A stretch of 64,000 nt of DNA from Rhodocytophaga rosea (GTDB lineage Bacteria; Bacteroidota; Bacteroidia; Cytophagales; 172606-1): assembly GCF_010119975.1 (NCBI RefSeq), contig NZ_CP048222.1, positions 8,160,501 to 8,224,500 of the forward strand, given 5' to 3'. Of this stretch, positions 1 through 64,000 are shown in pieces (position 1 is the stretch's first letter; every line of letters begins with the position of its first letter). The position numbers were made by a program, and so were the translations under genes. The notes below the pieces were generated by a model. The model was not told the DNA's origin, did not search any database, and saw only the letters and a list, made by a program, of their open reading frames with translations.

Positions 1-109
1 GAGACAAATATCAATTTTTTTCATGTGTGATTGAATAGATAAGCAGGGAGCAGTGCCTTATTGAAGTATTGACTAGTAGTTTTCAACACAGGTTAATGGC
101 TGACTGTTT

Positions 110-1210
110 TTAAACTTTATAGAAGGGAAGTTTTACAATTTTTGCTTTTAAAGGTTTATTTCGGATGCTGATATATATTTCTGTATCTGGTTTTGTATAC
201 GCCGTTTGTAAATAGCCCATTCCAATACCAGTCTGCAGCGAAGGTGATTGGGTACCAGAGGTAACCACTCCTATTTTATCACCAGCTTCATTTATAATGT
301 CATAATGACTCCTAGGAATTCCCCTGTCAATCATGGTAAAGGCCACCAGCTTTTTGTCTACACCTTTTTCTTTTTGAGACTGCAGGTTTGCCGCATTCAC
401 AAAAGGTTTATTGAACTTAGTAATCCAGCCCAATCCGGCTTCTAAGGGAGAAGTGGTATCGTCGATATCATTTCCATACAGGCAATAGCCCATCTCCAGG
501 CGCAGGGTATCTCTGGCACCCAGGCCAATCGGTTTGATTCCATAAGAAGCGCCAGCCTGAAAAATTTTATTCCAGATCTCCGGTGCATAGGCATTAGGCA
601 GGTAAATTTCAAATCCACCAGCACCTGTATATCCGGTTGCAGAAATAATAATGTCATCTACTCCGGCAAAGGTTGCTTTCACAAAAGTATAATATTCCAT
701 CTGCGCTAAATTCACAGTTGTCAGAGATTGAAGCGTCTCAGCCGCTTTTGGCCCCTGTACCGCAAACAGGCTGATCTGGTCAGAGATATTTTCCATCGCT
801 ACCCCTTCCCTATTGTGGGAAACAATCCAGTTCCAGTCTTTTTCAATATTGGAAGCATTCACCACCAGCATATATTTTTCACTGTTCAACTGGTATACGA
901 GCAGATCGTCTACAATTCCTCCGGTAGCATTGGGCAGGCAAGTATATTGAATTTTGCCGTTATAGAGTTTGGAAGCATCATTGGTAGTAACCCGCTGGAT
1001 CAACTCAAGGGCTTTGGGGCCAGAAAGCATAAATTCGCCCATGTGCGATACATCAAATACCCCTACAGCCGTACGGACTGTAGTATGTTCTTCAATATCA
1101 GATGAGTAACGGACAGGCATATAGTAGCCGGCAAAGGGCACCATTTTAGCACCTAAGCTAACATGCAGGTCATGTAAAGCTACTTTTTTGAGGGCAGTGG
1201 TTTCAATCAT
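110..1210 (-). CDS. gcvT: Aminomethyltransferase, glycine cleavage T protein
   Basis: This is the T protein of the glycine cleavage system: it transfers the methylene group from aminomethyl-lipoyl H protein to tetrahydrofolate and releases ammonia. The protein carries family blocks in order: the N-terminal [13 protein letters not shown] segment, the [12 protein letters not shown] block, [10 protein letters not shown] with the conserved acidic residues, the [11 protein letters not shown] block and the C-terminal GIPRSHYDI segment. At about 366 residues it has the usual length. I chose the ATG at 1210 because the nine residues encoded upstream of it do not look like family sequence. The gene stands alone here; the P and H protein genes are not in the window. 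Confidence 0.96.
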
Positions 1211-1547
1211 AGAATCACTTGGGTTAACAAGCCGCAAAGGTAAACAAATTCAGCACGAAGTATTAAAAAAATCCTCGCTTAATAATCAGTGATTTCCTAC
1301 ATGTCGCTCGGTTAACATCAAGTGAATCGTACCTAAGAAGGTTAGAAAAACTCCAACGGCAAAGGCCTTTGTAAAAGTAAACTAATCAGAAAATAATAGA
1401 ACTAACTTTTTTTAACCTCGTTAACTCTACACATACCGGACAGGCTTTATATTTTTTTGATATTTTTTATGCTTCTATACAGAAATAAAATTTGAATATA
1501 AGCCTGTACGGCAAACAACCATGTTTTTAACCAAAAATAATTCAGTT
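1211..1547. other. Intergenic region between gcvT and the OmpA-family gene
   Basis: About 340 bp of AT-rich DNA separating two divergent genes, so it should hold both promoters. I see no convincing Bacteroidota promoter pair (TTG with TAnnTTTG) and no hairpin or small gene. Confidence 0.5.
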
Positions 1548-2180
1548 ATGGCAGAAATTAATATTGAACCAAAAAAGAAAGGTTTCAACTGGCTATGGAT
1601 TCTGGGAATCCTGGCACTGGTAGGAATTGTAGGCTGGCTTTTATCCCGCGATCGAAATATAGAATCTGATGCTGCAGCGATGCGCAATGATGCCGAAACC
1701 ATTGAAAATGGCGTAAGTACCGGCGCTGCAGATATGTGGCGGGATGTAGATTTGAACGTGCCCAGAATAAACCATCCTGAAATTAAAATCAATTCCTCTG
1801 ATTTTGAGCTTCGGGGAAATGATATGTATACCGTGTATTCCATGGGTGAAAAGCTATTGTTTGATACAGACCAGGCTACTATTCGCAGCGATGCCAGAGA
1901 GAATCTCGAGCAGATTGTTGCCTCCATCGACCAGCGGTATGGACAAGGGCAAATCAGAATATATGGCCATGCAGATGCCAGAGCAGATGCGGAGCATAAC
2001 AAAGAACTTTCTCAGCAACGGGCAGAAGCAGTTAAAAACTGGCTGGTAACTAATGCCAGTATGGATGCTTCCCGTATTTCTATTCATCCGATGGGCGAAG
2101 CCGATCCGGTTGCTTCTAACCAGACCAAAAGCGGACAACAACAAAACCGCCGGGTAGAAATTGTAGCCATGAATCCGTAA
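1548..2180 (+). CDS. OmpA-family peptidoglycan-binding protein with N-terminal membrane anchor
   Basis: A single hydrophobic segment (WLWILGILALVGIVGWLL, near residues 11-28) follows a short lysine-rich cytoplasmic start. It suggests an inner-membrane anchored protein rather than a beta barrel. The C-terminal half is an OmpA-like domain: LLFDTDQATIRSDARENL, then GQIRIYGHADARADAEHN, ending in QQQNRRVEIV, the stretch that normally contacts diaminopimelate in peptidoglycan. The ATG at 1548 is preferred to the one at 1521 because it puts the charged leader directly before the membrane segment. The role is likely tethering the membrane to the wall. The gene next downstream, a stress-type protein, is on the same strand about 100 bp away. 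Confidence 0.85.
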   Translation: MAEINIEPKKKGFNWLWILGILALVGIVGWLLSRDRNIESDAAAMRNDAETIENGVSTGAADMWRDVDLNVPRINHPEIKINSSDFELRGNDMYTVYSMGEKLLFDTDQATIRSDARENLEQIVASIDQRYGQGQIRIYGHADARADAEHNKELSQQRAEAVKNWLVTNASMDASRISIHPMGEADPVASNQTKSGQQQNRRVEIVAMNP

Positions 2181-2277
2181 AAGCCTGCAAGCTACTATTA
2201 ATGGTAACCAGGACAACAAGCAGTTATACGCTGTCTGTTAATAATTATACCCTTCAACCCACTTAATGTAAAGAATT

Positions 2278-3651
2278 ATGTCACAAACAGTAATAGGAAT
2301 TTTCGAAAATGCAGGCCAGGCACAACAAGCAGTTCTCCACTTAATGAATAATGGCTTTGCACAGCATGATATAGATTTTTCCAGCCAGCAGGATTATACG
2401 AGTTCAACGGATACTTCGGATCAGGATAATATGTCCAGGCGTGATTTTTTCCGTTCCTTGTTTGATAATGAGCGGGAGGCGGAGAATTATTCCAGGGTGG
2501 CCAGCCGGGGTTCAGTTGTAACAGTACACGCCCACACGGAAGAACAAGCCAGCCAAGCCGCCTCACTACTGGATCAATATGGCGCAGTGGATGTAGATGA
2601 AAAATCTGATCAGTATAGCAATGAGTTTAATAATCAACGGGAATCTGATGCTTCCTCCACGACCAATCAATCGCTTCCTGTAATTGAAGAAAACATGCAG
2701 GTTGGCAAACGGGTGGTAGAAACCGGTGGTGTACGGCTCAGGAGCCGCATCTTTGAAAAGCCGGTAGAAGAAAAACTGCGCTTACGCCAGGAACATGTGC
2801 ATGTAGAACGCCATCCGGCAGACCGCCCTGCTTCTGAAGCCGACATCAATGCTTTTAAAGAAGGGGTGATTGAAATTAGGGAACAGGCAGAAGTTCCGGT
2901 AGTTTCCAAACAAGCTCAGGTGGTGGAAGAAGTTTCTTTAAGTAAGGAGGTAGAAGAACGTACAGAAACGATCCGGGATACTTTACGCAATACCGAGGTG
3001 GAAGTAGAAAACCTCTCCGGAAAAGGCCGGGAAGATGTAATTAGTTCAGCCAACACCTATACACCTACTGACACAACTTACTCTGAAGCCAATAGAACGT
3101 ATACTGACGCAGACGGATTTCATAATGAGTCCCGAGGAAATGAAAATCCGGATTCAGATGCTGGATTTCTTGAAAAATCTCACCAGGATTGGCAGGGTTC
3201 CTTGCGGCGTATGAAAGAGGTTGAAGATGATTACAAAGTATCTGATGAAGACCCCGATGTACGGGGATGGGATGTGATTGGCCGTGATGGAGAAAAACTG
3301 GGCGAAGTAGAAGAACTGATTGTAGACACTAGTGCCATGAAAGTTCGCTACCTGGATGTAGAAATAGATGATGACCTGACTGTTGCCGATGAGGATGACC
3401 GCCATGTGTTGATTCCGATTGGTGCAGTAAATCTGGATCATGAAAATAAGTTTGTGATCGCACCTAATTTAACAGACCAGTCCATTACCAGTATTCCGGC
3501 GTATCATGGAGAAGAAATTTCCAGGGATTTTGAGCACAAACTCATCTCTGCTTTTTCCCCTACCTATCAGCCTGGCTCCCTCTCCGACGAGAGGTTTTAT
3601 GAAGGCGAACATTTTAATACAAACCGGCTTTCCGGTTCCGGAAGAGTATAA
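2278..3651 (+). CDS. YflT-like / DUF2382 / PRC-barrel stress protein
   Basis: Three recognisable parts occur in order. Residues 1-100 resemble the general stress protein 17M/YflT domain (MSQTVIGIFENAGQAQQAV, with GSVVTVHAHTEEQASQAA). Residues about 140-245 are a DUF2382 (YsnF/AvaK) domain with VGKRVVETGGVRLRSRIFEK and HVHVERHPADRPAS. Residues about 325-410 are a PRC-barrel beginning DVRGWDVIGRDGEKLGEVEE. The linker is acidic and low in complexity. The protein has no signal peptide and is very acidic, as are cytoplasmic YsnF-type proteins linked in other bacteria to desiccation or general stress. The exact function is unknown. It probably ends its transcript at the hairpin just downstream. Confidence 0.85.
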   Translation: MSQTVIGIFENAGQAQQAVLHLMNNGFAQHDIDFSSQQDYTSSTDTSDQDNMSRRDFFRSLFDNEREAENYSRVASRGSVVTVHAHTEEQASQAASLLDQYGAVDVDEKSDQYSNEFNNQRESDASSTTNQSLPVIEENMQVGKRVVETGGVRLRSRIFEKPVEEKLRLRQEHVHVERHPADRPASEADINAFKEGVIEIREQAEVPVVSKQAQVVEEVSLSKEVEERTETIRDTLRNTEVEVENLSGKGREDVISSANTYTPTDTTYSEANRTYTDADGFHNESRGNENPDSDAGFLEKSHQDWQGSLRRMKEVEDDYKVSDEDPDVRGWDVIGRDGEKLGEVEELIVDTSAMKVRYLDVEIDDDLTVADEDDRHVLIPIGAVNLDHENKFVIAPNLTDQSITSIPAYHGEEISRDFEHKLISAFSPTYQPGSLSDERFYEGEHFNTNRLSGSGRV

Positions 3652-3674
3652 CAAAGACCATAAATAATGTAGAG

Positions 3675-3709
3675 CAAACAGCGATGAATTTAAAATTCAT
3701 CGCTGTTTG
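3675..3709 (+). terminator. Perfect 17-bp hairpin after the DUF2382 gene
   Basis: The two 17-base arms (caaacagcgatgaattt and its exact complement) are separated by one base and lie 24 bp after the stop codon. A T-rich stretch follows but no long U run, so it is either a terminator or a REP-like element. The core AGCGATG recurs in another hairpin at 30205-30233. Confidence 0.6.
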
Positions 3710-3828
3710 TGTTTATGCTAGTAACAACATTAAATTTCCGCTGTTACGCCTCTTAAATCACCCATCTGAGGTGAAAGCAATCCTTAATAATTAAATTCCC
3801 GCTTATACGCTTTCTCACATTCCCCTAT

Positions 3829-4328
3829 ATGCCTCTTCCCACGCAAAACCTCAACCGGAGTCATTTATTCATCTATCTGCCCTACGGACTTGTGTTTTAG
3901 CGGGTATCCCCGGCAGTTTATATAAACAAAATAAACCGGCGGCTTTAAAACCTGAACTGGTAAAAGAATTCGTAGTGGCTGCACATGGCAAGTTAGACAG
4001 GACACAGGAATTACTGCTTCAGGAACCTGGTTTATTGAATGCCACCTGGGATTGGGGAGCCGGTGATTTTGAAACAGGGCTAGGAGGTGCTTCGCATATG
4101 GGAAACCGGGAAATTGCAAATTTCCTATTAAGTAAAGGCGCCCGTATGGATATTTTTACAGCTGCTATGCTGGGTAAACTGGAGATCATTCAAACAATCA
4201 TAAAAATTTATCCGGATATGATTTCCTGTAAAGGGCCGCATGGTATTTCGCTATTGAAACATGCCAAAGCTGGCGGAAAAGAATCAGGGCCGGTGGTAGC
4301 CTTTTTAGAAACACAAGGAGCTAAATAA
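3829..4328 (+). pseudogene. Ankyrin-repeat protein with Tat signal, broken by a one-base frameshift
   Basis: The body, readable from about 3861, holds ankyrin-type helices (GLGGASHMGNREIANFLLSKGARMDIFTAAMLGKLEIIQTI) in a protein family I recall from Bacteroidota. No ATG begins this frame. An ATG at 3829 opens another frame that reads MPLPTQNLNR and then hits a stop at 3898. Adding one G near 3860 joins the two frames as NLNRRSFIHLSALRTCVLAG, a good twin-arginine signal, and gives about 166 residues. The gene therefore looks like an exported ankyrin protein disrupted by a single-base deletion or a sequencing error. Downstream it remains open to the stop, so decay is recent if real. A GTG start at 3975 is possible but would discard the signal. 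Confidence 0.7.
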
Positions 4329-4536
4329 TTTTCCCATGGACTCATTAAGCAAGTATGCTGTACTTGTCTGAAAGATATTTTAGTATATCCTATCGGTCGT
4401 AAAAAGTACTGATTAATAAACCTGTTATTACAAATTTGCGTAAGGCATATCAAGTAACCCCAATTAAGTAAGGTTTACCAGCACCTGAACTATTTGTTCA
4501 ACATGTAATAAACAATATTTTAGTATTCAACCATCT

Positions 4537-5703
4537 ATGTATCAATCCATTTATTCACCTTCCCGCAGGGGATTCATCAAACAAGCCAGTTATAGTTTAG
4601 GTATAGCAGGCATAGGCGGTGCAGCTGCCAACCCTGTATTCGCCAGCCAGAGTCTGGGAATGCCATCAGAAAGCGTCTTTCCTCCCGAGAAAAAAGCCGG
4701 CTGGGCAATCGTCGGATTAGGTAAATATGCCACTGAACAAATTATGCCCGCTTTTGCTGAGTGTAAAAAATCCAAACTGGTTGCCCTGGTGAGCGGCACG
4801 CCTGATAAAGCCAAAAAGCTCGCCGACCAGTATGGCGTAAATTCCAAAAACATTTATAATTATCAGAATTACGACAGCATTAAAAACAATCCGGAAGTAG
4901 ATATTATCTATATTATCCTGCCCAATAGTTTACATGCCGAATATACCATTCGCGGCGCACAGGCAGGCAAGCACATGATATCAGAAAAACCTATGGCCAC
5001 TTCTGTAAAAGATGCGCAGGCGATGATAGATGCCTGCAAAAAAGCAGGTAAAAAACTTATGATCGGATACCGGGCCCAATACGAACCATTTAATTTAAAA
5101 GTTATAGAAATGGTGCGTTCCAATGCCCTGGGGCAGCTAAAAATGATTACTTCTGATCATGGCCGGATTCTGAAACCAGAGGAAAAAGCGGATCAGTGGC
5201 GCATGAAAAAAGATCTGGCTGGTGGTGGTTCGCTGATGGATATTGGTATTTATAGTTTAAATGCCGCCCGTTATCTCACAGGCGAAGAGCCGGTTGAAAT
5301 TACCGCTATGATGCACAGTACCCCCAATGATCCACGGTTTAAGGAAGTAGAAGAAAATATGACTTTCCTGCTGCGCTTTCCCAGTGGCGTAATAGCCCAG
5401 TGTAATTCAAGTTATAGCTACCAGGAAGTAAAACGGTACCGGGTATTCGGAAGCGAAGCATGGCTGGATTTAGACCCTGCCACCGATTATTACCGCCATA
5501 CCCTGCATATTGGAAAAAAAGAGTCCAAAGAACAGATTTTATTAAAGGAAGGAAACCAGTTTGCTTCCCAACTGGATCATTTTTCGGAATGTGTGCTGGA
5601 AAATAAAGAACCGAAAACGCCCGGAGAAGAAGGCTTGCAGGACTTAAAACTGATGATGGCGATTTACGAAGCGGCGGCAAGTAAAGAAAAGGTGAAGGTA
5701 TAA
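4537..5703 (+). CDS. Gfo/Idh/MocA-family oxidoreductase with Tat signal
   Basis: The N terminus reads SRRGFIKQASYSLGIAGIGGAAA, a twin-arginine leader, so the folded, cofactor-loaded enzyme is probably exported to the periplasm. A Rossmann nucleotide-binding stretch follows (AGWAIVGLGKYATEQIMPAF), then the family's SEKPMATSVKDAQAMIDACK block, in which the EKP lysine is normally catalytic. The C-terminal alpha/beta substrate domain contains GGGSLMDIGIYSLNAARYL. Relatives oxidise or reduce sugars such as glucose-fructose or myo-inositol using NAD(P); the substrate cannot be read from sequence. At 388 residues it is a normal length. It stands alone before a strong bidirectional terminator. Confidence 0.9.
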   Translation: MYQSIYSPSRRGFIKQASYSLGIAGIGGAAANPVFASQSLGMPSESVFPPEKKAGWAIVGLGKYATEQIMPAFAECKKSKLVALVSGTPDKAKKLADQYGVNSKNIYNYQNYDSIKNNPEVDIIYIILPNSLHAEYTIRGAQAGKHMISEKPMATSVKDAQAMIDACKKAGKKLMIGYRAQYEPFNLKVIEMVRSNALGQLKMITSDHGRILKPEEKADQWRMKKDLAGGGSLMDIGIYSLNAARYLTGEEPVEITAMMHSTPNDPRFKEVEENMTFLLRFPSGVIAQCNSSYSYQEVKRYRVFGSEAWLDLDPATDYYRHTLHIGKKESKEQILLKEGNQFASQLDHFSECVLENKEPKTPGEEGLQDLKLMMAIYEAAASKEKVKV

Positions 5704-5750
5704 TTGGTATTCAAGCGCAATTTGTACTTCAACTTAACAGGGATTTTACC

Positions 5751-5785
5751 AAAACAAACCCAGGTAATAGACCTGGGTTTGTTTT
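5751..5785. terminator. Bidirectional intrinsic terminator
   Basis: Perfect 15-bp arms (aaaacaaacccaggt and complement) enclose the loop AATAG. A-rich and T-rich flanks on both sides allow it to stop both the Gfo/Idh/MocA gene and the opposing 43-residue gene. Confidence 0.85.
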
Positions 5786-5825
5786 GGTTTAGGATTAATA
5801 TTGGTTAAATCGTCCAGTTCTCTAA

Positions 5826-5957
5826 TTATTTAGAACTGGCTTTTTTCTCAGGCACACAGTTTGGAACCTTTTTTCCGTTTTTCTCTTTCATTCCTTCCTG
5901 CTTGTATCCATCCCAGCAGGGATCTTCTTTGGTTGATTTTTTCTTGGTAGCTGGCAT
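5826..5957 (-). CDS. Small lysine-rich protein with DPCWxGY and VPNCVP motifs
   Basis: A 43-residue reading frame starts at an ATG at 5957. It is strongly basic and contains EDPCWDGYKQEGMKEKNGKK followed by VPNCVPEKK. I recall this motif pattern (DPCW.GY...G.K.K.G.KVPNCVP) from short proteins in bacteria and phages, which argues that it is a real gene and not chance. The two cysteines and the tryptophan are the likely conserved positions. No function is known to me. It converges with the oxidoreductase gene and shares its terminator. Confidence 0.65.
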   Translation of the reverse strand: MPATKKKSTKEDPCWDGYKQEGMKEKNGKKVPNCVPEKKASSK

Positions 5958-6085
5958 AATTTTAAAATTGATACTTATCACAACTACGGATTTACAATCA
6001 GAATGTTATCCTATGGGCAAACAGTATACTTAATAAATGTGCAGAGAATAAGCAGATCATGTATGAGTTTTAATCCCATCTTTAT

Positions 6086-6694
6086 TTACTTCTGTTCTAA
6101 CTTTGCGATCAGTTTAAGTAAAGCATCCCGGTTCTTAGCAGATTTTATGAATTGGGGCAGTTTTAAGGCAAGCGTCCGGCGGCTGATGCCATTTTTCTCA
6201 CGTAACCTGGCTGCAATATATTCTTTCAAATACTGCAGGTGTTCCTTATTATAGGCCCATAATACATAGTCTCCAAAATCAGCCTGCAACCAGAGTCTGA
6301 GTCCGAAAACAGGGTCAGTGGGAATATGGGAAGCAGTGAACACTTTTTCACGCAAAGGTTTATAGGCTTTTTCCTGCTTGCAATGGGCACAGGTAATAAG
6401 CAGATTTGTGTACTTCACTTTGCTTTCCCTCACCCGTTCCTCTATCCATTTTCCACAGGCATCACACCGCTGGCGTACTACCAAATCCATTAAACCATAC
6501 CAATTGCCCTCTTTTTCGCTGTAATGGCATTCTGGACATTTCAATTCACTTTTTTTAGTGCCAGCATCCGTTTGCACATAGGCTCTTCGTTCACATTTAG
6601 GACAATGGACCAGAATATGACGAGAAAAGTCATGCAGCATTTGCGCCGTATCTGTAAATCTATGGCTACTTTTATCGGATTGATGTGCTTCCAT
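6086..6694 (-). CDS. Double zinc-ribbon protein of unknown function
   Basis: The first 130 residues hold four cysteine knuckles, HCPKCERRA, LKCPECHYS, QRCDACGKWI and ITCAHCKQE, enough to bind two zinc ions. The C-terminal part is predicted helical and basic (LREKNGISRRTLALKLPQFIKSAKNRDALLKLI). No signal peptide is seen, so it is likely cytoplasmic, perhaps nucleic-acid or protein binding. I recognise no named family. An internal Met (MLHDFSRH) is an alternative start about 18 residues in. It is transcribed divergently from the DUF2461 gene. Confidence 0.75.
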   Translation of the reverse strand: MEAHQSDKSSHRFTDTAQMLHDFSRHILVHCPKCERRAYVQTDAGTKKSELKCPECHYSEKEGNWYGLMDLVVRQRCDACGKWIEERVRESKVKYTNLLITCAHCKQEKAYKPLREKVFTASHIPTDPVFGLRLWLQADFGDYVLWAYNKEHLQYLKEYIAARLREKNGISRRTLALKLPQFIKSAKNRDALLKLIAKLEQK

Positions 6695-6871
6695 ATGCAG
6701 GCAAATATAGGAAATCAGCAGTCACGATGGACATACCTATAGGTTTTAACCTGAACGTTAGGCACTAGAGAAACTGAGGCATCAAATTCTTCCGGCAGAT
6801 TGAATCTAAAACCAGGATTATGTAATATTGGGGTTACGCTACATGATATATTGATTACTAACCTTTTTTTC

Positions 6872-7525
6872 ATGCAAGAAACCTTAAATTTTCTCACAGC
6901 TTTAAAAGAAAATAACCAGCGGGAATGGCTGGAAGCCCACAAATCAACTTATGAATCAACCAGAAAAGATTTTAGTGACTTCGTTAGCCAGGTGCTGAAA
7001 GAAATCATTGTTTTCGAACCGACGTTTGCTCCGCTTGAACCCAAAGACTGCATTTTCCGGCTGTACCGGGATGTACGGTTCTCCAAGGATAAAACTCCCT
7101 ATAAAACCAACTATAGCGCCTATTTTGCCGAAGGTGGACGGAAAAGCACCAAAGCCGGCTATTATCTGCACATTGAACCTGGTAATAAATCAATGCTGGC
7201 TGGAGGAATATATATGCCTATGCCTGAAGAACTCAAAAAAATACGTCAGGAAATTGATTATAACGGAGAAACATTTACCACTATTCTTTCCCAACCTGAT
7301 TTTGTAAAATATTTCGGTAAACTAAGCGGTTCAACCTTAAAAACAATTCCAAAAGGATATGCCGCCGACCATCCCAGTATTGAACTGCTCAAACACAAGG
7401 ATTTTACAGTTTTTCATCAACTCACCGATGCAGAAGTTGTAAAACCTGGCCTGCTCCAACATATTTCACACGTATGGAAAACTTTGAAACCTTTAAATGA
7501 TTTTCTAAACCAGGCGGTAGAGTAG
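6872..7525 (+). CDS. DUF2461 family protein
   Basis: The protein matches the DUF2461 (TIGR02453) pattern: MQETLNFLTALKENNQREWL at the start, then CIFRLYRDVRFSKDKTPYKTNYSAYF and YYLHIEPGNKSMLAGGIYMP. At 217 residues it has the family length. The ATG at 6872 is chosen because earlier in-frame codons encode no family sequence. The biochemical function of the family is not established. No signal peptide is present. It is separated from the next gene by an unusual repeat-bearing region. Confidence 0.88.
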   Translation: MQETLNFLTALKENNQREWLEAHKSTYESTRKDFSDFVSQVLKEIIVFEPTFAPLEPKDCIFRLYRDVRFSKDKTPYKTNYSAYFAEGGRKSTKAGYYLHIEPGNKSMLAGGIYMPMPEELKKIRQEIDYNGETFTTILSQPDFVKYFGKLSGSTLKTIPKGYAADHPSIELLKHKDFTVFHQLTDAEVVKPGLLQHISHVWKTLKPLNDFLNQAVE

Positions 7526-7974
7526 GATAACTACTTAATAATTGTGCATCAGCTCAATTAATTACATACAGCCTGAACACAAAGCAACAGTGCGGTAGGT
7601 GGTGTAGCAATAGCACGGACTTTTTTGGCCTTGTGCGTGGCCACAACCGAGCATGAGAATGCGAAGGCTGCCAACGAAGTTGATTGTGCGACGATTTTTC
7701 ATAACACGAAAAAAGTCTCTATTGGTGCTGCAACAACTACATTGGCTTGCTTCGGCTCTCGCCTCACAAATGTTTTGTTACTGGCACACAAAGCTGGCTC
7801 AAAGCTCTCGCTTTGCCACACAGTTTTAGCACAAGGCTCGCTCAAAAACTCTCGTTTTTGCCGTCTTTTGGGCAGGCAAAATAAAAGTAAGACGGCATAA
7901 GATTTTATTAACGCTTTATTAATCCACAATCTACTATAAAATATGTTCATTAATTAAATAGATTGCCAGTTACT
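7526..7974. other. 449-bp non-coding region containing a dispersed repeat
   Basis: The stretch is noticeably richer in G and C than the usual intergenic DNA here and includes short hairpin-prone blocks (for example around ggccttgtgcgtggcc near 7617). Open frames on both strands (7625-7900 plus, 7699-7950 minus) exist, but their sequence derives from the repeat at 7773-7896, so I do not call them genes. Confidence 0.6.
7773..7896 (+). repeat. Dispersed hairpin element, copy A (two tandem hairpins)
   Basis: This 124-bp element begins TTTTGTTACTGGCACACAA and ends AAAGTAAGACGGC; a 78-bp relative lies inverted at 62328-62405. Copy A carries two hairpins: caaagc-TCTC-gctttg at 7800-7815 and caaaaac-TCTC-gtttttg at 7843-7860. 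The loops are identical while the stems differ in a compensatory way. Copy B has only the first. The element lies between two genes in an untranslated region. Confidence 0.8.
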
Positions 7975-9534
7975 ATGTTCAAAAATAAATATCTGATTAT
8001 TAAAACATTATATATTTTTATCTTATTATCTACTTTAAGTAATTCTTTCCTTCAGGCTCAACCCCTTCCTCCCAAACGGGAACTCCGGGGTGTATGGATA
8101 GCGACTGTTGCCAACATCGACTGGCCTAGTCAAAAAAACCTTTCCCCGGCCGTTCAACAACAAGAATTCAACTTTATACTCGATGAACATGCCAGGAATG
8201 GCATGAATGCTGTGTTTGTGCAGGTTCGTCCGGTGGCAGATGCTTTTTACCGGAGTAAATACGAACCCTGGTCGGAGTGGCTGACAGGCAAACAGGGAAC
8301 AGAACCCAATCCTCCCTATGATCCGCTTTCCTTTATGATTGGTGAAAGTCACAAACGGGGGATGGAATTTCATGCCTGGTTTAATCCCTACCGGGCCACT
8401 TTTGATACGGTTTCTTCCCGGCTCTCTCCAACTCATATTTCTAAGCAGCATCCGGAATGGCTGCTTACCTATGCCGGAAGAAAATTATTTGACCCTGGTT
8501 TACCACAGGTTAGGGAATATATTGTGCAGGTAATACTCGATGTAGTTCGGAATTATGATGTGGATGGCATTCATTTCGACGATTATTTCTATCCTTATCC
8601 TGTGGCAGGCGATACACTGAAAGATGACTCTACGTTCATAAAATACACAGATGATTTTGCAAGTAAAGACGACTGGCGTCGCAACAATGTCAATTTACTT
8701 ATTCAGATGGTGGCCGATAGTATCAAATCTGTAAAGCCCTATGTCAAGTTTGGCGTCAGTCCGTTTGGTGTATGGCGCAATAAAGCCGACGATCCCGGAG
8801 GCTCTGATACCAGGGCTGGCCAGAGTTCATTTACGCACTTGTTTGCCGATTCCAGGTTATGGATCAAACACGGCTGGGTAGATTATATTTTACCGCAGGT
8901 TTATTTTAGTACCCGCTTTGGTCCGGTAAATTATAAAAAGCTTACCCAATGGTGGGCTACTCAAACCTATAACAGGCATATATATATTGGCCATGGTCCT
9001 TACAAAATTAATAAGAATGCAGATTCCACCTGGTTTGAACCGCAGGAAATTCCCAGGCAAATCCGGTTTAACCGGAATACTCCACAGGTAAAAGGCAGTG
9101 TTTATTTTAGCTCAAAATCGCTGATGGCCAATCCTAACCATGTGCAGGATTCGCTCCGCAATGATCTGTACAAATTTCCCGCGCTGATACCAACAATGCC
9201 CTGGCTGGATAGCATCCCACCGCTTGCACCAATACCAGAGAAAACTCATAAAAACAGGCAGGGAATCACTTTACACTGGCACACGCCACTTAAAGCTATT
9301 GATGGAGATACAGCCTATTACTACCTGATATACAGATTCAACCACAAAGAGAATATTAATTTGGAAGACCCAGGAAAGTTATTGGCTAAACTCCCCAGCC
9401 CAGTTTATTCTTATACTGATAACTCGGTGCTTTCTAAAAAAAGATATGTGTATATGATTACTGCTGTTGACCGGCTGCACAATGAAAGTATAGCCGGGAA
9501 ACCAGTGAAAGTGAAAGCTAAAAAGAAAAAGTAA
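7975..9534 (+). CDS. Secreted GHL10 (DUF187) family glycosyl hydrolase-like protein
   Basis: A hydrophobic signal (YLIIKTLYIFILLSTLSNSFLQAQ) is followed immediately by the family start RELRGVWIATVANIDWPSQ. Further GHL10 blocks are GMNAVFVQVRPVADAFY, HAWFNPYRATF, DGIHFDDYFYPYP and WVDYILPQVYFS, which together form the TIM barrel. The last 100 residues resemble a fibronectin III-like module. Relatives are exported hydrolases acting on bacterial or environmental glycans, and some are thought to cut denuded peptidoglycan; the substrate here is unknown. The start at 7975 (ATG, MFKNKYL) places the signal correctly. It lies 100 bp before a GH29 fucosidase on the same strand. Confidence 0.88.
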   Translation: MFKNKYLIIKTLYIFILLSTLSNSFLQAQPLPPKRELRGVWIATVANIDWPSQKNLSPAVQQQEFNFILDEHARNGMNAVFVQVRPVADAFYRSKYEPWSEWLTGKQGTEPNPPYDPLSFMIGESHKRGMEFHAWFNPYRATFDTVSSRLSPTHISKQHPEWLLTYAGRKLFDPGLPQVREYIVQVILDVVRNYDVDGIHFDDYFYPYPVAGDTLKDDSTFIKYTDDFASKDDWRRNNVNLLIQMVADSIKSVKPYVKFGVSPFGVWRNKADDPGGSDTRAGQSSFTHLFADSRLWIKHGWVDYILPQVYFSTRFGPVNYKKLTQWWATQTYNRHIYIGHGPYKINKNADSTWFEPQEIPRQIRFNRNTPQVKGSVYFSSKSLMANPNHVQDSLRNDLYKFPALIPTMPWLDSIPPLAPIPEKTHKNRQGITLHWHTPLKAIDGDTAYYYLIYRFNHKENINLEDPGKLLAKLPSPVYSYTDNSVLSKKRYVYMITAVDRLHNESIAGKPVKVKAKKKK

Positions 9535-9633
9535 TCTTATACCTTTGCTGTGCCGGGTATATGTGACAAATATCTTCTCCCCCATTGTATTCAGGAAACA
9601 GATTCATAATTTACGTTTTTTTCCAAATCAAGT

Positions 9634-11112
9634 ATGCAGACTTCCAAAACCATCTTATTTATACTGCTACAATTTTGCCTGTTAATTGCTGCCTGTAATA
9701 ACAATTCCGGCAACTCCCGGCAGGCAGAAGCCACCCAAACAGATGACAAACCACTGGTAGCCGACTCAGTAAAACCCTCACCCCGTCAACTGGCTTATCA
9801 GCGAATGGAAATGATCGGTTTTGCCCATTTTACGGTGAACACTTTTACAGATAAGGAATGGGGAGAAGGAACAGAAAGCCCTGCCATATTTAATCCCACC
9901 GCTTTTGATGCCAAACAATGGGTACAGGCTTGTAAAGATGCCGGAATCAAACAGTTGATCCTGACTGCCAAACACCACGATGGATTTTGCCTGTGGCCCA
10001 GCAAATTGACTGAGCATTCAGTAAAAAACAGCCCCTGGAAAAATGGAAAAGGCGATGTAGTAAAAGAAGTATCGGATGCCTGCCAGGAAGCCGGGCTGAA
10101 ATTTGGAGTGTACCTCTCTCCCTGGGACCGGCATGAACCCAAGTATGGAACAGCCGCTTATAATGACTTTTACAAAGGGCAACTGCGGGAACTGCTTACC
10201 AATTATGGCGAGATCAGCGAGGTATGGCTGGATGGGGCTAAGGGAGAAAATGCCAAAGACATGACCTACGATTTCCTGGGCTACTGGAAGATCGTGCGGG
10301 AATTGCAGCCCAATGCCGTATTATTCTCCGATGAAGGTCCGGATGTACACTGGATTGGCAATGAGAAAGGCTTTGCCGGTGAAACCAAATGGTCGAAAAT
10401 GGATACAAGCCAGGTATCGATTGGCACATCTAACACGGCTTATTTAAATTCTGGTGATCCCAATGGCTCCAGTTGGGTAGTGGGAGAATGCGATGTTTCT
10501 ATCCGTCCGGGCTGGTTTTACCACCCAAAGGAAGATGATAAGGTTAAATCCGTAGAACAACTGCTCGATATTTACTATAAATCCGTTGGCAGAAACGGCG
10601 TATTGCTGCTCAACATCCCTCCGGACCGCCGGGGTTTGTTCCATGAGAATGATGTTGCCAGGCTGAAAGAATTTAAAAATGTACTGGATGAAACTTTCAA
10701 AACCAATTTAGCTGCAAACAAGTCAGTAAAAGCCTCAAATACCAGAAGTGCTGATTATCCCAGCTATAACCTGACAGACAGTAAACTGGATTCGTACTGG
10801 GCCACCGATGATTCGGCAAGCAAAGCTACCCTTACCTTGGATTTAGGGGCACCCACTACCTTCGACCGGATTTTACTTGGAGAGGGTATAGAATTCGGCC
10901 AACGGGTGAATGGGTTTACAATAGAAGCAATAGTGGACGGCCTATGGACACCCCTGGCTGCAGGTACCACCATTGGCTATAAACGCCTGCTGCGCTTTGA
11001 TCCGGTTACTGTGAGCCAGATCCGGTTAACAGTGTCTACCGCTGGCAAACCTATTGTTCTTTCAGAATTTGGGGTGTATAAGGCTTCTTCAGGGGAAAGC
11101 GCTAAGCAATAA
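9634..11112 (+). CDS. Alpha-L-fucosidase (GH29) lipoprotein with F5/8-type domain
   Basis: Lipobox LIAAC at residues 17-21 predicts a lipoprotein. GH29 blocks follow: RMEMIGFAHFTVNTFTDKEWG, QLILTAKHHDGFCLWPS, GVYLSPWDRHEP and SEVWLDGAKG, in which Asp200 is the expected catalytic nucleophile. The enzyme should release terminal alpha-L-fucose by a retaining mechanism. The C-terminal ~135 residues (ANKSVKASNTRSADYPSYNL to the end) look like an F5/8 type C (CBM32-like) carbohydrate-binding domain. The location is probably the periplasm or cell surface. With the GHL10 gene it forms a small glycan-degradation pair. No sugar transporter is adjacent. Confidence 0.93.
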   Translation: MQTSKTILFILLQFCLLIAACNNNSGNSRQAEATQTDDKPLVADSVKPSPRQLAYQRMEMIGFAHFTVNTFTDKEWGEGTESPAIFNPTAFDAKQWVQACKDAGIKQLILTAKHHDGFCLWPSKLTEHSVKNSPWKNGKGDVVKEVSDACQEAGLKFGVYLSPWDRHEPKYGTAAYNDFYKGQLRELLTNYGEISEVWLDGAKGENAKDMTYDFLGYWKIVRELQPNAVLFSDEGPDVHWIGNEKGFAGETKWSKMDTSQVSIGTSNTAYLNSGDPNGSSWVVGECDVSIRPGWFYHPKEDDKVKSVEQLLDIYYKSVGRNGVLLLNIPPDRRGLFHENDVARLKEFKNVLDETFKTNLAANKSVKASNTRSADYPSYNLTDSKLDSYWATDDSASKATLTLDLGAPTTFDRILLGEGIEFGQRVNGFTIEAIVDGLWTPLAAGTTIGYKRLLRFDPVTVSQIRLTVSTAGKPIVLSEFGVYKASSGESAKQ

Positions 11113-11348
11113 ACTATTCCAGCGTAGGGATGGATTTCAAACCATATAGATTACCTATATTTTCAAGACTTACAAACAAGAATTATGGATTGCAACAGTT
11201 CATCTTAAAAAAAGGACATGCCCTAACTCCTCTTGTTAGTAGAAAATCGCTTATTGAAACATGGAAACCTCGGCGGGGATTTCTACATCAGCCTTGTGGT
11301 TGAGCAGCCTGGTAATAAGTGTAGGTAGCGTTAAAGGTAAATGCTTAT

Positions 11349-11831
11349 TTAAATTTGTTTCTCTAACATAATCATGTGCTTACATAAAATGCCGTTTTCA
11401 AAGATGGGGGCCGGATAATTATTCACAAAAAAGTTTTTCTTAATCGACGTTATTTCAAAACCCTCTTTCTGATACAGATATAATTGTTTAATGGCCCCAT
11501 TGGCCGTGCCAATCAGGATGGTTTTATAGCCTTGTTCTTTAGCCTTGAGCGTAGCATCTCTCAACATAAACTTGCCAATGCCCTGCCCCTGATAGTTGCT
11601 ATCCACAGCAATATTTTTGATTTCTATTCTTTGCAGATCAATTACCTGAAGGACATAGGCAGCAATAATTTGACTATTTGCCTCTAAAACATAGGTTTGT
11701 CCATCTTTTGCATACCGATCAATAATTTCTATTGTCTCGTCAGCAAGCAGTAGCAAGTCGTAAGGAAGGGCATCCTGTTTGGTCAGTTTTCGAGTGGTAA
11801 CGCCGTCTGGAGTCAAATGCATTATTGCCAT
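11349..11831 (-). CDS. GNAT-family N-acetyltransferase
   Basis: The acetyl-CoA binding motif is clear: IKNIAVDSNYQGQGIGKFML (Q-x-x-G-x-G/A type), after the beta strand QIIAAYVLQVIDLQRIEI. At about 160 residues it is a single GNAT domain. The end (YLYQKEGFEITSIKKNFF) matches the closing strands of the fold. The substrate is unknown. The most likely start is the ATG at 11831; a GTG just before it and another ATG at 11822 are also possible. It is isolated between intergenic stretches. Confidence 0.85.
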   Translation of the reverse strand: MAIMHLTPDGVTTRKLTKQDALPYDLLLLADETIEIIDRYAKDGQTYVLEANSQIIAAYVLQVIDLQRIEIKNIAVDSNYQGQGIGKFMLRDATLKAKEQGYKTILIGTANGAIKQLYLYQKEGFEITSIKKNFFVNNYPAPIFENGILCKHMIMLEKQI

Positions 11832-11976
11832 CACTGATAATAATAACCCTCTTTTAAATGGTGTTTTCCATTAGAGTTTAACGAATCAAACCTGTCGGCC
11901 TACCAGTACTATTGCAAAAAGTGTCTGTGGTGAGGCAAGGAGAATTTAACTTAGGAATTGGTGTTAGTTGCTGTAG

Positions 11977-12072
11977 TTAATATCTTCCCCATTCCGTTTG
12001 TAGTTCACAGCCAAGTATTTTCTCTAATTCAGCCATCATTAAATTAAATTCATCATCCGTTAACTCATTCAT
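11977..12072 (-). CDS. 31-residue acidic small protein, overlapping the preceding stop
   Basis: Its ATG shares one base with the stop of the upstream gene (TAATG at 12070-12074), a usual sign of translational coupling. The peptide MNELTDDEFNLMMAELEKIL plus an 11-residue tail ending TEWGRY has a credible composition: acidic, amphipathic and helical. I recognise no family. It may be a genuine small partner of the 133-residue protein or the remnant of a longer gene. Confidence 0.45.
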   Translation of the reverse strand: MNELTDDEFNLMMAELEKILGCELQTEWGRY

Positions 12073-12473
12073 TATATTCCAAATGCGAATGGAGATCGAA
12101 CGAAATATAAGTTTATCCCGCCATATTCTAACCTGTTCAGGTCAATTTCTGTCTTACCACAAGGGCATGGTAATGTTATATTATTATAATCTGGTAGCTG
12201 TTTAACTGTTTTATACCACCATGCTTTAACATCCTTTTGACATTGATTGCAATGCATATACATCCAATCATAATTAAACTCACTAAAAATATCTTCAGGG
12301 CTTTGATAAAAGAGCTTAGTATCCTTATACAAATAGGCGTCTACTTGTCCATCTGCGTAATAAACCTTCTTAATTAAATACTTTACCACGGTTTTCCTTG
12401 CTAACTCTAATGTATCAACGTTAACATTAGAAGTTGCATCCTTGGGAATAATGGCAGTTATTCTGTCAGACAC
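12072..12473 (-). CDS. Hypothetical protein with CxxC and CPCG zinc-binding-like motifs
   Basis: A 133-residue protein with no signal peptide. The first half is rich in aromatic and charged residues (YLIKKVYYADGQVDAYLYKD). The second half has MHCNQCQKDVKAWWYK and LPCPCGKTEIDL, two cysteine pairs that could hold one zinc ion. I do not recognise the family. It overlaps a 31-residue reading frame downstream by one base, and the two are probably co-translated. The AT content is higher than that of its neighbours, consistent with an accessory gene. Confidence 0.6.
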   Translation of the reverse strand: MSDRITAIIPKDATSNVNVDTLELARKTVVKYLIKKVYYADGQVDAYLYKDTKLFYQSPEDIFSEFNYDWMYMHCNQCQKDVKAWWYKTVKQLPDYNNITLPCPCGKTEIDLNRLEYGGINLYFVRSPFAFGI

Positions 12474-12640
12474 TTTGTTACTTTTATTGCTGTCAACATC
12501 TTTATGACTACAACATATTTATTGTATTAAGGTGCGGTTATTCACTAATTTAAGCAAATTAACGCACCTATTTGCGAGTTAATTTACTTATTCTGCCGTT
12601 TTACATGCCTGTAAAAAAGCAGATCACCCTCCTCCTGGAA

Positions 12641-13177
12641 CTACTTATTTTGTATATACTTAGCCTCTACAAAATCCGTCAGCCAAACCTTATTTTCAGA
12701 CAAGTAAAACAAATGTCCATCCCGGTTCATGTCACCGCTATTAACCTGCAATACTACCGGTTTGCCATGCCGTTGTCCTACTTTAATAGCGGTTTGCTCG
12801 TCAGCAGATAAATGAACATGCTGCCTGGAACGTTTCTGAATGCCATCTTTTAATATAGATTCCATATTGGCCTGTGCAGTACCATGATATAAAACTTCAG
12901 GTGGCTGTACTGGAGTTAAACCCAGTTCAATAGAAACCGAATGTCCCTGGCTTGCCCTGATTTTGCTCTGGTCGGCATTGAACGCAAAGCGCTGCTTATC
13001 GTTATTCTGGACTACCTGCGAAAGTTTTTCAAAATCAACATTCATTCCTTTCTGCTGCATTTTCTCCAGCAATCCGTTTACCTCTGTCCATCCAGATTCA
13101 TCGAGGGTAATGCCTAATACCTGCGGCTGATGCCGGAGTACAAGGCTCAGGTACTTACTTATGTCCTTATCTTTCAT
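12641..13177 (-). CDS. kptA: RNA 2'-phosphotransferase (KptA/Tpt1)
   Basis: The family transfers an internal RNA 2'-phosphate to NAD+, giving ADP-ribose 1'',2''-cyclic phosphate; in eukaryotes this finishes tRNA splicing, while the bacterial role is unclear. The N-terminal helix motif ISKYLSLVLRHQPQVLGI carries the catalytic Arg15-His16. RASQGHSV and VLYHGTAQ supply further catalytic residues, and QHVHLSADEQTA the NAD-pocket block. At 178 residues it has normal length. It lies 20 bp downstream of the TerB-like/ABCG transporter gene on the same strand, so they may be co-transcribed. Confidence 0.95.
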   Translation of the reverse strand: MKDKDISKYLSLVLRHQPQVLGITLDESGWTEVNGLLEKMQQKGMNVDFEKLSQVVQNNDKQRFAFNADQSKIRASQGHSVSIELGLTPVQPPEVLYHGTAQANMESILKDGIQKRSRQHVHLSADEQTAIKVGQRHGKPVVLQVNSGDMNRDGHLFYLSENKVWLTDFVEAKYIQNK

Positions 13178-13197
13178 TGATTCTTACTCAAATTATA

Positions 13198-16100
13198 CTA
13201 ATTTTCCTTCACTTCTGCTTTTTTCCGTTGCTTAGCATCTCCTCCGACCAGTAGCCGGAAGGCTTTGAAATATAAGGTGAGATACAATAAACCCGTCATC
13301 AGCCAAACAATCCCCAGGTTAAAATAAAGGGTAGGCACATACCTTCCAAAGGCATATTTCACCGGCGCAAAAAAATGTGCTTTTGTATCAAGCAGCTCGT
13401 TCTTTGGCAAGGGATATAAATAAACCGGGTATATTTTCTGCATCAGCTTGCCCTGAAATTCTACGATCCGGTCTTCAGCGGTATTATTAGTCACCAGCTT
13501 TTCAACAGTTTCATTATAATAGGTAGACCTTCTGGCCAGATAGCGTTCCCGGTCCTCAGGCGTTTTCACTTGTACACCTACCAGACTATCTTTGGTGGCC
13601 GTAGCTTTATTAGACATATTCACATAATGCAAACGTACTTTTTCCAGATAAGCCCTCACCTGGTTTCCCAACTGGTAATTAAAAGCCTGAGGGGTAAGCG
13701 ATCCGATACCGGCAAAGGTAATGGATGGTGTAGTACGCATTTCCTGTTTAATCTCATTCTGTAAAACCTGCAAATCTTCCCGGAACTCTTTATCCGCCAG
13801 TTTATCCGAATTTCCAGATATATTCACGCAGTAATCAAGCTTGGAAAACAAGGTGGGCAGGTAATAGGTTTTTTTATAATCGGCCTCTGCAATCTGCCGG
13901 TCCAGTGGATAATATTCTTTTTCATAGGCATTATACATAAACTGGCTCACCATAATGGCTTCGTAAGCCCATCTAGATGCCATCAGATCAGCCAGAAAAG
14001 GAACATTTCCCGGCTTATAAATTCTGGGGTTGATCTCATCAAATTTTACCACAATGCCACTCAGTACCAGTTGTGGAATCAGTAATACCGGGATCAGTAT
14101 GTAAATGGTGATGACTGAATTAAATGTAGAAGAAATGTTCAATCCCAGCAGATTGGCAAAACAGGAACAGGAAAACAGCACCATCCAGTACAGAAATGTG
14201 AGTCCTTCAACTTCTGTTACCCAGTTGCCGATCAGGGTAAATGTGAGGGTCTGGATGGCAGAAAAGCCGAATAACACACACACTTTAGATAGCAGGTAAC
14301 TGTTCCGGCTCAAATGCAGAAAAGCTTCCCGTTTTAAAATACTGGCATCCTTAATGATTTCCTCTGCACTGATGGTAAGGCCCATAAACAGGGAAACAAT
14401 AATGCTCATAAACATATAAGTAGGAACATTTACGTTCTCAGAAAAGACGTAGTTTCCACCACCCGTAAGTTCATCAATCCGGAAATACTTCACCACATAA
14501 GCCAGTATAAAAGCCAGTAAGGGAGCCTGCACCAGGTTTATAACCATGTATTGCCGGTTGCTCAATTTGGCCAGAAGATCCCTTGATACAAATACCCGGA
14601 ACTGTTTCCACCTGGAAGGTACATTAAGTGTATGGACTGGCTTTTCCTTTACTTCTGTAACCGGCTTAATATCTATGCGGTCTTTAAAAAAGGTGTGCCA
14701 GGTAGCAGGCAATACTTTCCTCTGGTTGGTAGAACGACCATATTCATCTACCGTCCGGCTATCGATGATATTAAAAATTTGCTCGGCATTTACATTGCCA
14801 CATTCCACACATGCCCTTTGCAGGCGGCTGATGTGACTGGTGAGAGACTTAAAATAATTAATAGCCTCCAGTGGATTGCCATAATACACCTGATAGCCTC
14901 CGGTATCCATAATAATAAGCCTGTCAAACATTTTAAACAGGTCGGAAGAAGGCTGATGGATCACTACAAAAATCAGTTTTCCCAGCATGGTCAGTTCCCG
15001 GAGAAGATCCAGAATATTTTCCGAATCCCTCGATGAAAGCCCGGATGTAGGTTCATCTACAAACAAAACAGAAGGCTGCCTGAGTAATTCCAGTCCGATG
15101 TTTAGCCGTTTGCGTTGCCCTCCGCTAATGGTTTTTTCAAGAACAGAACCAACTTTGAGATGTTTGATTTCATCCAGGCCCAGGCTGTCTAAGGTTTGTA
15201 ATACCAGTTTAGCAATTTTACTTTCCGAATAGTCACCAAAACACAGTTTAGCTGCATAGTATAAATTCTGGTATACGGTCAGATCTTCGATCAGCAGGTC
15301 GGCCTGGGGAACATACCCGATCACACCTTCTACTTCTTCCGGGTGTGTATGAATATTGATGCCATTGATCAATACTTCTCCCCGCTGCGGTTTATAGTTT
15401 CCGTTAAGCACATTCAGCAACGTAGACTTTCCGGAACCACTGGAACCCATCAAGGCTACCAGTCTGCCGGATTCTTCCTCCACTTGTACCTGGTGCAGGC
15501 CTTTTTTTCCGCTCCTGAAATAATAATCAATATTCCTGGCCACAAATGATATTTGCGGCTTTTGTTTTAACCGCAGAAAATGACCGATAATATCGCTGTA
15601 ATAAATGGTTTCGCCATTGGTGGCTTTGATAATGGTGCCACTGGCCAAAGGACTTATATAATCTTCCGGAAGCTGGCTCCCATTCAAAAACAGGTGTTTG
15701 TTTCTGGTCGCTGCTTTCAGGAAATACATATCCACTTCCGGCAGCCGCAGTATGGCCAGTACTGCCCCCAGCCTGGGATTATGAATATGATTATCTTCAG
15801 GGGAAGCTGTCTTTGGCTGTTCATCATCAATAATGAGAATATCTTTTACCTGAATCTGATAAACATCCCGGATCTGTACAAAGCGCAACAGAGAATGATA
15901 GATATTTTCGTCAATATTCAGTTCCTGGCATACCGTTCTGGTGAACTCATCCTCGTCATCCGACAAATGTTCATCTGTCAGGCTGAGTTCAATCAGGCGG
16001 AGTACGACAATGAGTTTCTGTTTGAATTGCAATTCGGCATTAATCTGGTCACAAATGCGCCTGATCTCTTCAATTCCGGTAGGTGGCAGCGTAACGTATT

Positions 16101-16254
16101 CGTCAAATAAGGTCATGAACCTGCTCTGATGGTCATCTTCTACCATGGCCTTCATAAATCTGCGGATACGGTCGCGTTCGGCCGCCAGTACACCATCTAT
16201 TTTTACACTGATAGCAAGCAGTTTAACAATGGCTATCAATACTTGTTCATTCAT
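13198..16254 (-). CDS. Large ABC transporter: TerB-like N terminus, ABCG-type ATPase and permease
   Basis: Residues 1-130 look TerB-like (LLAISVKIDGVLAAERDRIR, acidic helical repeats). Residues about 160-235 form a beta-rich segment (HLFLNGSQLPEDYISPLASG) that may be FHA-like. The ATPase has Walker A GSSGSGKST (270-278), signature ISGGQRKRLNIGLEL and Walker B VLFVDEPTSGLS. A C-terminal ABC2-type membrane domain follows, with ATPase before permease as in ABCG proteins. A hydrophilic insert of about 200 residues lies between the last two membrane segments and should face the periplasm. A CVECG pair sits after the ATPase. The substrate is unknown. At 1018 residues it is longer than ordinary ABCG half-transporters. 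Confidence 0.85.
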   Translation of the reverse strand: MNEQVLIAIVKLLAISVKIDGVLAAERDRIRRFMKAMVEDDHQSRFMTLFDEYVTLPPTGIEEIRRICDQINAELQFKQKLIVVLRLIELSLTDEHLSDDEDEFTRTVCQELNIDENIYHSLLRFVQIRDVYQIQVKDILIIDDEQPKTASPEDNHIHNPRLGAVLAILRLPEVDMYFLKAATRNKHLFLNGSQLPEDYISPLASGTIIKATNGETIYYSDIIGHFLRLKQKPQISFVARNIDYYFRSGKKGLHQVQVEEESGRLVALMGSSGSGKSTLLNVLNGNYKPQRGEVLINGINIHTHPEEVEGVIGYVPQADLLIEDLTVYQNLYYAAKLCFGDYSESKIAKLVLQTLDSLGLDEIKHLKVGSVLEKTISGGQRKRLNIGLELLRQPSVLFVDEPTSGLSSRDSENILDLLRELTMLGKLIFVVIHQPSSDLFKMFDRLIIMDTGGYQVYYGNPLEAINYFKSLTSHISRLQRACVECGNVNAEQIFNIIDSRTVDEYGRSTNQRKVLPATWHTFFKDRIDIKPVTEVKEKPVHTLNVPSRWKQFRVFVSRDLLAKLSNRQYMVINLVQAPLLAFILAYVVKYFRIDELTGGGNYVFSENVNVPTYMFMSIIVSLFMGLTISAEEIIKDASILKREAFLHLSRNSYLLSKVCVLFGFSAIQTLTFTLIGNWVTEVEGLTFLYWMVLFSCSCFANLLGLNISSTFNSVITIYILIPVLLIPQLVLSGIVVKFDEINPRIYKPGNVPFLADLMASRWAYEAIMVSQFMYNAYEKEYYPLDRQIAEADYKKTYYLPTLFSKLDYCVNISGNSDKLADKEFREDLQVLQNEIKQEMRTTPSITFAGIGSLTPQAFNYQLGNQVRAYLEKVRLHYVNMSNKATATKDSLVGVQVKTPEDRERYLARRSTYYNETVEKLVTNNTAEDRIVEFQGKLMQKIYPVYLYPLPKNELLDTKAHFFAPVKYAFGRYVPTLYFNLGIVWLMTGLLYLTLYFKAFRLLVGGDAKQRKKAEVKEN

Positions 16255-16365
16255 AATAATTACAGGATTACTGAATACAGAATTATTGAATCAGAGTGGA
16301 AAAATTATAGAATGGACCTGTGGCAAGGCTGTGTAAAACCTGTCCCAATATAAGCTTATAGAAAA

Positions 16366-16392
16366 AAAGGTTGAAGAGTATCTTCAACCTTT
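16366..16392 (-). terminator. Intrinsic terminator of the lipoprotein gene
   Basis: A 12-bp stem (aaaggttgaaga paired with tcttcaaccttt) with loop GTA. On the minus strand a run of T follows, so it fits termination of the gene at 16471-17388. Confidence 0.8.
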
Positions 16393-16470
16393 AGGATTCG
16401 ATTCAATCATATATATTGATTACTATCCCACTTTCAACCCATCCGTCATTCTGTAATTCAAAATTTTAAA

Positions 16471-17388
16471 CTAGGCAACGATCTTAGCCCGGATTTCTTT
16501 CACTTTGGCAGTGATTCCACTCAGGGTTTTGTCTGTAACCACCAGGTCGCCAGAATTGGTTTTTACCTTTTCATCAAAATTCAGGTTTTCGAACTGGTTA
16601 TACAGGTCTGTGAGGTAACCGGTATATTCTACTACCTGAGCATCCTGAGGCGCACTTTTAAGAATAGCCAGCAGGTCAGCCAGAGATTTCTTTTGTTTGA
16701 TAATGGTCAGCATCAGGTTAGTAAGCACACTGTTGCGTACATCTGCGGGAACATCTTTAGGATATTTTTCTATCAGGCCCGTAGAAATATATAAGCCTTC
16801 GATAAAGCTTCCGGTCAGGGTAAGTGCTGCTGTTCCTTTGCGGTCGTTATCCTCCAGGTATTCATGCACCCGGTTCATGCTTTCGTCCACGATCTTCACC
16901 AGTGAGTCTTTCTTACCTAAGTTAGCCTCAAAACGTTTTTCAAGAGAACGTTCAAAAGCATTACCAACGCCAATGTGTTTGGCCAGTTTATCAGAAGAAC
17001 GCAGGTAATTAATTACATCCTGTGTTTTGTCATATACACTCAGATAGCCAATATCGGTAGCATACGCACCCAGGTTCAGCGCTGCTTTGTCAGTAGTGGT
17101 CGTATAGGAATCCACCTTTTTAGCCGCATTGATCAGGCCTGCATTAAAATCTGCACCGGTATTTTGCAGCAGATAAGGTACTTCGGAAGTAGGCGGAAGG
17201 GCACCCAGGATCTTTGGAGCATCCGTGGCGGCTGGCGTAGCAGCCGAAGTAGTATCTGCTACCGCAGTTGAATCAGCAGATGCCGTTTCAGTGGAAGTTG
17301 TTTTGTCAGAGTTACAAGCTGAAAAAAAAGCTGATCCTGCCATCATCGTAAGCACAAGCGCCTTGCATACTTGTTTATTTACATTCAT
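16471..17388 (-). CDS. Putative lipoprotein of unknown function
   Basis: The signal segment ALVLTMMAGSAFFSAC ends in a lipobox Cys. A 40-residue Ser/Thr/Ala linker follows, typical of lipoproteins that reach across the periplasm. The rest is mostly helical (KKVDSYTTTTDKAALNLGAYATDIGYLSVYD, NAFERSLEKRFEANLGKKDS). I do not recognise a named domain. It is monocistronic, with its own terminator downstream and about 200 bp to pgi upstream. Confidence 0.7.
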   Translation of the reverse strand: MNVNKQVCKALVLTMMAGSAFFSACNSDKTTSTETASADSTAVADTTSAATPAATDAPKILGALPPTSEVPYLLQNTGADFNAGLINAAKKVDSYTTTTDKAALNLGAYATDIGYLSVYDKTQDVINYLRSSDKLAKHIGVGNAFERSLEKRFEANLGKKDSLVKIVDESMNRVHEYLEDNDRKGTAALTLTGSFIEGLYISTGLIEKYPKDVPADVRNSVLTNLMLTIIKQKKSLADLLAILKSAPQDAQVVEYTGYLTDLYNQFENLNFDEKVKTNSGDLVVTDKTLSGITAKVKEIRAKIVA

Positions 17389-17499
17389 AAAAGAAAAAGG
17401 TTTGAGGTATATTTAAGTTTAGATCACAAATTGACAGACTAAAAAACTACATTTATAGGTATTATACAAACTTTTTAAAAAATTTTCTTAAAAGCTGGC

Positions 17500-17600
17500 C
17501 ATTGGTCAACAGTCATTAGTCAAGAGTGGATTCACTATTTATGAAATACATTCTTTCCATTGTATGTAAAGAGGTAAAAACCAATGACTACCGACCACTG
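17500..17600. repeat. Imperfect inverted repeat of the ATTGGTCA/AGTCATT family
   Basis: The arms 17500-17520 (cattggtcaacagtcattagt) and 17580-17600 pair at 16 of 21 positions and bracket about 60 bp just beyond the pgi stop codon. The core recurs at 33151-33167 and 58469-58485. Confidence 0.55.
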
Positions 17601-17601
17601 A

Positions 17602-19257
17602 TTATTTATGCCGCATCTGTTTAAAGGCATTAATTAAACCATTGGTAGAAGCATCATGGCTGGAAACCGGATATTCATCATGCAGTTCTGGCAAAATCTT
17701 ATTAGCCAGTTGTTTGCCTAGTTCTACCCCCCATTGATCAAAGCTCAGGATATTCCAGATCACGCCCTGTACAAAAATTTTGTGTTCATACATGGCAATC
17801 AGGCTGCCCAGGGTTCGGGGTGTAAGTTTAGTAAAAAGAATAGAATTGGTAGGTTTATTTCCTTTGAATACTTTAAATGCTACCAGATCTTTTACTTCTG
17901 CTTCCGTTTTACCTGCTTTTTTAAATTCATCCAGCACTTCCTTTGGAGTTTTTCCTTTCATCAGGGCTTCTGTCTGGGCAAAAAAGTTAGATAAGAGTAT
18001 ATTATGATGATCGCCTAAGGGATTGTGGCTGATGGCTGGCGCCAGAAAATCGCAGGGAATGAGTTTAGTACCCTGGTGAATAAGCTGATAAAAGGCATGT
18101 TGCCCGTTGGTTCCAGGTTCTCCCCAGATGACAGGGCCAGTCTGATAGTTTACCTCTTTTCCGGTACGGTCTACATATTTGCCATTACTTTCCATATTTC
18201 CCTGCTGAAAATAAGCAGCAAACCGGTGCATATACTGGTCATAGGGCAAGATGGCTTCCGTTTGCGCATCGAAAAAATTGGTATACCAGATACCAATAAG
18301 CCCGAGTAATACAGGAATATTGGTTTCAAACGGGGCTGTCCGGAAATGCTCATCCATCGCATGTGCACCTTCTAAGAGCTGGGCAAAGCGTTCATAACCT
18401 ATGGTACAGGCAATCGAAAGCCCAATTGCCGACCACAAAGAGTACCTCCCTCCTACCCAATCCCAGAAAACAAACATATTTTCCGGGGCAATGCCAAATT
18501 GTTTCACTCCTTTTTCATTGGTAGAAATAGCCACAAAATGTTTGGCAACCAATGCTTCATCTTTGGCTGCATCCAAAAACCATTTCCGGGCACTCAGGGC
18601 ATTGGTCATTGTTTCCTGGGTAGTAAAGGTTTTGGAAGCGATCATGAATAAAGTAGTCTCCGGAGATACTTTTTTCAGGGTTTCGGCAATGTGGGTACCA
18701 TCGATATTAGATACGAAATGTGCTTTAATGTTTGGTTTTTGATACGGTTTCAAAGCTTCAGTTACCATCACCGGGCCTAAGTCCGAACCGCCAATACCTA
18801 TATTCACAATATCTGTAATGGGTTTTCCGGTGTATCCTTTCCATTTGCCGGAAATAATGCGTTCAGAAAAAATTTCTATCTGCTTGAGAACCGCATTTAC
18901 TTCAGGCATTACATCTTTGCCATCAACCAGTATTTTTGCATTGCTTCGGTTGCGGAGTGCCGTATGCAGCACAGCCCTTCCTTCACTTGTATTGATGACA
19001 TCTCCGGTAAACATCTTGTCAATCGCCTCTTTCAGTTTGCATTCATCTGCCAGTTGCAGAAGCAATGCCTTGGTTTCACTGGTTATGATGTTTTTAGAAT
19101 AATCTACCAGGATATCTTCAAACTGAGTAGAGAACCGGGAAAACCGCTCCGGATCTTGCCGGAACATTTCCAGCATATGTTCCTGTTTAATCTGTCCGAA
19201 ATGCCTGGAAAGTGCCTGCCAGGCCTGGGTTTGCGTAGGATTAATAGATGCTAACAT
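17602..19257 (-). CDS. pgi: Glucose-6-phosphate isomerase
   Basis: Interconverts glucose 6-phosphate and fructose 6-phosphate in the cytoplasm (glycolysis and gluconeogenesis). Both family signatures are present: [19 protein letters not shown] in the first sugar-isomerase domain and [20 protein letters not shown] near the C terminus. The catalytic-loop block [17 protein letters not shown] is intact. At 551 residues it is the long (E. coli-like) form. It starts at the ATG at 19257. It is transcribed away from a 460-bp intergenic region and is apparently monocistronic. Confidence 0.97.
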
Positions 19258-19718
19258 GGGTTTGGTTTAGGTTAAGTAAGCTAAATGCCTTGCTGTATCA
19301 GTATAAAAAGTAGGCAATCTCTTACGTATGCTTCATTTCTACTGAAAGGTGCGGAAAATTAATAAAAAAAACGGGTGAAATTCTATAAATAAAAAAGTGT
19401 GATGGCTGCATGTCTGTTTTAATGCATATCTGGGTATAAATCAATCACATAAAACCAGAAGAATAATTAAGACTTGGTATAAAGCTTTTTCTTTTTCTAT
19501 TCAACATACCCATAGCTCAGAAATTATTACATCTCTTTTCACCTCTCTTCCTGCCAGGCATGCAGCAGGTAGTTGTAAACTTTGTAATTTATTCTCTTGA
19601 TCTTTTATACAAATAGTATGTATTAACAGCTATTCATTAAGGATACATCTTTATACAAACCCCGCTATATCTGAGTTTTAATTTTTTCTAACAATATTTT
19701 TATTAACAGCAACTCTAT
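19258..19718. other. 461-bp divergent intergenic region
   Basis: AT-rich DNA between pgi (-) and the methyltransferase-GT2 gene (+) that should contain both promoters. I see no hairpin, repeat or small gene that I can support. Confidence 0.5.
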
Positions 19719-21236
19719 ATGGTTGTCACAGCTACCCTCAGCGAAACTTTATCTACACTAGCCCAACGTGAACAGTACCGGGATAAATACTGGTTAAAAA
19801 AAGATCCTATTCTCCATGACCGGCTTTTGTGGCGTGCACAAACCTTTCGTCATATGGTACACCTGCTGCCAGGACAAAGTATTCTGGAACTTGGGTGTGG
19901 AAAAGGCTTGTTTACCAGACAACTCTCCGCAGTGACCAAAGGGGAAAATCCTATTACTTCCCTTACGTTTGATCCAACTAATCTTTCCTCTTTTGACTTA
20001 CCTTCTGTCACGTTTTCATACGCTGAATCATTGCCAGGGCCACTGCAAGGTAGTCATTTTGATTTTATAGTGGCGATGGACATGCTCGATAAAGAAAATG
20101 CTTCTGAATTTCTGCAACATGTATATGAATTGCTGGAACCTGGCGGGCAGGTGATCTTCTATGAAAGTAATCCCTGGAATATAATGTTGCAACTTCGCCG
20201 GTTCTTCCAGAAGCAAGTAGGTTCCAAAGACCCCAGAGGTCTGATGAGCCGGCCAGAATTATATGAGCTTATTTCAGAAATAGGTTATATTAATATTTTT
20301 ACGGTTTATAACGACTTTGTATACGCACCGCTCAGTTCAAAGATGATCTGGACCTTGCGTAACCTGTCAATTCTGCTGGAAAATGCTCCTACCATCCGCA
20401 CCCTGGCAGGTTCTATTCTGATACATGCCAAAAAGCCACCCAGGGTAAAAACATTGCCCAAAATCTCCTTGTGCAAGCATGCCGGTCTTACCAGCACTAT
20501 TTCCGTAGTAGTTCCCTGCCACAATGAGGAAATGAACGTAGAACCTCTGGTAAACAGGCTGATGGATTTTTATGGCGCTTATATTCATGAACTGATTCTG
20601 GTAGATGATAACAGCAAGGACCGTACAAAAGATGTGATTTTTGAATTACAGAAACGGTATCCACAAGTAAAACCAGTTATCCGCACACCACCCAACGGCG
20701 TAGGACGGGCAATACGGGATGGATATAAGGCAGCTACCGGCAAGTATATTCTCTCGATGGATTGCGATTTTCAGCATTTGTTGCCGGAATTACAGGACTT
20801 GTTCGATGAACTGGCCACTGGCGCCGATGTTGTAGTAGGAAGCCGTTTCTCCCGGCATAGTGTATTGCTTAATTATCCGTTTAAGAAAATTGTGGCCAAC
20901 CGGGCTTTTCATGCCCTGGCCCGCATTATGCTCTGGCATTCTTTCCGGGATCTGACCAATAACCTGAAAATCATCCGCCGAGACATCGCCGAAACACTTC
21001 CTTTTACCCAGAATGGATTTGCCATTAATGCTGAAACTGGCTTTCTGCCTATGCTGGCAGGCTATGAAGTAAGAGAAGTACCAATCTCCTGGATTAACCG
21101 GGGAGTAGATATGGGTGTTTCATCCTTTAAACTCATCAAAGTAGGGGGTGGCTACTGGCATGTGCTACTGGGCTTATGGAAACAGCAGATTTTAAAAAAA
21201 TTAAATCCTAAGAAATCAGCCCCCAATAAGAAATAG
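19719..21236 (+). CDS. Fusion of SAM-dependent methyltransferase and GT2 (DPM1-like) glycosyltransferase
   Basis: Residues about 30-240 are a class I methyltransferase: motif I SILELGCGKGLFTRQL (residues 54-69), then FDFIVAMDMLD and LEPGGQVIFYESNPWN. Residues 261-490 are a family 2 glycosyltransferase: ISVVVPCHNEEMNVEPLV, ELILVDDNSKDRT and the metal-binding ILSMDCDFQHL (Asp348/Asp350). The GT2 half resembles dolichyl/polyprenyl-phosphate mannose or glucose synthases and lacks C-terminal membrane helices. It therefore probably loads a sugar onto a lipid phosphate at the cytoplasmic face, while the methyltransferase half modifies a sugar or lipid. The next gene, 15 bp downstream, is a membrane protein likely to use its product. 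Confidence 0.87.
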   Translation: MVVTATLSETLSTLAQREQYRDKYWLKKDPILHDRLLWRAQTFRHMVHLLPGQSILELGCGKGLFTRQLSAVTKGENPITSLTFDPTNLSSFDLPSVTFSYAESLPGPLQGSHFDFIVAMDMLDKENASEFLQHVYELLEPGGQVIFYESNPWNIMLQLRRFFQKQVGSKDPRGLMSRPELYELISEIGYINIFTVYNDFVYAPLSSKMIWTLRNLSILLENAPTIRTLAGSILIHAKKPPRVKTLPKISLCKHAGLTSTISVVVPCHNEEMNVEPLVNRLMDFYGAYIHELILVDDNSKDRTKDVIFELQKRYPQVKPVIRTPPNGVGRAIRDGYKAATGKYILSMDCDFQHLLPELQDLFDELATGADVVVGSRFSRHSVLLNYPFKKIVANRAFHALARIMLWHSFRDLTNNLKIIRRDIAETLPFTQNGFAINAETGFLPMLAGYEVREVPISWINRGVDMGVSSFKLIKVGGGYWHVLLGLWKQQILKKLNPKKSAPNKK

Positions 21237-21251
21237 CACACTCAGCTTAAA

Positions 21252-22685
21252 ATGATGTATCTGGTAAAAACGATACCTGAACAAACAAACAAAATACTGA
21301 CTTCTTCGCTTGTACTAAAAGTAAGCAGTATATTTGTCTTTGGCTTGCATTTGCTTCTTACAGCGGTTGCCTTATATTGTGTAGTAAAGTATGGCCGCAA
21401 TATTCCCCTGGCGGAAGACTGGCTGCTGATCGCTCCTTATACCGGAAACGAATCCGATCTATTAGGCTGGTTATGGGCACAAAATAATGAACACCGGGTA
21501 CCTCTACCAAAACTGGTATTGCTCGGACTCATGAAACTAACCAACGGTGATTTTAGGGCAGGGATGTATTTTAATGTGCTTGCCTTAAGTGGAATTTCTT
21601 TAGCCTTCCTTTTATTTTTGAGAAAACAGCGAGGGTATACACATCTGTCAGATGCTTTTTTCCCACTATTGCTACTGCACCTGGGCAACTGGGAGAATAT
21701 GGTCTGGAGCTGGCAGCTTTCTTTTGTTTTGCCCACTATTCTAATGCTTATTTTTCTGTTGGTTGCACTTAAAAATCCATTACTGGATAAACCAGGCAAT
21801 GCTTTTACATGCGGGATTATACTAATATTATTGCCCTTTTGTGGCGGAAATGGCGTTTTGTTAGTACCTTTCCTGGGAACTTGGTTAGTGTGTTGTGCTG
21901 TATCTTTGCAGAGAACCTCATCCAATAATTCAGCAAAAAATGTGAGTGTTATTCTATTTGGTTTTGCCATAATAGCCACACTGATTTGTTTGTTATACTT
22001 TATAGGATATAAGAAACCAGACTGGAGTCTTCCTAACCCAGGCATTCTCCCAACTTTGCTAACTTCGGGCAAGTTTCTGGCATATAGTTTGGGACCGGCG
22101 GCTTACTCACACTGGGGATTATTCTCTTTTACAGCCATACTTATAGTATTAATAAGCATTATTATTCTCCTCAACCGTTCTTTCTCATATCAACTGTTAA
22201 AGAGTGATCCAAGAAAATTACTTTTGCTAATATTTTTCAGCCTGTTTCTCTTTTTTGCATTGGCTATTGGATGGGGCCGTGCAGCATTAGTCCCCACAGT
22301 CGGAATGCCTATCCGCTACATCATTTTTTCCTCCCCTCTGCTAATAATCTGTTATTTCACATGGGAATTATATGGCCGTTCTTATTTGAAACCAATGATG
22401 TTGACCGGATTGATGGCAATAATGCTTTTTCTGCTTCCTTTTAATGCCAGAGCAGCCTTTTACTGGAGGGATTGGTATACAAATGGGATGAACGCAGTTG
22501 AAAATGATATTACAGCCGGACTTACCAAAGCCGACATTGCCAGGAAACACAAAGCCTTTCTGATTCACTGGTGGGAAGAGAAAGAGATTATCAGCCATTT
22601 ACAGATGCTTCAGAACACCAGCCATAGCCCGTTTAGACAACTCCGGGACAAAAGTCCTTCTACAATACAATTACAGGGAAAGTAA
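21252..22685 (+). CDS. Polytopic membrane protein, GT-C-like
   Basis: A 477-residue protein with about nine to eleven membrane segments. The first periplasmic loop contains an acidic patch PLAEDWLLIAPYTG (Glu55/Asp56) followed by WAQNNEHRVPLPKLVLLGL. I recall this AEDW/NNEHR layout from uncharacterised integral membrane proteins of GT-C type, whose first loop carries the acidic catalytic residue. No family name can be given with certainty. Together with the preceding DPM1-like GT2 fusion, it may move a sugar from a lipid-phosphate donor onto an extracytoplasmic acceptor. A terminator follows at 22717. Confidence 0.7.
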   Translation: MMYLVKTIPEQTNKILTSSLVLKVSSIFVFGLHLLLTAVALYCVVKYGRNIPLAEDWLLIAPYTGNESDLLGWLWAQNNEHRVPLPKLVLLGLMKLTNGDFRAGMYFNVLALSGISLAFLLFLRKQRGYTHLSDAFFPLLLLHLGNWENMVWSWQLSFVLPTILMLIFLLVALKNPLLDKPGNAFTCGIILILLPFCGGNGVLLVPFLGTWLVCCAVSLQRTSSNNSAKNVSVILFGFAIIATLICLLYFIGYKKPDWSLPNPGILPTLLTSGKFLAYSLGPAAYSHWGLFSFTAILIVLISIIILLNRSFSYQLLKSDPRKLLLLIFFSLFLFFALAIGWGRAALVPTVGMPIRYIIFSSPLLIICYFTWELYGRSYLKPMMLTGLMAIMLFLLPFNARAAFYWRDWYTNGMNAVENDITAGLTKADIARKHKAFLIHWWEEKEIISHLQMLQNTSHSPFRQLRDKSPSTIQLQGK

Positions 22686-22716
22686 ATTATTATACAACTA
22701 TTGAATTGCTATACAT

Positions 22717-22755
22717 GAAAACATCCGGCTCCACATAGGAAAACCGGATGTTTTC
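22717..22755 (+). terminator. Hairpin terminator of the methyltransferase-GT2 operon
   Basis: Perfect 12-bp arms (gaaaacatccgg and ccggatgttttc) with a 15-nt loop, 31 bp after the stop of the membrane-protein gene. The 3' arm carries TTTT. Confidence 0.75.
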
Positions 22756-23137
22756 GAAATCCTCGGTTAAACTTTATCAAGGTGTGTTAAAATTCAACAA
22801 AGGTACAATCCAATAAAATTTATAAGGCTATACCTTTGAAATTTTTAACAGGACTCACACTTAATAAAACTTGTTTGGGACTAGACACGTTGTACCCCCT
22901 TTCTTTTTAGTGGAACATAAGCAACAGCGGGAGCTCAAATATCTTATGAACAGTAGGCTACTGCCGATAATGATCATTATCAGAGTTACAACGCTAGTCT
23001 GGCCTGTAAAGTTTATTTGCAATCATAAAAAATTTACCCCTTTTATAAGCGCCTCATCAACAGATGCTGACAACATATAGTGCTTATTTTCAGTATAACC
23101 TGCTATTGGATTCTATTCAAATTTTGATGTTAAATAT
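22756..23137. other. Intergenic region upstream of the LLM oxidoreductase
   Basis: A 382-bp AT-rich stretch. An exact match to the Bacteroidota -7 consensus, TACCTTTG, occurs at 22831-22838, but no TTG lies at the right distance upstream, so the promoter call is weak. A 69-codon frame at 22871-23080 has no credible protein character. Confidence 0.35.
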
Positions 23138-24121
23138 ATGATTCATATAGGTTACCACGCATCACACGAACAGTTCAGGCCAAGCCAGCTGCTGAAATTA
23201 GTTCAGAAAGCGGCAGAAGCAGGGTTTAGGCACAGTTTATCCTCCGATCATTTCCATCCCTGGACGGAAGAACAAGGAGAAAGTGGGTTTGCATGGTCAT
23301 GGCTGGGAGCTGCTATGCAGGCTACGCCGCTAACTTTTGGTGTGGTAAATGCGCCCGGACAGCGATATCATCCCGCCATTATTGCCCAGGCAGCCGCTAC
23401 CTTAGCTGAAATGTTTCCGGATCGGTTCTGGTTGGCGCAAGGCAGTGGACAGGCCGTAAATGAACATATTACTGGTACCTACTGGCCTAATAAACCTGAA
23501 CGGAATGCCCGTCTGCTGGAATGTGTGGAAGTAATCCGGGCACTGTGGGCCGGAGAAACGGTTAATCATTTTGGAAGAATACGGGTAGAAAATGCCAAAT
23601 TATATAGCCTGCCTGCCAAACCTCCGCTTATTATAGGCACGGCCATTACTGAAAAAACCGCTGAATGGGTAGGAAGCTGGGCAGATGGATTGCTTACCAT
23701 TTCCAGGCCACCACAGGAATTAAAAAAAATGGCAGATGCTTTTTATAAAGGCGGTGGCGAAGGCAAGCCTATGTATCTGAAAGTACAGCTTTCTTATGCG
23801 GCTACAGAAGAAAAAGCACGACAGGGGGCCTTTGAGCAGTGGCGTTCTAATGTATTTGAAAGTGCCATGCTTACCGAACTGCAAATGCCATCGCAGTTCG
23901 ATTATGCCGGAAGTTTTGTACAAGCCAGTGAACTGGATAAGTTTGTCCGTATTTCCTGTTCGCCTGAGCAACACATAGAATGGCTTAAAAAAGATGCAGA
24001 ACTTGGATTCAGCCAGTTATATCTGCATAATGTAAACCGGGAACAGGAGCAGTTTATTGAAGTATTCGGAGAAAAAGTATTGCCTCATTTCAGTCAGATG
24101 CAAGCTTCCAGTGCCCATTAG
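23138..24121 (+). CDS. LLM-class flavin-dependent oxidoreductase (TIGR03885-like)
   Basis: Luciferase-like monooxygenase fold: IGYHASHEQFRPSQLLKLVQ at the start, the SSDHFHPWTEEQG loop, RYHPAIIAQAAATLAEMFPDRFWLAQGSG and the C-terminal SPEQHIEWLKKDAELGF. The pattern matches the 'non-F420 flavinoid oxidoreductase' subgroup (TIGR03885), which is thought to use FMN. The substrate is unknown. At 327 residues it has normal length. It is cytoplasmic, with no signal. It converges with the DUF4838 gene. Confidence 0.85.
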   Translation: MIHIGYHASHEQFRPSQLLKLVQKAAEAGFRHSLSSDHFHPWTEEQGESGFAWSWLGAAMQATPLTFGVVNAPGQRYHPAIIAQAAATLAEMFPDRFWLAQGSGQAVNEHITGTYWPNKPERNARLLECVEVIRALWAGETVNHFGRIRVENAKLYSLPAKPPLIIGTAITEKTAEWVGSWADGLLTISRPPQELKKMADAFYKGGGEGKPMYLKVQLSYAATEEKARQGAFEQWRSNVFESAMLTELQMPSQFDYAGSFVQASELDKFVRISCSPEQHIEWLKKDAELGFSQLYLHNVNREQEQFIEVFGEKVLPHFSQMQASSAH

Positions 24122-24263
24122 CAAATATTACTTTACAAACGAAGTAGTGTGTCTTATTTAGATTAAAAGATAAAACTACAATAGCACAGACATATAGTGT
24201 TTTGAACCACACATCATTCATTATTCATTGGTAAAATGAAGATGATATATCCTAAAGCAGAAG

Positions 24264-26120
24264 CTACTTTTTTGGTTTTGGTTTGTTAGGAATCGATTGC
24301 AAAGCACTTGTTACTCTCCTTTCCAGCTCACCTTTAGTACGGGCACCAAAAAAAGTCATCTTATCAGGCAGGATAACAGTTTCCATATACTTTTTAACTT
24401 CATCAATCTGCTCCTGTTTTACTTCTTTTGCATTGGTCAGTTCAAACAGATATTCTGTTAACCGGAAACTTTTGGAAAAGAACTCAATTCTCTTCTTTTC
24501 ACTCTCATTCTTTGTTCTACGACTAGCCTGATTTAACCATGTTCTTGCCTGTTTTACCAGTTCTAACTCTTGCGGGCTTAACAATAATTGTTTTGGAAAA
24601 GAATGCATTTTACGGTAAATATCCCGGGTATTATCCATAGAATAGGTCAATTTTTCCAGAGTATCGAAATACTCTTTCATTGGTTTGGCTGCTTTCCCGA
24701 ACATATCAGTACAAAATTGAGTCATCAGTGCTTCTACATCTGCCTCCGGTGACCAGAGTAATTTTCCCATTAAGTAATATTTAGGACCATCAAGTCCCCA
24801 GTTAGGATATAATTCAGCATGATAGTATTCTTGTTTCAACCCTAGTACTTTTACCTCTTTAAGATACTTTGCCAATAAACCAGTATAAATTCTGGGATAT
24901 AAATATCCATTCCCCTGAGCCCAGTCATGGTGTCCGATATAGGTTGCTTTTTTCGCCCAGTCACTGAGGCGGAAGGGATTATTCCAGGTAGCCCGCTGAG
25001 TAACGCCATCCTTGTCTAGTTCTGATATCTGGGATACTACAACAGGTACAATGCTGGGATGAAGTTTTTCTTTAGGCATTTGCGCAACCTGGCCATACAC
25101 AATATAAACGATCTTCTTCTGTCCGCTTACCCCTTGTTCGGGTAATTCTTTCTCCAGGCGTTCGGCCACCTGATTAAGAAAATGAATATAGGTATCTATA
25201 TATGCTTTTAATCTTCCTTCATACGACTTAGGATATTTACTAAGAACCTCAGCCATCTTGCCTTCTACCGGATAAACCTTGCTATCTTGTACTGAAAAGG
25301 ATATATGCCTTAATCCTGGTTTCTGTTTAAAATAGTTGATAGCAGATTCAACCGCCGCATCTACTAATTTAGGTTCCGCAAAATCAGGCTGCCAGTTCTG
25401 GTCTCCCTGATTGGCAGGAAAATAACGTTTTCCATTCATTAAAGGGTAAATTTCAGGATACTTGTCTTTAAATTCTACAGTGGGAAACCTTTGTCCCATT
25501 GAATGCTGATGGCTTTCCCAGTTTTTTCTGGTTAATCCATTATACCAGGCCCAATTCCCTTCATTTTCTACAGCAGAAGTTAGACCAGTTCCCAACGTAT
25601 AGGCTACAAAAGGTTCTTGAGTAATATCAATTTTTTCAGGTAAGGTTATTTTATTTAATTTCGGAAGGCTTGTGTACAATTCGGTAGGGAGATAAAAGCG
25701 TACGCCACAGTAATTATCTAAAAAATAAGCCATACCATTCACATACCCCATAGGATGTAAACCCATAATCATCACTATATTTCCCTTTTTCCTGATAGTA
25801 AATGCATAAATACTCGCAGTAGTTAACTTCTCCTCATTTGTAAAATAAGTAGGTCCAAAGGAAATGATTGATTTCTTACTGATATCCGCCATATTTTTCT
25901 TCACCTGATCATCATTAACAAATTCAAAACCTTTATCTGTCCGGTAAATCCTACGCAGTTGCTTTTGTAACTCTGTGGAACCAACTTTAGTAAACGCATC
26001 CTTTGCATTTACGGCAATCAAGGTTTGCTGCGGATCAAGGGTTAATTTCTGTGCATGAATGTTTGTAAAAACAGTAAAAAGGAAAATATAGATAAAGAGG
26101 AAAATCCTGGTGGTTTGCAT
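24264..26120 (-). CDS. Secreted DUF4838 protein
   Basis: The start at 26120 gives a clean signal peptide (MQTTRIFLFIYIFLFTVFTN ending in AQ); the longer frame to 26207 adds unrelated residues. The first domain (LQKQLRRIYRTDKGFEFVND, MGLHPMGYVNGMAYFLDNYCGVRFYLP) is like the alpha-glucuronidase/hexosaminidase N-terminal domain that precedes glycosidase barrels. The body matches DUF4838: EVKVLGLKQEYYHAELYPNW and YYLMGKLLWSPEADVEALM. Relatives in Bacteroidota are presumed polysaccharide-acting enzymes; the activity is not proven. An IS element sits only 107 bp upstream of the start. Confidence 0.83.
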   Translation of the reverse strand: MQTTRIFLFIYIFLFTVFTNIHAQKLTLDPQQTLIAVNAKDAFTKVGSTELQKQLRRIYRTDKGFEFVNDDQVKKNMADISKKSIISFGPTYFTNEEKLTTASIYAFTIRKKGNIVMIMGLHPMGYVNGMAYFLDNYCGVRFYLPTELYTSLPKLNKITLPEKIDITQEPFVAYTLGTGLTSAVENEGNWAWYNGLTRKNWESHQHSMGQRFPTVEFKDKYPEIYPLMNGKRYFPANQGDQNWQPDFAEPKLVDAAVESAINYFKQKPGLRHISFSVQDSKVYPVEGKMAEVLSKYPKSYEGRLKAYIDTYIHFLNQVAERLEKELPEQGVSGQKKIVYIVYGQVAQMPKEKLHPSIVPVVVSQISELDKDGVTQRATWNNPFRLSDWAKKATYIGHHDWAQGNGYLYPRIYTGLLAKYLKEVKVLGLKQEYYHAELYPNWGLDGPKYYLMGKLLWSPEADVEALMTQFCTDMFGKAAKPMKEYFDTLEKLTYSMDNTRDIYRKMHSFPKQLLLSPQELELVKQARTWLNQASRRTKNESEKKRIEFFSKSFRLTEYLFELTNAKEVKQEQIDEVKKYMETVILPDKMTFFGARTKGELERRVTSALQSIPNKPKPKK

Positions 26121-26227
26121 ATCAGAAAAGATTGATCTATTCAGTTTATTAACTCTATCATCTGAAAAAGTGTTCAAAAACAAACCGGATTTAATTGCCG
26201 TTTTCAAAAAAAAAGGGAGAAAAATAT

Positions 26228-27156
26228 CAATGAAGCTGTTTAAAGTTATTGTCTAAAAAGGAAGCACTGGTTAGGAAGTAGTAGTTTTGAAGTGCGAAAA
26301 CAAAACATAAAACCCAAAACCAGTGCTGAGTAAAGATATTATAAAAGAGCAAATTCTGCCTCATTTATCACAAGGCAAAAGAGGAACAAGATGTAAAGCA
26401 GATTACATCCAAATAGTAAAAGCTATTTTTTATAAATTAAAAACAGGTAGTCAATGGAGAGAGTTACCCATGTATGAGTTTTTTAGAGAATCTCCTTATA
26501 GTTGGCAATCCATTTACTACCACTTCAATAAATGGGCAAAAGATGGCAGTTGGCAACACCTATGGATAGCCTTACTGAAAAAATATCGATCCTGTTTGGA
26601 TTTATCTTCGATGCAACTAGATGGTAGCCATACCCTAGCAAAAAATGGTGGGGCTTGTGTAGGCTATCAGAAAAGAAAAAAAGCTGTGACTACTAATATG
26701 CTTTTTCTGGCTGACAATCAAGGCTTGATGTTAGCTTGTAGTGAGCCTATTAGCGGAGAACACAATGATTTATATCAGATTAGTGAATGCTTTAAAAGTC
26801 TATGTCTGCTATTAGAGCAAGCAGGAATCAGCTTAGAAGGTATATTCATGAATGCAGATGCGGGCTTTGATTCTAAAGAATTACGAAAACAATGTGCACA
26901 GCAAAAAATAGAAGCCAACATTGCTATCAACAAAAGAAGCAGTAAAGAGACCCTTGCTGATTGCTACTTTGATCAACAATTGTATAAGAAAAGAAGAGTC
27001 ATTGAACAAGCTAATGCTTGGTTAGACAGTTTTAAGACACTGCTGATCCGTTTTGAAGTATTGACTCAGACTTGGCTTGCTTTTCATATGATGGCTTTCT
27101 CTCTGCTGTTCTTACGCAGAATCATCAAACTTAATAAACTTTAAACAGCTTCATTG
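26228..27156 (+). mobile_element. Complete IS5-family-like insertion sequence (929 bp)
   Basis: The ends are 20-bp perfect inverted repeats: caatgaagctgtttaaagtt at 26228-26247 and its complement at 27137-27156. They enclose one transposase gene that fills the element. I could not find a clear direct target duplication at either boundary, so the outer limits could be off by a few bases. The element is intact and probably active or recently active. It lies just upstream of the DUF4838 gene, pointing the other way. Confidence 0.85.
26323..27144 (+). CDS. IS5-family DDE transposase
   Basis: A 273-residue single-frame transposase with a GTG start. The N-terminal part has the IS5-like block GSQWRELPMYEFFRESPYSW and YYHFNKWAKDGSW. 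The catalytic triad is readable: Asp100 in MQLDGSHT, Asp179 in MNADAGFDS and Glu228 in RRVIEQANAWLDSFKTL. It ends 12 bp inside the right inverted repeat. There is no frameshift or truncation, so the enzyme should be functional. Confidence 0.93.
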   Translation: MLSKDIIKEQILPHLSQGKRGTRCKADYIQIVKAIFYKLKTGSQWRELPMYEFFRESPYSWQSIYYHFNKWAKDGSWQHLWIALLKKYRSCLDLSSMQLDGSHTLAKNGGACVGYQKRKKAVTTNMLFLADNQGLMLACSEPISGEHNDLYQISECFKSLCLLLEQAGISLEGIFMNADAGFDSKELRKQCAQQKIEANIAINKRSSKETLADCYFDQQLYKKRRVIEQANAWLDSFKTLLIRFEVLTQTWLAFHMMAFSLLFLRRIIKLNKL

Positions 27157-27182
27157 TTAGTACTTACAATTATCCAATATAT

Positions 27183-27217
27183 AAAAAAGGGAGTATCCAA
27201 GCGGATACCCCCTTTTT
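27183..27217. terminator. Bidirectional terminator between the IS and the DUF4142 gene
   Basis: The 15-bp arms (aaaaagggagtatcc with ggatacccccttttt, one mismatch) enclose AAGC, with A and T runs at the outer ends. It lies between converging genes. Confidence 0.75.
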
Positions 27218-27240
27218 GTTTTAAACAAATTGCACATGAA

Positions 27241-28416
27241 CTATTTCGAATCTGAAGTGCCTTTACCGGAGCTGTTTTTTGAAGCCGATAACTTCTGAGC
27301 CGTCTGATAATGCTGCCTGATTAAAGGCAGATTTTTACTGGCATATCCCTGTAAAGCAGCATCTGAACTGTTTTTAGACTGTTTTTCAAATAATTCAACC
27401 GCCTTCGCATGGTCTTTTACCATTACTTGAATATATTGGCTCTCGAACTCAGTGCCATTCAATTTGGAGAGCTTGGTATGCAAAGCCTGGTGTTCCGGAG
27501 AAAGCTCTGTAGGAAGATCACTGTGACTGGCTTCCGCATGATGCATTCCTCCGGTGGCATCTGTAGAAGAAGTGGCAGAATTTCCGTTGCCAATATTATC
27601 TGCTGAATTCGCAGGATCTCCTGTCGTTGTTGGGCCCGTACTTTTAATTGAAATACCCGTAGTATCGCTTATATCCCGGTTGCCGTTATTAACCCCGCTT
27701 GGACGTCTTGCATCTGTATCCCCTAAACCAGTACTACTTGTGGTGCCACCAGCGTTTGCACCGGCTCCTCCTCCCCCTGTACTGGAGGATTTATAGGTAG
27801 AACCTGCCCCTAATCCAGACTTACTTCCACCGGTAGTTCCTCCGGTATTGTTTGCTGTATCCGGATCATTGCTACCAGATGAATTTCCCTGTTTACCGGT
27901 GGCAGCATTGTTTCCTTGTCCGATTGCATTGCCAGGATTAGCGGTAACAGGAGTATTATTGCTACTTGTATTACTGTCGTCCATGCTGGCATCATTGCCC
28001 GGCTGCCCGGAATTCACAGAGGCAGAACCGGACACAATGGAAGCCAGCTCTTGCTGAGCCATGGTATGATGATCAATCATCTGCTGGGCATAGTCTTTTA
28101 CCTGTTGGGATGAAGCATTCTGCAATGCCAGGCGGCTTAGTTCTATTTCGGCCATATTCGACTCTGCGGCTTTTTTTACAAACATATTTCCGGCTGACGC
28201 ATTTCCCATCTTGGCACTAGCTCCATGATGGCCATTGTGAGCGTCTGATTTGCTTTTAGTCTGAGAAGTTCCCTGCGTAGGAGTCTGGCTTTGCGTACTG
28301 CCAGTTTTCCCCTGTTGCGATTGACTTTGTGCATGCAAAGGCCCAAGGTCTATGGCCAGTAATCCGGCTGACACCATCATAGTGGCTGTCAGCTTTTTTA
28401 ATATATTATTATGCAT
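27241..28416 (-). CDS. DUF4142 protein split by a long Gly/Ser/Thr/Asn-rich insert
   Basis: A signal segment (LTATMMVSAGLLAIDLGPLHAQ) is followed by a low-complexity linker. The first half of a DUF4142 ferritin-like domain comes next (VKKAAESNMAEIELSRLALQ, VKDYAQQMIDHHTMAQQELA). About 165 residues rich in Gly, Ser, Thr, Asn and Asp then interrupt it. The second half resumes at LSPEHQALHTKLSKLNGTEFESQYIQVMVKDHAK and ends with HYQTAQKL. In ordinary DUF4142 proteins these four helices are nearly continuous. The insert sits between helices 2 and 3. The function of the family is not established; an envelope location is likely. Confidence 0.82.
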   Translation of the reverse strand: MHNNILKKLTATMMVSAGLLAIDLGPLHAQSQSQQGKTGSTQSQTPTQGTSQTKSKSDAHNGHHGASAKMGNASAGNMFVKKAAESNMAEIELSRLALQNASSQQVKDYAQQMIDHHTMAQQELASIVSGSASVNSGQPGNDASMDDSNTSSNNTPVTANPGNAIGQGNNAATGKQGNSSGSNDPDTANNTGGTTGGSKSGLGAGSTYKSSSTGGGGAGANAGGTTSSTGLGDTDARRPSGVNNGNRDISDTTGISIKSTGPTTTGDPANSADNIGNGNSATSSTDATGGMHHAEASHSDLPTELSPEHQALHTKLSKLNGTEFESQYIQVMVKDHAKAVELFEKQSKNSSDAALQGYASKNLPLIRQHYQTAQKLSASKNSSGKGTSDSK

Positions 28417-28782
28417 AGCTGGTTAAAGGTTGTTGTAGTAATCTATACCTGATTTAATAGATTTAGTTTCAAAAAATATGTGATTTTTTCCTTAAAAACT
28501 ATGATATTTTAGTACATATCCGATTTTGTCTCAAAATATAAGCAAGAAAGCACTTTCGTTTAGAAACAAATATTGCGTTTTCTACATCAGCCTAACACTA
28601 CCTTGTTTCTTCAGAGCTCAATCTGTATGCAGAAGAGGTTGAGGTACAAAATCTAGAATGTATCACGGCCAGCTTTATTATCCGCTCCGTTTTACTATTT
28701 TTAACTTTTTATTTATAGAAATATTGCGCATGGTTCTGATGAACCCCTTTCAAACAGATCTAGGTCATAAACTATTTATTTC
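28417..28782. other. 366-bp divergent intergenic region
   Basis: AT-rich DNA between the DUF4142 gene (-) and the M20 peptidase gene (+). I see no convincing hairpin, gene or repeat. Confidence 0.45.
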
Positions 28783-30156
28783 ATGCAAGCTTATATTCAA
28801 CAACACAAAAACAGGTTTATCAGTGAATTACTTGATCTGCTCCGGATTCCTTCCATCAGTGCCGACAGCCGGTATAAAAATGATGTCCGGAAAGCTGCTG
28901 AATTTATCCGGGAGAAATTAATCGCTGCCGGTGCTGATTCGGCTGAACTCTGCGAAACACCAGGACATCCGATTGTATATGGGCAAAAAATCATTGATGC
29001 CTCCCTCCCTACCATACTAGTATATGGACATTACGATGTACAGCCTGCTGACCCTTTGGATTTGTGGCACTCCCCTCCTTTTGAGCCGGTAATTAAAGAT
29101 GAAAAAATTTATGCCAGGGGTGCCTGCGATGATAAAGGCCAGGTGTATATGCACCTGAAAGCCCTCGAAACGATGCTGGCTACCGGAAACCTGACCTGTA
29201 ATGTAAAATTTATGATCGAGGGTGAAGAAGAAGTGGGCTCAGATAATCTAGGCAATTTTGTAAAAGCCAATAAAGAAAAACTACAGGCAGATGTAATTCT
29301 CATCTCAGATACAGGCATTATTTCAAACGACTGCCCTTCGCTCACTTCCGGACTGAGGGGTTTGAGTTATCTGGAAGTAGAAGTAACCGGACCTAACCGG
29401 GATCTGCATTCAGGCATGTATGGTGGTGCAGTAGCCAATCCGATCAATATTCTTTGCGAAATGATCGCTTCTCTGAAAGACGAAAATAAGCACATTACCA
29501 TTCCCGGATTTTATGATGAGGTGGTAGAACTGAGTAGAGAGGAAAGAGATGAGATGGCCAAAGCACCTTTTAACCTGGAGGAATATAAAAAAGACTTAAA
29601 TATTGGTGATGTGCATGGAGAAACCAGCTATAGCACTACTGAACGGGTTTCTATCCGGCCTACGTTGGATGTGAATGGGATCTGGGGTGGATATACCGGA
29701 GAAGGTTCCAAAACAGTGATTCCTTCACAGGCATTTGCCAAAATCAGCATGCGGCTGGTACCCAATCAATCTCCCGAGAAAATTACAGAACTATTCACTA
29801 AACATTTTCTAGCTATTGCTCCCAAAAGTGTAAAGGTAAAAGTAAAACCCCATCATGGAGGAGAACCAGTGGTAACTCCCATTGATTCGGTGGCTTTCCG
29901 GGCAGCCAGTAAGGCATTTGAAGAAGCCTGGGGCAAAACACCTATTCCTAAACGGGAAGGTGGCAGTATCCCGATTGTGGCGTTGTTTGAAAAAGAACTG
30001 GGCTTAAAAAGTGTACTGATGGGTTTTGGCCTGGATTCGGATGCTATTCATTCACCAAATGAACATTATGGCTTGTTTAATTATATAAAAGGGATTGAAA
30101 CCATTCCGCTGTTCTATAAATACTATACAACCCTGAGTAAAACTGAAGGGAGATAG
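28783..30156 (+). CDS. M20-family dipeptidase
   Basis: Zinc-peptidase landmarks occur in the usual order: LVYGHYDVQPADPLDLW (first His and Asp), YARGACDDKGQVYMHL (bridging Asp), IEGEEEVGSDNL (catalytic Glu and zinc Glu), VILISDTG and the C-terminal DAIHSPNEHYG (last His). The dimerisation lid lies between. Members of this subgroup cleave dipeptides or act as carboxypeptidases in the cytoplasm. The 457-residue length fits. There is no signal peptide. A strong hairpin follows the gene. Confidence 0.93.
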   Translation: MQAYIQQHKNRFISELLDLLRIPSISADSRYKNDVRKAAEFIREKLIAAGADSAELCETPGHPIVYGQKIIDASLPTILVYGHYDVQPADPLDLWHSPPFEPVIKDEKIYARGACDDKGQVYMHLKALETMLATGNLTCNVKFMIEGEEEVGSDNLGNFVKANKEKLQADVILISDTGIISNDCPSLTSGLRGLSYLEVEVTGPNRDLHSGMYGGAVANPINILCEMIASLKDENKHITIPGFYDEVVELSREERDEMAKAPFNLEEYKKDLNIGDVHGETSYSTTERVSIRPTLDVNGIWGGYTGEGSKTVIPSQAFAKISMRLVPNQSPEKITELFTKHFLAIAPKSVKVKVKPHHGGEPVVTPIDSVAFRAASKAFEEAWGKTPIPKREGGSIPIVALFEKELGLKSVLMGFGLDSDAIHSPNEHYGLFNYIKGIETIPLFYKYYTTLSKTEGR

Positions 30157-30204
30157 AAAAAGTCTTTAGTCTCCGGCCCTGAGTAAAAGAAATTTGTATC
30201 TTCA

Positions 30205-30233
30205 ATAGCGATGGGTTTTGAACCCATCGCTAT
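30205..30233. terminator. 13-bp hairpin between converging genes
   Basis: The arms atagcgatgggtt and aacccatcgctat are perfect with loop TTG. It probably serves as a shared terminator for the peptidase and RidA genes. It shares the AGCGATG/CATCGCT core with the hairpin at 3675-3709. Confidence 0.65.
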
Positions 30234-30242
30234 GCAGGGTGT

Positions 30243-30812
30243 CTACTGTTCGTGCAATTCAAACAATGCTTCAATCTCCACCGGAATATTATCCGGAAGG
30301 GAACCCATTCCCACGGCACTTCTTACGCCAATACCATTATCCTGACCCCAGATTTCGGCAAACAGTTCGCTGCAGCCATTAATAATAAAGGGATGTTTTT
30401 CAAATTCCGGTACACAATTCACCATACCCAATACTTTAATTACCCGTTTCACCCGGTTCAATGAACCCAAATTCGCTTTTAAGGTAGCCAGAATCGCCAG
30501 ACCTACCTGCCGGGCTGCCAGTTTGCCTTCTTCCTGGCTCATATCTTTGCCAATACGGCCTTTTATAAGAGTACCGTCCGGTTTTACAGTGCCATGTCCG
30601 GAAACATAACAGTGTTTGCCATCAATAAGCAAAGGTTTATATACCCCGATAGGTTTGGGGGCGGGAGGTAGTTCAAGCTGGAGCGCAGCAAATTTTTCGT
30701 CTGGAGTCATAGTTTTTTTAGGGGATTGAGCAAATGAATGATGAACTAATTGTATCAGCAGCAGGAAGGTGATAACCAGCCATTTACTGGGCAGTATATA
30801 TTTACTGTTCAT
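30243..30812 (-). CDS. RidA/YjgF-family protein with a signal peptide
   Basis: The C-terminal 150 residues are a RidA-like domain (YKPLLIDGKHCYVSGHGTVK, RQVGLAILATLKANLGSLNR, GVRSAVGMGSLPDNIPVEIE). RidA proteins normally deaminate reactive enamines or imines in the cytoplasm. The family's usual Arg is seen within GVRSAVG. The unusual part is the N terminus: LVITFLLLIQLVHHSFAQ is a convincing signal peptide, so this homologue should be exported. The start is the ATG at 30812, which gives the shortest charged leader. Confidence 0.85.
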   Translation of the reverse strand: MNSKYILPSKWLVITFLLLIQLVHHSFAQSPKKTMTPDEKFAALQLELPPAPKPIGVYKPLLIDGKHCYVSGHGTVKPDGTLIKGRIGKDMSQEEGKLAARQVGLAILATLKANLGSLNRVKRVIKVLGMVNCVPEFEKHPFIINGCSELFAEIWGQDNGIGVRSAVGMGSLPDNIPVEIEALFELHEQ

Positions 30813-30927
30813 GGGCAGCAAGTTTTTGCCGGTAAGATGGCAAAGATGTGGCGTATTTTCAACGGGTGTGGAAAACTTTTAGCAAACCAGGCATTAAATT
30901 CTGTAATTTAATCATAGTAGCTTTTAC

Positions 30928-31335
30928 TTATTGGGCTGCTGCTATATGTTTAGCTGTATCTGTATAATGTCGTAAACGTACGACTTTGCCTTGTTCATTA
31001 AAGGTCCATAAATGGATTTCTTCATCACGGTAATGTTTACCAGTAGAAGGAACACGGGCTTCAAATATAAATTCTGCAGCTACTTGCTGCTCATTTGCCA
31101 TAATCGAAAGCACCTGAAAATCTTTTACTTCTAACTGGCTCACAACAGTAAAAAAATTGACTGCACCCTGTTTTCCTTGCTGGGCTTGCATCCAGGGAAC
31201 ACCTGCCTTTTGTGCGGAATTATCGGCCCATTGCTCCCATTGTACATTATCTGCGAGGCAATCAAGAATGGCAGGAATATCTCCTTTACCAAATGCCTCA
31301 TAAATGCGATTGATAGTGGCTACATTATTATTCAT
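30928..31335 (-). CDS. SnoaL-like / nuclear transport factor 2-fold protein
   Basis: A 135-residue protein with the NTF2-like layout: NRIYEAFGKGDIPAILDCLADNVQWEQWAD at the start (cone helix and first strand) and HLWTFNEQGKVVRLRHYTDT at the end. Such proteins are small cytoplasmic enzymes or ligand binders; no specific activity can be read. It has no signal and is probably transcribed alone, since a hairpin separates it from the gene upstream on the same strand. Confidence 0.82.
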   Translation of the reverse strand: MNNNVATINRIYEAFGKGDIPAILDCLADNVQWEQWADNSAQKAGVPWMQAQQGKQGAVNFFTVVSQLEVKDFQVLSIMANEQQVAAEFIFEARVPSTGKHYRDEEIHLWTFNEQGKVVRLRHYTDTAKHIAAAQ

Positions 31336-31400
31336 GATAAGTAGAATAAAGTGGATTAAACCTAAATTAATTCTTTAATAAATGTTCTCATTAAATATAA

Positions 31401-31446
31401 CCCCAAACAGTTCCATTCCTTCAAAAGGAGGGAGAACTGTTTGGGG
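31401..31446 (-). terminator. Strong hairpin after the second Gfo/Idh/MocA gene
   Basis: The outer stem of 13 perfect base pairs (ccccaaacagttc with gaactgtttgggg) and a short inner stem enclose a small loop. It lies 80 bp beyond the stop of the minus-strand oxidoreductase gene, and U-rich sequence follows on that strand. Confidence 0.75.
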
Positions 31447-31525
31447 AGTTTACAGTCTTCATGCTAAGGTGAAGCGTATCATTTCAGCAACAAATTACTT
31501 ACGACTGCTAACCAATGAGCATCAA

Positions 31526-32971
31526 CTACAAATGCCATCCGCTGCGGTATTCGCGTTTAACAAATTGATTGGCTTCATCGAAATTGGTGATCTTCATATT
31601 CTGGCCATCCCACAGGAGTTTTTTACGTCCCGGAAAAGTGAAACCTTTTCCATCGGCTTTAGGCTGTTGATAAGTATAGCTCCTAACGGCCAGGTTTCCC
31701 ATAATCACGGTTTCGGTGAGAGGGCCTGCACTGTCGAAGGGAGAGCTGGTATAGGCACCAAAGCCTTTTTTGCAGGCTTGTACCCACTGTTGCTGGTGGC
31801 CTTCCGGGCCTTTTTCCACCATCGGAATGGCTGAAGCCGGGAGTTTCGTGTCTTTCATTCTGGAAGTGGGCAACAGCAAGGGTTTGCGCCCCCACATGCC
31901 AGCAATCAGTTTTACTTTGGTGCCTTCGAATATCATTCCCCCATCTTCATCGCCCATGGGTTCTTCCGGCAATAATTCTTCTGGCCTTTTGGGCAGAATT
32001 CCCCCATCCGACCAGCTAAAATCTACAGCTGGCATATTGCCCCTGGCCGGAAACTTCAGATACACCACCGAAGAAGGCGGACAACTATCTGCATAATGGG
32101 CTTCCTTGAAGAAATCAGCATATACCGAACCCACACTACATTCCACCGCTGTAGGATAGCCTAGTTTTAATGCCCGGAAAGGAACATCCATAATATGGCA
32201 GCCCATATCTCCCAGGGCACCAGTACCGTAATCCCACCATCCCCTCCAGCGGAAGGGCATATACGCTTCGTGATATTCGCGGTAAGGAGCAGTCCCCAGC
32301 CAGAGGTCCCAGTCTACTTCTTTGGGCACCTGCATTTTGGCTGTGGGTGTCGGAACACCTTGGGGCCAGACAGGCCTGTTGGTCCAGCAATGTACGGTAT
32401 GTACCTCTCCGATAACGCCTTGCTGAATCCAGGTTTCGATATTCCGGGTGTCATCGCCGCTGCTTCCCTGGTTGCCCATCTGGGTTACGACTTTGTATTT
32501 ACGGGCCGCCTCGGTGAGCATACGGGCCTCATAAATATCATGGGTAAGCGGTTTTTCTACGTATACATGTTTGCCGAGTTGCATAGCGGCCATCGCAATG
32601 GGTGCATGCATGTGGTCTGGTGTGGTAACAATTACGGCATCAAAACTTTTGTTATCCTTGTCGAGCAATACCCGGTAATCTTTCACATATTTGGCTTTGG
32701 GCCATTTGGTACGGGCTTCTTTGGCTTGCCTATCGTCTACATCGCAGAGGGCTACAATATTATCGGTTCCGTTATTATAAGCGTTGGGAAGATTTACCAG
32801 CGCCTTCCCTCCTGCTCCTACTCCGGCAATATTGAGTTTATCGCTGGGAGCAATAAAGCCTTTTCCACCCAGTACATGCCTGGGAACAATCACAAATCCG
32901 GCCGCTGCCAAAGAACTGCTTTTTATAAACGTACGGCGTGAAAGTGCAGTAGTATTAGTTGAATCATTCAT
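31526..32971 (-). CDS. Gfo/Idh/MocA-family oxidoreductase with Tat signal
   Basis: The leader LSRRTFIKSSSLAAAGFVIV is a twin-arginine signal, so export as a folded enzyme is expected. The Rossmann block follows (KLNIAGVGAGGKALVNLPNA), then VYVEKPLTHDIYEARMLTEA with the EKP lysine, and a substrate domain (GTGALGDMGCHIMDVPFRAL). At 481 residues it is of the longer Bacteroidota type often found with sugar-degradation loci. The substrate is unknown. It is not obviously in an operon; the upstream 355 bp contain repeats. Confidence 0.9.
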   Translation of the reverse strand: MNDSTNTTALSRRTFIKSSSLAAAGFVIVPRHVLGGKGFIAPSDKLNIAGVGAGGKALVNLPNAYNNGTDNIVALCDVDDRQAKEARTKWPKAKYVKDYRVLLDKDNKSFDAVIVTTPDHMHAPIAMAAMQLGKHVYVEKPLTHDIYEARMLTEAARKYKVVTQMGNQGSSGDDTRNIETWIQQGVIGEVHTVHCWTNRPVWPQGVPTPTAKMQVPKEVDWDLWLGTAPYREYHEAYMPFRWRGWWDYGTGALGDMGCHIMDVPFRALKLGYPTAVECSVGSVYADFFKEAHYADSCPPSSVVYLKFPARGNMPAVDFSWSDGGILPKRPEELLPEEPMGDEDGGMIFEGTKVKLIAGMWGRKPLLLPTSRMKDTKLPASAIPMVEKGPEGHQQQWVQACKKGFGAYTSSPFDSAGPLTETVIMGNLAVRSYTYQQPKADGKGFTFPGRKKLLWDGQNMKITNFDEANQFVKREYRSGWHL

Positions 32972-33326
32972 ATTAATTTTGGTTTAGGAAGCGTATTTGA
33001 AATAGAAAAAATTAAATGGTTTGTGTAAGCGTGTACATTAAGCAATAAAATAAAACTGATATGCTGCGAAGAGACTTCTCTCCTCCTGGGTCGGAGAGGC
33101 CTTACTCAATTACGAATTACGAATGAGAGATTATCGATCTACGATTCGTAATTGGTCATTAGTCATTCGTAATTACATATAGGGTGGCTCCTGTAAAAGC
33201 TGTAATTAAGTAAGAAACTTTATACTGGTTATAAACCCTTTTTAAAGTTTAAAAAAAACCACTTAAGATACAATTGGCTTGAGAAAATTAATTGCATATT
33301 GAGCGCAACATTATTTTCTTTTCTGC
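32972..33326. other. Divergent intergenic region with repeat element
   Basis: About 355 bp between two divergent genes. Apart from the repeat at 33108-33175 I see only AT-rich DNA, which should contain both promoters. Confidence 0.5.
33108..33175. repeat. ATTACGAATT / ATTCGTAATT and ATTGGTCATTAGTCATT repeat cluster
   Basis: Short direct copies of ATTACGAAT are followed by inverted copies (ATTCGTAAT), with ATTGGTCATTAGTCATT between them. The whole can fold back on itself. The last motif recurs at two other places in the window. Confidence 0.6.
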
Positions 33327-34382
33327 ATGAAAGACTACCTGGAGCTGAGGATAAAAAAAATAATCCGGGAAACTGCACAAGCCATTACCCTGGTGCTGGA
33401 AAATGTAAGCGGAGAACCGGTTGCCTATCAATCCGGCCAGTTTCTGACATTCTTACTTACTATTAGTGGCCGGGAATTGCGGCGTTCTTATTCCCTATGT
33501 TCTTCTCCTGGTATTGACCCGGATATGATGATAACCATCACAAGAGTGATCAACGGAGAAGTATCCAGGTATTTAACCGAACATTTGCAGGAAGGAGATA
33601 TTTTACAGTCGCTCTACCCGGCAGGGCGTTTTACCCTGGAATCAAAACCGGAGCAAAGACGGGATATTTTTCTGATCGGTGCAGGCAGTGGCATGACACC
33701 TTTATTCTCCATTCTCAAAACGGCATTACGTACTGTAACAGCAAGTCATCTTACACTCATTGACAGCAATAAAAACGAAGCCACCGCCCTATACTGGAAA
33801 CCTTTGCAAACCCTTTCCAGGCAATATAGCCAGCAGTTTACCAGTATACATCTGTTCAGTGATCCACTCCCAAGCTCCAATCAGTATCCGGTTCGGCTCA
33901 ACATTAGTTTACTGGAAACACTGGTGAATAAACACCTGAAATATGAGAAATCGGAGGCACAGTTTTATGTCTGTGGCCCATCCACCTTTATGCGCATGGT
34001 GCGCATGACGCTTATTTTTATGGGTTTTCCGGAAGAATCCATTCATAAAGAAAATTTTATTACACAAGCCCAGTTTGACATCACCTTGTCCAGGTACGAA
34101 AATACCAGCACCTCACCAGTACAATTGATCTTCCGGAACCAATCTTACCGGGTAGAGGTGCCGCCTCATTCATCCATTCTCAAAGCTGCCCTATCACAGG
34201 GAATACCACTTCCCTATAGTTGTATGGCTGGCATGTGTGCTACCTGTTCAGGAAAATGTAGCAGTGGTAAAGTAAAAATGGCTATCAATGATGTATTGAC
34301 AGATACAGAAGTTGCCGAAGGATGGGTATTAACCTGTGTAGCCTTTCCTTTATCTACCGGTGTTACGATTGTAGTAGAATAA
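33327..34382 (+). CDS. Ferredoxin-NADP-reductase-type protein with C-terminal 2Fe-2S domain (PaaE-like)
   Basis: The flavin domain has GQFLTFLLTISGRELRRSYSLCSSPG with the FAD-binding RxYS pattern. The NAD(P) domain has DIFLIGAGSGMTPLFSIL. The last 90 residues are a plant-type ferredoxin with LPYSCMAGMCATCSGKCSSG and a final Cys in LTCVAFP, the four cysteines needed for a 2Fe-2S cluster. This order is that of PaaE and related oxygenase reductases, which pass electrons from NAD(P)H to a partner monooxygenase. No oxygenase gene is nearby, so the partner is unknown. Confidence 0.9.
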   Translation: MKDYLELRIKKIIRETAQAITLVLENVSGEPVAYQSGQFLTFLLTISGRELRRSYSLCSSPGIDPDMMITITRVINGEVSRYLTEHLQEGDILQSLYPAGRFTLESKPEQRRDIFLIGAGSGMTPLFSILKTALRTVTASHLTLIDSNKNEATALYWKPLQTLSRQYSQQFTSIHLFSDPLPSSNQYPVRLNISLLETLVNKHLKYEKSEAQFYVCGPSTFMRMVRMTLIFMGFPEESIHKENFITQAQFDITLSRYENTSTSPVQLIFRNQSYRVEVPPHSSILKAALSQGIPLPYSCMAGMCATCSGKCSSGKVKMAINDVLTDTEVAEGWVLTCVAFPLSTGVTIVVE

Positions 34383-34476
34383 CTAAAAACTTACTTCCGG
34401 CAATGCATAGCAGGCGGTTACCTTTTAAAAATCCTTCAAAACAATTCTACTTAATTTGTAATTTGCGTGAGAATAA

Positions 34477-34613
34477 GTGAATGAGAGAATGAGTGAGTGA
34501 GTGAATAATTCTATTATTTCTCTTAATAATAAGCTGATTTGAATGTAGCTATTAAATTAGAACTTGTAGATTTGATACCAGACACTCACTCAATCACTCA
34601 GCCTCTCATTCAC
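34477..34613. repeat. Inverted microsatellite (GAGTGAGT / ACTCACTC)
   Basis: The left arm at 34477-34503 (gtgaatgagagaatgagtga onward) and the right arm at 34583-34613 are imperfect complements and could form a long cruciform or RNA stem around 80 bp. A -7-like TAGATTTG at 34567-34574 lies just before the right arm, with TTG at 34539-34541, a spacing longer than usual. Confidence 0.55.
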
Positions 34614-34667
34614 TCAATGTCTTCATTTCATATTAGACATTTACCTCAACCTTACCAGCATTTCTGA

Positions 34668-37600
34668 ATGAGTGATTTATTTTTCTGGAAACAATGGCCA
34701 GCTTCTTACCGGAACATTTACCTTACTTCACTGGCTGTAAGTACTATAGGATTAGTTATTTACCTGATCTGGTTCTTCACCGGCAATGATGCTGTTATTG
34801 GCTGGCAGACCAGAAGCGAATTGCAGTCTCTCTCTCTTCAGCTCAATTCCTTCAGCCGGAGTCTGTTCAATTTTACAGTTGAAACCCCATCATACTTTAT
34901 TACAGAGCAATTCGTAGCATCACTGGCAAAAATCAATACCCTGGCTGTATACATCTACCTTGCGTTTCTTACAGGCGCCTGCCTACTGGTACTCAGCCTG
35001 ATTACTGAACTGCCTCGTTTGTGGTACATACTGGGAATGGGTGTTTTTATTCTGCTACTGGCCAGTTTCAAATTCGATCTGCTTCAGGTATTTGGCCTGC
35101 GGAATAATACGGTTTTTATAGTTTCGGTGGCTGCCTATGCCGGACTAAGTTATTATTTTCATGCCTTTCAGACAGAGATTTCTTTTCAGCTGCGTCTGGC
35201 AAGTTTCACCGTACTTACTGTTGTGCTGGCACTGCTGATTATTTTCTTTTCCCGAAGTGCATATCCGCTTATTACCCTGGCTGGAAATGGCATCATTATC
35301 CCTGTTGGCATTAGTCTGGTATTTATTTTTATGGTATCACATGAGATCGAACAAGGCTTTTTATACCTGGTAACCCAATCTGGCGGAATTGGCGGAAAAA
35401 ATAGTTTGCTTCACTTCTCCCTCATTTCCCTCATATACATTATCAACCTTGGATTGCTCTATGCCCGGAATGCCGGATTTATCTCCTGGGATTTTTTCTA
35501 TATTAACCCTTTTTACCTGCTGTTGATATCAGCAGCAATCGGGATATGGGGCTATAAAAAACGGAATGTTCTCTTCGACCACATTATCTCTTTCTATCCA
35601 AATGGCGCATTTCTCTATCTGGCACTCGCTACGGTGAGTCTGGCGACCATTGGGTATTTTTTTGCAAGCGGCAACGATTCCATGCTCGAAATGATTGAGG
35701 ACATTATTGTGTTCAGTCACCTGGCGATGGGAGTCTCCTTCTTCATTTATGTATTTATCAATTTCAGATCGCCCATGTCGCAGGGATTACTGGTATACAA
35801 AGTAGTATATCAACCCAGGCAATATCCTTTCTTCATTGCCCGTGGGGTTGCCTTGCTAATTATACTTGCCTTTTTTTTCAGGGCAAATATGTACCCCATG
35901 TACCATGCATTCAGCGGCTATTACAATGTAATTGCGGATACACACACCTTACAAGGCGAACAGGTTCTGGCTGAACAATATTATAAATTATCTATTCAAT
36001 ATAGTTTTCAGAACCATAAGGCCAATTATGCCCTTGCCTCTCAGGCCCGATTGCAGAATGATGCCCCTACTGCCATTTTTTATTTAAAGCAAGCACAGTT
36101 GAAAAACCCAACAGCGTATACATATGGAAGCCTCAGCAATGTGTACCTGGAAAAGGGACTATTTTTTGATGCCATTTTTAATCTGCAACAAGGTGTGCAA
36201 TCCTTTCCCCGGAGCGGTGAACTCTACAATAATCTGGCTTTGCTCTACGGCAGGTCTAATATTGCGGACTCTGCCTATATTTACCACCAACTGGCTGACA
36301 AATATGTGGGCGTTAATGCTGAAACAAGTCAGACCAATCGCCTGGCATTCTGGATCAAAAATAATTCGCTGATCAATACGGATTCTTTACTGGAAAGCAG
36401 CAGTGCCAGTAACTCCGTTCCCCTGCAAGCCAACCGTTTGTTACTGTCCAATATGCACGGCTTAAAAAGTTCAGATTTTCTGAAAGAATTCCTGCCGGCT
36501 GATTCCATATTGAGTGAAGAAACGTTTGCTTACCTGTTTAATCATGTACTCAATGCTCATACCCCGTACGACAGTACATTAGCTAATTACCTGCTGGGCA
36601 TCAGTAAAAAGGATGGGAATGTAGCTTTCTCCGAAAACCTGCAATTTGCCCTGGCTTGTTATGAATATTATAAAAACGACCGCTCAAAAGCGCTGGAACT
36701 AGTGGCAAATGTATCAATGAGCAGCAACCGGGCGGCTTATTTCAGTAAGATCGCCGGACTATGGTTTTTGCAACAGCAGGCACCCAAACGGGCAGGTGAG
36801 TTTTTTTTACAGGCCATACAAGCAGGTGATAGTTCTCTGGCTATGAAAACAAACCAGGCTGTGGCTTTCTCTGAAAACGGACAATGGCTCAATGCCCTGG
36901 CATCCTGGCAACCCCTGGCCACCAGCCCAGATCCATCGACCCGTTCGCTGGCTAAATATATGGAAACTATCAGCGGTGCTTTACTTTCAGGTCAGGAAGA
37001 ATTTGTATCCAAAGCACTGGATGACCGGGGAAAAAGCCTGATGGTTTATTTCAGCCGGGGCGTATTGTTGCCTGACGTTGCCCTTTCTATTACCAATCCG
37101 GAATACCGGGTACAAACACTGGTGAATCTGGCAGAAAAATGTATTGCCATCGACAGCGTTTCATTTGCAGCAACACTTCTGGAAAAAGCCAGAGAAACAC
37201 CCAACCTGAGCCAGACTTTACAAAACCGTTTGCATGCCCTGGATTTACAATTACTGCTGGCAACCAGAGCGTATCCGCAGGTGCTCTCTAAAGCAAAATC
37301 TTTATCGTTAAACCCGGAAGATGCAGACCGGAGTTTGTTATGGCAGGCACAGGCATTTGGCCAGACCAATCAGCCCAAAGAAGCTTCCAGGTTGTATGCA
37401 CTAGCCCTGAAACGGATGCCGGCAGATACGGCAGTAATTTTGGAAGCAAGCCGATTTTTCAATACGGTCCGGAAAAAACCAGACCTGGCGTATTCAACCC
37501 TGCTGGAAGCTACCTTGCTGAATCCCTATAATCCGGAAATCCAGAAAGCCTACATTCTGCAATGCCTCGATATGCAGTTACTCTCCTATGCAGAAAATGC

Positions 37601-37709
37601 CATGAGTATACTCCAGCAGATTGCTACAGATGCCGACTATCAATCTTTTCTGCCGGTTTATGAAGCCAGGAAATCTTCTGTGGAAAAAATCCTATTTGAG
37701 TGGAAATAA
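34668..37709 (+). CDS. Large membrane protein with C-terminal TPR repeats
   Basis: Residues 1-400 contain about eleven hydrophobic segments (from LTSLAVSTIGLVIYLIWFF to GVALLIILAFFF). The remaining 600 residues are helical repeats of TPR type, clearest at about 420-530 (AEQYYKLSIQYSFQNHKANYALASQARLQ, AYTYGSLSNVYLEKGLFFDAI, SGELYNNLALLYG) and again near the C terminus. The soluble part is probably on the periplasmic side, but the sequence does not settle topology. No named family is recognised. The gene is followed after 50 bp by an ABC ATPase gene without a permease, so the two may form a complex. Confidence 0.75.
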   Translation: MSDLFFWKQWPASYRNIYLTSLAVSTIGLVIYLIWFFTGNDAVIGWQTRSELQSLSLQLNSFSRSLFNFTVETPSYFITEQFVASLAKINTLAVYIYLAFLTGACLLVLSLITELPRLWYILGMGVFILLLASFKFDLLQVFGLRNNTVFIVSVAAYAGLSYYFHAFQTEISFQLRLASFTVLTVVLALLIIFFSRSAYPLITLAGNGIIIPVGISLVFIFMVSHEIEQGFLYLVTQSGGIGGKNSLLHFSLISLIYIINLGLLYARNAGFISWDFFYINPFYLLLISAAIGIWGYKKRNVLFDHIISFYPNGAFLYLALATVSLATIGYFFASGNDSMLEMIEDIIVFSHLAMGVSFFIYVFINFRSPMSQGLLVYKVVYQPRQYPFFIARGVALLIILAFFFRANMYPMYHAFSGYYNVIADTHTLQGEQVLAEQYYKLSIQYSFQNHKANYALASQARLQNDAPTAIFYLKQAQLKNPTAYTYGSLSNVYLEKGLFFDAIFNLQQGVQSFPRSGELYNNLALLYGRSNIADSAYIYHQLADKYVGVNAETSQTNRLAFWIKNNSLINTDSLLESSSASNSVPLQANRLLLSNMHGLKSSDFLKEFLPADSILSEETFAYLFNHVLNAHTPYDSTLANYLLGISKKDGNVAFSENLQFALACYEYYKNDRSKALELVANVSMSSNRAAYFSKIAGLWFLQQQAPKRAGEFFLQAIQAGDSSLAMKTNQAVAFSENGQWLNALASWQPLATSPDPSTRSLAKYMETISGALLSGQEEFVSKALDDRGKSLMVYFSRGVLLPDVALSITNPEYRVQTLVNLAEKCIAIDSVSFAATLLEKARETPNLSQTLQNRLHALDLQLLLATRAYPQVLSKAKSLSLNPEDADRSLLWQAQAFGQTNQPKEASRLYALALKRMPADTAVILEASRFFNTVRKKPDLAYSTLLEATLLNPYNPEIQKAYILQCLDMQLLSYAENAMSILQQIATDADYQSFLPVYEARKSSVEKILFEWK

Positions 37710-37759
37710 TTTCTTACATTGTACAGCAGGAAAAATCATCCCCTATCTAACCAGTTCGC

Positions 37760-38485
37760 ATGAAAATTATCGAAACAAACCAGATTTCCAAAAGGTATGT
37801 GATGGGCAGTGAGATCATCGAGGCATTAAAATCTATTACTATTTCAATCAATAAAGGGGAATATGTTGCGTTTATGGGTCCTTCCGGCTCCGGAAAATCT
37901 ACGCTGATGAACATTGTGGGTTGCCTGGATACCCCTACCAGCGGCAGTTATATTCTCAATAATAAGGATGTGAGTGATATGTCGGAAAATGAACTGGCCG
38001 AAATCCGGAATAAGGAAATTGGCTTTGTATTTCAGACATTTAACCTCCTGCCCAGGTCAACTTCCCTGGAGAATGTTGCCCTTCCCCTGATTTATGCCGG
38101 GTATGGAAAATCAGACCGTACGGAAAAGGCAATGGAAGCGCTGAAAAGTGTAGGATTAGGAGACAGGTCTAAACATAAACCCAATGAACTTTCCGGGGGG
38201 CAGCGCCAACGGGTAGCCATTGCCAGGGCACTGGTAAATAATCCAAGTATTGTACTTGCCGACGAACCTACCGGTAACCTGGATTCCAAAACGTCCTATG
38301 AGATTATGGATCTGTTTGAAGAATTGCACAGCAAAGGCAACACCATTATTATGGTTACCCACGAAGAAGATATTGCCCAGTATTCACACCGTATTATCCG
38401 CCTCCGGGATGGTTTGATTGAAACGGATTCACCCAATCCGCATATCCGCAAAGCCAAAGCAGCAATGGGGGCTACTCTACATTAA
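37760..38485 (+). CDS. ABC transporter ATPase of the LolD/MacB type
   Basis: Walker A GPSGSGKS (residues 40-47), Q-loop [13 protein letters not shown], signature LSGGQRQR (144-151), Walker B IVLADEP (164-170) and H-loop MVTHEED are all intact. The sequence is close to the MacB/LolD/FtsE class, which normally works with FtsX-fold permeases as a mechanotransmission engine. No permease gene is adjacent. The preceding gene encodes an 11-TM/TPR protein ending 50 bp upstream, so it could be the partner, or a permease elsewhere could be used. Confidence 0.93.
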
Positions 38486-38516
38486 TTACCCAACTATCAA
38501 TAATAGTTTATCTGAT

Positions 38517-38565
38517 ACACAATACAACCTTTCAGCTTTTTAACACCTGACAGGTTGTATTGTGT
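38517..38565 (+). terminator. Hairpin terminator after the ABC ATPase gene
   Basis: Perfect 14-bp arms (acacaatacaacct and aggttgtattgtgt) with a 21-nt loop lie 31 bp beyond the stop codon. No U run follows, so efficiency is uncertain. Confidence 0.65.
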
Positions 38566-38713
38566 GTAGAACTTACTTCTGTTCAGAGGCGAGAGAGGCA
38601 GGACTTTTTTATTTCTACCTGAACTACTTGTATTTTTGCATCCGGAAATTAGTTGTGTATCTACAATAATTTTTCTTACCAGCCGACTGTGGATTAATAA
38701 AATTACTGCCTGT

Positions 38714-39838
38714 ATGCTCCGTTGTTTATGTATTTTTTGTTTGTTATTTCCCCTTACTGTCCGGGCTCAGCTTCTGAATGATACGCTTGTACAAAAACAA
38801 GTAATTCTGGCCATAGATAAAATTTACAATTTTGAGTTTACAGAAGCAGAACCGGTGATCTCCACCATTCGCAAAAAGTATCCCAAACATCCGGTCTCCT
38901 CCTTACTCATGGCTTTGTATACCTCCTGGAAATATTTCCCGATAGATTCCAAATCACAAGCCTACCAAACCTACCAGCAGTATCTCAAAGAAAGCCTGGA
39001 GCGTACCAATCAAATCTACGGCGAAGATACTGATAATCCGGAAGGTGTATTTTTTGCTTTGTCAGCCCACAGTTACCTGGCCCTGGTGGCTTCTGAGGAG
39101 AGAGATTATATGAAAGCTATGGGAGAAGCCAAACGAACCTATGTGTATATGAAAAAAGGCTTTGACCTGATGAGCAAATATCCGGAGTTCTATTTCACTA
39201 CCGGATTATACAATTTTTATGTAGTAGAATATCCCGAAAACCATTCGGCTGTTAAACCATTCATGTTGTTTTTTGCTGATGGTGATAAAGCATTAGGACT
39301 TAAGCAAATGGAACAAAGCATCACTACAGGCACCTTTACCAGAACAGAAGCAGCATACTGGCTGGCTCATATTTATATTAAACACGAGATTAAACCCTTA
39401 AAAGCCCTGCAATTCACCCAGCAACTGATAAATAAATATCCGGGTAATGTACAGTATATCATGCGGCACACCGAGATGCTGATTGCCACTGGCAAATATG
39501 ACCAGGCACAACCTTACATTAAGCAACTGATTGCTCATACACATAAGATGATCCAGAGCAGTGGTTACGTTTTCCTTGGTTTAATTCAGGAAAAACAAAC
39601 TAAAAACTTTGCGCTGGCCCGTACCCATTTTCAGCATGCTTTTAAGTTGAGCCAACCAGACCGGCGCTTTACTATGGATTATTACGCCCTTGCCTACGCT
39701 GCCATGGCCCGCATGTCGGACCGGGAAGGAAACCGGCAGGCGGCCAGAGATTACTACAAAAAAGTACTAGATATGGCTGAATATGAAGGCACGATCAAAG
39801 AAGCCAAAAATTATTTAAAAAATGCCTCTGCCAGCTGA
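38714..39838 (+). CDS. Secreted TPR-containing protein
   Basis: The ATG at 38714 gives a signal peptide (MLRCLCIFCLLFPLTVRAQ); the earlier frame from 38636 does not. The mature 355 residues are helical with TPR-like pairs (TEAAYWLAHIYIKHEIKPLKALQFTQQLINKYPGN, QSSGYVFLGLIQEKQTKNFALARTHFQHAF, YYALAYAAMARMSDREGNRQAARDYYKK). It is probably a periplasmic scaffold; no enzyme motif is seen. A TATTTTTG at 38631-38638 fits the Bacteroidota -7 element. The gene overlaps yigZ downstream by 17 bp. Confidence 0.78.
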   Translation: MLRCLCIFCLLFPLTVRAQLLNDTLVQKQVILAIDKIYNFEFTEAEPVISTIRKKYPKHPVSSLLMALYTSWKYFPIDSKSQAYQTYQQYLKESLERTNQIYGEDTDNPEGVFFALSAHSYLALVASEERDYMKAMGEAKRTYVYMKKGFDLMSKYPEFYFTTGLYNFYVVEYPENHSAVKPFMLFFADGDKALGLKQMEQSITTGTFTRTEAAYWLAHIYIKHEIKPLKALQFTQQLINKYPGNVQYIMRHTEMLIATGKYDQAQPYIKQLIAHTHKMIQSSGYVFLGLIQEKQTKNFALARTHFQHAFKLSQPDRRFTMDYYALAYAAMARMSDREGNRQAARDYYKKVLDMAEYEGTIKEAKNYLKNASAS

Positions 39839-40442
39839 TGATACCTACTTAACTATTGGTGCCGCTTCAGAAGGGCTTTATAAAGAAAAAGGAAGCAAAT
39901 TTATTGCACTGGCATTTCCGGCAGATAGTGAAACTCAGGTGAAAGAAATACTGGCACAGGTCCGCAAGAAATACTACGATGCCCACCACCATTGTTATGC
40001 GTATATTCTGGGCGATAAAGGTCAGCATTACCGGGCTAATGACGATGGGGAACCAGCCCATTCTGCCGGAGATCCTATCCTTGGACAGATCCGTTCCAGA
40101 CACCTTACACATACCCTGGTAATAGTTGTACGTTATTTTGGAGGTATTAAACTGGGCGTAAGCGGGTTGATCCAGGCATACAAAACGGCAGCCTCTGATG
40201 CTTTAACACAGGGGTCTATCATTGAGAAGATTGTAGAGATTCCGCTCACCCTACGGTTTAGCTATCAGCAAATGAACCAGGTGATGAAACTGGTAAAAGA
40301 TTATGAATTAAAAGTGATCCATCAGCAATTTGCAGAACAATGCGAACTTGGTTTATTGATCAGAAAGGGTTTACTGGAAGAAGCACAATCAAAATTACTT
40401 CAACTGGGAGTTGAGATAATTACCGATACAACTGTTTCATAA
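39822..40442 (+). CDS. yigZ: YigZ/IMPACT-family protein
   Basis: The family blocks are KEKGSKFIALAFPADSETQV, KYYDAHHHCYAYILGDKG and the signature ANDDGEPAHSAGDPILGQIRSR, followed by TLVIVVRYFGGIKLGVSGLI. The C-terminal domain is DUF1949-like. YigZ homologues are cytoplasmic; the role is not firmly known, and the eukaryotic homologue IMPACT regulates translation control through GCN2. The start overlaps the end of the TPR gene by 17 bp, implying coupled translation. No other ATG fits the family start. Confidence 0.92.
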   Translation: MPLPADDTYLTIGAASEGLYKEKGSKFIALAFPADSETQVKEILAQVRKKYYDAHHHCYAYILGDKGQHYRANDDGEPAHSAGDPILGQIRSRHLTHTLVIVVRYFGGIKLGVSGLIQAYKTAASDALTQGSIIEKIVEIPLTLRFSYQQMNQVMKLVKDYELKVIHQQFAEQCELGLLIRKGLLEEAQSKLLQLGVEIITDTTVS

Positions 40443-40623
40443 TCGTTTGCGGCCTCTTTCCTGGTATATATTCCATAATTATTATCACTATTTTTTGCAG
40501 CTAATCACCCTATCGGTGTATATTTAGCATTTTAATCCGTAGCTACCTATTTCAGTTGAATGTATGACTGGGATCATGCTACTACAAAGGCTTTATTCAA
40601 ACCATTCTTACATTTTACCAATT

Positions 40624-41460
40624 ATGGCTTATACCAGAAAAGCATTTATTCAGAAAGCAGGGCTTGGCCTGTTAGCCGGGTCTACTTTTTCAAGCATCAA
40701 TCCTTTAATTGCAGATAAACCTGCTGCAAGCGAACGGCTAAAGTTTGGAATGGCTTCCTATACCTTACGCAAGTTTACCCTGGATGAAGTGATTGCCATT
40801 ACCCAGAAGCTGGGATTAAAACATCTGGCCTTGAAAGACATGCACCTGCCTATGGATTGTCCGGCAGAGATGTTAAAAACCATGACTGAAAAAGTTCGGA
40901 GCGCTGGCATTGATCTGTATGGTGGCGGCGTGATCTATATGAAAACGGAGGAAGAAGTAAACAAAGCCTTTGCATACGCGGCTAATGCCGGATTTAAAAT
41001 GATTATCGGGGCTCCTTCCCATACCTTATTGAATCTGGTAGATCAGAAAGTCAAAGAAACCAATATTATGCTGGCTATCCATAACCATGGCCCAGGCGAT
41101 GAAGTATATCCAAGCCCCGAAAGTGTCTATGAAAAGATAAAAGGACTCGACAAACGTATTGGTTTATGTATTGACATTGGCCATACCCAGCGTATTGGGC
41201 AAGATCCGGCAAAAATGGCGGCTAAGTTTGCCGACCGGCTATATGATATTCACATTAAAGATGTGACCGGTTCTACCGGAAAAGATACTCCCCTGGAAAT
41301 CGGACGAGGTGTAATTGATATACCTGCCTTTTTAAAAACGTTGAATAAAATAAAATACCAGGGGATCGTTTCGCTGGAATACGAAAAAGATGCCAATGAC
41401 CCAATTCCTGGCGCATCGGAATCTATAGGTTATTTGAAAGGGGTGATGCGGATGGTTTAA
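40624..41460 (+). CDS. Sugar phosphate isomerase/epimerase-like (AP endonuclease 2 fold) exported protein
   Basis: The ATG at 40624 begins MAYTRKAFIQKAGLGLLAG, a signal that resembles a Tat leader with Arg-Lys in place of Arg-Arg. The body is a TIM barrel of the AP_endonuc_2 class: MASYTLRKFTLDEVIAITQ, LAIHNHGPGDEVYPS, GLCIDIGHTQRIGQDP, YDIHIKDVTG and GIVSLEYEKD, which carry the metal-binding His, Asp and Glu residues. Relatives isomerise or epimerise sugars and inositols. The substrate is unknown. It is followed 44 bp later by a MaoC-like gene. Confidence 0.87.
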   Translation: MAYTRKAFIQKAGLGLLAGSTFSSINPLIADKPAASERLKFGMASYTLRKFTLDEVIAITQKLGLKHLALKDMHLPMDCPAEMLKTMTEKVRSAGIDLYGGGVIYMKTEEEVNKAFAYAANAGFKMIIGAPSHTLLNLVDQKVKETNIMLAIHNHGPGDEVYPSPESVYEKIKGLDKRIGLCIDIGHTQRIGQDPAKMAAKFADRLYDIHIKDVTGSTGKDTPLEIGRGVIDIPAFLKTLNKIKYQGIVSLEYEKDANDPIPGASESIGYLKGVMRMV

Positions 41461-41504
41461 TACGTATAAAAAACTTCACCCTTTTATCAGTTTTTTCTAT
41501 TTCT

Positions 41505-41912
41505 ATGGAAACAGGACAGGTTTATACCCATCAATTTCAGTTCAGTCAGCAGCAGGTAGATGCTTTTGCAGCACTTTCCGGCGATACAAATCCTATTCAT
41601 ACGGATGCTGCCTATGCGGCTACTACTATTTTCCGCAAACCTATTATTCATGGTTTTTTGAGCGGAAGTGTATTTTCTAAAGTACTAGGCACCCAATTTC
41701 CAGGCGAAGGAACGATTTACCTGAAACAAACGATGGAATTTAAAGCGCCACTGTTTGTAGATATTTCTTATGAGGCAGTGTTTACAGTAAAAGAAATTTT
41801 ACCAGGTTCTGTAGCCCTGATCAGCACGCAAATAAAAGATACACCTAATGGAAACATTCTGGTAGACGGAGAAGCTTCCGTAAAAAACCGGCAGAAAATC
41901 AAGAAGATATAA
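41505..41912 (+). CDS. MaoC-like hotdog-fold hydratase
   Basis: A 135-residue hotdog domain with the R-hydratase pattern: FAALSGDTNPIHTDAAYAA holds the catalytic Asp and His, and KPIIHGFLSGSVFSKVLG the following glycine helix. Family members hydrate or dehydrate (R)-enoyl-CoA. There is no signal peptide. It is probably a small cytoplasmic lipid or polyhydroxyalkanoate-type hydratase, but the CoA substrate is not known. A large hairpin follows the gene. Confidence 0.88.
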   Translation: METGQVYTHQFQFSQQQVDAFAALSGDTNPIHTDAAYAATTIFRKPIIHGFLSGSVFSKVLGTQFPGEGTIYLKQTMEFKAPLFVDISYEAVFTVKEILPGSVALISTQIKDTPNGNILVDGEASVKNRQKIKKI

Positions 41913-41916
41913 AAGT

Positions 41917-41972
41917 ATTTGGTCAGCAGTAATATGTACACACATATGTTTATACTTGATTGCTGACCAAAT
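41917..41972. terminator. Hairpin between converging MaoC and WG-repeat genes
   Basis: Twelve-bp perfect arms (atttggtcagca and tgctgaccaaat) enclose a 32-nt loop with its own small stem. The right arm overlaps the stop region of the WG-repeat gene. Confidence 0.65.
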
Positions 41973-43570
41973 TACAAGCTAAAATCCTTCAGCTTAAGCC
42001 AGAGCTTATTTTGATCTTTCCGCATATACATTTCACGGACTGGATCTATAATGATATCAAAGCCTGGCACACTGCCCGGATATTTACGCAGGTGTATGAG
42101 TATATTTCCATCTTTGGCAAACCTCGCAGAACCATCCCATAATGAGGTGTTCCATAGATCAAAAATTATGTTGCCGGTTTTTGTATGGGTAATCCTTGGC
42201 GCACATACCCAGTGCGACATCCGCATCTCATTACAGGCGTATTCCACTTTATAGCTGCCATCCGGCGAAAGCTGGGTACCATCTGGCAGTAATTCACCTG
42301 TAACCAAATCAAGTTCTGCATCAGTGTATATTTTTATGGCAGGTTCCACTATGGGATCATCCATCCGGATGCCATCCAGGTTTGGAATATCTTTAATATC
42401 TTCCGGAGATACATATTCGGGCTTTGGTGGTTCTGGAGGCTGCCTGGGTGTATACTCGGGGAAATTAAATTTGAGCGGTTGCAGTTCAATTTTCGGAAAG
42501 GGTTCCGATGCCCATACTATCTGGTTACTGGTATTAATATATGCCCATCCCTGTTTAGTCATCACAAAGGCCAGTCCGTTTTTAAACGAGCGGGCTTCTG
42601 AATACTGGCAGGGAATGGCAAAATCTCCTTGTTTATTCAAATATCCGTATTGGCCATCCATTTTTATACGGGCCATTCCTTCCGAAAAACTATCAGCTTT
42701 TTCCAGAATCCTGGGCCGGAAAGCCATACTGCCCCACTCGGTGATATATCCATAGCGGTTATCTATCTGCACCAGTGCCAATCCTTCTGAAAATGGTTTG
42801 AGCTGGGTATATGCTTTGGGAATTACTTCAAAGCCATATTTATCAACGTATTTTGCCTTTCCGTCCAGTTGTACCCATGCCATACCCTCTTTAAAATCAT
42901 TGGCCAGATCATATTGAGGCTGGAGTTTCCACTGACCGGTTTTGTCTTTGTAGCCCCACCATCCGTTTTCTTTTACCCGTAACAAGCCCTCCGAAAAACC
43001 ATAACCATTATCCAAGGCAGCATTCATCGGCACCTGCAATACAACCTCCCCCTGCTGATTAATATAATACCAGAATTTATCCTGGCCCGACACCACAATA
43101 GCCAGGCCATCTTCCGGGAAATCGCCGGCATTGGTGAACCTGGGCTCTATCGCTACATCTCCATTACGGTTGATATATCCCATGGCAGCAGGTACTTTTT
43201 TTCCCGAATCATCCGTATATGAACGCCTGGATACCTTGGCCAGTCCGGCATGAAACTCACCCATTACCCGGTAAGGAATCTGATTTACGATAGTTCCTTT
43301 CGTATCAATAGCCACATAATTTCCATCTTCCAGCAAACCAATACTTCGTCCCTCCACAAAATCTTTGATGCTCGTAAACTGCGGCGGAATTACCATTTCG
43401 CCCTTTGTGTTGATAAATCCGGCTTTGTTTCCTACATATACCCAGCACAAGCCTTCTGAAAACTCTCCTACCTGGGCAAACTGCGGTTCTATTACAACCT
43501 TCCCTTCCCTATTCATAAAGCCCCATTGCCTTCCTAACGTTCCAGGAATGGGATATAATACTTGTTCCAT
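41972..43570 (-). CDS. WG-repeat protein
   Basis: At least nine WG (KWG-like) repeats of about 45 residues are readable, such as GRQWGFMNREGKVVIEPQF, KAGFINTKGEMVIPPQF, AMGYINRNGDVAIEPRF, GWWGYKDKTGQWKLQPQYD and QYGYLNKQGDFAIPCQY. They cover residues 1-380; the last ~130 residues are a separate non-repeat region. The start is placed at the ATG at 43570 (MEQVLYPIPG), which directly precedes the first repeat; the longer frame adds 20 unlikely residues. WG repeats are thought to form interaction surfaces; function unknown. There is no signal peptide. Confidence 0.88.
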   Translation of the reverse strand: MEQVLYPIPGTLGRQWGFMNREGKVVIEPQFAQVGEFSEGLCWVYVGNKAGFINTKGEMVIPPQFTSIKDFVEGRSIGLLEDGNYVAIDTKGTIVNQIPYRVMGEFHAGLAKVSRRSYTDDSGKKVPAAMGYINRNGDVAIEPRFTNAGDFPEDGLAIVVSGQDKFWYYINQQGEVVLQVPMNAALDNGYGFSEGLLRVKENGWWGYKDKTGQWKLQPQYDLANDFKEGMAWVQLDGKAKYVDKYGFEVIPKAYTQLKPFSEGLALVQIDNRYGYITEWGSMAFRPRILEKADSFSEGMARIKMDGQYGYLNKQGDFAIPCQYSEARSFKNGLAFVMTKQGWAYINTSNQIVWASEPFPKIELQPLKFNFPEYTPRQPPEPPKPEYVSPEDIKDIPNLDGIRMDDPIVEPAIKIYTDAELDLVTGELLPDGTQLSPDGSYKVEYACNEMRMSHWVCAPRITHTKTGNIIFDLWNTSLWDGSARFAKDGNILIHLRKYPGSVPGFDIIIDPVREMYMRKDQNKLWLKLKDFSL

Positions 43571-43610
43571 ATATAATGAAATGATCGAAGGAATGTTGAA
43601 TGAGTGTTGA

Positions 43611-44402
43611 CTACTCAAATGGACAGACAATCAGGTGTACCGGATCGAGTGTAGCATATTCCGCTTTCCAGTAATGGGGATCATTCAATTCGTTGTATTC
43701 CACATTAGCAGAATATTTCTCATGCTTCAGGATAAATGGTTTTTTCATAGAAACCAGGATACTGTCCGGCTTTGGCCATCCAACAGAAGCAGAACTTACT
43801 TCATTACCGGGTGCTATTTCGGCTTCCAGAATAGGTTTTAAATCCGGGTGTAAATCGTTGAGGTATTTGCCATATTTATGTTCCATCCATTGAGCTTTTG
43901 TAAGTTCATATACATGCAATAGTGCATCCTGGTTCCATTTGGGATTGTCATGAGGTTGGGTACGCTGGAAGATGAAGCCATTCTTTTCCAGTACATGCAT
44001 AGATGCTTTATTAAAATCCAGTATGGTAGCGTAAATTAGTTGCAAACCCAATGACTGGAAAGCCCTCTCCAGGGTCATTTTTACACCAAAACTGGCAAAT
44101 CCTCTTCCCCAGTAGGGTTTTCCGATCCAGTAGCCGATTTCTGCCTTATCTGCGGGAATAATATTTATTAGTCCGCATAAACCCACAAACATATTGTTAT
44201 TTAAAATAACATTGTTCCATACTTTGCCCTCTTTTTGCTCCTGCGCATACATGTCAATAAATGACCTGGCACCATCTTCAGGATAGGGATGCGGAACACG
44301 GGTAGTTATAGCAATCTCAGGATCAGAAGCAAGGTGCTGAATGGCATCTGCATATTGCATGGTGAGCATGCCAATGGAAGGGCGAAAGTTCAAATTTTCC
44401 AC
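43611..44402 (-). CDS. RimJ/RimL-like GNAT acetyltransferase
   Basis: The GNAT fold is shown by NNNMFVGLCGLINIIPADKAEIGYWIGKPYWGRGFASFGVKM and QLIYATILDFNKASMHVLEKNGFIFQR, the typical acetyl-CoA loop and closing motif. The start is uncertain. The strand VENLNFRPS, which normally opens the domain, lies before the first ATG (44369), so I favour the GTG at 44402. A C-terminal extension of about 90 residues after HKYGKYLNDL is not part of the GNAT core. Substrate unknown. Confidence 0.8.
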   Translation of the reverse strand: MENLNFRPSIGMLTMQYADAIQHLASDPEIAITTRVPHPYPEDGARSFIDMYAQEQKEGKVWNNVILNNNMFVGLCGLINIIPADKAEIGYWIGKPYWGRGFASFGVKMTLERAFQSLGLQLIYATILDFNKASMHVLEKNGFIFQRTQPHDNPKWNQDALLHVYELTKAQWMEHKYGKYLNDLHPDLKPILEAEIAPGNEVSSASVGWPKPDSILVSMKKPFILKHEKYSANVEYNELNDPHYWKAEYATLDPVHLIVCPFE

Positions 44403-44477
44403 AAAACAGCAATTAGTTAAAAATAGAGCAAACAAGTTAAAAAATAATTTTAAACGAAGCTTGCCGATAGCTTTCCG

Positions 44478-45542
44478 TCAGGTTAAAAATGTAATTCTGG
44501 CAAAAATATAATCCAGGTGCTCTTTATTAATCTCTACCCGGTAATATGGACTGCCTTCCAGCGATTGTGCAGGCTTATCTCCGGTTGGTGAATCTGCCGG
44601 TTTTATCCGTCCGTCAAAATAATGCACCAGGGCTATTTCTTCATTGGCAATTTCCAGGCAGGTAATTCCCCGGCTGCCAATTACACAACCAGAATTAAAT
44701 AGGCAAGGAACCAGAATGTCAGCGTTGTACAAACTGTTGCCCAGCAAGGTATTCTTTTTATCGCGGTTGAGTTTAATGAGTTCATCCCGGTAGGTTTTCA
44801 GTTTTTGCTGAGCTTCCTGGGTAGCAGCAGCCGGTTCGGCAGCAAAACTTCGAACTAATTTTTCGATCTGATACTCCAGGTAATCCCGTTTGGATAAAGA
44901 CTCAAACAAAGGCCGGTGAGTATGGCCAATGAGGGCAGCTATTTTACGCTCGCTGGCATACTCGTATACTCTTTTTTCAATTTTGTATTGCTTGCGGCTA
45001 TTGTAGGCAACCGAATAATTCTGGATTCCCAGCGGATTGGCTACATAGCGGAGAAAAAATCCGATGAGGGCATTGTGTTTGGTATAATACAAAGAAGCCT
45101 GGTGTCCGTGAAATAGAAATAACTGGTGATCTTTATAGGTAAGCACCAATGATTCCAAAAGTGAATAAGGAGAGGATTTATTGATCTTTAATATCAGATC
45201 CGCATCATGGTTACCAATGAGTTTGTAGAGCTTTTTCTGTCTGGCAAATGCATCAAACAATGTGTATACGCCTTTCCAGCGTTTAGCAATAGCATCATAA
45301 GAAAACCGCTGGAGTTCTTCAATATCACCGTTCAGAATCAGAGAATATTGATTTTGCAGGTATTGTTTCTCCAGCACATACGAGAACAGCTCAGAATTAT
45401 GTAAAAAATCATCCCGGCTTCCACCATCGCCCATATGCAGGTCACTAAAAATAACTATTTTATCGATGGAGGAAAGTGGCTTTACCGGTGATTTTTTAAA
45501 AAGGGAATCCAGGTTATTGGCAATGATTTCTTTTTCTAACAT
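44478..45542 (-). CDS. Calcineurin-like metallophosphoesterase
   Basis: The metal-binding motifs appear in order: KIVIFSDLHMGDGG (D-x-H), SLILNGDIEELQ (GD), KLIGNHDADL (GNHD), LFLFHGHQAS and ALIGHTHRPLF (GHTH). Two divalent metal ions are expected. The DLHMG start resembles UDP-2,3-diacylglucosamine hydrolase-like enzymes, but the rest differs, so no specific substrate is claimed. The C-terminal part (about 230-354) is a separate helical and beta region. Same-strand neighbours are a GNAT gene and a lipoprotein gene; operon membership is unclear. Confidence 0.88.
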   Translation of the reverse strand: MLEKEIIANNLDSLFKKSPVKPLSSIDKIVIFSDLHMGDGGSRDDFLHNSELFSYVLEKQYLQNQYSLILNGDIEELQRFSYDAIAKRWKGVYTLFDAFARQKKLYKLIGNHDADLILKINKSSPYSLLESLVLTYKDHQLFLFHGHQASLYYTKHNALIGFFLRYVANPLGIQNYSVAYNSRKQYKIEKRVYEYASERKIAALIGHTHRPLFESLSKRDYLEYQIEKLVRSFAAEPAAATQEAQQKLKTYRDELIKLNRDKKNTLLGNSLYNADILVPCLFNSGCVIGSRGITCLEIANEEIALVHYFDGRIKPADSPTGDKPAQSLEGSPYYRVEINKEHLDYIFARITFLT

Positions 45543-45701
45543 AGGTGGAAACCTGGATTATGCAGATGAATGGATATAATGGAGTATTATTTCTAAGCCT
45601 GATCTTTCTGGAAAGGAAACAACTAAATTCCAAAAAACAAAGTCTGGCTAAGCTAATTTACTATAACTATGAGATAGCGTACATTGTAGTCCACATTCCA
45701 C

Positions 45702-46175
45702 CTAATCTCTTTGGTCTAAATTTTCATAATATATTTTATTTTGAAAATTACCTACATTTAATTCCTTTTTAGCAAGTTCAAGTTGTTGTGGAGTAAAAAA
45801 TAGTGTGGGAAAAAGCGAGTTTGCTTTTACATCAATCAAATAATAAAAGGTTATCTCATTCTTATTTTTAGTAAGATAGCTGTCAATTAATTCCTTCGGT
45901 TGATTCTTTAATAGAGATTTAAGGACATATGAATTAGGATGTTGTTTAGCAACGATAAAATTATTATTCCATTCAACCTCAAAAACAGTGTTAGATACAA
46001 CTACACTCCCTCCTGAATAATCTTCTTTTTCATTATGAATGATACACATATCAGTAGGTATATCTAATGCTATAATGGAATAAGGTCCTATTATCTTTTC
46101 GTTCTTATAACTACCAAAACAACTTGTAAGTAGTATAAGTAAGAACAAGCTTAATACTTTATAGAAGTGATTCAT
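45702..46175 (-). CDS. Small lipoprotein, DUF3997-like
   Basis: Signal and lipobox: VLSLFLLILLTSCFGSY with the Cys at residue 19. The mature protein (about 138 residues) begins GPYSIIALDIPTDMCIIHNE and contains NNFIVAKQHPNS, a pattern I recall from DUF3997-type lipoproteins; the match is tentative. Base composition is more AT-rich than in the adjacent genes. It lies 38 bp after the DUF4249 gene on the same strand but may be independent. No function is known. Confidence 0.65.
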   Translation of the reverse strand: MNHFYKVLSLFLLILLTSCFGSYKNEKIIGPYSIIALDIPTDMCIIHNEKEDYSGGSVVVSNTVFEVEWNNNFIVAKQHPNSYVLKSLLKNQPKELIDSYLTKNKNEITFYYLIDVKANSLFPTLFFTPQQLELAKKELNVGNFQNKIYYENLDQRD

Positions 46176-46213
46176 TCTATTAAATCAGTAAACTTCCGGT
46201 TTCCAAACATCAC

Positions 46214-47032
46214 CTACTCAATCACAATGCGTTTGCGGTCGTATACGAGGGTGGCAAATACACCGATTCCGCCTTGCACCGTAGATTTAACCCTGGCTGG
46301 CTGGGCAAACGGATTTCCATTGGCACTGGAAGCACTTTCTACACTTTCCAGAAAATCAAAATAGCTCCGTTCGATGTGGTATACCGTTACATAGACAGTA
46401 TCGCCGGGTTCGTAATTATAGCCTGTACCAATCGTAATTTCTGTGCCGCTGGCAAACGTATCATCCAAGGTAAAATCCAGTTCTGCGCCTCTGTTTAAGC
46501 TGTCTTTGTGTACCTGGAAACGGAAATAATTATTCTGCGACGGGTCATCTTCAAAATGAGCGAGAATAAAAGCCTTGGTCGAATCTTCATTGTATTTATA
46601 TTCTACTTCTGTAATGGGCACAAAGGGCAGAAATTTCGCTTTGCCGGTTACTGTTCTTCCATTCGTATCCTTTACCTCCAGCTCATACTCCTTGTTTAAT
46701 TGCGAATCTATGATATTTGTTGCGGAGTAATTGTACGCTTTCTGATTTTCTTCATCTACTTCTATCTCATACCTCAATCTTACTGGTCTGTTATTGCTTG
46801 TAATAATAGCATTTGCAAAAGCTACATCTGGAATTTCAACCCCGGCAAAATAGCTGGAGCTTTCAGAAACAGCCATCCGGTAGGGTTTGCCTGCTTCCAG
46901 GTAACATTCTACCACCAGCTTATTTTCATAGGGTGGCAAAGGAACATCTATTTCTTTTTCGAGGTCGCATCCCGAAAGAAGAAACAAACCTATGCCTATT
47001 GATGCCAGATAGTAAATAATTTTCATAGCCAT
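46214..47032 (-). CDS. DUF4249 outer-membrane lipoprotein paired with the TonB receptor
   Basis: Signal with lipobox SIGIGLFLLSGCDLEKEID (Cys near residue 22). The DUF4249 body is beta-rich: VPLPPYENKLVVECYLEAGKPYRMAVSES at the N terminus and YFRFQVHKDSLNRGAELDF near the middle, ending RIVIE. In Bacteroidota such genes often directly follow a TonB-dependent receptor gene, as here, suggesting a surface partner of the receptor, much as SusD partners SusC, although the fold is unrelated. The start may be the ATG at 47032 or 47026. A 100-bp inverted-repeat element lies between it and the receptor gene. Confidence 0.83.
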   Translation of the reverse strand: MAMKIIYYLASIGIGLFLLSGCDLEKEIDVPLPPYENKLVVECYLEAGKPYRMAVSESSSYFAGVEIPDVAFANAIITSNNRPVRLRYEIEVDEENQKAYNYSATNIIDSQLNKEYELEVKDTNGRTVTGKAKFLPFVPITEVEYKYNEDSTKAFILAHFEDDPSQNNYFRFQVHKDSLNRGAELDFTLDDTFASGTEITIGTGYNYEPGDTVYVTVYHIERSYFDFLESVESASSANGNPFAQPARVKSTVQGGIGVFATLVYDRKRIVIE

Positions 47033-47040
47033 TTCAGTAG

Positions 47041-47140
47041 TCTGGAACCTGGATTACACAGATTTAAGAATTTACCGGATTAATTACTGCGAAAAAGCAT
47101 AATCCTGTGAATTTTAAAATCCTATAAATCCTGGTTCCGG
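47041..47140. repeat. Dispersed inverted-repeat element, copy 1 (CTGGAACC...GGTTCCGG)
   Basis: The outer arms tctggaacctggatt and aatcctggttccgg are near-perfect complements flanking about 70 bp that contains partial copies of CCGGATT/AATCC. It fills the gap between the TonB receptor gene and the DUF4249 gene. A second copy lies at 49595-49722. Confidence 0.75.
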
Positions 47141-47144
47141 GTGA

Positions 47145-49484
47145 TTAAAACTTAAAATTATAGGTTACCGAAGGAATAACCGGAAACAAAGAAACCTGTT
47201 TGGCTTTAAAACCAGTAATCTGGTCAGTATCTTCGTCCCGTAATTCCTCAAAATAAATAAAATACGGATTGCGCCGGTTATAGGCATTATACACACTGAA
47301 TGTCAGGTCAGAATCGCCCCACTTGTGTTTAAACTTCCAAACGAGTCCCAGGTCGAGCCGGTGATACGGGGCCATCCGGAAACTATTTCTTTCCAGATAT
47401 TCAGGTACTACACTAAAATTAGCGCCTTCCACATCCTGAAAAATAAAACGGCCAACCGGTAAAGAGATTGCATTTCCGGTACCATAAATCCAGGTGGCCG
47501 TTACAGATAATCTTTTATTCAACTCATGCATCACCACCATCGTCATATCATGCCGGCGGTCGTACCTGGGGAAAAACCTTCGTCCTTCATTGATCTCATC
47601 AAACTTGCGGAACGTCCAGGAAAGCGTATAGCCTATCCAGCCAGTGGTGCGGCCTTCTTTTTTTTCCAGGTATATTTCGTTGCCATAACCCCAGCCTTTT
47701 CCAAATACAAACTCCTGCTCCAGCTGAGGATTCACAAACAATTGCGCCCCATCCCGGAAATCGGTCTGGTTCTTCATCCATTTATAGTAAACTTCATTGC
47801 TAAGCAGGTATTTACCCCGGCCCAGTAATATGCTGATTCCACCGGCTATCTGGTCGGAGCGTTGCGGCCTGACAATCCTTCCGGAAGGGAACCAGATATC
47901 TGTGGGCAATGAGGCGCCGGAATTAGAAACCAGATGCACATACTGGTACATTCTGGCTGCACTTGCCTTTACAGAGGCGGTATTACTAAGTTTATATCTG
48001 GCCGAAAAACGAGGTTCCAGGCCGCCATACCATTTACCCCGGCTTTCAAAGCCAGATAATCTAAACCCACTATTGAGCCGCCAGCGGATATTCGGCGTAT
48101 AATCACTCGACACATAAGCGCCCATTTGCGAACCAAATAAGTCCTGTCCGGAACTGAAAGATACCCGGCCATCATCGCTGCCGGCCTGTAAACGGCCTAC
48201 CGCAAACTGATGATAGGTGTATTGTGCGCCAAACCTAAGTGTGTGATTATTGGTGATCAGGTAGTCGAAATCTGTTTTGCCGCTTACATCCTGAATGCTG
48301 GAGCCCAGAGTAAACTTAAAGATGTCGAACTTATTGGCTATGCTGTAATTATAGTCAGATATGATAAACGAAGTATTAGAAAAGAGTCTGGGATTAAAGA
48401 TATGGTTCCAGCGCAAGGTACCGGTGGTATTTCCCCACTTAAAATCAAAGTTAAAATTGTCGCCGCTGAACTTGAAAATATCCCTTCCAAAATATCCACT
48501 TAGAAACAACCTATCTTTTTTGCCCAGTTCATAATTAACCTTCGCATTCATGTCATAAAAATAATAATCCGGAATCGGATTATATTCTTCATCATCTGCA
48601 TTGGCTTTGTTGAGTTGCCTGGTAAAAATATCAAAATAAGTTCGCCGGCCTGAGAGCATAAACGAAGATTTATCCTTCAGCAAGGGGCCTTCCAGGGTCA
48701 GCCTGGAAGCAATGAGTCCGATGCCGCCGCTTCCTGCAACATGCTGATCGTTGCCATCTTTCAGTTTTACATCCACTACCGAAGAAAGCCGTCCGCCAAA
48801 CTGAGCCGGAAAATCTCCTTTGTATAAATCTACCCCTTTTACCGCATCCGGATTAAAGATGCTGAAAAATCCAAACAAGTGAGCTGCATTGTAAACAGTT
48901 GCCTCATCAAGTACAATCAGGTTCTGATCCGGACCGCCACCTCGCACATATAACCCGGTAGCCCCTTCCCCACCCGACTGAATGCCTGGCTTCAGTTGTA
49001 AAGCTTTGATAATATCTACTTCTCCAAACAGGGCCGGAATCTGCTTGATTTCTGCAATGCTGAGTCGTTCTACACTCATTTGTGTTTGCTCCAGTTTGGC
49101 TTGCAGCGATTCAGCCGTTACTACTACTTCTTTGAGCTCCTGTTTCTCAGGTGCCAGCATAATAGTGAGCTGCTGATTTTTGACGAGGAATACTTTGCGT
49201 TGAGCCGGTGCATAGCCGATATAAGAAATGATGAGTTGAATACTGTCGGTTGGCAGGGATAAGGAGAAATAACCATAGGCATTGGTAGTGGTTCCTTTAC
49301 TTAACTGTGGTGCATATACCGAAGCGCCGATCAAATCTTCGCCTGTTTCAGCATCTTTTACATAGCCGCTTACAGAAAATTTATGCTGAGCCTGGCTTTC
49401 CCCTACTAACGTAAGCGCAAAAAGCAGGCAAATAAAGCAAGAAAACCAGTATCCAGATCGTATGTTAGCCGTAGAAATATGCAT
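47145..49484 (-). CDS. TonB-dependent outer-membrane receptor with carboxypeptidase-regulatory-like domain
   Basis: The signal peptide ends at GESQAQ; the start at 49484 (MHISTANIRS) is chosen to give it. Next is a carboxypeptidase-regulatory-like domain (KFSVSGYVKDAETGEDLIGASVYAP), then a plug domain (GEVDIIKALQLKPGIQSGGEGATGLYVRGGGPDQNLIVLDEATVY) and the 22-strand beta barrel, ending NPYFIYFEELRDEDTD with the terminal Phe in SVTYNFKF. It should import a ligand across the outer membrane with energy from TonB. The ligand is unknown. The DUF4249 gene follows. Confidence 0.93.
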   Translation of the reverse strand: MHISTANIRSGYWFSCFICLLFALTLVGESQAQHKFSVSGYVKDAETGEDLIGASVYAPQLSKGTTTNAYGYFSLSLPTDSIQLIISYIGYAPAQRKVFLVKNQQLTIMLAPEKQELKEVVVTAESLQAKLEQTQMSVERLSIAEIKQIPALFGEVDIIKALQLKPGIQSGGEGATGLYVRGGGPDQNLIVLDEATVYNAAHLFGFFSIFNPDAVKGVDLYKGDFPAQFGGRLSSVVDVKLKDGNDQHVAGSGGIGLIASRLTLEGPLLKDKSSFMLSGRRTYFDIFTRQLNKANADDEEYNPIPDYYFYDMNAKVNYELGKKDRLFLSGYFGRDIFKFSGDNFNFDFKWGNTTGTLRWNHIFNPRLFSNTSFIISDYNYSIANKFDIFKFTLGSSIQDVSGKTDFDYLITNNHTLRFGAQYTYHQFAVGRLQAGSDDGRVSFSSGQDLFGSQMGAYVSSDYTPNIRWRLNSGFRLSGFESRGKWYGGLEPRFSARYKLSNTASVKASAARMYQYVHLVSNSGASLPTDIWFPSGRIVRPQRSDQIAGGISILLGRGKYLLSNEVYYKWMKNQTDFRDGAQLFVNPQLEQEFVFGKGWGYGNEIYLEKKEGRTTGWIGYTLSWTFRKFDEINEGRRFFPRYDRRHDMTMVVMHELNKRLSVTATWIYGTGNAISLPVGRFIFQDVEGANFSVVPEYLERNSFRMAPYHRLDLGLVWKFKHKWGDSDLTFSVYNAYNRRNPYFIYFEELRDEDTDQITGFKAKQVSLFPVIPSVTYNFKF

Positions 49485-49594
49485 AGTTGGAAGAATAACA
49501 GAAGAATACAAACATAAGACTTTGCCCTCGTCTGTCTGATACAATAATAACCTGCAAATTACACTTGTGTTGTTAAGGTAAGGTTAAATTTATT

Positions 49595-49722
49595 GGGCTG
49601 GAACCACGATTATATAATTCGCAGATTAGATCAATGCTGAAGGAACAATCATCTTACTTACGCTAAATTTTATGTTTATGAATCCTGTTATTCCAACAAT
49701 CCGATAAATCCTGGTTCCAGAC
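49595..49722. repeat. Dispersed inverted-repeat element, copy 2 (GCTGGAACC...GGTTCCAGAC)
   Basis: The arms gctggaaccacgatt and aatcctggttccagac flank about 95 bp. The right arm stops three bases before the stop codon of the GT4 gene. Its right arm is almost the same as that of copy 1 (ATAAATCCTGGTTCC). A lone left-arm-like segment (gaaacctggattatgcagat) sits at about 45549-45568. Confidence 0.75.
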
Positions 49723-49724
49723 GA

Positions 49725-50936
49725 TTATTCCGGCACCACAGCTACCTCTTTTGAAATAGCAATAGGTTTCGATTGAGGAAACAGGCCCACAAACGTTTTT
49801 GTCAATATTTCCCGTGAAAACTGCGTTTCTGCCAAGTAGCGGGCAGAAGATTTTGCCTCTTTTAATTTCCGCTTACTGGCCAGATAGGGAAGTAGTTTTT
49901 TATAAAAATCATCTGGTTCATCGGGAGAGGCATAAAAACCACAATCGGCTTCTTCAATTGATTCCCTTACCCAGCCACTTGTATTGGTAATACACAATTT
50001 ACCCGCTGCCAGGGCATCAAAAAACTTATTAGGGCTGCTGGTTTCCATTACTGGTTTCTGCGCAAACGAAATATACACAGCATCTGTATGTGCTAACATT
50101 TCCCTCAGTGTAAATTTATCTACATGGGGATGAAACGTCATATTATTCAACTGATACTGTTGCGCCAGCTGTTGCACCTGTGCATTGGCATTGCCTTTTC
50201 CCACTACCTGAAACCGGACACCACTTAGTTGTTTCTCCTGAAAATAACGGGCGGCTTCTACCAGATAATTTAATTGATTAACCTTACCTACAGCTCCAAA
50301 ATAACTGATGGTGAATGTATTTGTCTTTTGCGGAAATGTAGGTTCATCCGCCTGAAAAAAATCACAATCCGCCATATTGGGAATTACATGAATTTTACCC
50401 AGGTCTGTTATTTTCTGACTAATATCTTGTGCCATTCCTGGCGACAGGGCGATGATCTTTTGTGCCTGCCGGTAAACGAGTTTCTCGAAACCCCGGATTA
50501 TTTTCTGAATGAACCCATTACGGATGACGCCCATTTCGATGGGTGCCTGGGGCCATAAATCCCTTACTTCAAAATAGAAGGGAATATTTTTTAGTTTTTT
50601 TAGCAACAGAGCAGTTATCCCAACCGTCAGCGGTGTAGAGGTAGCGTAACATAATCCTGCATTTTTGATAGAAAGCGCCAGCCTGGATGCCTGAATGACA
50701 AATCTCAGAAAAGACAGGATACGTCCTAAAAAACCCAGTTTTGTATCGTAAAATACCGGCAGGTAATGAACGGTAATACCTTCGATCCGTACTTTCTGGT
50801 AGGCTTTCTTATTGTGGCTGGTGATCATCTCCACCTGATGCCCCTGTTTGATTAAGGCTTTTGCCAGGTAATACGACCTTGAGGAACCGCCGTCAGCATA
50901 AGTTTTAAAGTACTGGTGTATATAAATTATTTTCAT
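49725..50936 (-). CDS. GT4-family glycosyltransferase (WbuB-like)
   Basis: A GT-B fold enzyme: MKIIYIHQYFKTYADGGSSR with the N-terminal acceptor glycine loop, and KTNTFTISYFGAVGKVNQLNYLVEAA for the donor domain. LSPGMAQDISQKI and SPNKFFDALAAGKLCITNTSGW give the E-x7-E-like region, here altered. Such enzymes add a sugar from a nucleotide donor to a glycan or lipid, commonly in O-antigen or capsule synthesis. Cytoplasmic or membrane-associated. It is the last gene of a three-gene unit with asparagine synthase and a GH5-like gene (gaps of 25 and 5 bp). Confidence 0.9.
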   Translation of the reverse strand: MKIIYIHQYFKTYADGGSSRSYYLAKALIKQGHQVEMITSHNKKAYQKVRIEGITVHYLPVFYDTKLGFLGRILSFLRFVIQASRLALSIKNAGLCYATSTPLTVGITALLLKKLKNIPFYFEVRDLWPQAPIEMGVIRNGFIQKIIRGFEKLVYRQAQKIIALSPGMAQDISQKITDLGKIHVIPNMADCDFFQADEPTFPQKTNTFTISYFGAVGKVNQLNYLVEAARYFQEKQLSGVRFQVVGKGNANAQVQQLAQQYQLNNMTFHPHVDKFTLREMLAHTDAVYISFAQKPVMETSSPNKFFDALAAGKLCITNTSGWVRESIEEADCGFYASPDEPDDFYKKLLPYLASKRKLKEAKSSARYLAETQFSREILTKTFVGLFPQSKPIAISKEVAVVPE

Positions 50937-50961
50937 TGAACCAGATTCATACTAGCAAAAA

Positions 50962-52821
50962 TTACATTTTCTTTCCAAATTCTTGTTCCAGCCAGGCAAT
51001 CAGCAATACAATTGTCCAAAGTTCGGAAGAATAGTCCGATTTTCCAGCCAGATGCAACTGTACTAGCTTATTTATTTCGGCATATGATGTATGTTCATAT
51101 AGTAAAGCCTTGCGGTTTTGCAGCAGTTCTCTTAAAAATTTTCCATTTACCGATTTAAGCCATTGCCCGAAAGGCATGCCAAAACCTTCTTTGCTGCGCT
51201 GCACATACGCTTGTCCGCCTTTACGGCTGAGTATGTCTTTCAATATCCATTTTTTTCCCTTCTGTAACAATACACTGGCAGGAATAGATTCCATCAGTGC
51301 ACTCAGATGAGCATCCAGATAAGGCAAACGGGCTTCCAGGCTCGCCTGCATGGTCATTCTATCGGTAATCGCCAGTACATCTGCTGAAAGAAAATGTTCC
51401 CGGTCATATTGAAGTGCTTGTTGCAGGTATTGTTCCATGTTTTGTCCGGTAGCTTCCGGGAAAAGATTATCCTCTGAATTTGTTTCCGCAAAAGCGAGAT
51501 GCGCCGTAAAATTAACAAAGGTTTGCTGCCTTGATACATCCATCTGGCTGAGTAACTTGTGTAATAGTCTGGCTTGTTTCCGGAACGGATGACTCGAACC
51601 GTCAGGTAATAAAAAAGCTGACTTTTTCAATACTGGAAGCAGGTATTGAAGCCAGGAATAGTGCTTTAAATATTGAAAATAAGCCTGATGCCGGTTATAT
51701 CCGGCAAACAGTTCATCTGCCCCTGCACCAGAAATAATGACTTTTACAAATTTCTTTGCTTCCTGCGATAATAACCAGGTAAGCCAGGCTGCCCCATCTC
51801 CCACCGGCTGATCTATTTTCTCAACAAACGCATAAAAATTCGCTAGCAAATCCGGACTGATTTCTATTTCATGATAAGCTGCTCCGTACTGCTGAGCGGC
51901 TTTCCTGGCAAACAGGTAATCCTGCGTTCCAAACGAAGCATCTTTAGCCGAATTAGCGATGGAAAAGACAGGAAAATCCTTTTTACCAGATTCCCGGATC
52001 ATTGCAAGAAGTAAGGTAGAATCTACTCCCCCACTCAGAAATAAACCTGCCGGAACTTCTGCCGGCAAATGCATTTGTACAGCTTCAACAAGCGACTGTT
52101 CAATCTGTGTGAGTGAAAAGTTTTCAGGAACGCTTACCTGAAATGCAGGTAGTTTGCTGGATTTCAACAGGGATTTTCCAGGGTTATATATGTAAACGTA
52201 GCCTGGTTCTATTTCATAAATGTTCTTGTAAAAAGTATTAGGCCGTTGGGCAAATTTAAAACGCAAATAATGAGGGATCTGCTTGCTGTTCGGCTCTTTT
52301 TCGATAAGCCCCGAAGCCAGAATTCCTTTGATTTCGGAGGAAACAATCAAGTATTTTTCATTCTCTGCATAAAATAGCGGTTTCATACCAAAGCGATCCC
52401 GGCACAGGTAGAGTTTTTCTTCCATCCTGTCATAAAAAGTGAAGGCAAACATGCCATTCACCTGGCTAATTCCTTCCAAACCTTCTGCTATCAGCAGATA
52501 CAGCAGCACTTCCGTATCCGATTGCGTGCGGAAATGATAGCTCCGTTCCAGGCGCTTTCGTATGTCCTGGTAGTTATAGATTTCTCCATTGTAAGCCAGC
52601 GTATACCTCCCGTCTTCCGATTGAAATAATGTATCTGCCTCACTTCGGATATCCGTAATCCGGAGCCGGTTCTGGGCGATATATACACAATGATTATGGT
52701 TTTTGATACTCAGTTGACTGGCAGCATCAGGACCCCGGTAGTGCAGGGCTTGCAGCATCTGTTGTACTGGCGCTTGCGATAGCTGAAAGGTTTTGTCAAT
52801 GATCAGGTGAATCCCACACAT
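50962..52821 (-). CDS. asnB: Asparagine synthetase, glutamine-hydrolysing type
   Basis: The N-terminal nucleophile Cys2 is intact (MCGIHLIIDK), followed by the glutaminase blocks NRLRITDIRSEADTLF and YTLAYNGEIYNYQDIRK. The synthetase domain has the ATP pyrophosphatase loop GLFLSGGVDSTLLLAMI and the later KVIISGAGADELFAGYNRH. At 619 residues it is the typical asnB/asnO size. Paralogues in glycan clusters can amidate sugar acids instead of making asparagine. It lies 5 bp from the glycosidase gene upstream and 25 bp from the GT4 gene downstream, all on one strand, which supports the second idea. The gene symbol indicates the family only. Confidence 0.9.
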   Translation of the reverse strand: MCGIHLIIDKTFQLSQAPVQQMLQALHYRGPDAASQLSIKNHNHCVYIAQNRLRITDIRSEADTLFQSEDGRYTLAYNGEIYNYQDIRKRLERSYHFRTQSDTEVLLYLLIAEGLEGISQVNGMFAFTFYDRMEEKLYLCRDRFGMKPLFYAENEKYLIVSSEIKGILASGLIEKEPNSKQIPHYLRFKFAQRPNTFYKNIYEIEPGYVYIYNPGKSLLKSSKLPAFQVSVPENFSLTQIEQSLVEAVQMHLPAEVPAGLFLSGGVDSTLLLAMIRESGKKDFPVFSIANSAKDASFGTQDYLFARKAAQQYGAAYHEIEISPDLLANFYAFVEKIDQPVGDGAAWLTWLLSQEAKKFVKVIISGAGADELFAGYNRHQAYFQYLKHYSWLQYLLPVLKKSAFLLPDGSSHPFRKQARLLHKLLSQMDVSRQQTFVNFTAHLAFAETNSEDNLFPEATGQNMEQYLQQALQYDREHFLSADVLAITDRMTMQASLEARLPYLDAHLSALMESIPASVLLQKGKKWILKDILSRKGGQAYVQRSKEGFGMPFGQWLKSVNGKFLRELLQNRKALLYEHTSYAEINKLVQLHLAGKSDYSSELWTIVLLIAWLEQEFGKKM

Positions 52822-52826
52822 ATACC

Positions 52827-54314
52827 TTAGTTGGTCTGCCGGATATGTAAGGCAATATCTCCCACATCCACTGGCATACTCAGAGTAGCTGTTCCAGTGC
52901 TGTGTATAAGTGTATCTGTCTTAATACTAGTGCCATTCTCAGGATTGAGCCATTCCAGGCTATACTTTCCAGCCGCAAGTTCCAGGCCTATTGCTTCTGA
53001 TACAGTATTTTCAGCAAATAAGGCATACTCCTTTCCGGAATTGGCCAGCACAAACACACCTTTTTTATCTGCGTTTTTTACTAATTCCTGAGCCGGTTTC
53101 AGGTGAATAAAATCAAGACTTTCCATAAACTTTTTGAGTTCAGATAGTTGCTTGCGTAAGGCCGGACTGCCTCCTCCCGGCGCTTTCTGCTGGTCAGTGC
53201 CATCTGGTTTGGCTACAGTAAATGAATAATCCAGGTTATTGAATAATCCTCCGCCAGCCATCATAAACCGCCATGCCTGCTTCCGGTAGGTAGAATCTGC
53301 ACTTCCTGCAAATCCGGATTCATCAAAACCAATTACTTTATTTAAGTGATAATTATACTGGACAGCCTCTGGATGGGCATAATGGAAATTAAATATGGAA
53401 ACAGCCGGATTTGTTTCTGTAAGGGTGAAGGCAAAATTGGTATAGTTCTGGGCAATCAGGTGTTTGTGGGTATGGCTAGCTTCCTCTGTAGTAATTACTT
53501 CAGCCATTCGTTTCTGCCAGGCCAAGGTAATTTCAGTTGGCACCTCGACACTTTTTTGCCACTCAAAAAGTATACTATCCCCCTGGCTTACAGCAGGGAG
53601 TTTTACGCTGTTATCTGCCCAGGGTTCATTCTGGATTTCATAGAAAACATTGTCATATTCTTTCAGCTCGCTCACGATCTTTTTCACCATTTTTTCCTGA
53701 AAGGGCAGAATATTTCTATTTTCCAGGGTTTGAACCTTGGAGAAGATAAGAGAATCAGTGCCATTGATGTTATTTTCAGGATGCAAAGGACTGCTTTTCC
53801 ATCCATCGCTCCAGCCATATAGTGAAGTAAACAACGTAACTTCTACCACAATCCCCCGTTTGCCGGCTTCCGCAACAAAATCTTTGAGGCGTTTAAAATA
53901 GGCTTCATCCCAGGTATTCAGATCGAATTTATTACCCCCATTATCATATCCTGGTGTATCACTCCGTTTCCAGGGACAGATAAAACGGCCTTCCGCCGGT
54001 GCCAAGGTATTCTTCGAAATGTCGAAAGCCCCAGGATCTTCCACATACGAACCGGTAAAAATCCGGGTATAATTGAGCGAATCAGCTTGCAGGGCGTTTA
54101 AGTAGGTAATATAATCGAAATCCAGGTTTAACACGGCGCCATAATGTTCTCCGGAAGTAATCAGTACTGTAGGCTTATCCCTGAACAAAAAATAATGTCC
54201 GTTATTGGGATGCAAACTGATGGGCTTTGGTTGCTGCTTTTGCTGCTGGCGTTCTTCGGTTGGTTTCCCCTGGCAGGCTGCCAGTAACAATATTAGTAAA
54301 GGTATGTATCTCAT
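52827..54314 (-). CDS. GH5/DUF4038-like glycosidase lipoprotein
   Basis: The lipobox LLLAAC puts Cys14 at the lipid site. The TIM-barrel blocks include ISLHPNNGHYFLFRDKPTVLITSGEHYG at the start, EYDNVFYEIQNEPWADN with the acid/base Glu230, and KVIGFDESGFAGSA with the likely nucleophile Glu332. The end is a beta domain (LEWLNPENGTSIKTDT). This fits cellulase-like (GH5 clan) or DUF4038-like enzymes; the exact family and glycan substrate are not certain. It is the first gene of the unit with asnB and GT4. A Gln-rich linker (QQQKQQPKP) spaces it from the membrane. Confidence 0.82.
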   Translation of the reverse strand: MRYIPLLILLLAACQGKPTEERQQQKQQPKPISLHPNNGHYFLFRDKPTVLITSGEHYGAVLNLDFDYITYLNALQADSLNYTRIFTGSYVEDPGAFDISKNTLAPAEGRFICPWKRSDTPGYDNGGNKFDLNTWDEAYFKRLKDFVAEAGKRGIVVEVTLFTSLYGWSDGWKSSPLHPENNINGTDSLIFSKVQTLENRNILPFQEKMVKKIVSELKEYDNVFYEIQNEPWADNSVKLPAVSQGDSILFEWQKSVEVPTEITLAWQKRMAEVITTEEASHTHKHLIAQNYTNFAFTLTETNPAVSIFNFHYAHPEAVQYNYHLNKVIGFDESGFAGSADSTYRKQAWRFMMAGGGLFNNLDYSFTVAKPDGTDQQKAPGGGSPALRKQLSELKKFMESLDFIHLKPAQELVKNADKKGVFVLANSGKEYALFAENTVSEAIGLELAAGKYSLEWLNPENGTSIKTDTLIHSTGTATLSMPVDVGDIALHIRQTN

Positions 54315-54394
54315 TGTAAAGGCTATAGGTCTGAAAAATCTTTGAACAATGTATTGACACTTTTAAGTAGTTAATTTTTCATCAAATTCCATCA

Positions 54395-54922
54395 CTATTT
54401 TTTTTCACGATAATTTCTGAGTGCAATTTCCATCGACCAGGCATATGTTTCTACTGTCAAAGGTTTAGCCCACATCAAATAGTCAAACTGGCCCAGGTAA
54501 ATCCACTCCCATGCAAAGAAGTTAGCATTCATAACCGATTTTATTTTTTTTCGTATGGCTATTGTTTCCTCTTCACTTACTCCATTTTTAGCTAAAGGAT
54601 TTAAAGTATCCGCTTTTTCTGCAAGGTCAAATTCTGTATCGAGAAAAGGTTGATTAATATGCTCCCAAATATCAAATCTCTCTACTATGTTAATATTATT
54701 CTTCAGGCCAAAATGTTCTAATTGTGCTTTGCCATCATAAGCTACAAAAATTACTTCTTTGTCATCTAAAACGAAAGAGGGTGGAAAGGTATTTAAATTG
54801 ATTTCTGTAATCTTTTCTTTACTTATCTTCTTGTCTGTATGTACCTGGCTCACTGTAAAATAATATCCTTGTGGAAAAAGGATGGTATCTTCCAATATTT
54901 CCACTTTCAGCTCTCTTTGCAT
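54395..54922 (-). CDS. Hypothetical protein of unknown function
   Basis: A 175-residue protein with an ATG start, no signal peptide and no membrane segment. It reads like a compact soluble fold: LKVEILEDTILFPQGYYFTV, LDDKEVIFVAYDGKAQLEHF, and a Trp/Tyr-rich end (NANFFAWEWIYLGQFDYLMWAKPL). I do not recognise the family. It lies between the GH5-like gene and an aldo-keto reductase, all on the minus strand, but with gaps of 80 and over 130 bp, so it is probably separate. Confidence 0.65.
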   Translation of the reverse strand: MQRELKVEILEDTILFPQGYYFTVSQVHTDKKISKEKITEINLNTFPPSFVLDDKEVIFVAYDGKAQLEHFGLKNNINIVERFDIWEHINQPFLDTEFDLAEKADTLNPLAKNGVSEEETIAIRKKIKSVMNANFFAWEWIYLGQFDYLMWAKPLTVETYAWSMEIALRNYREKK

Positions 54923-55059
54923 ATTGGATTTTTAACTTAACACTCCCTGTGATATAATCCCAATACAATACTATTAAAGTAATAAACTTAAAAAATAGGA
55001 GCCAGCCAAAAACAGACTGTACAACCGTCTGCATGAATTTCATTCACCCAACGGTAGAT

Positions 55060-55956
55060 TTACCTATGTTCCACATATTGATTTGCTGGAACAGAATCAC
55101 ACAATTTCTGCAATTGAGAGGAAGAAAGAACTGGTGATTCTGGAACCAATAAAGCGGATTCCAGTTGTGCTGGTGTTCGGATACCTACGACAGCTGATGC
55201 TACCGCCGGATGCTGCAATACATAACGTACAGCAACAGAAGCCCTTTTCGTTTTGCTTTTGGCTACTTTTGCTACCGCCTCCGCCACTGCCTGTACCTGT
55301 TCGGCTGAATAATTTAAATAGGCTTCGGCAGGTTTGTCAACTAACAAGCCTCTGGCTACACTTCCCCTCACCAGAACGCCAATATTGTGGTGATGCAGCA
55401 AATCCAGACATTCTTCTTCCGGCCGCCGGTCCAGTAAACTGTACTGCATCATTACACTCACGATGTTAGAACGTTTCACATATTCCCGGATCACATTCGG
55501 ACGGATGGAAGAAATGCCATAATAACGGATTTTTCCCTGCTGCTGCAAAATTTCAAAAGCTTCGATGGTTTCGTCAATAGGGTCGTTGAGGGTGCCGCCG
55601 TGTAACTGGTATAGATCAATATAGTCTGTTTGCAAGCGTTTCAGGCTTTCATCTGCCGCTTTGAGAATATAGGATTTGGTTGGGTTCCAGTCCCAGCCGC
55701 TTCCATCGGAGCGCCACTGGTTTCCCACTTTGGTTGCCAGTATTACCTTTTGCCGCCTGTCTTTAAAAGCGTTTCCTACTTTTTCTTCGTTGACTCCTTT
55801 TTCATAGAGATCGGCTGTATCAAAAAAATTAATCCCCTGATCCAGCGCCTGGTGTAAAAGCTGTATATCCTGGCTCTCGTCGCCACTCAGCGACATACAT
55901 CCAAAGCTGATTTCGCTTACTTGTAAACCCGAATTTCTTAACTGATGGTATTTCAT
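55060..55956 (-). CDS. Aldo/keto reductase
   Basis: TIM-barrel NADPH-dependent reductase of the YajO/Tas type. Motifs: LQVSEISFGCMSLSGDES at the start, GINFFDTADLYEKGVNEEKVG (catalytic Asp and Tyr), KVILATKVGNQWRSDGSG (catalytic Lys), DYIDLYQLHGG (His) and YGISSIRPNVIREYVK. The NADPH site near RGSVARGLLVDKP is recognisable. The start at 55956 (MKYHQLRNSG) is preferred because the 24 residues before it are hydrophobic and foreign to the family. Substrate unknown. It is divergent from the sorbosone-dehydrogenase-like gene, with a 92-bp gap for both promoters. Confidence 0.9.
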   Translation of the reverse strand: MKYHQLRNSGLQVSEISFGCMSLSGDESQDIQLLHQALDQGINFFDTADLYEKGVNEEKVGNAFKDRRQKVILATKVGNQWRSDGSGWDWNPTKSYILKAADESLKRLQTDYIDLYQLHGGTLNDPIDETIEAFEILQQQGKIRYYGISSIRPNVIREYVKRSNIVSVMMQYSLLDRRPEEECLDLLHHHNIGVLVRGSVARGLLVDKPAEAYLNYSAEQVQAVAEAVAKVAKSKTKRASVAVRYVLQHPAVASAVVGIRTPAQLESALLVPESPVLSSSQLQKLCDSVPANQYVEHR

Positions 55957-56048
55957 GAGATTGATAATAAATATGAGGTAAAAATATGACTTTATATAGA
56001 AAATGCCGTATAAGCAGGGTGTTACCAATAGAATAAATAATACCAGTT

Positions 56049-57410
56049 ATGCGAAAACTATCCTTATACTGTACAGCATTTTCTCTGGCAGCCTTATTAG
56101 CTGCCTGCAATCCAGGCGAAACAAGCAATCAGAACCAGACTGCTAATGATTCATCAACAGCTGACACCACCTCTATTGCCAATGCCACTCAATCGGTTTC
56201 TTTACCCGAACCTTCAAAATCTGAGAAGAGGTTCAGCAACGTAATTGGCTGGACTGACGGCAAAACCCCTATCGCTCCGAATGGATTTATGGTAGAAAAA
56301 TTTGCTGCCAATCTGCGGAATCCCCGGTGGATCTACCAGGCTCCCAATGGAGATATATTTGTGTCGGAAGCCAATACAGAACCAGATGTGAAGGAAAAAA
56401 TCAAAAATGAGCTTTCCGGAAAAGATGATTCTCAGAACCTGGGAAAAAGTGCCAACCGGATTACTATTTTCAGGGACACTAACCAGGATGGAAAGCCTGA
56501 CAAACAAGAAACCTTCCTAAGCGGTCTTAATAAGCCTTTCGGAATGCTGATTCTCAATAACTATTTCTATGTAGCTAATACTGATGGCTTATGGCGCTAT
56601 CCGTATAAGGAGGGGCAAACGTCTATTTTAACCAAAGGAGAGAAAATTCTTGAACTGCCGGCTGGTGGCTATAATAACCACTGGACAAGGAACATTATCG
56701 CCAGTGCGGATGGCTCTAAACTATATATTTCGGTGGGTTCTGCCAGTAACGTAGCCGAACATGGTTTAAAAGAAGAAGAACGCAGAGCTGCTATTCTGGA
56801 AATCAATCCGGATGGTTCAGGCGAACGCATCTATGCCAGTGGTTTACGTAACCCGGTAGGTATGGACTGGGCTCCCGGTACAAATACCTTATGGACAGCA
56901 GTAAATGAACGGGATGAACTGGGCGACGAGCTGGTACCAGATTATATCACCAGTGTGAAATCAAGCGGTTTTTATGGGTGGCCATACGCTTATTTAGGCC
57001 AGAATGAAGACCCCCGCCGCAAAGGTGAACGGCCTGATCTGGTAAAACAAACCCTTGTTCCTGATGTTCCTCTTGCTGCGCACAGTGCATCCTTAGGACT
57101 GGCTTTTTATGACCAGAAAAAGTTTCCGGAAAAATACCGCAATGGTGCTTTTATCGCGCAGCATGGTTCCTGGAATCGTTCTGAGTTTTCGGGATATAAA
57201 GTTGTTTTCGTGGCTTTTCAGAATGGCAAACCTTCCGGCAAACCCGAAGATTTCCTGACTGGCTTTATTGCCAATGACAAAGATGTATATGGCCGTCCGG
57301 TAGGAATTACTGTATTGCAGGATGGGTCGTTGCTGGTGGCTGATGATGCGAGTAATACCCTCTGGCGGGTAAGTGCCAGCAGTAGCCAGCAGACAGAAGC
57401 TGATGATTAA
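56049..57410 (+). CDS. PQQ-type sorbosone dehydrogenase-like lipoprotein
   Basis: Lipobox SLAALLAAC puts the lipid Cys near residue 20. A Ser/Thr/Asn-rich linker follows. The body is a six-bladed propeller of the soluble aldose or sorbosone dehydrogenase type: PRWIYQAPNGDIFVSEAN, LNKPFGMLILNNYFYVANTDG, IYASGLRNPVGMDWAPGTN and FIAQHGSWNRSEFSGYKVVF, in which the QHGSWNR block is characteristic. It should oxidise a sugar in the periplasm with PQQ as cofactor. The PQQ supply is not visible here. A terminator lies 138 bp downstream. Confidence 0.9.
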   Translation: MRKLSLYCTAFSLAALLAACNPGETSNQNQTANDSSTADTTSIANATQSVSLPEPSKSEKRFSNVIGWTDGKTPIAPNGFMVEKFAANLRNPRWIYQAPNGDIFVSEANTEPDVKEKIKNELSGKDDSQNLGKSANRITIFRDTNQDGKPDKQETFLSGLNKPFGMLILNNYFYVANTDGLWRYPYKEGQTSILTKGEKILELPAGGYNNHWTRNIIASADGSKLYISVGSASNVAEHGLKEEERRAAILEINPDGSGERIYASGLRNPVGMDWAPGTNTLWTAVNERDELGDELVPDYITSVKSSGFYGWPYAYLGQNEDPRRKGERPDLVKQTLVPDVPLAAHSASLGLAFYDQKKFPEKYRNGAFIAQHGSWNRSEFSGYKVVFVAFQNGKPSGKPEDFLTGFIANDKDVYGRPVGITVLQDGSLLVADDASNTLWRVSASSSQQTEADD

Positions 57411-57547
57411 CAGGCTGGAATTTGAAAACCATTTTTCAAAAAATGTAGCAGTAGCCAAAAGTATCAATGGCTTAAAATCCCATCAAGTGTAAGTTTAATC
57501 AGAAATCCAGATAAATACACTAAATGAAACGGTCTTTATAAATTTCT

Positions 57548-57573
57548 TAACCACGTTTTAAAAAGCGTGGTTA
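57548..57573 (+). terminator. Terminator after the sorbosone dehydrogenase-like gene
   Basis: An eight-bp stem (taaccacg with cgtggtta) and a ten-base loop are followed by a T-rich TTTTATAAT stretch. Confidence 0.7.
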
Positions 57574-57607
57574 TTTTATAATATTGACCCGGTAAACCTC
57601 TCTATAT

Positions 57608-58480
57608 ATGGCCATACTTGAAAATGAATTCCTGAAAATAAATATCCGAAACAAAGGAGCAGAACTCACTTCCCTGATAGACAAAACCTCTGGCACTGAA
57701 CACCTCTGGCAAGGCGACCCATCCATATGGAACTGGCATGCGCCAAACCTGTTCCCGGTGGTTGGCGGTTGCCTGAATAATCAATTACAGATCGGGGATA
57801 AAACCTATCCGATGGAAAGACATGGGTTTGCCAGGCAATCTGAGTTTCATGTGAATAAGTCTACCAATGAACAGGCCATCTTCTCACTTCCTTCGAGTCC
57901 TAAAACAAAACAGGTGTATCCCTACGATTTCGATTTTCAGATTGAATATACACTCAAAGAGAAAGAGTTGAGCATTACCTACCGGGTGATCAATACAAGC
58001 CGGGAGCGCATGTATTTTTCGGTGGGTGCCCATCCGGCATTTAATGTGCCTTTTACCTCATCCGAACAGTATACGGACTATTTTCTTGAGTTTGAACACG
58101 AAGAAAAACTGGAAAGACATTTACTTTCCGGCTCTGGTCTTTTCAACGGGAAAACTGAGCCGATTGCGCTGGAGGGCAATAAACTTCTGCTTACCAAAGA
58201 CCTGTTCAAGCAGGATGCGCTCGTATTTAAAAATTTATCATCCAGCGTGATAACACTCCGGAGCAGAAACCATAACCAGTTTGTACGGGTAGCATACTCC
58301 CAGTTTCCATATATGGGCATCTGGGCAAAACCAGGGGCAGATTTTTTGTGCATCGAGCCCTGGCTAGGCTGCGCCGATTCGGAAGGTGAGCCCGTAGATA
58401 TTTCCAGGAAAGAAGCCATTCAACAGGTAGAAGCTGGAAATGTATTTGAAAAAGTATTTACAATCACCATTGGTCAGTAA
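57608..58480 (+). CDS. Aldose 1-epimerase-like protein (LacX type)
   Basis: The galactose-mutarotase-like beta sandwich is seen in LKINIRNKGAELTSLIDKTSGTEHLWQGDP, PNLFPVVGGCLNNQLQIG and the RHGFARQSEF block with the catalytic His. YFSVGAHPAFNVPF supplies the second His, and FLCIEPWLGCADSEGE the catalytic Glu. It interconverts alpha and beta anomers of free sugars in the cytoplasm. At 290 residues it is the short LacX type. Its stop codon falls within a copy of a dispersed repeat core (58469-58485). Confidence 0.9.
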   Translation: MAILENEFLKINIRNKGAELTSLIDKTSGTEHLWQGDPSIWNWHAPNLFPVVGGCLNNQLQIGDKTYPMERHGFARQSEFHVNKSTNEQAIFSLPSSPKTKQVYPYDFDFQIEYTLKEKELSITYRVINTSRERMYFSVGAHPAFNVPFTSSEQYTDYFLEFEHEEKLERHLLSGSGLFNGKTEPIALEGNKLLLTKDLFKQDALVFKNLSSSVITLRSRNHNQFVRVAYSQFPYMGIWAKPGADFLCIEPWLGCADSEGEPVDISRKEAIQQVEAGNVFEKVFTITIGQ

Positions 58481-58604
58481 TCATTTGTCAGTATCTTGTA
58501 TTTGTTAGTCATACCCTTTACAGGATACACTGTTCCTGCGTTGCGATAGAATTCCTGTTATGAATATACTGAACTCAAACCAGATTTAAATCAGTTTAAG
58601 GAAA

Positions 58605-59024
58605 ATGGAAAGAATCAGGCAACTGCTTATTATTGACGATGATCTGGCCAGTCGGCGACTGATGGTGGAAGCAGCAAAAGAGCTTTTCGTCCATACAAAA
58701 ATTATTACCTATCCCAATGCCTTAGATGCCTTGTCATACATTACAACCTATTGTATTCCTACACTCGACAACCCTCATGTATTCTGTCCGGAACTGATCC
58801 TGCTGGATGTGAACCTGCCTGTTATTGATGGCTATGAATTTTTATCGGAACTACATTCAATAGAAGGCTTGCAGCATAACAATACATCAATATTACTGGT
58901 GAGCAGCCTGCCGTACGAGAAGGAAAAACGCAAAGTTGCCTTGTTTCCGGTGTTGGGCTATTTAGAAAAACCGGTCACACTTGAGAATTTACGTTTTGCC
59001 CTAAAAAACATTTTGCCGGAATAA
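58605..59024 (+). CDS. Stand-alone response-regulator receiver protein
   Basis: Only a receiver domain: acidic pair Asp11-Asp12 in LLIIDDDLASRRLM, phospho-acceptor Asp68 in ELILLDVNLPVIDGYEF, Ser100 in SILLVSS and Lys122 in LEKPVTL. All catalytic residues are intact. There is no output domain, so it may pass phosphate on or bind a partner. No histidine kinase gene is nearby. A 23-residue insertion-like region (CIPTLDNPHVFC) before strand beta3 is a minor oddity. Confidence 0.92.
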   Translation: MERIRQLLIIDDDLASRRLMVEAAKELFVHTKIITYPNALDALSYITTYCIPTLDNPHVFCPELILLDVNLPVIDGYEFLSELHSIEGLQHNNTSILLVSSLPYEKEKRKVALFPVLGYLEKPVTLENLRFALKNILPE

Positions 59025-59120
59025 CAGAAGATCGTTATTAGTTATTCATTATGGGAACTGTATATGTGTACTTTCACAAAATGTGGATGAACAAAATTTT
59101 GCTAACAACCAATTGAATCC

Positions 59121-62100
59121 TTAAGCGACCGTTTCCAGTTGTTTTCTTTCGTATTTTTCTGCCTGATCCAGCTCCGGATAATGTTTGCGGGCTTTTGACC
59201 ACATGGAATAAATAGCAGGAATCACGAATAAGGTGAGAATGAGCGAGAAAATAGTCCCTCCCACAATCACTACGCCCATTCCGATCCGGCTCTGAGCGGC
59301 CGCTCCCAATGCCATCGCAATAGGCAAGGCCCCCAGGGCAATGGCTAAACTGGTCATGAGAATGGGGCGCAACCGGGCTTCTGCGGCTTCCAGTACAGCT
59401 TCCATTTTGGGTTTACCTTGTTCCCTCAGTTGATTGGCAAATTCTACGATCAGAATGCCGTTTTTCGTTACCAGCCCGATAAGCATAATCGTACCGATCT
59501 GGCTGAAAATATTCCAGGTCTGACCGAATAACCACAGAGAAAACATAGCTCCTGCCACGGCCATCGGAACCGTGAGAATGATAATAAAGGGATCAATAAA
59601 GCTTTCAAACTGGGCAGCCAGAATCAGATAGATCAGTAATAAGGCCAGACCGAAAGCAAACAAGGTATTAGAACCACTTTCCTTAAAATCGCGTGATTCA
59701 CCGGCCAGATCGGTTGAAAAGCTGTCATCCAATACTTTTTCTGCAATGCGGTCCATTGCCTCGATGCCATCCCCTATACTCATTCCGGGAGCCAGACCAG
59801 CCGAAACCGTAGCTGATAAAAAACGGTTATTGTGGTAGAGCTGTGGCGGACTGCTCAATTCACTGGTCGTTACCAGGTTGTCGAGTTGAATTAACTGGCC
59901 GGAACTGCTTCTGACGAAAATTGAAGTCAGGTCTAAAGGATCATCCCTATCGCTTTTATCGAACTGGCCAATGACCTGATACTGCCTGCCATTCATCATA
60001 AAATAGGCAAACCGCTGTCCGCTCAGGGCCAGTTGCAGCGACTGGGCCACATCAATTACCGATACACCCAGACTCTGTGCTTTATCGCGGTCTATGGAAA
60101 CATTAATTTCAGGCTTATTAAATTTCAGATTTACATCCGTATTAGAAAACGTAGGATCGTTGCTGGCTTCATCCATAAACTCAGGTATTTTTTCCTGCAG
60201 TTTCTGAAAATTAGGTGCCTGAATGATGTATTGAATAGGTAATCCTCCTCTCCTGTTCACGGCAATAGTTGGCTGCTCAGTTACCAGTGTACGGGCTTCT
60301 GAGTATTTTCTGGTGAGCTGGGTTAATTTATTGGCAATTTCTTTCTGGGTGCGTTCCCGTTCATCCGGAGGCACCAGGGTCATGGTCATTCTGCCGGTAT
60401 TTACAGAACCAGATCCGCCAAAACCAGGGGCTGTAATCACCAGATTTACCTTCTTTTCAGGAATTGAATCATTCACCAGCCTGGTCAGTTCCTGCATAAA
60501 ACGGTCTGTATACTCATAAGAAGCTCCTTCTGGTGCGGTTACTTGTACCCGCAGGTAACTTCTGTCATCATAGGGAGCCGTTTCTTTCTGAAGAATGGTA
60601 TAAAACAGTCCGATCATTCCAATACAAAGAGCGATAATCGGGAAACTGAGCCACCTGCGTTTCATAAAGCCGGTTAGGGCGCTTGCATAGCCTGAATTCA
60701 GCTTTTCAAAATAAGGCTCGGTCAGGTTGTAAAACTTAGACTTTTTCTGGTGCCCACCTTTCATCAGGTAGGCGTTCAGCATAGGTGTAAGTGTTAATGA
60801 TACGAAAGCAGAAATAAGCACTGCAGACCCGATCACTACCCCAAATTCCCGGAATAACTGCCCAACAAAGCCTTCGAGAAAAATCACCGGCAGGAAAACG
60901 GCTGCCAGGGTGATAGAAATGGAAATAACAGCTAAAAAAATCTCATTGGACCCTTTAATGGCGGCCTCAATAGGAGACATCCCTTCTTCTACTTTCTTAA
61001 AGATATTTTCTGTTACTACAATCCCATCATCTACAACCAGGCCGGTTGCCAGTACAATAGCCAGTAAAGTGAGCACATTCACCGAAAAGCCAAACAAGTA
61101 CATGATAAAGAAAGTGGCGATCAGGGAAACCGGAATATCTATTAAAGGACGGAAGGCTATCCCCCAGTCGCGGAAGAACAGGAAGATGATCAGAATCACA
61201 AGAATCAGGGCAATTAAAATGGTTTCTGCTACTTCGGTTACAGATTTTCTGATGAACTGCGTATTATCTACAGAAACCGCCAGTTTCAAATCGTCCGGTA
61301 CTTCCTTTTGTAATTGCTCCAGGCGCTGATAAAATGTATTGGAAACATCCAGGTAATTGGTGCCGGGCTGAGGCACAATGGCAAGCCCGACCAGAGGTTT
61401 GCCGGATTCGCTCATTTTCGTTTCCAGGTTCTCTGGCCCCAGAACTGCATTTCCCACATCACTAAATCGTACCGTCCGGTCGCCATCTGTTTTGATAATC
61501 AGGTTATTGAATTGTTCCTGCGTAGATAGGTTACCCAGGGTACGTACACTTAATTCCGTATTTTTACCAGTTATTTTACCAGATGGCAGTTCCACATTTT
61601 CCCTGTTTAATGCACTCCGGACATCTGCCACAGTAAGGCCATACGAGGCCAGTTTCATAGGATCAATCCACATCCGCATGGCATACCGCTTCTGGCCATA
61701 GATAAACACGCTACTAACCCCAGGAATGGTTTGAATGCGCTGGGCAATCACATTTTCGGCATAATCACTTAATTCCAGTGCATTGCGGGTATTACTGCTT
61801 ACTGTGAGAATGATGATAGGTTCTGAATCGGCATCTTGTTTGGAAACAACCGGCGGCGCATCCAGATCCTGAGGCAGGCTCCTGGCGGCCTGGGAAACCT
61901 TATCCCGTACATCATTGGCCGCTTCCTCCAGGTTTTTATCCAGGTTAAATTCAATGGTAATATTGCTGGAACCCTGGTTACTGGCAGAGGTGATATTGCG
62001 GATACCATCAATCGAGTTAATGGCTTTTTCGAGCGGCTCCGTGATCTGGGATTCGATAATATCGGAGTTAGCGCCGGAATAACTGGTTCGCACCGAAATA

Positions 62101-62231
62101 GTTGCCGGATCTATGGAAGGAAATTCCCGGATTCCCAGGAAGGTATATCCAATAATACCAAACAGAATCAGCAGTAAGTTGATCACTATGGTAAATACCG
62201 GGCGTTTGATACTGGTGGTTGGTAAGCTCAT
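59121..62231 (-). CDS. RND-family efflux permease (AcrB/MexF-like)
   Basis: A 1036-residue inner-membrane proton-driven pump. The start FTIVINLLLILFGIIGYTFLGIREFPSIDP and the porter loop YSGANSDIIESQITEPLEKAINSIDGI are typical of hydrophobe/amphiphile exporters. Transmembrane helix 4 carries the proton relay Asp pair in ATGLVVDDGIVVTENIFKK, and the second repeat has TIMLIGLVTKNGILIVEFAN with the Lys. It should work with the periplasmic adaptor gene upstream (62974-64000) and an outer-membrane channel outside this window. An unrelated lipoprotein gene and a repeat lie between the two. Confidence 0.95.
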   Translation of the reverse strand: MSLPTTSIKRPVFTIVINLLLILFGIIGYTFLGIREFPSIDPATISVRTSYSGANSDIIESQITEPLEKAINSIDGIRNITSASNQGSSNITIEFNLDKNLEEAANDVRDKVSQAARSLPQDLDAPPVVSKQDADSEPIIILTVSSNTRNALELSDYAENVIAQRIQTIPGVSSVFIYGQKRYAMRMWIDPMKLASYGLTVADVRSALNRENVELPSGKITGKNTELSVRTLGNLSTQEQFNNLIIKTDGDRTVRFSDVGNAVLGPENLETKMSESGKPLVGLAIVPQPGTNYLDVSNTFYQRLEQLQKEVPDDLKLAVSVDNTQFIRKSVTEVAETILIALILVILIIFLFFRDWGIAFRPLIDIPVSLIATFFIMYLFGFSVNVLTLLAIVLATGLVVDDGIVVTENIFKKVEEGMSPIEAAIKGSNEIFLAVISISITLAAVFLPVIFLEGFVGQLFREFGVVIGSAVLISAFVSLTLTPMLNAYLMKGGHQKKSKFYNLTEPYFEKLNSGYASALTGFMKRRWLSFPIIALCIGMIGLFYTILQKETAPYDDRSYLRVQVTAPEGASYEYTDRFMQELTRLVNDSIPEKKVNLVITAPGFGGSGSVNTGRMTMTLVPPDERERTQKEIANKLTQLTRKYSEARTLVTEQPTIAVNRRGGLPIQYIIQAPNFQKLQEKIPEFMDEASNDPTFSNTDVNLKFNKPEINVSIDRDKAQSLGVSVIDVAQSLQLALSGQRFAYFMMNGRQYQVIGQFDKSDRDDPLDLTSIFVRSSSGQLIQLDNLVTTSELSSPPQLYHNNRFLSATVSAGLAPGMSIGDGIEAMDRIAEKVLDDSFSTDLAGESRDFKESGSNTLFAFGLALLLIYLILAAQFESFIDPFIIILTVPMAVAGAMFSLWLFGQTWNIFSQIGTIMLIGLVTKNGILIVEFANQLREQGKPKMEAVLEAAEARLRPILMTSLAIALGALPIAMALGAAAQSRIGMGVVIVGGTIFSLILTLFVIPAIYSMWSKARKHYPELDQAEKYERKQLETVA

Positions 62232-62586
62232 TTTAGGTATTATTTATCACTATTAAATTGATTTCAGAGATTGATATCACTTAACGTACAAGTTCTTCAG
62301 TTAATATTTCCTGTTGTGAATACTTACGCCGTCTTACTTTTCTTTTGCATGCCCAAAAGAGGGCAAAGCGAGAGCTTTGAGCCAGCTTGTGTGTCAGTAA
62401 CAAAAGAAAAAGGCAAAATGAAAAACGCTTCCTCCCACATCCAACGCTCACCCCACTTTTCATTTATCCTCTCGCTCATGGAATTTTTGTTATTTTTTTG
62501 ATTTTCTGTTTTCAATACCTCTTTCAAAACATACTTTTACGCTCATTGCTGTAACAGATCAAGCTGGCATTGGCAACAAAAGCTTT
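62232..62586. other. Intergenic region between the RND pump and the inserted lipoprotein gene
   Basis: A 355-bp spacer, mostly AT-rich, holding the dispersed hairpin element at 62328-62405. Short open frames here (62271-62501 plus, 62281-62527 minus) reflect the repeat, not genes. Confidence 0.6.
62328..62405 (-). repeat. Dispersed hairpin element, copy B (single hairpin)
   Basis: On the minus strand this 78-bp segment matches copy A (7773-7896): it starts TTTTGTTACTGACACACAA and ends AAAGTAAGACGGC. It has one hairpin, the caaagc-TCTC-gctttg type, at 62364-62379, and lacks the second hairpin with its 46-bp surroundings found in copy A. It lies in an untranslated spacer. Confidence 0.8.
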
Positions 62587-62970
62587 TTAATCTTCAAATT
62601 TTATTTTTCTCCTACTTTTACCAGGATTATCAATTAAATAGGTTAATTTCTCAATGGCCACTGATGTACACGCTAAATCAGATATATACTCATATTTGAG
62701 CATGATAGAGTCATTCTTTATTTGAATATTCCCTTGAAAATCTCCACACGCATTTACCTCTGCATATGTAGAAACATAGATTATATCCTCTATATATCTA
62801 ATTTGAAGTTTACCTAGTTTTAATTCTAATCTGTCATATCTTTTATCATCCGATTCAACTCTAAAATCTGCTTTGAAACCCAAAAGATCTTTATGAACAG
62901 GTTTTGAATTATTATTCCTATTGCATGAACCAAAGCATATTATTACAAGAAAAACATAAATAATTTTCAT
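62587..62970 (-). CDS. Small lipoprotein of unknown function
   Basis: A 127-residue protein with lipobox VIICFGSC (Cys16) followed by NRNNNSK. The mature part is beta-rich (YDRLELKLGKLQIRYIEDII, YVSTYAEVNACGDFQGNIQI). I recognise no family. Its AT content is higher than that of the RND and adaptor genes on both sides. It starts only 3 bp after the adaptor's stop codon yet is not a known part of RND systems, so it may be a recent insertion into the operon. Confidence 0.65.
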   Translation of the reverse strand: MKIIYVFLVIICFGSCNRNNNSKPVHKDLLGFKADFRVESDDKRYDRLELKLGKLQIRYIEDIIYVSTYAEVNACGDFQGNIQIKNDSIMLKYEYISDLACTSVAIEKLTYLIDNPGKSRRKIKFED

Positions 62971-62973
62971 TTA

Positions 62974-64000
62974 TTAATTACTTCCAGTTTTGGGAATCAC
63001 CACTTTTACTGGCATCTGTGGTTTCAATGACATCACTCCTGTGGTTAAAACTGTATCACCTGCTTTCAATCCGGAGGTGATCAGAATATCCTGTTCGCGG
63101 CGGGTGGAAGTTTCTACTTTTACTTCTTTGGCTTTTCCGTTTTCAGCCACAAAGACTTTTTTCCCGTTTTGAACCGGTACCACCGCTTCTGTCGGAATCA
63201 GGATGGCATCATCCAGGATGGTGAGCGGCAATTCTATGTTGGCAAATGCCCCAGGCCGTAATTCGCCTTCCGGATTTTCGGCCCAGGCTCTGAGCTGAAG
63301 CGTACGGGTAAGAGCATCAATACTGGGTTCTATGGCATAAACGGTAGCGGTATATTTTTTAGTGGAACCGGAAATGGTAAAGGTCACTTTTGTATTCACT
63401 TTTACCTGGGTGGCGTATTTTTCAGGCACCGAAAATGTAATTTTCAAGGGATTGGTATTCACCAGTTTGGCTACCACGGTTTGAGGGGAGAGGTATTCCC
63501 CAACAGAAATAGAGCGCAAGCCAATGGTTCCGGTAAAAGGAGCCCTAACAGTGGTTTTGGCCAGCTGCGCACTTATTAATTGTTTTTGTGCCCGCAATGA
63601 TTTCAGGTCGGCCAGGGCAATATCGTATTCCTGCTGGCTTATGGCTCCTTTGTCCAATAACTGCACCGCACGCTGCTCATTTTCAGAAGCCAGCTTTTCT
63701 CTGGTTCCAATTTCTGATAACTGGGCATTTAATTCAGTATTATCAATTTGTAAGAGCGCCTGCCCTTGTTTAACAATGCTTCCTTCTTTAAAATACAATG
63801 CTGTTATGATGCCTGATACCTGGCTGCGTAAAAAAACCTGTTCATTGGCATCAATAGTCCCTGATATAAGCAAGGCATTGGCAAAGCGCTCTGATTTCAC
63901 CACCACACCATTTACCCGCATGGCTGCCCCTCCTCCGCCAGCGCCACCTCTCCCACCACCTGCACCTCCTGGTGTGTTTGCCTGGCTTTTGTTCTTAACA
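62974..64000 (-). CDS. RND efflux periplasmic adaptor subunit, incomplete at the right edge
   Basis: A membrane fusion protein: LISGTIDANEQVFLRSQVSGIITALYFKEGSIVKQGQALLQIDNTE is the lipoyl half-motif and start of the barrel. A hairpin (EIGTREKLASENEQRAVQLLDKGAISQQEYDIAL) and the second lipoyl half (AKTTVRAPFTGTIGLRSISVGEYLSPQT) follow. The reading frame does not stop at the ATG at 63921 but stays open to the window edge through a Gly-rich linker (PGGAGGGRGGAGGGGAAM). The true start lies beyond the window. It should bridge the permease to an outer-membrane channel. Confidence 0.9.
   Translation of the reverse strand, partial: VKNKSQANTPGGAGGGRGGAGGGGAAMRVNGVVVKSERFANALLISGTIDANEQVFLRSQVSGIITALYFKEGSIVKQGQALLQIDNTELNAQLSEIGTREKLASENEQRAVQLLDKGAISQQEYDIALADLKSLRAQKQLISAQLAKTTVRAPFTGTIGLRSISVGEYLSPQTVVAKLVNTNPLKITFSVPEKYATQVKVNTKVTFTISGSTKKYTATVYAIEPSIDALTRTLQLRAWAENPEGELRPGAFANIELPLTILDDAILIPTEAVVPVQNGKKVFVAENGKAKEVKVETSTRREQDILITSGLKAGDTVLTTGVMSLKPQMPVKVVIPKTGSN

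Follow-up and report, generated by a model that had tools for sequence, protein, structure and literature searches.

Two inverted relatives in the window and the family behind them

The window analysed here, a stretch of 64,000 nucleotides of the Rhodocytophaga rosea genome, carries at 7773-7896 (copy A) and 62328-62405 (copy B) two inverted relatives of a hairpin-forming sequence, which raises the question of what kind of element they come from and why its stems change while remaining paired. Both relatives are present as an earlier note, made from the letters of the window alone, had claimed: a repeat finder linked them through a 45-nt block at 91% and a 27-nt block at 100%, both inverted, and copy A has the described stems CAAAGC/GCTTTG and CAAAAAC/GTTTTTG, each with a TCTC loop (GAGA on the opposite strand). 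The stem differences proved to be compensatory, as further copies stay paired with other stem sequences, and these changes in more copies support the proposed selection on a folded nucleic acid. Folded singly, neither copy A nor copy B gained over dinucleotide-shuffled sequences (z = 0.02 and -0.39), and thus the case rests on comparison rather than on folding energy.

The expected dispersal beyond these two copies was also found, with at least 66 copies in the 8.98-Mb single-contig genome of R. rosea. With copy A as query there were three other near-full-length matches, well beyond what chance would give (E = 3e-42 to 1e-38), and at least 41 matches at E up to 10, copy A itself counted, and queries from longer copies gave at least 54, 49, and 38 matches; each genome search scored 40 candidates (40 of 60 for the copy A query), so that all these counts are lower bounds. 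From the search results, 67 heads were listed by hand, 66 of them within fetched sequence. Near-identical copies lie at unrelated genomic sites, and some form inverted pairs with the heads outward, e.g., 430535/430915, 2116723/2117104, and 5062061/5062407.

In the listed copies one end is formed by a shared "head" (S2 plus its loop), which is backed by a hairpin arm that varies, with at least three arm types in R. rosea. Read on the sense strand from arm to head, the order in the head is S1 5' - L1 - S2 5' - S1 3' - S2 3', i.e., the hairpin arm is followed by a predicted H-type pseudoknot made of S1 (UGCC/GGCA), a pyrimidine loop L1, and S2 (UUACUUUUCUUUUG/CAAAAGAAAAGUAA). The whole element exceeds the hairpins first noticed, as copy A starts at about 7585, and the conserved core S1-L1-S2, the predicted triple helix, is situated at the edges of the 78-bp unit that had been described. 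The sense strand is the plus strand for copy A and the minus strand for copy B (Table 1). Growth by tandem duplication, which had been suggested for copy A, holds at best in part, since its tandem hairpins are small modules that interrupt the 5' strand of the larger pseudoknot stem. Copies A and B are damaged members of the family, because hairpin modules split the S2 5' strand in both of them and copy A also has one module replacing S1 and half of L1 and another one in the arm.

Table 1. Features of copies A and B, in positions of the window.
Feature	Positions	Strand	Basis or remark
Copy A, whole element, arm to S2 3' end plus GACGGC flank	7585..7896	+	By-eye and search comparison with other copies; 5' limit approximate
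Copy A, arm 5' strand tgtagcaatagcacggactttttt	7603..7626	+	Pairs with 7708-7731; two-sided changes in relatives
Copy A, arm 3' strand gaaaaaagtctctattggtgctgc	7708..7731	+	Pairs with 7603-7626; two-sided changes in relatives
Copy A, arm-inserted double-hairpin module: GNNA tetraloop hairpin and GNA triloop hairpin	7644..7682	+	Contig ~8168140 (+)
Copy A, second double-hairpin module, opposite orientation, replacing S1 and the 5' part of L1	7734..7771	-	Contig ~8168270 (-)
Copy A, remnant of the putative third strand L1, TTTTG	7773..7777	+	Identical remnant in other copies with a module here
Copy A, S2 5' strand, lower part TTAC	7778..7781	+	Complementary to 7887-7890
Copy A, hairpin modules interrupting the S2 5' strand; two TCTC hairpins at 7800-7815 and 7843-7860	7782..7864	+	
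Copy A, S2 5' strand, upper part CTTTTG	7865..7870	+	Pairs with 7877-7882, one mismatch
Copy A, S2 3' purine-rich strand CAAAATAAAAGTAA	7877..7890	+	
Copy B, whole element, type-2 arm	62328..62485	-	Tail limit approximate
Copy B, S2 3' strand, sense CAAAAGAAAAGTAA	62334..62347	-	
Copy B, S1 3' strand, sense GGCA, inside the S2 loop	62350..62353	-	Sequence and family evidence
Copy B, S2 5' strand, upper part, sense CTTTTG	62354..62359	-	
Copy B, hairpin module interrupting the S2 5' strand (hairpin of the earlier note)	62360..62396	-	
Copy B, S2 5' strand, lower part, sense TTAC	62397..62400	-	
Copy B, putative third strand L1, sense TTTTTCTTTTG	62401..62411	-	Sequence and family evidence
Copy B, S1 5' strand, sense TGCC	62412..62415	-	Sequence and family evidence
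Copy B, type-2 arm, hairpin AATGAAAA.../...TTTTCATT	62416..62466	-	

The L1 loop follows the purine strand of S2

In these heads L1 mirrors the S2 pyrimidine strand instead of repeating it directly, and it matches the S2 purine strand in parallel, as would be expected of a pyrimidine-motif triple helix. A contiguous-run triplex score separated poorly (6.60 observed; 5.39 with permuted loops, maximum 6.26; 6.39 with L1 reversed). In a run-length test that was chosen after this weak score, i.e., post hoc, the S2 purine strand was read as m A, an interruption X, and n A, and L1 as p T, an interruption Y, and q T, where a triple helix requires q = n and a direct repeat q = m. This parse was obtained for 81 of 115 sense-like head strings, which gave, with one count per genome, 36 combinations from 22 genomes; in most of the 34 unparsed strings S2 had been drawn too far, into the L1 linker, or the string was an antisense reading, a poly-A stem, or a chance match. 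The T run of L1 after the interruption equals the S2 A run in 35 of the 36 genome-distinct combinations, against a mean of 17.8 and a maximum of 30 in 20000 label shuffles, and all 10 asymmetric cases, where m differs from n, fit the mirror (triplex) rule, none of them the direct repeat. X/Y was G/C in 33 combinations and T/G in three.

Other ways of counting gave lower or similar fractions. In a first count, which treated some loci of one genome as separate taxa and kept p, the rule held in 44/45 combinations and in 12/12 asymmetric ones. A scan without the parse filter gave 54/74 (15/18 asymmetric), and a looser parse with one string per hairpin gave 48/57 (15/17 asymmetric). Of the 16 missing strings in the latter count, nine come from R. 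rosea copies that have lost S1 and part of L1 to a module, one has a point change, and six were read in antisense or in a shifted register. A 2x2 pattern test in viral contigs found three short/short cases and none in the other three cells, numbers too small to carry weight.

The variants of S2 and L1 match to the base, i.e., GAAGAAA with CTTCTTT, AAAAAA with TTTTTT, GAAAGAAA with CTTTCTTT, AAGAGAAAG with TTCTCTTTC, and AAAGAAAAA with TTTCTTTTT, the exception being one variant without the expected extra C. Where the S2 purine strand has a T, L1 has a G at that position, and of the known third-strand bases G suits a T-A inversion best. This G-for-T change was seen only in Rhodocytophaga and in one Cytophagales metagenome-assembled genome (MAG), and it may be one single event. 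C.G-C triples prefer acid pH, which is a point against the triple helix. At the sequence level, the heads show the 5' Hoogsteen Y - Y - R order with parallel T.A-T and C.G-C steps of an intrastrand pyrimidine-motif triplex (class IV), and they also show the features of an H-type pseudoknot triple helix, that is, S1 and S2 paired with covariation and an L1 that matches the S2 groove.

S1, the arm and the sense strand

S1 co-varies as well, with a mean helix of 3.31 compared to 2.58 with permuted loops (maximum 2.89 in 2000 permutations). A script found 30 distinct helices of at least 4 bp, of which a few are doubtful. The sequences of S1 differ among the many heads in which it pairs, e.g., TGCC/GGCA, TGTC/GACA, TGTA/TACA, CGCC/GGCG, GCCGC/GCGGC, CTTGAC/GTCAAG, and GTGGC/GCCAC. 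This stem is short, with at least 4 bp in 76 of the 145 scanned strings and fewer in 69, some strings being antisense or misread artefacts.

A joint structure of arm, S1, and S2 was drawn for 22 type-1 elements from four genomes, on the same alignment on which it was scored, and it paired 96.5% of the cells, with a covariation of 0.181 vs 0.098 in shuffled alignments (0/500) and 0.044-0.066 with slid partners. Pair types in this structure were not above shuffles (22 vs 24.1), and two-sided pairs were slightly above them (9 vs 7.1). In the RNAalifold fold the last base pairs of the arm overlap S1, so that the arm end and S1 may compete for pairing.

In a wobble-blind alignment of the arm strands, the sense strand showed 353 Watson-Crick pairs, 107 G.U, 7 A.C, and 60 others, counted over cells that come from related elements and are thus not independent; on the opposite strand the G.U and A.C counts are exchanged. 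S2 gave G.U 12 and A.C 4 on the sense strand (6 vs 3 without a class that was seeded post hoc), which is weak evidence for an RNA strand. Energy folding gave the sense strand no advantage (mean z of -2.16 for sense and -2.38 for antisense, 54 elements).

Position of the copies relative to genes

With open reading frames (ORFs) called by a simple longest-ORF rule, the gene upstream of the element is co-directional with it for 52 of 66 copies in R. rosea (p 3e-6) and for 28 of 39 in two Selenomonadales MAGs (p 0.009). For the gene downstream, R. rosea also gives mostly co-directional cases (47 of 65), and the two MAGs give no bias (19 of 37). The position that both have in common is thus that after a gene, as only the upstream bias occurs in both. 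The few annotated plasmid copies gave no clear bias: one Pasteurella head and Parabacteroides have a co-directional upstream gene, Burkholderia cepacia and one Ilyobacter copy an opposite one. The G.U excess, together with the co-directional upstream gene, suggests a 3'-region RNA element.

A site that follows stop codons, with CCTTTTCTTTTG directly after the arm hairpin on the sense strand, could also be a transcription terminator, in which the arm hairpin and the U-rich L1 end transcription. The arm with its T-rich L1 looks similar to an intrinsic terminator, for which a GC hairpin with a T run at the RNA 3' end is typical. We consider this very unlikely, because L1 and S2 must share one molecule: a stop within L1 would exclude S2 from the RNA, yet L1, S1, and S2 co-vary. 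Moreover, no T run was seen by eye after S2 in the copies compared.

In R. aerolata the pattern found no head in the 1.5 kb before the orthologue of the gene at 7963, and the upstream neighbour matches another contig; this locus is consequently not a clean empty site for copy A. The window also contains two further repeat arrangements: 47-nt direct repeats at 47101-47147 and 49681-49727, 79% alike and 2580 bp apart, each touching a called ORF end, and a 36-nt inverted repeat at 34469-34621 with GAGTGA-like units and an 81-nt centre.

Hairpin modules inserted in the element

A strict pattern found 14 hairpins in the fetched R. rosea loci, of three stem types, namely CAAAGC (5), CAAACAT (5, with two loops), and CAAAAAC (4), and the further stems CAAAAC, ACCAAAT, and ACCAAAC in genomes of the family. 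A related double-hairpin module (e.g., TTCTCGAGGCGAGAGCCGAAGAGAACCAACGTAGTTG) occurred 14 times in the same R. rosea loci, also by strict pattern. The nested double-hairpin modules are 36-40 bp long and have GNA/GNNA loops, which are very stable in DNA. In about nine R. rosea copies, double-hairpin modules stand in place of S1 and half of L1, as if they preferred the triplex region. The use of GNRA loops as a marker of the functional RNA strand was dropped, because the modules occur in both orientations and the G.U pairs and the genes indicate the other strand.

A double-hairpin module of 33-36 bp lies inside an IS3-type gene near 3021690 of the R. rosea genome; compared to six aligned paralogous copies without the module, the net gain is 33 nt and no target duplication was seen. 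The hairpin modules look like small independent insertions, and they would have entered separately at the DNA level, breaking L1 or S2 in many copies, including A and B. They resemble the double-hairpin elements of fungal mitochondria (Allomyces) as these are cited in PMC2800124, a likeness that covers the inserted modules only and not the triple-helix element.

The lone module in the IS3-type gene, absent from the paralogues, could also point to the whole family being a non-autonomous transposon of the MITE/REP type without a cellular role, the structure of which reflects mobility alone. The high copy number and the species-specific arms speak for this explanation. A MITE has terminal inverted repeats, a target duplication, and a partner transposase; in the present family the pairs stand with heads outward. 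We regard it as somewhat unlikely, since the strict three-strand covariation across phyla and the gene-orientation bias exceed the needs of mobility; the IS3 site lacks a target duplication, and the search for a partner transposase, which covered the Y1 transposases, found none beside a head (see below).

Distribution in bacteria

Related heads are found in Bacteroidota, Pseudomonadota, Fusobacteriota, and Selenomonadales MAGs, and the copies have species-specific arms. A 44-base head pattern matched 31 stretches in named genomes, from Cytophagales, Cyclobacteriaceae, Flavipsychrobacter, other Bacteroidetes MAGs, and three Selenomonadales MAG contigs. A blastn search of the plasmid collection with a 51-base head gave 12 records (E 1e-5 to 0.07) from Pseudoalteromonas, Ilyobacter, Burkholderia, and Pasteurella, to which variant heads add Caballeronia, Paraburkholderia, Variovorax, Chitinibacter, Aeromonas, and Parabacteroides, among others. 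There were partial matches in Leptospira and Streptococcus, two weak matches in phages, and no match of the head in E. coli.

A loose S2 pattern exceeded its reversed control in one Selenomonadales MAG (37 per strand vs 3), in the other (21 vs 5), in a Paraburkholderia megaplasmid (49 vs 1), and in Ilyobacter (29 vs 7); in the Bacteroidota MAGs it was at or near the control (e.g., 27 vs 29, 43 vs 45, and 21 vs 52, the best being 34 vs 18). Among 296 evenly drawn Bacteroidota genomes, R. rosea included, the exact pattern occurred in one and the pattern with three mismatches in four. Judged from these matches, the distribution is wide but patchy, and lateral transfer and old descent look alike in it.

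Comparison with known systems

The 64-kb window matched no Rfam family at the gathering score, and three R. rosea loci matched none at E up to 2. U.A-U triple helices are known in H-type pseudoknots and other RNAs, i.e., in telomerase RNA, the SAM-II and preQ1-II riboswitches, and the MALAT1/PAN ENE. In all of them the deep groove of an A-U stem takes up a pyrimidine loop or strand, as predicted here; they have no known sequence relation to the present element, whose third strand was read from covariation in intergenic repeats.

The earlier note had proposed a REP/BIME-like system with an associated transposase. The family resembles REP/BIME with RAYT (PMC3733652, PMC6006769) in being made of many intergenic palindromes with inverted pairs and compensatory stem changes. 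The association itself was not found, as a PF01797 search of the R. rosea genome gave five Y1-transposase matches at four loci, IS200-type by eye, without any head in their 1.5-kb flanks; with no RAYT beside the heads, this candidate was rejected. The shapes given in these sources do not fit either: a REP has a GTAG/GT[AG]G foot and a 20-40 bp stem-loop, and the present head has TTAC...GTAA, a 14-bp stem, and an arm with a pseudoknot, while the CGTC-tagged REP superfamily (CGTC end, 8-9 bp stem, 4-5 nt loop, CCA-like tail) differs from its 14-bp stem and 6-nt loop. The R. rosea heads are flanked by GCCGTC, which is found in part in one other genome of the family and is absent from the 31 stretches of the 44-base pattern search.

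Intrastrand triplex motifs have been catalogued in 5246 replicons, with the G/C-rich BoxC/PIT studied as a purine-motif (class II) DNA triplex, and class IV making up 4% of hits vs 3.5% in scrambled genomes (Holder et al., 2015; PMC4666352). BoxC/PIT and the present element are both dispersed intergenic bacterial repeats with a predicted intrastrand triplex and inverted pairs, and the class IV topology of that catalogue has the order found in the present heads. The BoxC/PIT consensus CCCTCNCCC...GGGNGAGGG is G/C-rich and the present heads are A/T-rich, which separates the two. A word search of the main text of that paper found neither pseudoknot nor Bacteroidetes. Bacterial intrastrand triplex repeats are thus already known, and the present family would be a variant of which we found no description in open-licence papers, including a search by sequence words that gave one paper, an unrelated one, with some of the search terms being narrow.

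In 12 BoxC copies from six stretches of E. coli K-12 MG1655, the C-rich strand has the same Y-Y-R order as the present element, and there are five inverted pairs, four with heads outward and one inward. This likeness would favour a fold on which selection acts in single-stranded DNA (an intrastrand triplex or a cruciform), where it could, for example, serve a transposase or recombinase as substrate or make replication pause, in line with what has been discussed for BoxC/PIT, and so would the near-identical copies at unrelated sites, the outward pairs, and the GNA/GNNA loops of the nested modules. We judge such a DNA-level element to be unlikely: the arms show the excess of G.U over A.C on the sense strand, the bias after co-directional genes occurs in two distant groups, no Y1 transposase lies beside a head, and no consistent S1 was seen by eye in the 12 BoxC copies.

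The arm, for its part, has a match among candidate RNAs. In two Pseudoalteromonas replicons the arm beside the head scores 60.4 and 51.3 bits (cut-off 43), on the sense strand of the head, as TwoAYGGAY RNA (RF01731), an orphan candidate RNA (Weinberg et al., 2010; PMC2864571), and the Rfam match ends before the pseudoknot. Among the loci tested, only the Pseudoalteromonas arms matched; those of Rhodocytophaga, Selenomonadales, and beta-proteobacteria did not, nor did the window. TwoAYGGAY RNA stands directly before a predicted triple-helix pseudoknot in three loci, and AYGGAY-like loops were seen by eye, without an Rfam match, in Aeromonas and Selenomonadales arms. At a Burkholderia cepacia locus (L184, 499-610, minus strand), Rfam Bp1_684, a candidate Burkholderia sRNA, starts at the end of the predicted triple-helix head.

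Proposed function

Taking these observations together, we think it rather probable that the family is a dispersed non-coding element ending in a triple helix, transcribed in the 3' region of the preceding gene and blocking 3'-to-5' exonucleases. The element would be transcribed within that region as a hairpin arm followed by the H-type pseudoknot, in which the pyrimidine L1 would lie in the deep groove of S2 and Hoogsteen-pair with its purine strand (T.A-T, C.G-C). With S1 as its closing stem, the terminal triple helix of some 7-9 steps would then resist 3'-to-5' exonucleases and protect the 3' end of the upstream mRNA, in the way in which the triple helix of the MALAT1/PAN ENE protects RNA 3' ends.

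More tentatively, it is possible that a natural RNA triple helix, with three-strand covariation including the switch from C.G-C to G.U-A, caps a mobile 3'-region element in several phyla, TwoAYGGAY being its arm and E. coli BoxC a G/C-rich functional cousin. In distant groups the third strand has evolved in step with the other two, and evidence of this kind has decided other RNA folds. If this helix forms in RNA, it would be for bacteria what the ENE triple helix is for viruses and mammals, a protection of RNA 3' ends, placed on a repeat that spreads from gene to gene, and the orphan RNA family TwoAYGGAY would, if this is true, gain a place.
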